Positions 1-20,571 of a DNA stretch of 20,571 nucleotides are shown here, piece after piece; positions within the stretch are counted from its first letter, which is position 1, and each line of letters begins with the position of its first letter. Origin of the DNA: a virus; IMG/VR virus record IMGVR_UViG_3300012920_000361, positions 1 through 20,571 of that record, one strand, 5' to 3'. A model generated the notes under the pieces. It worked only from the letters and a program-made list of their open reading frames with translations. It did not search any database and was not told where the DNA came from. The translations under genes were made by a program, and so were the position numbers.

Positions 1-4
1 CCTA

Positions 5-40
5 GGGGGGGTGGGGTGCGTATACGTATATGGGGGTGCC
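5..40. other. G-rich tract with phased GGGGTGC repeats upstream of terminase genes
   Basis: In otherwise A/T-rich DNA this stretch has G runs at 5-11, 13-16 and 32-36. The heptamer GGGGTGC occurs at 13-19 and 33-39, exactly 20 bp apart, with the 8-bp palindrome CGTATACG (19-26) between them. A 12-bp A/T palindrome follows at 43-54. No gene covers bases 1-77. Many phages place their packaging recognition site near the small terminase gene, so a TerS-binding or cos/pac role is possible. It could equally be a G-quadruplex, an operator or a contig-end artefact. The repeats are seen; the role is inference. Confidence 0.3.
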
Positions 41-77
41 TCAAAAATATTTTTCAACTTTTTACAAGGAGATTTTT

Positions 78-329
78 ATGGTTGATAGATTAAATGCTGT
101 CGTTCCTCTTGAGGGAAAAGACGGCAAGACGTATTGGCATAACATTGGCAAAGCGTTTCAGAATAAATTAGGAGGATGGGATATTATATTTAATTCTCTT
201 CCGATACAGACGAAGGACAAGAATGGTGCTTTGATTATGAAGGTAATGCTGTTACCTCAGAAAGATAGTAATGGATCGACTCCTTCGCCAAAACCTACTA
301 ATCAATTTGACGACAACGTGCCGTTCTAA
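78..329 (+). CDS. Small protein with SSB-like C-terminal tip
   Basis: 83 residues. An in-frame ATG exists at 30, but the ATG at 78 has a good ribosome site (AAGGAG about 6 nt upstream), so 78 is preferred. Residues about 10-55 look like a compact beta-rich domain (KTYWHNIGKAFQNK, then alternating hydrophobic strands). A Ser/Pro/Asn-rich linker follows, and the protein ends NQFDDNVPF. That end closely matches the acidic DDDIPF tip with which bacterial single-stranded-DNA-binding proteins recruit partners. The stop overlaps the small terminase start (TAATG), so the two are probably translated together. I do not recognise a named family. A role in ssDNA handling or in recruiting host SSB partners is inference from the tail alone. 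Confidence 0.7.
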   Translation: MVDRLNAVVPLEGKDGKTYWHNIGKAFQNKLGGWDIIFNSLPIQTKDKNGALIMKVMLLPQKDSNGSTPSPKPTNQFDDNVPF

Positions 330-718
330 TGGTTAAGAGAGTTCTTCCACGTCTAGATAATTTTGCGAGTGTCCGCCAGATCAAAAGAAAGATCAAGGGC
401 AGCGATGTTATTTATAAAAACCGAGAGGCATTAGCGAGTGAGCTGATTAATATTGGTACTGCTAATATATCGGATGTCGTTGAATGGGAGGGTGGTATCG
501 CCAAGGTCAAGGACGTGAAGGACATACCGGAACACGCTTTATCAGCTATCAAGAGAGTTCGTATTTTAAAAGATGGTACGTTAGATATCGAGATGGTTGA
601 TAAGGTCCGTGTTTTACAGATGTTAGCGAAGAGTGCGGGTCTATTGGATCAAGAGTCCGAGGGTGACAAGCCTGCGGTCATAGATATAAAAATGGTAGGA
701 CCGAAAGATGACAACTAA
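329..718 (+). CDS. terS: Terminase small subunit (TerS)
   Basis: 129 residues. The central part, from about residue 34 (ALASELINIGTANISDVVEW) through DIPEHALSAIKRVRI to DKVRVLQMLAKSAGLL, matches the C-terminal oligomerisation/DNA-binding region of Terminase_2-type small subunits. TerS recognises viral DNA and controls the large subunit motor during packaging. The usual N-terminal helix-turn-helix is short or hard to see: only a basic segment (residues 1-32) precedes the conserved part, so it may be diverged or lost. The start codon overlaps the previous stop, and the 3' end overlaps the large terminase by 11 nt, the normal TerS-TerL pairing. The family call comes from motif memory and position. 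Confidence 0.75.
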   Translation: MVKRVLPRLDNFASVRQIKRKIKGSDVIYKNREALASELINIGTANISDVVEWEGGIAKVKDVKDIPEHALSAIKRVRILKDGTLDIEMVDKVRVLQMLAKSAGLLDQESEGDKPAVIDIKMVGPKDDN

Positions 719-2222
719 CATACCAGGACTAAAACTCGACTTTAGTAAATCGCCTACTGTATGGAAGTTCCTTAATGACAACTCTTTTGTTAGAGGCATG
801 ATTGGTCCTGTCGGTAGTGGCAAGTCGTATGCCTGCTGTGCCGAGATATTTAAAAGAGCTGTCCAACAAAAACCAAGTAAGAGAGATGGTATCAAGTATT
901 CTCGATTTGTTATTGTAAGAAACTCGTATCCCATGTTAAAAACTACGACACTCAAAACGTGGCTTGAATTATTTCCAGAGCATATCTATGGACCTGTTCG
1001 CAACTCACCACCGATAACACATCACATAAAATTACCGAGTCGAGAAGGAGCAGCAGGGATTGACCTAGAAGTAATTTTTCTTGCACTAGATCAACCTAAA
1101 GACGTCCGTAAGTTATTATCTCTTGAAGTTACAGGAGGATGGATCAATGAAGCAAGGGAACTACCGAAATCAATAGTCGATGGTCTAACTCATAGGGTAG
1201 GACGATATCCTGTGAAGGATGATGGTGGTCCGACATGGCGAGGAGTTATTCTAGATACTAACCCATGCGATGATGATCATTGGATATATAGATTATCCGA
1301 GAAAGAACCACCGAAAGGAAAGTTTGCGTGGAAATTTTTTCGACAACCGCCTGGAGTATTCGAGGCGAAGGAAGTGCCAGAAGAAATGCCAGAGGCTCAA
1401 GGCTTTGTACATTCCGCAGGTAAATGGTGGCAGACGAATGATAAGGCTGAGAATCTCAATAATCTACCTGTCGGATATTACGAACAACTTCTGGGTGGTA
1501 AGAACCTAGATTGGATACGTTGTTATGCCGAGGGTAAGTTTACTTATGTTCAAGAAGGCAAGCCTGTATGGAGTGAGTATGACGATGCGAGTATGGTCGA
1601 TGATTGTCAGATACTAGACGGAGTACCAATACAGATCGGACTTGACTTTGGATTAACACCTGCCGCTGTGTTTGCGCAGAGAACTCCGAAGGGTGTATGG
1701 AATGTATTACATGAGCTTGTTACTTTCGATATGGGATTAGAAAGATTTTGCACATTGCTGAAAGAGGATATCGATAGATTCTTTCCGAAGCATGAGTTAC
1801 AGATATGGGGAGATCCGGCAGGTATGCAACGTGACCAGATATTCGAGAATACAAGTTTTGAACATCTTAAAACTCATGGACTCTTTGCCAAACCTACTGC
1901 CACTAATGATTTTAGAACTAGACGAGAAGCGTTAGCAATGCCGATGACGAGGTTAGTTGAGAATAAGCCTGGCTTCAGAATAGATCGTAAATGTGTTCGC
2001 TTGAGAAAATCGCTAAGTGGGGGATATCATTTCAAGAGGGTAGCTATTGGGGCAGGGCAAGAAAGATTTAGGGATACACCGAACAAGAATGAGCATTCGC
2101 ATATTGGAGATGCCGCAGGATATTGTCTGCTTGGAGGCGGAGAGCATAGACGAATGACTAAGGGTAATAGACCGCACCTCAAACCAATGGTCGCTAAAAT
2201 AGATTTTGATCCGTTACAATAG
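708..2222 (+). CDS. terL: Terminase large subunit (TerL), packaging ATPase and nuclease
   Basis: 504 residues, normal length for a podovirus TerL. It powers DNA translocation into the prohead and cuts the concatemer. Visible ATPase parts are Walker A GPVGSGKS (33-40), a hydrophobic strand VIFLALD (about 124-130) and GGWINEARE, whose Glu148 is the likely catalytic acid. The RNase H-like nuclease domain shows three well-placed acids: Asp313 in GLDFG, Asp369 in WGDPAG and Asp468 in HIGDAAGY. No active-site residue appears missing. A weak AGGA lies 7 nt before the ATG, and the gene overlaps TerS by 11 nt. Its last eight residues (KIDFDPLQ) are encoded within a 24-bp repeat copied again 251 bp downstream, at the end of the next small gene. 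Confidence 0.95.
   Translation: MTTNIPGLKLDFSKSPTVWKFLNDNSFVRGMIGPVGSGKSYACCAEIFKRAVQQKPSKRDGIKYSRFVIVRNSYPMLKTTTLKTWLELFPEHIYGPVRNSPPITHHIKLPSREGAAGIDLEVIFLALDQPKDVRKLLSLEVTGGWINEARELPKSIVDGLTHRVGRYPVKDDGGPTWRGVILDTNPCDDDHWIYRLSEKEPPKGKFAWKFFRQPPGVFEAKEVPEEMPEAQGFVHSAGKWWQTNDKAENLNNLPVGYYEQLLGGKNLDWIRCYAEGKFTYVQEGKPVWSEYDDASMVDDCQILDGVPIQIGLDFGLTPAAVFAQRTPKGVWNVLHELVTFDMGLERFCTLLKEDIDRFFPKHELQIWGDPAGMQRDQIFENTSFEHLKTHGLFAKPTATNDFRTRREALAMPMTRLVENKPGFRIDRKCVRLRKSLSGGYHFKRVAIGAGQERFRDTPNKNEHSHIGDAAGYCLLGGGEHRRMTKGNRPHLKPMVAKIDFDPLQ
2197..2220 (+). repeat. 24-bp direct repeat, copy 1 (terL 3' end)
   Basis: This copy encodes the terminase C-terminal tail and its last base is the first base of the TAG stop. 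It matches 2448-2471 at all 24 bases, and both flanks then diverge. Such a long exact match at two gene ends is far beyond chance and marks a duplication or insertion. Confidence 0.9.
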
Positions 2223-2233
2223 AAAGGGAAGGG

Positions 2234-2473
2234 ATGAAAAAACATATTCATGTAAATCAGCATAAGATTCGTGCTAATAAAAAGCATGGAACTAATGATC
2301 CTGTTATTACAGTTAAAGAAGGAAAAAAAAACACTTATTGTCATAATGTAAAAATATTAGGACCTTCTAAAATTTTCTATGGGGGCAACAATAAACCTAT
2401 ATTATCATGTGGTGCAAGAGTTGTAATTGAGACCGAGAGTGATATAGAAATAGATTTTGATCCGTTACAATGA
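2234..2473 (+). CDS. Small KHIHVNQH-type phage protein with a terminase-derived C-terminus
   Basis: 79 residues; ATG preceded by GGGAAGGG. The sequence runs KKHIHVNQHKIRANKK, then PVITVKEGKKNTYCHNVKILGPSKI and SCGARVVIETES. I recognise this pattern from memory as a widespread small phage family of unknown function, probably a compact beta fold. The oddity is the end: after IETESDIE it finishes IDFDPLQ, identical to the end of the large terminase, and the DNA matches over 24 bp. The gene seems to have been inserted at the terL 3' end, capturing or regenerating the terL tail. The stop overlaps the next start (ATGATG). Codons 30-32 contain a run of nine A (2323-2331). No function is assigned. 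Confidence 0.8.
   Translation: MKKHIHVNQHKIRANKKHGTNDPVITVKEGKKNTYCHNVKILGPSKIFYGGNNKPILSCGARVVIETESDIEIDFDPLQ
2448..2471 (+). repeat. 24-bp direct repeat, copy 2 (3' end of the small inserted gene)
   Basis: Exact copy of 2197-2220, read in the same frame so that it encodes the same terminal residues. In this copy the final T belongs to a TGA stop overlapping the next gene's ATG. This is the stop-start style used elsewhere in the window, so copy 2 may be the ancestral terL end and copy 1 the rebuilt one. That polarity is inference. Confidence 0.9.
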
Positions 2474-2685
2474 TGTATTTGTTTGTCGAATCTATTGCCA
2501 CACTAACCGCTATAATTTCTATTTATCTTTATGGCAATGGTTGGAAGTATTCTGGATACTTTGGTTTGTTCTCGCAATTTTGGTGGATACTATTTACTTA
2601 CATCAATGACCATAAGACTCTTTACTTTCTCTGCCTCTGTATGTGCATTACCCATATACGCAACATAAGGAAAATGAATAAATGA
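2470..2685 (+). CDS. Small membrane protein, PnuC-like fold fragment
   Basis: 71 residues (69-70 if the second ATG at 2473 is used). There are two hydrophobic stretches: residues about 2-22 (YLFVESIATLTAIISIYLYG) and about 30-45 (GYFGLFSQFWWILF). A third, Cys-rich hydrophobic segment (YFLCLCMCI) follows, then a basic end (RNIRKMNK). The pattern of a GN motif, a W, then GLxSQxxWI resembles small phage membrane proteins related to part of the PnuC vitamin-transporter fold, from memory. A holin cannot be excluded, but no lysis gene lies nearby. The start overlaps the upstream stop (ATGATG) and the stop overlaps the next start (ATGA), so it sits in a coupled chain. Confidence 0.7.
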   Translation: MMYLFVESIATLTAIISIYLYGNGWKYSGYFGLFSQFWWILFTYINDHKTLYFLCLCMCITHIRNIRKMNK

Positions 2686-3188
2686 CATTTACTTGCGAAG
2701 AACTAAACCAGGCAACAAATCTGGATGGGGTTGATTATAAATTTATTCCGTTTCATTATACGCATCTCAAGATGATGGAGTTCCGAGAGTCCGAACATTC
2801 TCTCATGAATAGCTTTGTAGATTACGAAGAGAAAATAAAAACGTGTCCGATGGAGGGATTATCATTTAGTGGTGTATGCTTTGGAGATATTGTGTGTTGT
2901 TTTGGTATACTCCCTTTGTGGGAAGGAGTGTATGAGGCTTGGCTACTACCATGTAAACATTTAACCAAAAATAAATTTAAGTTTCATAGAGCAAGTCTAA
3001 AGTTTTTTGAATACGTTGCAAAACGCTTAAATATTCATAGATTGCAGATAAATGTTAGTAGTCAGAATTGCCTAGCATACAAATGGGCTAAAAAGTGTTA
3101 CTTTACTGAGGAAGGATTGTTACGAAAGTTCGGTCCAGATAAAACTGACTTTTATATTATGAGTCGATTGTTTAATGATAAGGAGTAG
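2682..3188 (+). CDS. GNAT acetyltransferase-like protein, gp13-like
   Basis: 168 residues. The layout resembles a GNAT fold. The N-terminal part (FIPFHYTHLKMMEFRESE) is followed by central strands (GLSFSGVCFGDIVCCFGILPLWEGVYEAWLLP), then a helix with FHRASLKFFEYVAKRLNIHRLQINV and NCLAYKWAKKCYFTEEGLLRKFG. That last part matches the usual GNAT end, where a partner is placed by a helix before the final strand. T7-like phages encode a similar protein (internal virion protein A, gp13), normally next to the tail genes; here it lies between terminase and portal. The acetyl-CoA pyrophosphate loop (Q/RxxGxG/A) is not evident, so enzyme activity is doubtful. It is rich in Cys. Start overlaps the upstream stop (ATGA). 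Confidence 0.75.
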   Translation: MTFTCEELNQATNLDGVDYKFIPFHYTHLKMMEFRESEHSLMNSFVDYEEKIKTCPMEGLSFSGVCFGDIVCCFGILPLWEGVYEAWLLPCKHLTKNKFKFHRASLKFFEYVAKRLNIHRLQINVSSQNCLAYKWAKKCYFTEEGLLRKFGPDKTDFYIMSRLFNDKE

Positions 3189-3190
3189 AT

Positions 3191-3445
3191 ATGGGTGGAT
3201 TTTTTTCAGCACCAAAACGACCTGCACCACCACCAGGTCCTTCTAGAGCAGAGCTTGATGCTATAGCTCGTAGAGAAAGACAGGCGGAGCAAACTAAAGC
3301 CAGAGAGTCTAGAGAGATTGCAGCTCGTAAAAGAACTAGACGTGGTTCTCAAGGATTGATGACAGCTTTCATGGGTAGAAGACCAGAAGATCAAGGAGGT
3401 CAACAGACCCTTGGTCCAAGTAGGAATCCAAGAGACTATGGCTAA
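3191..3445 (+). CDS. Short Pro/Arg-rich phage protein of the MGGFF type
   Basis: 84 residues; AAGGAG lies 5 nt before the ATG. It starts MGGFFSAPKRPAPPPGPSRAEL. A charged probable helix follows (ELDAIARRERQAEQTKARESREIAARKRTRRGSQG), then a disordered tail. Short proteins with an MGG start, a Pro run and an RRG motif are common between terminase and portal in podoviruses, from memory, with no known function. The position suggests a minor head or portal-associated protein. The Gly2/Ser6 spacing fits the eukaryotic N-myristoylation pattern, probably by coincidence in a bacterial virus. Confidence 0.75.
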   Translation: MGGFFSAPKRPAPPPGPSRAELDAIARRERQAEQTKARESREIAARKRTRRGSQGLMTAFMGRRPEDQGGQQTLGPSRNPRDYG

Positions 3446-3480
3446 AAAATATATTAGAAACCCTAAAAAAAGGAGAGACG

Positions 3481-3651
3481 ATGCCGAAAGTAATGTACAA
3501 AACTAAAGATGGTATGAAAACCAAAATGTTTCCGTACAATAAATCTGGGGTAGATCAAGCCAAGTCATTTGCTAAACTAGTGAATGGTAAAGTTGATATG
3601 TCTATGAAAAACTCTAAGATGAAGTATGCTAAAAAAACACAAAAATCCTAA
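3481..3651 (+). CDS. Small basic hypothetical protein (56 aa)
   Basis: ATG preceded by a clear AAGGAGAG site. The protein starts MPKVMYKTKDGMKTKMFPYN and is rich in Lys and Met. The KYKTxDGxKxKxFPY-type opening recalls small phage proteins found near portal genes. The DNA-facing charge suggests a nucleic-acid or head-interior role, but nothing proves it. It overlaps the next gene by 26 nt in another frame. It is real by ribosome site, spacing and fit in the gene chain; function unknown. Confidence 0.7.
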   Translation: MPKVMYKTKDGMKTKMFPYNKSGVDQAKSFAKLVNGKVDMSMKNSKMKYAKKTQKS

Positions 3652-3895
3652 AGGTGGTCTGACTCAAGCAGGAAGAGATTTCTTCAAAAGAAAAGAGGGA
3701 GCTAATTTAAAACCACCTGTTAAGAAGGGAGTGAACCCGAGACGTGTTAGTTTCGCAGCTCGCTTCGCAGGAATGAAAGGTCCTATGAAAAACCCAGACG
3801 GAACACCAACCAGAAAAGCATTAGCCCTACGAGCATGGGGTTTTAGGAATGTAGAGTCGGCTCGTAACTTTGCTAACAAACATAAGAAATCATAA
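3626..3895 (+). CDS. DUF6321-like basic protein
   Basis: 89 residues, strongly basic. Motifs in order: KGGLTQAGRDFFKRKEGANLKPPVKKG (about 9-35), SFAARFAGMKGPMKNPDGTPTRKALALRAWGF (about 42-73), and a basic end. This order (GGLTxxGR, ANLKPPV, RF.G..GP, G.PTR.AL...WG) matches the DUF6321 family as I remember it, found in phages and bacteria and without known function. It has no strong ribosome site of its own and begins inside the preceding gene, so it is likely translated by coupling. Its stop overlaps the next start (TAATG). Confidence 0.8.
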   Translation: MLKKHKNPKGGLTQAGRDFFKRKEGANLKPPVKKGVNPRRVSFAARFAGMKGPMKNPDGTPTRKALALRAWGFRNVESARNFANKHKKS

Positions 3896-4155
3896 TGACA
3901 AAAACTATAAACATGACATACGAAGACTTCATAAAAACAAGTAGAAAAGGTTTAAGTGATTTATATAATCGTCCACCATTTTTTTATCTTATGCATGGAA
4001 AAACTTTTGATAAAATTTTTAGTGGTATAGAAAAAGATGTGCAAAATAAAATACGGACGAATCAAGTCCGATTTGTAGGATCAAGCAACAGACCGAGAGG
4101 GAGAGCAAATCTAAGGGTCAAAAGACGTGCATTAATGAAAGCTAGGAGGACATAA
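3895..4155 (+). CDS. Basic hypothetical protein (86 aa)
   Basis: It begins MTKTINMTYEDFIKTSRKGL and ends in a dense Arg/Lys stretch (RPRGRANLRVKRRALMKARR). The middle carries an aromatic patch (RPPFFYLMHGKTFDKIF). I do not recognise it. The very basic C-terminus would suit binding to DNA or to the acidic portal or scaffold. It is joined by TAATG overlaps to the genes on both sides, which supports it being translated. Confidence 0.65.
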   Translation: MTKTINMTYEDFIKTSRKGLSDLYNRPPFFYLMHGKTFDKIFSGIEKDVQNKIRTNQVRFVGSSNRPRGRANLRVKRRALMKARRT

Positions 4156-4304
4156 TGACTATTACAAAAAAACAAAACAAAACATTAAATAAACACAAAG
4201 TTCATCATACTAAAAAACACATGCGGACTATGAGACTACTTATGAAAAAGGGAATGTCGTTTACTAAAGCTCACAATAAAGCTATGAAAGAGGTAGGTAA
4301 ATAA
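4155..4304 (+). CDS. Very small basic protein (49 aa)
   Basis: AGGAGG lies just upstream at 4144-4149, and the ATG overlaps the previous stop. The protein runs from MTITKKQNKTLNK through HHTKKHMRTMRLLMKKGMSF to AHNKAMKEVGK. The HH(S/T)KKHM...LMKKGxSFxxAHxxAMKxVGK pattern is one I recall from small phage proteins near the portal. It is probably helical and very Lys-rich. Its stop overlaps the portal start (TAATG), so it may set portal translation. Too short for most length cut-offs. Function unknown. Confidence 0.7.
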   Translation: MTITKKQNKTLNKHKVHHTKKHMRTMRLLMKKGMSFTKAHNKAMKEVGK

Positions 4305-5854
4305 TGGCAAAGCTAAGTGCGGAACAACTAAAAAGAAAATACGATTTAAGTAATAGTCATAAGGATAATTGGAGATCAATTTACGAAGACGCATACAGGT
4401 ATGCCCTGCCCATGAGGAATCTCTACGATGGGTACTACGAATCCAATACACCAGGTCAAGATAAGATGGCGAGAGTGTTTGACTCTACTGCTATAGATAG
4501 TACGCAAAAATTTGCGAATAAATTACAGAGTGGATTATTTCCACCTGCTAGTCAGTGGTGTCGTCTAGTGCCTGGCTCTGAGATACCAAAAGAAATGAAA
4601 ATAGAAACGCAACAGATTTTAGATAGCTATAACAACAGAATGTTCGATGTTATGCGACAATCTAATTTTGACCAGGCTATGGGCGAATTTCTTCTTGAAC
4701 TTGCCATAGGCAGTGCGATCATGCTGATCCAACCTGGAGACGAAGTGACTCCGATTCGTTACACTGCTGTACCGACATTCTTAGTCACCTTTGAGGAAGG
4801 TCCATTCGGCACTGTCGATAAAGTATATCGTAGGATGAAAAAACCTTACGGAGTATTAGATCAAGAATTTCCAGATGTAAAAATACCACAGGATATGAAG
4901 AACAGTTATCAAGGTCGAGAAAACGAGATGGTTGAGTTGATCGAGGGTACTTACTACGACAAGGATACCGGTAAATATCATTATCAGATTGTTGATTATA
5001 ATGGTAAGCATGAACTTGTTTATAGAGAGTTAAAATCATTTCCTTGGGTGGTAGCACGTTACATGAAAGCTGCTAACGAAAGGTATGGTCGAGGACCTGT
5101 ACTTACTGCCTTGCCAGATATTAAAACATTGAACAGGGTGTTAGAACTTACACTTAAAAATGCTTCACTAACTATTGCAGGAGTCTACACCGCAGTAGAT
5201 TCTGGAGTGTTGAATCCTGGAGCAATAAACCTAGTTCCTGGTGCGATCATACCGGTCAACTCTAATGGAGGTCCTAGAGGAGCTGACTTACAGCCATTAC
5301 CAAGAAGTGGTGATCCTCAGTTATCTCAGATTGTGGCGAATGACTTACGGATGAATATTAAGAAAATTATGTTAGACGAATCTTTGCCACCAGATACTAT
5401 GTCAGCTCGAACTGCACTTGAAGTTGCCGAGAGGATGAAACAGCTATCGCAAAATTTAGGCGCCGCTTTTGGTCGATTGATTAATGAGACTATGTACCCT
5501 GTGGTAAGGAGAACTCTCGAAGTTATGGATCAACTCGGTATTATTCAATTACCACTGAAGGTGAACGGACTACAAGTTAAGGTACAGCCGATTGGTGAAC
5601 TTGCTATGGCGACCAATATGACGAAAGTAAATCAAGTAATGCAATACGCACAGATAGCTAGTTCGTTAGGACCAACAGGTCAGATGACTATTAAGGTAGA
5701 GCAGCTAGCCGACTACATAGCCGATGCGATGGGAATCCCTGCGGATATTAGAACTACTTACGAAGAGAGAATGCAGATGCAACAAGTTATGGCGGAGCAA
5801 GCTCAGATGATGGCTCAGCAGCAACAAGCTCCACCGCCACAAGAGGAGCAATAA
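4304..5854 (+). CDS. Portal (head-tail connector) protein, T7 gp8-like
   Basis: 516 residues, the usual size of the podovirus head-tail connector family. The start (AEQLKRKYDLSNSHKDNWRSIYEDAYRYALP) followed by RVFDSTAIDSTQKFANKLQSGLFPPASQWCRL is diagnostic: a helical clip/wing opening, then the conserved D-S/T-A-xx-A-xxx-LxSxLFPP stretch. The dodecameric ring sits at one head vertex, lets DNA in and holds the tail. The LNPGAINLVPGAIIPVN to SGDPQLSQIV part is typical of the crown/stem side. The C-terminus is a Gln/Met-rich, low-complexity tail (about 487-516). Start overlaps the 49-aa gene; stop overlaps the next tiny frame. Confidence 0.93.
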   Translation: MAKLSAEQLKRKYDLSNSHKDNWRSIYEDAYRYALPMRNLYDGYYESNTPGQDKMARVFDSTAIDSTQKFANKLQSGLFPPASQWCRLVPGSEIPKEMKIETQQILDSYNNRMFDVMRQSNFDQAMGEFLLELAIGSAIMLIQPGDEVTPIRYTAVPTFLVTFEEGPFGTVDKVYRRMKKPYGVLDQEFPDVKIPQDMKNSYQGRENEMVELIEGTYYDKDTGKYHYQIVDYNGKHELVYRELKSFPWVVARYMKAANERYGRGPVLTALPDIKTLNRVLELTLKNASLTIAGVYTAVDSGVLNPGAINLVPGAIIPVNSNGGPRGADLQPLPRSGDPQLSQIVANDLRMNIKKIMLDESLPPDTMSARTALEVAERMKQLSQNLGAAFGRLINETMYPVVRRTLEVMDQLGIIQLPLKVNGLQVKVQPIGELAMATNMTKVNQVMQYAQIASSLGPTGQMTIKVEQLADYIADAMGIPADIRTTYEERMQMQQVMAEQAQMMAQQQQAPPPQEEQ

Positions 5855-5964
5855 TGCAAGTACAAATGACAAAAAAAGAATTTGATATGTTACCAAAAAA
5901 ACAACAACAATATATTTTAACCATGTTTCCCATGTTAAGAAAAAAACTAAAGAAGATGAAATGA
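5854..5964 (+). CDS. Tiny basic open frame (36 aa) after portal
   Basis: It starts MQVQMTKKEFDMLPKKQQQY and ends LRKKLKKMK. AGAGGAG (5842-5848) lies upstream and the ATG overlaps the portal stop. The form is helical and basic, like the other small proteins here. Evidence is position, ribosome site and coding look only. It could be real or a by-product of a translational coupling region. Confidence 0.5.
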   Translation: MQVQMTKKEFDMLPKKQQQYILTMFPMLRKKLKKMK

Positions 5965-6059
5965 ACTTTACATACAATGGTTACGATCCACAGTTACTAA
6001 AATATTGGAGGGCAAATAAAAATGAAAGTAACAAACGAACAACAAAAAAACATAAATAG
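5961..6059 (+). CDS. Tiny open frame (32 aa), doubtful
   Basis: It starts by ATGA overlap with the 36-aa frame and begins MNFTYNGYDPQLLKYWRANK, with an aromatic N-terminus and basic end. It overlaps the start of the Bbp19-like gene by 38 nt and carries that gene's ribosome site inside it. No strong ribosome site of its own. It may be a real micro-protein or simply a bridge for coupling. Confidence 0.35.
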   Translation: MNFTYNGYDPQLLKYWRANKNESNKRTTKKHK

Positions 6060-6318
6060 TCCAGGTTGGGAAGGCTTAGATGCGACACCTAACCCACATC
6101 AAAAGATAGAGCCTACTGACTTGGATAAATTATATCAACGAGTTTTTTCATCACAAGATGGGAAAAAATTACTGATACATCTCAAGAACACATACCTCGA
6201 TACTCCGACTTGGACACCTGGGTATGATAATAGCTTTGGATATTATAGAGATGGTCAGAATACGATTATAAGAGAAATAATAACCAGAATAAGGAGGGCT
6301 AATTATGATCGAAAATGA
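6022..6318 (+). CDS. Bbp19-like phage protein
   Basis: 98 residues; GGAGGG lies about 9 nt before the ATG. The key part is LDKLYQRVFSSQDGKKLLIHLKNTYLD (about 34-60), then FGYYRDGQNTIIREIITRI (about 73-91). The order of FxxxxGxxxLxxL, a Tyr/Pro-rich middle and a (Y/N)R(D/E)GQ...I..I helix matches the Bbp19 family of small phage proteins as I remember it, found near portal/scaffold genes with no proven role. It overlaps the scaffold start by 14 nt. The position suggests a minor head assembly protein. Confidence 0.7.
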   Translation: MKVTNEQQKNINSPGWEGLDATPNPHQKIEPTDLDKLYQRVFSSQDGKKLLIHLKNTYLDTPTWTPGYDNSFGYYRDGQNTIIREIITRIRRANYDRK

Positions 6319-7111
6319 AGAAGTAAAACAAGAAGAAGAACAACCGACACCACAACCAGAGGAGTCAAAAGGCTTGATGGCGGAAGCAGAACAACAAGCG
6401 GAAGAAGTGGTTGAAGATGGAATGCCTACAGGCAAACAAGAAGATATCTATGACGGAGAGGATTTAGAAAACCTTGAGTTTACGAGACCAGAAACATTTC
6501 CAGAAAAATTCTGGCATGAGAAGGATGGTCCAGACGTTGAAGGTTTAGCCAAAGCATACGGAGAACTTGAAAAGAAATTTCACTCTGGCAATGGTAAAGC
6601 TCCTAAAGAATATAGCTTAGATAATATTAAGGAACTTGGATTTGCAGAGGATGATCCTGTGGTCAATACTTTTAAGGAATGGTCTAAAAATAACAACGTG
6701 CCTCAAGATGCCTTTGATGAATTGGCAGGTAAGATTGCTGAAATGGGTATGCAAGCTCAACAGGATGAAGAGATACATATTCAAGAGGAGAAAACTAAAC
6801 TCGGTGAGAATGCCGATAATATTATTAACTCTAACGTCAAGTGGGGCAGAGGTCTAGTAAACAAGGGTATATTATCTGAGGATGATTACAATGAACTCGA
6901 AGTATGGGGAGGCACAGCCTCTGGTCAGAGACTTCTAAATAAATTTAGAGGCATGATGGGAGAACGTGAAATACCTACTGCAACAGTAGAAGGTCAGCGA
7001 ATGGATGAGGAAGAATTAAAATCTCTAGTTGCCGACCCTCGCTATGGAACTGATGAAAGATTCCGTAAAGATGTAGAACGTAAGTTTGTGGAGTATTACG
7101 ACAAAAGATAG
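6305..7111 (+). CDS. Capsid assembly scaffolding protein, T7 gp9-like
   Basis: 268 residues; a strong AAGGAGG lies 7 nt before the ATG. The N-terminus (1-60) is acidic and Gln/Glu-rich, probably disordered. The typical motif FPEKFWHEKDGPDVEGLAKAYGELEKKF (about 62-90) is the conserved core of podovirus scaffolds. Next come PKEYSLD and a predicted helical stretch, ending in a charged C-terminal helix (SLVADPRYGTDERFRKDVERKFVEYYDKR) of the sort that binds capsid protein. Scaffolds shape the prohead and leave before or during packaging. Placement directly before the capsid gene agrees. Confidence 0.9.
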   Translation: MIENEEVKQEEEQPTPQPEESKGLMAEAEQQAEEVVEDGMPTGKQEDIYDGEDLENLEFTRPETFPEKFWHEKDGPDVEGLAKAYGELEKKFHSGNGKAPKEYSLDNIKELGFAEDDPVVNTFKEWSKNNNVPQDAFDELAGKIAEMGMQAQQDEEIHIQEEKTKLGENADNIINSNVKWGRGLVNKGILSEDDYNELEVWGGTASGQRLLNKFRGMMGEREIPTATVEGQRMDEEELKSLVADPRYGTDERFRKDVERKFVEYYDKR

Positions 7112-7240
7112 ATGAAAGAAGAAAAGCCGAAACATATAATCCCTCTACAAAGTTGTAGGGGGTCTCGGTTTCCCAATAAAAAGCGAAGGCTTTTAGAATA
7201 TAAAAATCCTGTAGTTTACTACGGAAAAAGTTCGACTTGA
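7112..7240 (+). CDS. Possible 42-aa protein between scaffold and capsid
   Basis: The ATG directly follows the scaffold stop (TAGATG), with no clear ribosome site, so any translation would come by reinitiation. The product starts MKEEKPKHIIPLQSC and ends RRLLEYKNPVVYYGKSST, which looks protein-like (basic, with a hydrophobic/aromatic end). The same bases form two hairpins (7141-7162 and 7179-7194), so the stretch could be mainly an RNA element. Its TGA lies inside the -35 box of the capsid promoter. No family recognised. Confidence 0.4.
   Translation: MKEEKPKHIIPLQSCRGSRFPNKKRRLLEYKNPVVYYGKSST
7141..7162 (+). other. Strong hairpin downstream of scaffold
   Basis: CCCTCTACA pairs with TGTAGGGGG (nine pairs, one G-T wobble) around a four-base loop. 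GAAAC (7129-7133) can pair with GTTTC (7168-7172) outside it, extending the stem after internal loops. No T-run follows, so a plain intrinsic terminator is unlikely; an RNA-processing or stability element is possible. It also codes if the 42-aa frame is real. Confidence 0.55.
7179..7194. terminator. Possible weak terminator hairpin (AAAAGC-GAAG-GCTTTT)
   Basis: Six base pairs around a GAAG loop, with the T tract forming the 3' arm. It is short and A/T-rich, so termination would be weak at best. A further small hairpin (GTAG-TTTA-CTAC, 7211-7222) follows. Together they could reduce read-through from the portal/scaffold unit into the capsid unit. Confidence 0.3.
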
Positions 7241-7265
7241 AAATAATCTAAAAAAAAGTTATAAA
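7237..7265 (+). promoter_or_regulatory. Sigma70-like promoter for the capsid unit
   Basis: TTGAAA (7237-7242), 17 bp spacer, TATAAA (7260-7265) followed by T. Each box differs from the sigma70 consensus at one position and the spacing is ideal. Transcription should start near 7272, giving a leader of about 145 nt before the capsid ATG. The same boxes and spacing recur at 18787. This suggests host-type RNA polymerase rather than a T7-type enzyme reads the late genes. Confidence 0.65.
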
Positions 7266-7281
7266 TAAAGTATTAACTCAC

Positions 7282-7362
7282 AACCCTAATCTAGGGCGGG
7301 TTTGGCTACTCAGAAATGAGTCGTTGCAAGAACGTAATCTTGTAGCCAAGGCTGAATTTTTT
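7282..7362 (+). promoter_or_regulatory. Structured 5' leader RNA of the capsid gene
   Basis: An 8-bp perfect stem (TTGGCTAC 7302-7309 with GTAGCCAA 7342-7349) closes a region with two inner hairpins. One is CTCA-GAAA-TGAG (7309-7320), with a GNRA-type loop. The other is CGTT-GCAAG-AACG (7322-7334). Together they look like a three-way junction. Upstream, CCCTA/TAGGG (7284-7288 with 7292-7296) competes with AACCC/GGGTT (7282-7286 with 7298-7302), so two folds are possible. A T6 run (7357-7362) follows. The pairings are read directly from the sequence; a role in mRNA stability, translation control or attenuation is inference. I recognise no known riboswitch or ribozyme. The rest of the 7241-7415 gap holds the promoter and the ribosome site. 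Confidence 0.5.
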
Positions 7363-7415
7363 CAATAACCGATAGGCGATTAGTTTTTTATATTTAACTT
7401 TAATAAGGAGTACAA

Positions 7416-8270
7416 ATGAGTACAGGACTATCAACTGCATTTATCACTCTCTTTGAGGCTGAAGTAAAACAAGCCTACCAGGGTGAAGCAGTACTAAGAA
7501 ATGCTGTACGAATGAGAACTAATGTTAATGGTTCAACTGTAAAATTCCCAACTATCGGGAAAGGTGTATCTCAAGTTAGAACACCACAAACAGACGTTGT
7601 TCCGTTAAACACTTCATTCGGATCAGTGACAGCGACTATGACAGATTTCATAGCTGCTGAATATAGCGATATTTTCGACCAAGCAAAAGTGAACTTTGAT
7701 GAGAGACAAGAATTAGCTCAAGTCGTAGGTAAGGCTATTGCCAGGAGAGAAGATCAAATAATAATCGATGTAATGGAAGCAGCTACTCCAGGCACCACGA
7801 TTGCCAATACGGTCGTGACTTCGGGCTCAGCGGGGGCTTCAGATTTGAATATTGGAAAAATCATTGCAGCTAAAAAAGCTCTTGATGCAGCCAATGTTCC
7901 TCCAACAGATCGTCATGCAGTTATTCATGCGAATAACCTTGCAGGTCTTCTTGGTGATGAAAGAGCAATTAGCGGTGACTTCCAAAACATCAAAGCACTT
8001 GTCGCAGGTGAGCTTAACACTATGATGGGTTTTCAATTTCACATTGTTGGTGATAGAGACGAAGGCGGCTTAAACAAGGACGGCAGTAATGACAGAAAAA
8101 CTTTTTTCTTTCATAAGTCATCTACAGGCTGTGGTGTATCAGTAGCACCTAAGGTTGAGGTAAACTACATACCTGAGAAAACGTCCTTCTTGGTAAGTGC
8201 CATGTATAGTGCAGGAGCTGCGATTATTGATACGGCAGGTCTAGTTCAAGTAACTTGTAGAGAGTCTTAG
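7416..8270 (+). CDS. Major capsid protein, T7 gp10-like (HK97-type fold)
   Basis: 284 residues; AAGGAG (7405-7410) lies 5 nt before the ATG. It has the typical podovirus capsid order: an N-terminal helix (FEAEVKQAYQGEAVLRNAVRMRT), then GSTVKFPTIGKGVSQVRTPQTDVVP and FIAAEYSDIFDQAKVNFDERQELAQVVGKAIARREDQIIIDVM. These are the N-arm, E-loop and spine-helix features. A-domain strands follow, with HAVIHANNLAGLLGD and MMGFQFHIVGD, and the end is KVEVNYIPEKTSFLVSAMYSAGAAIIDTAGLVQV. It forms the icosahedral shell. Somewhat shorter than T7 gp10A. Expression is likely high: own promoter, structured leader, good ribosome site and a terminator after the next gene. Confidence 0.93.
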   Translation: MSTGLSTAFITLFEAEVKQAYQGEAVLRNAVRMRTNVNGSTVKFPTIGKGVSQVRTPQTDVVPLNTSFGSVTATMTDFIAAEYSDIFDQAKVNFDERQELAQVVGKAIARREDQIIIDVMEAATPGTTIANTVVTSGSAGASDLNIGKIIAAKKALDAANVPPTDRHAVIHANNLAGLLGDERAISGDFQNIKALVAGELNTMMGFQFHIVGDRDEGGLNKDGSNDRKTFFFHKSSTGCGVSVAPKVEVNYIPEKTSFLVSAMYSAGAAIIDTAGLVQVTCRES

Positions 8271-8280
8271 GAGGTAAATT

Positions 8281-8556
8281 ATGGCATTCGCAAGAACAGG
8301 ATGGAATCCTATTGGTGGCATGAGCAAACGAGGATCAGCTCCACAAATGTGGACTTATACCTCAGCAGATGCTATCGCAACTGTAAACACAGAAGGTTAC
8401 TTCAATAGTGTTTCTGATGAAGTAAAAGTCGGTGATCTAATTTATGTTCACGACTCTGCAACACCAACTGCAAATTTAGTAATTGTATTAAGCAATGCTT
8501 CTGGAGTGGTTGATGTTTCAAATGGAACAACTATCGCAGTAACGGATAGTGATTAA
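8281..8556 (+). CDS. Probable capsid decoration/stabilisation protein
   Basis: 91 residues; a strong AGGAGG (8269-8274) sits over the capsid stop. It starts MAFARTGWNPIGGMSKRGSA; the middle WTYTSADAIATVNTEGYFN leads to KVGDLIYVHD and ANLVIVLSNASGVVDVS. A short beta-rich protein of this pattern usually follows the capsid gene in marine podoviruses, as I remember, with no proven function. A shell-decorating role is inferred from position, shared transcript with the capsid gene and the terminator directly after it. It could instead form short head fibres. Confidence 0.7.
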   Translation: MAFARTGWNPIGGMSKRGSAPQMWTYTSADAIATVNTEGYFNSVSDEVKVGDLIYVHDSATPTANLVIVLSNASGVVDVSNGTTIAVTDSD

Positions 8557-8559
8557 TTA

Positions 8560-8583
8560 TAGGGGGAGCTTCGGCTCCCCTTA
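8560..8583 (+). terminator. Rho-independent terminator after capsid unit (UUCG loop)
   Basis: AGGGGGAGC (8561-8569), TTCG loop, GCTCCCCTT (8574-8582): nine pairs with one G-T wobble, one more A-T pair outside, then the T-rich TTATTTAT. A UUCG tetraloop on a G/C-rich stem is a very stable terminator. The T tract is short, so some read-through into the tail genes is expected. They show no clear promoter of their own. Confidence 0.85.
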
Positions 8584-8600
8584 TTTATAAGGAATTTTTT

Positions 8601-9218
8601 ATGGCAGCAGGAGATACTCAAGTCAGCATAGCAAACCAATCCCTACTACTACTAGGAGCTGACACTATATCAAACTTTACTAACGGAACTGCTGTCGGCA
8701 ATGCGTGTTCAATCATATATCCCAAAGTTAAAGCAACTACTCTAGGAATGTATCCTTGGAGTTTTACTTTAAAAAAGGAACAGCTTTCTCGATTATCAAC
8801 AGCTCCCACTGCACATTTTCTATATCAATTCGCCCTCCCCCCAGATATGTTAAATAGTGTACCAAGAACTGTCTATGCAAGTAGTGATCGAGGAGCTATT
8901 CCTATTACTGATTGGACAATACAAGGTCAGACATTATTAACGGATAGAGAACAAATATTTGTAGACTACCAACAAGATATCGTAGAAGGTAAACTACCAA
9001 CGTATTTTGTACAACTCCTTGTATATATGTTAGCCTGGAACTTGGCTGAAACAATTACAGATCAAACCGAGAAAGGGGCATACTATAAACAGATTGCCCT
9101 TGGCACTGTAGCTGAGAACAATAGAGGTGGATACTTTAGAACTGCTATTAACTTAGATGGTGCAGGAGAAACACCACCCGTCATTGCTCAGTATTTACTT
9201 ACTGAGGTTCGCAGTTAA
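8601..9218 (+). CDS. Tail tubular protein A, T7 gp11-like (head-tail adaptor)
   Basis: 205 residues, the usual size. The start (QVSIANQSLLLLGADTISNFTNGTAVGNACSIIYPKVKATTLGMYPWSFTLKKEQLSRL) is the classic gp11 opening: helix with IAN.AL..LG, C...Y...R/K...L....W.FA. It continues FLYQFALPPDML and the inner beta part, with a helical end (LLVYMLAWNLAETITDQTEKGAYYKQIA). It makes the adaptor ring between portal and tail nozzle. AAGGAA precedes the ATG, after the terminator. Its stop overlaps the next gene's start (TAATG). Confidence 0.92.
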   Translation: MAAGDTQVSIANQSLLLLGADTISNFTNGTAVGNACSIIYPKVKATTLGMYPWSFTLKKEQLSRLSTAPTAHFLYQFALPPDMLNSVPRTVYASSDRGAIPITDWTIQGQTLLTDREQIFVDYQQDIVEGKLPTYFVQLLVYMLAWNLAETITDQTEKGAYYKQIALGTVAENNRGGYFRTAINLDGAGETPPVIAQYLLTEVRS

Positions 9219-11470
9219 TGTCGAGAATAGTTCAGTATCAATCATCATTTACTATGGGTGAGTTTGACCCTCTCGTAAAAGGCAGAGTGGATATTCAGCA
9301 ATATCAAAATGCTTTAGAGAAAGCGACTAACATTGTGTGTATTCCGCAAGGAGCTATAGAACGTAGACCTGGCACTCAGTTTCTATTCGATATTACTAGT
9401 CATTTAGGCACAGGCATTTCAGCCCAACAGGGTATACGACTTATCCCATTTGAATTTTCTACTACCGATTCGTTTATGTTAGTCTTCGTTAAAATTTCTA
9501 CTGCATCCTCAAACAATACGAGAATGTTTGTATTTAACAATGGTACACTCGTAACTAACATTAATGGCTCTGGTAATAATTACTTAACACTAACCTTTGG
9601 TAATATCTCTTTTGATAAGGTGTCGTTTACGCAATCAGCCGACACACTCATAATTGTAAATGAGGATTTAGCTCCTTTGAAAATAGAAAGAGGTGCAACT
9701 AATACTGCGTGGACCGCTACTACTATTACTCTAACTTCACCCAAGTTTGCTTTTAATTTAAATACCACTACACCTTCTGGAACAATTACACCAAGCTCTA
9801 TTGATGGCACATCCGATGTAACAGCTTCTACACACGTTTTTCATGATGGTGAAAGCGATACTGCTCAAGCAGGTGGTAGTAATACCATTACGTTACATAG
9901 TGGAGCTTTGAGTCATGATGATATTTATAATGGATCGACTATAAAAATTACAGGAGGTACAGGCTCTGGACAAACTAGAATTATATCGGATTATGTACAC
10001 TCAACAAAAGTAGCCACTGTTTCAGAGAATTGGGCTACACAACCAGACAACACTTCAACATTTACAATTACAAGTATGGTCGGACAGTATGTTCAAGTAA
10101 TAAATGGATTTGGTCGAGCTAAGATTATTGAGATAACCTCAAGTACAAAAGTTAAAACTAATGTAGAAGTTCCGTTCTATAATACCGCAGCTCAAAGTGA
10201 TTACGAGTTGGAGTTTGGGTATGAGGATGTGTTTAGCACTGATAGAGGTTTTCCTAGAAGTGCAGTATTTCATGAGGGTCGTTTATATTTTGGTGGTTCT
10301 AAGGCTTTACCTTCCGCATTGTTTGGTAGTAAGATATCGGACTTCTTTAATTTTCTAGAATCAGAAGGACTAGATGATGATGCCATATTTGCTTTATTAT
10401 CATCGGATACTGTGAACGCAATTACAGGTTTGCGTAGTGGTAGGGATTTACAAATATTCACCACAGGTAATGAGTGGTACGTTCAGCAGGCTGAGTCCGA
10501 ACCGATTACTCCGCAAAACCTCACATTAAAAGCAGCCACTAAATCTGGATCAAAAGAAAACATTATGCCTGTAGCTGCGGAGGGTGGTACTATATTCTTA
10601 CAGCGATCTGGAAAAGCCTTACGAGAATTTTTATTTAGTGACGTAGAGTTATCCTATCAATCTAATAACATATCACTACTATCTAGCCACCTTCTTAAAA
10701 GTCCTGTGAAGATTACGTTCAGACGAGCAACCTCTACTGACGATGGTGATTTATTAATTATTGTCAATGGAACCGATGGCACTATTGCAGCATACTCTAT
10801 ACATAGAACACAAAAGGTTGTCGCTCCCTCAGAGTTTATTACAGACGGAACTTTTGAAGATTGTAGTGTGGATATTAACGATATATATGTTATTGTTAAA
10901 AGAACAATTAATTCAACAACAAAATATTATGTGGAGTTATTAGATGATGACAGAACTACTGATGCTAGCTTCCAGCTTTTTGATGGGAGTAATGATGGGT
11001 CTAAGCCTACCTCAACAACAGTATCCGGTCTTACACACCTGGAAGGAGAAACTGTGGAAGTTATTAGGGATGATATATTTCTGGGTACGAAAACTGTTTC
11101 GTCTGGGCAAATAACGATAGATCAAATCCCTACGACTTATGTCGAGGTTGGTTTACATTACGATGTCCTAGCTAAAACATTACCTGCCGAACCAAGACTT
11201 TCTTCTGGTACTATGGTAGGACGTAAGAAAAGAATTGTAGATGCAAGTCCTGTTTTATTTCAGACACAAAACATTGCGATCAATGGTAAGGAAGTTCCGT
11301 TAAAACAGTTTCCCTATACATTAGATTCTGCTGAGACAGTATTCTCTGGACGTAAAAGAGTAACTCCGATACTTGGATTTAGTACGGAAGCTCAGATAGA
11401 GATCACCCAAACTAAGCCCTTGTTTTTTACGTTACTTGGTTTAGAATACAATGTGAGTGGTAGTCAATGA
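9218..11470 (+). CDS. Tail tubular protein B, T7 gp12-like (tail nozzle)
   Basis: 750 residues, close to gp12. The start (SSFTMGEFDPLVKGRVDIQQYQNALEKATNIVCIPQGAIERRPGTQFL) is the conserved gp12 opening. The core shows FPRSAVFHEGRLYFGGS and the LRSGRDLQIFTTGNEWYVQ motif, both common in nozzle proteins. Between residues about 195 and 287 lies a Ser/Thr-rich beta module (TNTITLHSGALSHDDIYNG, then GTGSGQTRIISDY and TKVATVSENW) that looks like a repeat domain found in many phage tail and surface proteins and not in T7 gp12. The protein forms the end of the tail tube and holds fibres. Start coupled to gp11-like (TAATG); stop overlaps the next ATG (ATGA). Confidence 0.92.
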   Translation: MSRIVQYQSSFTMGEFDPLVKGRVDIQQYQNALEKATNIVCIPQGAIERRPGTQFLFDITSHLGTGISAQQGIRLIPFEFSTTDSFMLVFVKISTASSNNTRMFVFNNGTLVTNINGSGNNYLTLTFGNISFDKVSFTQSADTLIIVNEDLAPLKIERGATNTAWTATTITLTSPKFAFNLNTTTPSGTITPSSIDGTSDVTASTHVFHDGESDTAQAGGSNTITLHSGALSHDDIYNGSTIKITGGTGSGQTRIISDYVHSTKVATVSENWATQPDNTSTFTITSMVGQYVQVINGFGRAKIIEITSSTKVKTNVEVPFYNTAAQSDYELEFGYEDVFSTDRGFPRSAVFHEGRLYFGGSKALPSALFGSKISDFFNFLESEGLDDDAIFALLSSDTVNAITGLRSGRDLQIFTTGNEWYVQQAESEPITPQNLTLKAATKSGSKENIMPVAAEGGTIFLQRSGKALREFLFSDVELSYQSNNISLLSSHLLKSPVKITFRRATSTDDGDLLIIVNGTDGTIAAYSIHRTQKVVAPSEFITDGTFEDCSVDINDIYVIVKRTINSTTKYYVELLDDDRTTDASFQLFDGSNDGSKPTSTTVSGLTHLEGETVEVIRDDIFLGTKTVSSGQITIDQIPTTYVEVGLHYDVLAKTLPAEPRLSSGTMVGRKKRIVDASPVLFQTQNIAINGKEVPLKQFPYTLDSAETVFSGRKRVTPILGFSTEAQIEITQTKPLFFTLLGLEYNVSGSQ

Positions 11471-12096
11471 GTGCGTCAGCGGTATTTGGTGGAATTGGTT
11501 TAGTAATGTCTGCATTGCAGTACAGGAGTACTGTAGCCGCAGGTAAAGCTGAACGAGAGTTTTATAATGCTCAAGCTCGTAACAGAAGATTACAGGGCAG
11601 AGTAGAGGCAGTAGAAGCTAAAGAAAAAGGCAATGAGATACTGAGAAGAACTAAAGCGGCTCTAGCCTCAAACCTTGCAGGAGGATATGCTAGTTCAGTA
11701 ATTCCTACAGTAGGATCAGTTCAGACAGTAAGTAGGCAACAAGTATTACGACCTGCTTCACTAGACTTTGGTATAACTGAGATGGATGCATTGTTAGCGG
11801 TAGAACAAGCGAACAGAGAAGCAGGATACTTAGAGTACAGAGGTCAGATGGCGGCAGCTCAAGCTCGAACTCAAGCACTCGGTAACTTAGCAATGGCAGG
11901 TTTTCAAGCAGGACTATCTGGTGCGTTTAGTGCTTTAACACCAAATCTTTCACTTGATTTAGGAAATAAATTTGGAATGGGTAGGTCGGCTATGACAACA
12001 ACTCCTGTCATGGGTAATCTAGCAGTTGGTAGTACTGCCGCAGGTACAACAGGAGGACTAGGAAACTTAGGTGGAACAGCTTCCTTTATGAGATAA
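11467..12096 (+). CDS. Internal virion protein, T7 gp14-like
   Basis: 209 residues, near the size of T7 gp14. The N-terminus AVFGGIGLVMSALQ is a possible membrane-inserting segment. The middle is a long Ala/Arg/Glu-rich helix (AGKAEREFYNAQARNRRLQGRVEAVEAKEKGNEILRRTKAALASN), then MDALLAVEQANREAGYLEYRGQMAAAQA. The C-terminus is Gly/Ala/Thr-rich. In T7 this class leaves the head first and forms a channel in the host outer membrane. Placement after the tail tubular genes fits. The name rests on pattern and position. Confidence 0.82.
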   Translation: MSASAVFGGIGLVMSALQYRSTVAAGKAEREFYNAQARNRRLQGRVEAVEAKEKGNEILRRTKAALASNLAGGYASSVIPTVGSVQTVSRQQVLRPASLDFGITEMDALLAVEQANREAGYLEYRGQMAAAQARTQALGNLAMAGFQAGLSGAFSALTPNLSLDLGNKFGMGRSAMTTTPVMGNLAVGSTAAGTTGGLGNLGGTASFMR

Positions 12097-12099
12097 ATT

Positions 12100-13896
12100 A
12101 TGGCAACAAGAAGAACATTACAAAGACAATTTTTTAGTCCAAGCTATAGTCCAAGTGCCTCAGCGGAAGCAGGAATGTTTGAGCAACAGGCAAGGGGCAT
12201 GACACAGCTTGCGAATAGTCTTAATCAAATGTCTAACTTTTTCTATAAAGAGATGGAGACAAGAGCAGTAGAGGAAGGCGAGATGTATGGAGCTGCTAAT
12301 CCAATCACTATTGAAGAATTGCAAAAAGCTATTAAGACAGGAGAGGATGTAACCGATAGACTAGGATACGGATTAAAAGGTAGAGCAGCTAGGAGTACTG
12401 CCTTTGGTAATGTTATGACGGAGATAGAGTTGCAAGCATCAAGAGATTATGTAACTTTGATAGATCAAGCAAAACAAAATGACCAAAGTTATGAAGAGGT
12501 AATGGATGGTCTGGATGCAATTACAGTAGGATACACGGATATGTTAAAAGGTGTTAGTCCAGAAAATCATATAATTATGAAGGGAGCTTTATCTAAACTT
12601 TCTTCTGGTCATCTTAAAAGCTATTTAAGTGATATGGCTGAAAAGCAGCAACAGATAAACGAGTCAACAGTAGCAGCTCAATTAATTAATAGCGAGCAAA
12701 ACATTCCGACACTAGTAGAAAGTATACTTGACGATTTTAAATCTGAAGATCAAATGGCTCAAGAATTATTAGAAAGTCGTAAATTACAAACTAATTTATC
12801 ACTTAATACCGCAATAAGTAAAGGTGGGTATACAGGACCACAAGTTATATCTTTAAGAAAAGACCAAGACAAAACATACTTAGATACTTACAAATCAAAA
12901 ATAACTAGTATTGCGCTGAGAACAGGAACAGTAGCAAATTACACATCAAATATAACTCAAGGTAAAAAAACAGGTAACGCAAAAATAGATGCTATGTTAA
13001 GACAATTTACACCAGAGGATAGACTAGATTTAGTCAAAGATATGATGCAGGCTAGAAAAGACCAGATTTCTTTTGCGGAGGCAATAGATAATTCAGATGA
13101 TGAAAAAGCAGACGAACTATTTATAACAGCAACTATACAAGCTAACAACGCTCTTGATGAAGGCAACTTTTCAGAGTTTGAAAAGCAAATAGCAATTATG
13201 CGAAATATCAAACCAAGTGATAATAAGGTTGTAACTTTAGAAAACGATCGTAAAAATCTTATGGGTAAAAGAAGAATAAGCGATGCCTCGACATTTGAAA
13301 ATCTAAAAAGTAAAGCACAAAAAAACATTCTTGATTTTCCAGAGTTGAATGAAAACATAGATAAATTATCTAGACCAGATTATGATTCATTATTTAAAGA
13401 AATAGAGGAGGATAAAGATAATCAAATTAAAGACGCATTATCACAAGTCGTTCAATTAAGAGAATTTAATCCATTAGCTGAAAACGATCCAAACACAAAA
13501 GAGAGTAGGTTATACGCTAAATTACTTGGTGGAATTAAAGTAGCTAAACGAAATGCACAAATTTTGCAAAGGGCGTTTGATCCTGATGCATGGCTTCAAG
13601 AGAATGTTAACAAACAAAACAAAGAAATCGTTACAAATATAAAACAGGAAAAGCAAACAGAGTTTCAACTTAACTATGAACTTTACATATTAGAAATGCA
13701 GACTTTAAAAATTAACACAGAAAAATATGGTGAATATAGTCTAGAAAATTACAGGAATCTACTTACTCTTTTAAATAGTGCTAGTAAAGGTAAGATAAAA
13801 AAGGTGCGTGACAATTTTACATCTTCTAAAGGAATTAATGCTTCAGCTTTATTATTAGAATTAAATGAATATACAAAAGAGTATGGCAATGAATGA
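12100..13896 (+). CDS. Internal virion core protein (gp15-like position)
   Basis: 598 residues. The start (MATRRTLQRQFFSPSYSPSASAEAG) is basic then Ser/Pro-rich; FEQQARGMTQLANSLNQMSNFFYKEMETRAVEEGEMYGAANP follows. I recall this opening from marine podovirus internal proteins. The remainder is largely helical and charged with coiled-coil-like stretches, no membrane segment and no visible enzyme motif. It probably belongs to the ejection apparatus that passes through the tail, like T7 gp15, though similarity to gp15 itself is not clear. The ribosome site is weak; only 3 nt separate it from the gp14-like gene. It is more A/T-rich in codon choice than terL or portal. Its end overlaps the next gene. 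Confidence 0.75.
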   Translation: MATRRTLQRQFFSPSYSPSASAEAGMFEQQARGMTQLANSLNQMSNFFYKEMETRAVEEGEMYGAANPITIEELQKAIKTGEDVTDRLGYGLKGRAARSTAFGNVMTEIELQASRDYVTLIDQAKQNDQSYEEVMDGLDAITVGYTDMLKGVSPENHIIMKGALSKLSSGHLKSYLSDMAEKQQQINESTVAAQLINSEQNIPTLVESILDDFKSEDQMAQELLESRKLQTNLSLNTAISKGGYTGPQVISLRKDQDKTYLDTYKSKITSIALRTGTVANYTSNITQGKKTGNAKIDAMLRQFTPEDRLDLVKDMMQARKDQISFAEAIDNSDDEKADELFITATIQANNALDEGNFSEFEKQIAIMRNIKPSDNKVVTLENDRKNLMGKRRISDASTFENLKSKAQKNILDFPELNENIDKLSRPDYDSLFKEIEEDKDNQIKDALSQVVQLREFNPLAENDPNTKESRLYAKLLGGIKVAKRNAQILQRAFDPDAWLQENVNKQNKEIVTNIKQEKQTEFQLNYELYILEMQTLKINTEKYGEYSLENYRNLLTLLNSASKGKIKKVRDNFTSSKGINASALLLELNEYTKEYGNE

Positions 13897-15886
13897 TGAT
13901 GATATTTTAGATTATATTGAAGATAGTCGCAACTATAGAGCATTAGGCACTGACTTAGAGTTTGATTATGATGATAACGATATGTTAGTTTTAAAACCTT
14001 ATGTCGAGCCATCTTTGTTAGAAAATATTGGTGGCGGTTTACAAAGAGTAGGAGCTGCATTAGTAGGTACAGGAGCAGGAGCTGTAGGTGCAACTCTTGG
14101 ATTGCCTACTGATTTAGTTGGATTAATAAATGGTATTAAGGATGCTGTGTCAGCAGAGGATGGAAAAAAATTAGATGCTTTCTCCAGAGGGTTTAGTGAG
14201 TTTTCTAAAGGTGGTATAATACCTGGTTCAGAATTTTATAAGGATGCATGGGATAAAACTGTAGATAGTTTAGAGACATACTCACCAGAAATGAAGGAAG
14301 ATGCAAAAGCCGCTTTCACTCTTGGAGAGTTTATTGGTTTAGAACAAACTGCGGTAAAAGGTGCTAAGGCTATACCCAAAATTACTAAATCTATAAAACC
14401 AAAATTACAAGAAATGGGAGAAGCAGCACAAAAAAGAGTAGATGAAAACCAAGGTTCAATGACAATGTCTAGTATGGGTGTAGGTGAAATGGGTAAGATG
14501 GTAGACAAAGGTTTATCTAAACTAGCTCCTAACAAAGGTGAGGTTGTAAATCTAAAACCAAAAACAGACCGCCTTAACTTTTACTCTAAAGCAGAAGAAG
14601 TAACCAATCAGTTAAAACAAAATAAAGGCACAGGACAACAGTATCGCCAACAATTACTTAAAGCAGGCGTAAAACCAGATGAGATAGAATGGCTAGGATT
14701 AGATGATGTTCTTAACAAAGGCAAGATTACTAAACAAGAAATACAAGACCAGATAAACGCAAACAGAATAGAGTTAGATGAGGTAGAGTTGTCTGGTAAT
14801 AGCGATGACATATTAGGGGGATTAGCATCAAGATTTAACGAAAGCGAAAGACCAATGTCAGCAGATGATGCTTATGGACCGGAGTATTTAAATAACCGAG
14901 CAGATGAGATTTTTGAAGACTATGAATTGAATGATGGAGATACAACAAAATTTACAATAGATGATGCCTATGAACAAGCAAAAAATGAATATGACGATAA
15001 TCCTATTATGAAATATGTTGACCCAGAAACAGGATATACAATAGCAGGAAATGATGATGTAGGTTATTCTATATTTAGGTCAGAAGCAGAGAGCAGTAAT
15101 TTTCGTAATGCTATTAATTCTACCGATACTCCATATTCACTTAACGAAGCGGTAATAAGAGCAAGAGAAGATATAATGGAAGGAGATATGATGCCTGGAG
15201 AAGGTACAAGGTTTGAAGAATACACAGAACCAGGCGGAGATAATTACCGAGAGTTTTTAATTAAATATAATGATCCTAAAGTGCAATTTGACGAAAGTCA
15301 TTTTGATGAATTAAATGTCATTGCTCATTTTAGAACAAAAGATAGAACAACAAGCGATGGTAAGAAAGTATTTTATATAGAGGAGATTCAATCGGATTGG
15401 GGTCAAAAGTTTAGGTCACAATTAAGTGAGGAAAGAGCAGCTCGTATGGGCATTCAAGATGAAGGATATGAAATGTATAAAAAACGACATGGAGCACCTA
15501 AAGCACCATTCATAACAGACACCGATAAATGGACACAGCTAACTCTAAAAAGAATATTATCTAAAGCAGTTGATGAAGGTTATGATTTTGTATCGCTAAC
15601 TCCTGGCAAAGCACAAATGGATCGATGGAATGATGAAGGTGTGGCTAAATTCTATGATGAGATTGTTCCTAAAAATGCAGAGAAGATTGTTAAGAAGTTA
15701 GATAAAAATGCTATACAGAAAGATAAATTAATAAAATTTCAAAAAACTTTTGAATCATCTCCTCCTTTAGATCAAAATGCAACAAGATTTAGCATAGAAC
15801 TTACACCACAGCTAAAAGAAAAAGTTAAAAAAGGAATGGCAATGTTTAGTGCAACACCCCTTGTTATTGGACAGGAGAATGAGTAA
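13889..15886 (+). CDS. Internal virion/ejection protein with polyvalent-protein-type C-terminus
   Basis: 665 residues from the ATG at 13889, which has AAAAGAG 7 nt upstream. In-frame ATGs at 13865 and 13883 lack such a site. The N-terminus is acidic (DDDILDYIED). A Gly/Ala-rich hydrophobic segment (VGAALVGTGAGAVGATLG, about 55-72) could insert in a membrane. The middle is charged. The C-terminal third (about 440-665) shows HFDELNVIAHFRTKDR, FYIEEIQSDWGQKF, APFITDTDKWTQLTLKRIL, YDFVSLTPGKAQMDRW and a repeat-like end, KFYDEIVPKNAEKIVKKL. This is the module I recall from large polyvalent proteins of phages and conjugative elements, thought to enter the recipient cell with DNA. Its activity is unknown. 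The end overlaps the next start (TAATG). Confidence 0.7.
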   Translation: MNDDDILDYIEDSRNYRALGTDLEFDYDDNDMLVLKPYVEPSLLENIGGGLQRVGAALVGTGAGAVGATLGLPTDLVGLINGIKDAVSAEDGKKLDAFSRGFSEFSKGGIIPGSEFYKDAWDKTVDSLETYSPEMKEDAKAAFTLGEFIGLEQTAVKGAKAIPKITKSIKPKLQEMGEAAQKRVDENQGSMTMSSMGVGEMGKMVDKGLSKLAPNKGEVVNLKPKTDRLNFYSKAEEVTNQLKQNKGTGQQYRQQLLKAGVKPDEIEWLGLDDVLNKGKITKQEIQDQINANRIELDEVELSGNSDDILGGLASRFNESERPMSADDAYGPEYLNNRADEIFEDYELNDGDTTKFTIDDAYEQAKNEYDDNPIMKYVDPETGYTIAGNDDVGYSIFRSEAESSNFRNAINSTDTPYSLNEAVIRAREDIMEGDMMPGEGTRFEEYTEPGGDNYREFLIKYNDPKVQFDESHFDELNVIAHFRTKDRTTSDGKKVFYIEEIQSDWGQKFRSQLSEERAARMGIQDEGYEMYKKRHGAPKAPFITDTDKWTQLTLKRILSKAVDEGYDFVSLTPGKAQMDRWNDEGVAKFYDEIVPKNAEKIVKKLDKNAIQKDKLIKFQKTFESSPPLDQNATRFSIELTPQLKEKVKKGMAMFSATPLVIGQENE

Positions 15887-18786
15887 TGGTTAAGCAAATC
15901 AAAAAAGGCTTAGAGTTTTTATCAGAAAAACTAAGTAAAGCTGAAGATGTGCAAGCATCAGTTCGTAAATACTCTATTCCAGAAGATGATATTACAAAAG
16001 GCAGGGGCGGTGAGATAATTGTTAAGGGAGCTAGTGAAGATGCTGTAAAAGCTCTAAATGAGGCTTTAGAAACTCAAGGATACAAAGGACCTGGTCTAAA
16101 TTTAGAAAAGTTAGTTATAAAAGCTAAAGGGTATCGAGAGGTAAACTTAGCGAATCTACTTAATAAAATAAAAGAAGATAACAAAGAATTATTTGATTTC
16201 TTGAGAAGACCTAAACAATCAATAGAAGTTATGGTGTCAACTGCTCAAGCCGCAGGTTTTGATAAGATTGCCTATAAATTATTAAAAAGAAAACGTGGTG
16301 AAGTGCCTCAAGTAGAAGAAACATTGGGTGGTCTTATTGCTATGTTACAGTTGGGTAAACAGTTAGAAGATAAATCTAAACTTATACTAAAAACTAAAGA
16401 TCAAGCAAAAAAGGAAGAGATTTTCAAAGAATTTAAATTACTTACTACAGTTCAAGCAAACCTTACAGCTCAAGTTTCTGGAGCAGTATCCGAATATGGT
16501 AGAGGCTTAGGAGCTATAGCAGCAACACAAAAACTACAAAACATAAACCTTTCAGATTATACAAATAGAATTGATGAGTTTGTAAATAATCTTGATGATA
16601 ACATGATAGACCTACACGCGCAGACATACCTATCTTTACCAAGCCCAGGTAGAGCCGAATATGCCAGAAGTGGTTTAGCACTTAGAACTTATGATGCATT
16701 AATGGAGTTGTTTATTAATGGTATATTATCAAGTCCTGTTACGCATATAGTAAACTCAGCAGGCAACGCTCTATTTCAAGTTCAGCAAGTTATAGAATCT
16801 GGTTTAGCAGGAGTAATTGGTGAGGTACGAACTCTTGGAGGTAGAAGAGGACCTGTTGGTGACAGGGTTTATAAAAAAGAATTTCTAAAAGAGTTTCAAG
16901 GCATGGGTCAATCATTAGGAATTGATGTGGCAGCAGAATCGCATGGAATGATGTTTGCCCTTGGTGACGCTTTTAAAGGGTTTGGATCGAGTATGGTAAC
17001 AGGAGAGGCAGGAGACTTTACATCTAAAATAGATTTAAAAAATAGAAGAGCGATAGGTAGAACTGATAACATTGCTCACATAACAAAAAGTATTGCTAAC
17101 CTTGATCCAATGGCAGTTGTAGATACTTTAGGTATATTAGGAAGATTGCCTGGTAGATTACTTATATCTGAAGATGAGTTTTTTAAAGTAATATCTGAGA
17201 GAGCTGTTTTATATAGGGAGGCTTATAGGGAAAGTGCTATAGCTTACGATAATGCTAGACGCACAGGTTCTTCTAAAGCAGATGCTAAACAAATAGGTGT
17301 GGATAAATACACAGAAACATTAATCAATCCTAGTCAAACAATAAAAGATACAATGGCTCAAGAATCTAAAATTAGAACATTCCAAAATAATCCAGAAGGT
17401 CTATGGGCGAACGCTGTACAATTCGTTAATGTTGTTCCTTTTATGAAAGTCATAGTTCCTTTTAGTAAAACACCTACCAACCTTATGAAACAAGCGTTTG
17501 ATAGCACTTTAAATTGGTCTCCTATATATCGAACATTAAAATCAAAAGTACCCGGTAGATATAGAATGGCAGCTAATGAGATAAGTCCAGGACCTGTACC
17601 ATCTGGCAGAGAATTCGATAGAGCCATGTCAAAATTAATGTTAGGAAACGCAACATTTGCAGCAATGGTGGCTGTTGCTTCTGGACAGTTTGGTGACAAT
17701 GTAAAAATTGTTGGTAGTGGTCCAACCGATCCAAAAGCACAAAAATATTTAACAGCTCAAAATATAGAAAGATACTCTATAAACTTTAAGCAGAAGGATG
17801 GTACATATAAGGGTTACACTTTTTCACGTTTTGATCCTATGTCTGCTGTATTATCTATGGCTGCTGATTACGCTTACCTTGCACAAAATTCAACAGGAGA
17901 TGACCTTCTTGAATTAGAAAAAGTATTCTATAATGGTGCTTTAGCTTTGGCTGAGTACTCTACTAATATGCCTTTTCTACAAGGGGTGTCAGAAATAGTT
18001 AAAGCAGCGGGTAATCCTTACGGAGTTCCAGAAGGTTTCGGAGAAAGAATGGGGAAATTCCTTGGTAAGAAGGCAGGCGATGTAGTGTTTACCGCAACAG
18101 GTATGGTTGATTTATATACACCAGGTATTGATGTTGTCGGTGCTACCGCTTTTTCTGGATTGATGGATCGTATACAAAACCCAGATGCCTCAAGTACAGA
18201 ATTATCTGAAACACAATTAATAAAATCAGAGTATGCTAGATTACCTACTGTATTAAAAGGATTCTATCAATCTTATAATCAAGCAAAAAGTCGTAACCCT
18301 AACTTTTCTAAAGACTTGCCCAAAGGTCTAAATATGTGGGGTGAAGTAAAACAGCAAAGTGACGGATTAAATTATAATTTTGTAAGTCCTATAAAAGTAT
18401 CTAATCCACAATTCTCAAAACTTAATGAAGAACTTAACTTGTTATCAGAAAAAAGAGTGGGTACTTTTACAAGTCATAAAACAAAAATTGGTGGTGTACA
18501 GTTATCAGCCGAACAAATAAACGATCACATACTATTTATAAACAACTCCAATAAAATAAATAATAATTTACATTTACAAAGTGGAGACAAAGGATATAGA
18601 CCAGGTCAAACTTTGTTAGCTAGACTAAATTCAGAAATACGAAAAACAGATTATCAGACAAGTAACTTTCAAGATAGGTATGATAGATTGTCCGATATAC
18701 TACAGGATGCGAGAGAAAGTGGAAAAGCGTTGCTTCTAAAAAAATATCCTTCATTAAAAGTTAGAATGGACGCTCTAAAGGATTGA
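15886..18786 (+). CDS. Large internal virion/ejection protein, LPD38-like (gp16-like position)
   Basis: 966 residues. The order fits large ejected proteins: a helical N-terminus, then a hydrophobic stretch (LMELFINGILSSPVTHIVNSAGN, about 271-293). A conserved ISEDEFFKVISERAVLYREAYRE region lies at about 426-448, and VVPFMKVIVPFSKTPTNLMKQAF at about 515-537. Another hydrophobic segment (ATFAAMVAVASGQFG) lies near 586-600. The combination of NGILSSPVTHxxN, E(D)EFFK and PF.KTPxN is what I remember as large polyvalent protein-associated domain 38. T7 gp16's N-terminal lytic transglycosylase is not seen here or in the two preceding proteins. The product presumably helps bring DNA across the envelope. 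Fused by TAATG to the preceding gene; a promoter begins one base after its stop. Confidence 0.78.
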   Translation: MVKQIKKGLEFLSEKLSKAEDVQASVRKYSIPEDDITKGRGGEIIVKGASEDAVKALNEALETQGYKGPGLNLEKLVIKAKGYREVNLANLLNKIKEDNKELFDFLRRPKQSIEVMVSTAQAAGFDKIAYKLLKRKRGEVPQVEETLGGLIAMLQLGKQLEDKSKLILKTKDQAKKEEIFKEFKLLTTVQANLTAQVSGAVSEYGRGLGAIAATQKLQNINLSDYTNRIDEFVNNLDDNMIDLHAQTYLSLPSPGRAEYARSGLALRTYDALMELFINGILSSPVTHIVNSAGNALFQVQQVIESGLAGVIGEVRTLGGRRGPVGDRVYKKEFLKEFQGMGQSLGIDVAAESHGMMFALGDAFKGFGSSMVTGEAGDFTSKIDLKNRRAIGRTDNIAHITKSIANLDPMAVVDTLGILGRLPGRLLISEDEFFKVISERAVLYREAYRESAIAYDNARRTGSSKADAKQIGVDKYTETLINPSQTIKDTMAQESKIRTFQNNPEGLWANAVQFVNVVPFMKVIVPFSKTPTNLMKQAFDSTLNWSPIYRTLKSKVPGRYRMAANEISPGPVPSGREFDRAMSKLMLGNATFAAMVAVASGQFGDNVKIVGSGPTDPKAQKYLTAQNIERYSINFKQKDGTYKGYTFSRFDPMSAVLSMAADYAYLAQNSTGDDLLELEKVFYNGALALAEYSTNMPFLQGVSEIVKAAGNPYGVPEGFGERMGKFLGKKAGDVVFTATGMVDLYTPGIDVVGATAFSGLMDRIQNPDASSTELSETQLIKSEYARLPTVLKGFYQSYNQAKSRNPNFSKDLPKGLNMWGEVKQQSDGLNYNFVSPIKVSNPQFSKLNEELNLLSEKRVGTFTSHKTKIGGVQLSAEQINDHILFINNSNKINNNLHLQSGDKGYRPGQTLLARLNSEIRKTDYQTSNFQDRYDRLSDILQDARESGKALLLKKYPSLKVRMDALKD

Positions 18787-18815
18787 TTGAAAAAATGATA
18801 AACATAGTGTATAAA
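18787..18815 (+). promoter_or_regulatory. Sigma70-like promoter for fibre genes
   Basis: TTGAAA (18787-18792), 17 bp, TATAAA (18810-18815) followed by T: the same two boxes and spacing as at 7237-7265. It sits in the 45-nt gap between the large ejection protein and the fibre adaptor, starting on the base after the stop. The expected start is near 18822, on top of the AGGAG ribosome site of the next gene, which would give an almost leaderless mRNA. So real initiation may lie a few bases earlier, or this transcript may serve the downstream fibre genes. Confidence 0.6.
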
Positions 18816-18831
18816 TTATATAGGAGTTTTT

Positions 18832-19542
18832 ATGGCGACCTTTGATATAAATGATACTACACGGCGCGTGCAATATACGACCAATGGCTCACAAACACAG
18901 TTCGCTTTTAGTTTTCAAATCAATGCCGACAGTGAATTAAAGGTCATACTCGGTGAGACTACACTAACACTATCTGCAAACTACACAGTAACAATAGCCA
19001 CTAATGGAACAGGTACAGTGGATTTTTCTTCAGCCCCTACTACAGGACAGAAACTAACCATCTTAGCCAACAAACCTTTATCGAGAGAAAGTGTGTATTC
19101 TACAGGAGCTTCGTTTACAGCGGCAGCACTAGAGACAGACTTCGATAACACTATCATGGTTCTTCAGCAGTTCGAGGAAAAGATTGATAGGACCTTACAG
19201 CTACCAGAGTTTGTTACAGGTTCAACTCCACCGAGCCTAATAGTTCCGTATAACGATAGTAATTCAGATAATGCTAACAAGGTTATTGGATATAATTCTT
19301 CTGGTAATGCTTTGACATTATTAAGTAAGGGTGTTTCTACAGTAAGTATTACTACCAATACTCTATCGGCAGGAGCTAGTGCGACAGGATCGGCTTCCGT
19401 AAGTGGAGATACATTAAGTCTGACGTTAGGTATACCAACAGGGGCGGCAGGACCTGCGGGGTCAAATGGCACTGACGGAACGGACGGAGTTGATGGTGAA
19501 GCTACAAACGGATTTGTCATAGCCATGGCGATTGCTTTATGA
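18832..19542 (+). CDS. Tail fibre N-terminal adaptor (T7 gp17-like) with collagen-like end
   Basis: 236 residues; AGGAG lies 5 nt before the ATG. Residues 1-130 match the T7 fibre N-terminal domain that docks on the tail: RRVQYTTNGSQTQFAFSFQI, then LTLSANYTVTIATNGTGTVDFSSAPTTGQKLTILANKPLSRESVY and FDNTIMVLQQFEEKIDRTLQLPE. After about residue 200 come Gly-X-Y triplets (GAAGPAGSNGTDGTDGVDGEA), then a hydrophobic end, GFVIAMAIAL. There is no distal receptor-binding domain, so this is a short adaptor; the receptor part probably lies in the following genes. Own promoter upstream. Confidence 0.9.
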   Translation: MATFDINDTTRRVQYTTNGSQTQFAFSFQINADSELKVILGETTLTLSANYTVTIATNGTGTVDFSSAPTTGQKLTILANKPLSRESVYSTGASFTAAALETDFDNTIMVLQQFEEKIDRTLQLPEFVTGSTPPSLIVPYNDSNSDNANKVIGYNSSGNALTLLSKGVSTVSITTNTLSAGASATGSASVSGDTLSLTLGIPTGAAGPAGSNGTDGTDGVDGEATNGFVIAMAIAL

Positions 19543-19561
19543 TATAAATATAGGAGATAAT

Positions 19562-19888
19562 ATGGCACAAAATTTTAGAAGATATACAAGTAACGCAGTA
19601 GGCACAGGAGCTGCTACTTTATTTACTGCAAATAGTTATGATACAGTAGTTGGGATTAGTCTGGCTAATGTAACGACAAATGCGATCACAGCTTCCTGTT
19701 ATATTAACGATGGGTCAAACGACATTTACCTGGTGAAGGATGTGTCAATACCTTCTGGATCATCATTACAAGTATTGGATGGTGGAGCTAAGTTTGTGGT
19801 AGAATCTGGCGATGCCTTAAAAGTAATAAGTGACACAGCAAGTTCTGTGGATGTCTGGGTTTCAACTGTAGATGCCATTAGTACATAG
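19562..19888 (+). CDS. Small beta-rich tail-associated structural protein
   Basis: 108 residues from the ATG at 19562, which has AGGAG (19552-19556) 5 nt upstream; an in-frame ATG at 19532 overlaps the adaptor and is less likely. It begins MAQNFRRYTSNAVGTGAATLFT, then VVGISLANVTTNAITASCYI and IYLVKDVSIPSGSSLQVLDGGAKFVVESGDALKV. This beta-sandwich-like pattern recurs in small proteins beside fibre genes of marine phages, as I remember. It may form part of the baseplate or fibre, or cap it. No specific function is known. Confidence 0.75.
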   Translation: MAQNFRRYTSNAVGTGAATLFTANSYDTVVGISLANVTTNAITASCYINDGSNDIYLVKDVSIPSGSSLQVLDGGAKFVVESGDALKVISDTASSVDVWVSTVDAIST

Positions 19889-19897
19889 GAGATAACA

Positions 19898-20571
19898 TTG
19901 CCATATATCGGAGTACAACCATCAACATCATTTCAAACACTAGCTAAACAGGATTTTACTACAAGTACCACCACTAACTACACCTTATCTCAAAGTGTTA
20001 GTTCAGCTAACGACATAGCTTTATTTATAAACAATGTAAGACAAGAGCCAACCTATGCTTATAGTGCATCTGGTACTGCATTAACTCTCACAGCAGCGAC
20101 AAGCAGTTCAGATGATATGTACTGTATCTACTTAGGCAGATCGGTGGGAACGATAAATCCAGCAAGTGGTAGTGTAGGATTAGGTGAGTTATCAGCTACA
20201 GGCACTAAGGATGCTACAACATTTTTACGAGGTGATAATAGTTTTGCAACTCCAAGTATTTCTGGTGCTTATGAAAGTGCATTGTTACACGTTCAAGATC
20301 AGAAATCAAGTGGCACAGAGGGAGGAGCTGCGTCAGCAGGTTATCAACAAAGGAATTTAAATACTGTTTTAACAAATGAAATCTCTGGAGCATCACTAAG
20401 TGCTAATAGAGTAACCCTACCAAGTGGAACATACATAGTAGATGCAATAGCTCCTGCTAAAGTTGTAAATGAACATAATGTAGCTTGGTATAATGTTACA
20501 GACGCTAGTTATACATTAATAGGTATGTCAGCTTTTAGTGTTAGTGGTGGAGGTTATGCTCAAACAACTTC
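19898..20571 (+). CDS. Fibre/receptor-binding protein with C1q-like domain, TTG start, runs off window
   Basis: At least 224 residues, open to the window end. The start is TTG, with AGGAG (19887-19891) 6 nt upstream overlapping the previous stop. The next in-frame ATG is about 75 codons in and would cut a clear domain. The N-terminal module (PYIGVQPSTSFQTLAKQDF, then YTLSQSVSSANDIALFINNVRQEPTYAYSASGTALTL) is one I recall from marine phage fibre proteins. A short linker with GVGLGELSATGTKDATTFLRGDN type motifs follows. From about residue 126 a jelly-roll resembling C1q/TNF begins: LLHVQDQKSSGTEGG, YQQRNLNTVLTNEISGASL, RVTLPSGTYIVDAIAPA, and AWYNVTDASYTLIG. It probably binds the host receptor. 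Confidence 0.82.
   Translation, partial: MPYIGVQPSTSFQTLAKQDFTTSTTTNYTLSQSVSSANDIALFINNVRQEPTYAYSASGTALTLTAATSSSDDMYCIYLGRSVGTINPASGSVGLGELSATGTKDATTFLRGDNSFATPSISGAYESALLHVQDQKSSGTEGGAASAGYQQRNLNTVLTNEISGASLSANRVTLPSGTYIVDAIAPAKVVNEHNVAWYNVTDASYTLIGMSAFSVSGGGYAQTT

Follow-up and report, generated by a model that had tools for sequence, protein, structure and literature searches.

It is quite likely that a small gene of the KHIHVNQH family was inserted at the junction between the large terminase subunit gene (terL) and a membrane-protein gene of this phage, and that its tail was copied from the terL end through a crossover at short homology. The case is an ordinary but instructive, polarised example of known phage gene shuffling, with no new mobile element.

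Phage Record and Gene Order

The stretch of DNA analyzed (the window) is a linear viral record of 20,571 bases, whose packaging and structural genes are those of a podovirus-like phage. No match for the whole window was found in the phage collection by megablast. The nearest annotated phages by TerL were Methylophilales phage MEP301 (65% identity), followed by Pelagibacter phage Hodr (46%), and a marine host of this kind is therefore likely. The terL relatives in IMG/VR were 69–100% identical. A literature search on MEP301 and phrog_8676 returned nothing. An SSB-like protein is encoded at 30–329, in the position of the ssDNA-binding protein of MEP301, and its C-terminus, FDDNVPF, resembles the acidic SSB tip. 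No YqaJ exonuclease was found in five related records. The features of the window considered here are the following.

329–718: terminase small subunit
708–2222, + strand: terL, large terminase subunit of 504 aa, ending AKIDFDPLQ, stop TAG (phrog_2, E = 1.6e-23)
2197–2220, + strand: left copy of the 24-bp direct repeat, the 3′ end of terL; upstream context ancestral
2221–2233, + strand: leader AGAAAGGGAAGGG, which finishes the TAG stop and continues as a ribosome-binding-type purine tract
2234–2473, + strand: small accessory gene of 79 aa, KHIHVNQH family, ending SDIEIDFDPLQ, stop TGA (phrog_8676, E = 2.4e-22)
2448–2455, + strand: inferred crossover microhomology AAATAGAT, encoding I-D, which is also present in several close relatives
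2448–2471, + strand: right copy of the 24-bp direct repeat; ancestral on its downstream side, where ATGATG opens the next gene
2470–2685, + strand: gene for a 71-aa membrane-type protein, phrog_2421-like, directly after terL in empty-site relatives
2682–3188, + strand: GNAT-type acetyltransferase-like gene (phrog_4177/phrog_4470), whose upstream border is a second accessory slot
4304–5854: head-tail connector
7416–8270: capsid protein

A 24-bp Repeat of the terL End

The sequence AAATAGATTTTGATCCGTTACAAT occurred exactly at 2197–2220 and 2448–2471, 251 bp apart from start to start, and each copy ran into the first base of a stop codon, in the same frame in terL and in the small gene. TerL and the 79-aa protein both end in IDFDPLQ, and the exact copies agree with the in-frame repeat described in the initial annotation. 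The 251-bp unit mentioned there holds as the repeat period, but not as the insert, of which the non-repeated part is 227 bp (2221–2447). The next gene starts with an ATG at 2470 that overlaps the TGA stop of the small gene, and the GC content of the insert was 0.313 compared with 0.428 in terL.

The next longest exact direct repeat with copies ≤2 kb apart anywhere in the window was 13 bp. When the window was regenerated 200 times with an order-2 Markov model, the longest repeat averaged 13.0 bp and was never >18 bp, and chance was excluded by these controls. A structured RNA or tRNA attachment site was also rejected, as the window had no Rfam or tRNA hit. Only inverted repeats of chance size, none >12 bp, were present around the insert, and the 227 bp held only the 79-aa gene, with no transposase or recombinase. 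The earlier remark that no recombinase is present was accurate for the window; a sister record of contig L052 (L190:6171–6875) nevertheless encodes a small serine recombinase of 235 aa (Pfam Resolvase, phrog_95/phrog_125), which nothing links to the site of the 24-bp repeat.

Empty Site and Direction of Change

Searches of IMG/VR with TerL and the membrane protein revealed 20 related contigs with an empty site, in which terL runs straight into the membrane-protein gene. Five of these (L044, L045, L047–L049) had a TerL 99–100% identical to that of the window, contained the 24-mer once, and read ...CCGTTACAATGATG at the junction, where the stop of terL overlaps the start of the gene that follows. 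The DNA of the window and of these five relatives was 93–97% identical on either side of the slot, and the insert was unmatched. More diverged relatives, with the tails CCGTTAGC and CCATTGAA, were likewise empty, and the empty state is therefore ancestral and that of the window derived. The ancestral locus was thus terL-ATGATG-membrane gene with a single terL end, to which the 251-bp insertion was a later addition, found in a single genome only. TerL relatives without the tail were excluded, the end motif being conserved in 80 sequences.

These contigs bear out the proposal that a small accessory gene was inserted between terL and the membrane gene, that TerL was left intact, and that the second repeat copy still shows the ancestral ATGA overlap with the following gene. 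The reverse direction, in which the insert-bearing form is ancestral and lost the insert by deletion between the copies to give the empty-site phages, is extremely unlikely. Recombination of the two 24-bp copies does give exactly the empty arrangement, in silico with TerL reading to KIDFDPLQ and its stop, and such a direction could not be excluded for the mycobacteriophages Island3 and Brujita (Pope et al., 2011; PMC3029335). However, the empty site spans several TerL lineages, some with different tail DNA (CCGTTAGC, CCATTGAA), and many parallel deletions would be needed.

The Small Gene and the KHIHVNQH Family

The small gene matched phrog_8676 at profile positions 6–80 of 91 (E = 2.4e-22). 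This family, annotated as of unknown function, is very large, with at least 600 rows in a profile search of IMG/VR, and is carried by 26 annotated phage records. It is strongly conserved at residues 3–67, with a C-terminal end that varies in length and sequence. In the protein of the window, residues 1–72 form the native body, and the IDFDPLQ tail matches the C-terminus of TerL. None of the 118 family loci with a readable end finished in DFD or carried the tail of the upstream gene, and no match to upstream sequence among them was >13 bp (control maximum 12). The phage records with a family gene, examined separately, likewise had no copy of an upstream tail. A tail native to the family was excluded by these 118 relatives; the right-hand tail copy is terL sequence of this phage clade. 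Both checks proposed in the initial annotation thus came out in favor of an insertion, namely the empty site in related contigs and the missing tail in family members elsewhere. The suggestion that the small gene carried or regenerated its tail in the manner of an integrative element is not supported, given the same count and the lack of an upstream tail in the other inserts of these slots.

The AF2 model of the small protein (mean pLDDT 90.6) predicted a compact alpha/beta domain with disordered last residues, which makes the tail an appendage. A structure search gave no meaningful PDB match for the small protein, and PADLOC gave no hit for its gene.

In the filamentous cyanobacteria Moorena and Symploca, the KHIHVNQH domain was fused behind an HTH_17 DNA-binding domain (L213–L287, e.g., L228, L230, and L213), and many copies occurred per genome, with >10 loci on one contig of Moorena bouillonii. 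These fusions and copy numbers suggest a DNA-related role for the family. In Ochrobactrum phage ORM_20 (L199:1434–2249), the domain was the C-terminal part of a 271-aa protein without a Pfam match. A promoter-like repeat of 24–25 bp (TTGACATCACAT...) followed the KHIHVNQH gene in L017 (2627, 4272) and L021 (11, 1623), where another copy lies ∼1.6 kb upstream and the two frame a module.

Right Junction

The closest relatives of the small gene encoded proteins ending in ..ESEIKIDNIQES (L288, L289), ..ESDLKIDNKDY (L291), and ..ESDIEIIK (L290), and others ended in ..IDHEPTI or ..IDGKHY. The native ..ID.. end of L289, L291, L001, L011, and L021 is encoded by AT(A/T)GAT. Since the closest relatives end similarly, the ..ESDIEID of the window, encoded by GAAATAGAT, appears native up to the I or the I-D. 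The counterpart in terL at the shared site is AAAATAGATTTTGATCC, and the AAATAGAT common to both is the likely crossover point of the right junction. The small gene itself probably contributed about 6–8 bp of the right copy (AAATAGAT), a length estimated from relatives just 76–81% identical at the DNA level, and the remaining 16–18 bp would be terL-derived. The fusion is in frame because ATA GAT encodes I-D in both genes.

Left Junction and Accessory Slots

The left junction, TAGAAAGGGAAG, was common to the window and a sister phage (L046). In L046, a 276-aa PAPS-reductase-like gene (phrog_424, E = 2.8e-47) stands between terL-CAATAGAAAGGGAAGTTATG and the membrane gene, without a copy of the tail. 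The window reads CAATAGAAAGGGAAGGGATG at this point, and AGAAAGGGAAG is common to the two alleles. As two different genes share one leader, the leader seems to be older than one or both of them, and the slot to have been re-used. The leader was not seen before other relatives of the small gene or of the PAPS-reductase-like gene. Pattern scans for this left junction or the fused tail in a second phage, and searches for a donor of AGAAAGGGAAG, gave nothing useful beyond L046, and no donor phage was found either.

Because L046 holds a different gene at the shared left junction, the terL/membrane-gene junction is a recurrent slot for accessory genes. A PAPS-reductase-like gene also lay behind terL in L064, L176, and L151, with different and overlapping junctions. 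The gene recurred in this position with gene-exact junctions (L046:6320–7147, L151, L064:1958–2797, and L176:2501–3328); it also matched the PADLOC SspD model (E = 1.5e-22), and in Dunaliella viridis virus SI2 a PAPS reductase adjoins a terL homologue on the opposite strand. The second slot, upstream of the GNAT gene, held MT-A70 or other genes in relatives; a gene for an MT-A70 methyltransferase separates the membrane gene from the GNAT gene at L053:6673–7230, L055:6724–7257, and L056:2159–2692. None of the PAPS-reductase-like and MT-A70 inserts repeated the tail of an upstream gene. In this operon, the gene junctions are accessory-gene slots in which tail copying is the exception, and nothing supports the general, minimal moron-insertion mechanism that had been envisaged.

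The junctions also bear on two other origins of the repeat. Filling-in of a staggered break at the terL end around an incoming 227-bp fragment, giving a 24-bp target-site duplication, is unlikely. Perfect and equal flanking copies and an empty site with one copy are what it would produce, but inverted repeats >12 bp were absent around the insert, which lacks a transposase or recombinase, and L046 has the same left junction before a different gene, with no copy of the tail. Moreover, the native end of the small gene plausibly supplies part of the right copy, and family members elsewhere carry no copy of the upstream tail. A sequencing or assembly chimera (e.g., through template switching in amplification) joining a KHIHVNQH fragment to terL is very improbable. 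The left leader was present in the independent contig L046, both flanks fit this phage, and terL and the small ORF are both intact and in frame, against which stand the single record and a short junction homology like that of amplification chimeras. Assemblers normally do not join on 8 bp.

Proposed Mechanism

Insertion with tail copying at short homology would proceed by recombination or template switching at the ∼6–8 bp (AAATAGAT) common to the native 3′ end of the small gene and the 3′ end of terL. Copying would have returned to the terL template slightly upstream of its departure point, so that the last 16–18 bp of terL were used again, together with the ATGA overlap and the gene that follows. 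The small protein would in this way gain an in-frame IDFDPLQ tail and TerL would stay whole, a single crossover or template switch sufficing for the right junction. The left junction (CAATAGAAAGGGAAG) would be part of an older slot leader common to the sister phage with the PAPS-reductase-like gene, and for this reason the insertion probably took place as an allele swap or as a capture, between phage genomes, at an accessory slot that already existed. A tail copied in passing, during a single crossover at a few matching bases, fits better than one that the insert carried or regenerated, and on the small protein the copy is most likely passive. The two copies may now permit exact deletion back to the empty site.

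Comparison With Known Systems

The architecture has been published before: gene 68 of mycobacteriophage Island3 encodes 85 residues, of which the last 18 (∼50–60 bp) repeat the end of the upstream gene 67, whereas Brujita lacks gene 68 and has this end only once (Pope et al., 2011; PMC3029335). These authors proposed recombination at the repeat and left insertion versus deletion undecided (PMC3029335). Both cases have a small gene directly after another whose 3′ end it repeats in frame, and close relatives with one copy and no gene (here L044, L045, L047–L049 and 15 further contigs). In contrast to Island3, the window has a repeat of 24 bp (7 aa) and terL as the upstream gene, its small gene comes from a large known family whose native tails can serve for comparison, and numerous relatives show the change to be an insertion, so that its direction is now resolved.

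As with phage morons (PMC3029335), the gene lies between two genes that are adjacent in relatives, its GC content is below that of terL, and the same slot holds different genes in relatives. Unlike morons, it has no flanking promoter or terminator above chance level, with one promoter-like match (2.2 expected) and no terminator-like site in 2100–2600, and it sits inside the packaging operon, where its stop overlaps the start of the gene that follows. Relaxed homologous recombination by Rad52-like phage recombinases, which acts on sequences that are short or have diverged, is a general route for such exchange (De Paepe et al., 2014; PMC3945230). The homology here is just ∼6–8 bp, however, nearer to illegitimate recombination, and no Rad52-like recombinase was identified in the present record, which is incomplete. 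Integrative elements that restore a gene end likewise leave the target gene intact with the end sequence at both borders, but the present insert has no integrase, its cargo gene is joined in frame to the copied end, and other family members reuse no such end (0 of 118 loci). Transposon insertion with target-site duplication differs in its terminal inverted repeats and transposase, both absent here.

The Conserved TerL End

The 45 distinct TerL C-termini of the clade had a hypervariable linker followed by a conserved A-K-x-D-F-D-(V/P)-(F/L). The positions of A-K-x-D-F-D other than x were 78–100% conserved, with D at 96%, F at 100%, and D at 93%. The conserved DFD (window 2197–2222; TerL of L044–L129) is a candidate docking peptide. 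If the small protein had kept the motif to bind a partner of the TerL tail, such as the portal or procapsid, IDFDPLQ could be a working docking tag by which the accessory protein is drawn to the packaging motor or portal, or competes there. The piece that was copied spans exactly the conserved end motif and is predicted to be disordered. This function is nonetheless highly doubtful, since there is one case and a simpler explanation: the microhomology and the keeping of the next gene's start account for the boundaries, the motif is in no other family member, and the role of the TerL tail is itself putative.

Implications

The conserved DFD motif at the TerL end of this clade deserves a functional test. 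The locus is a clean example of a gene border in the packaging module that gained a gene with neither neighbor broken. Because relatives polarise the change, the family shows the native end, and a sister allele shares the left junction, short-homology recombination near overlapping stop and start codons is supported as a route to single-gene mosaicism, a route that had been described from one unpolarised pair only (Pope et al., 2011; PMC3029335).
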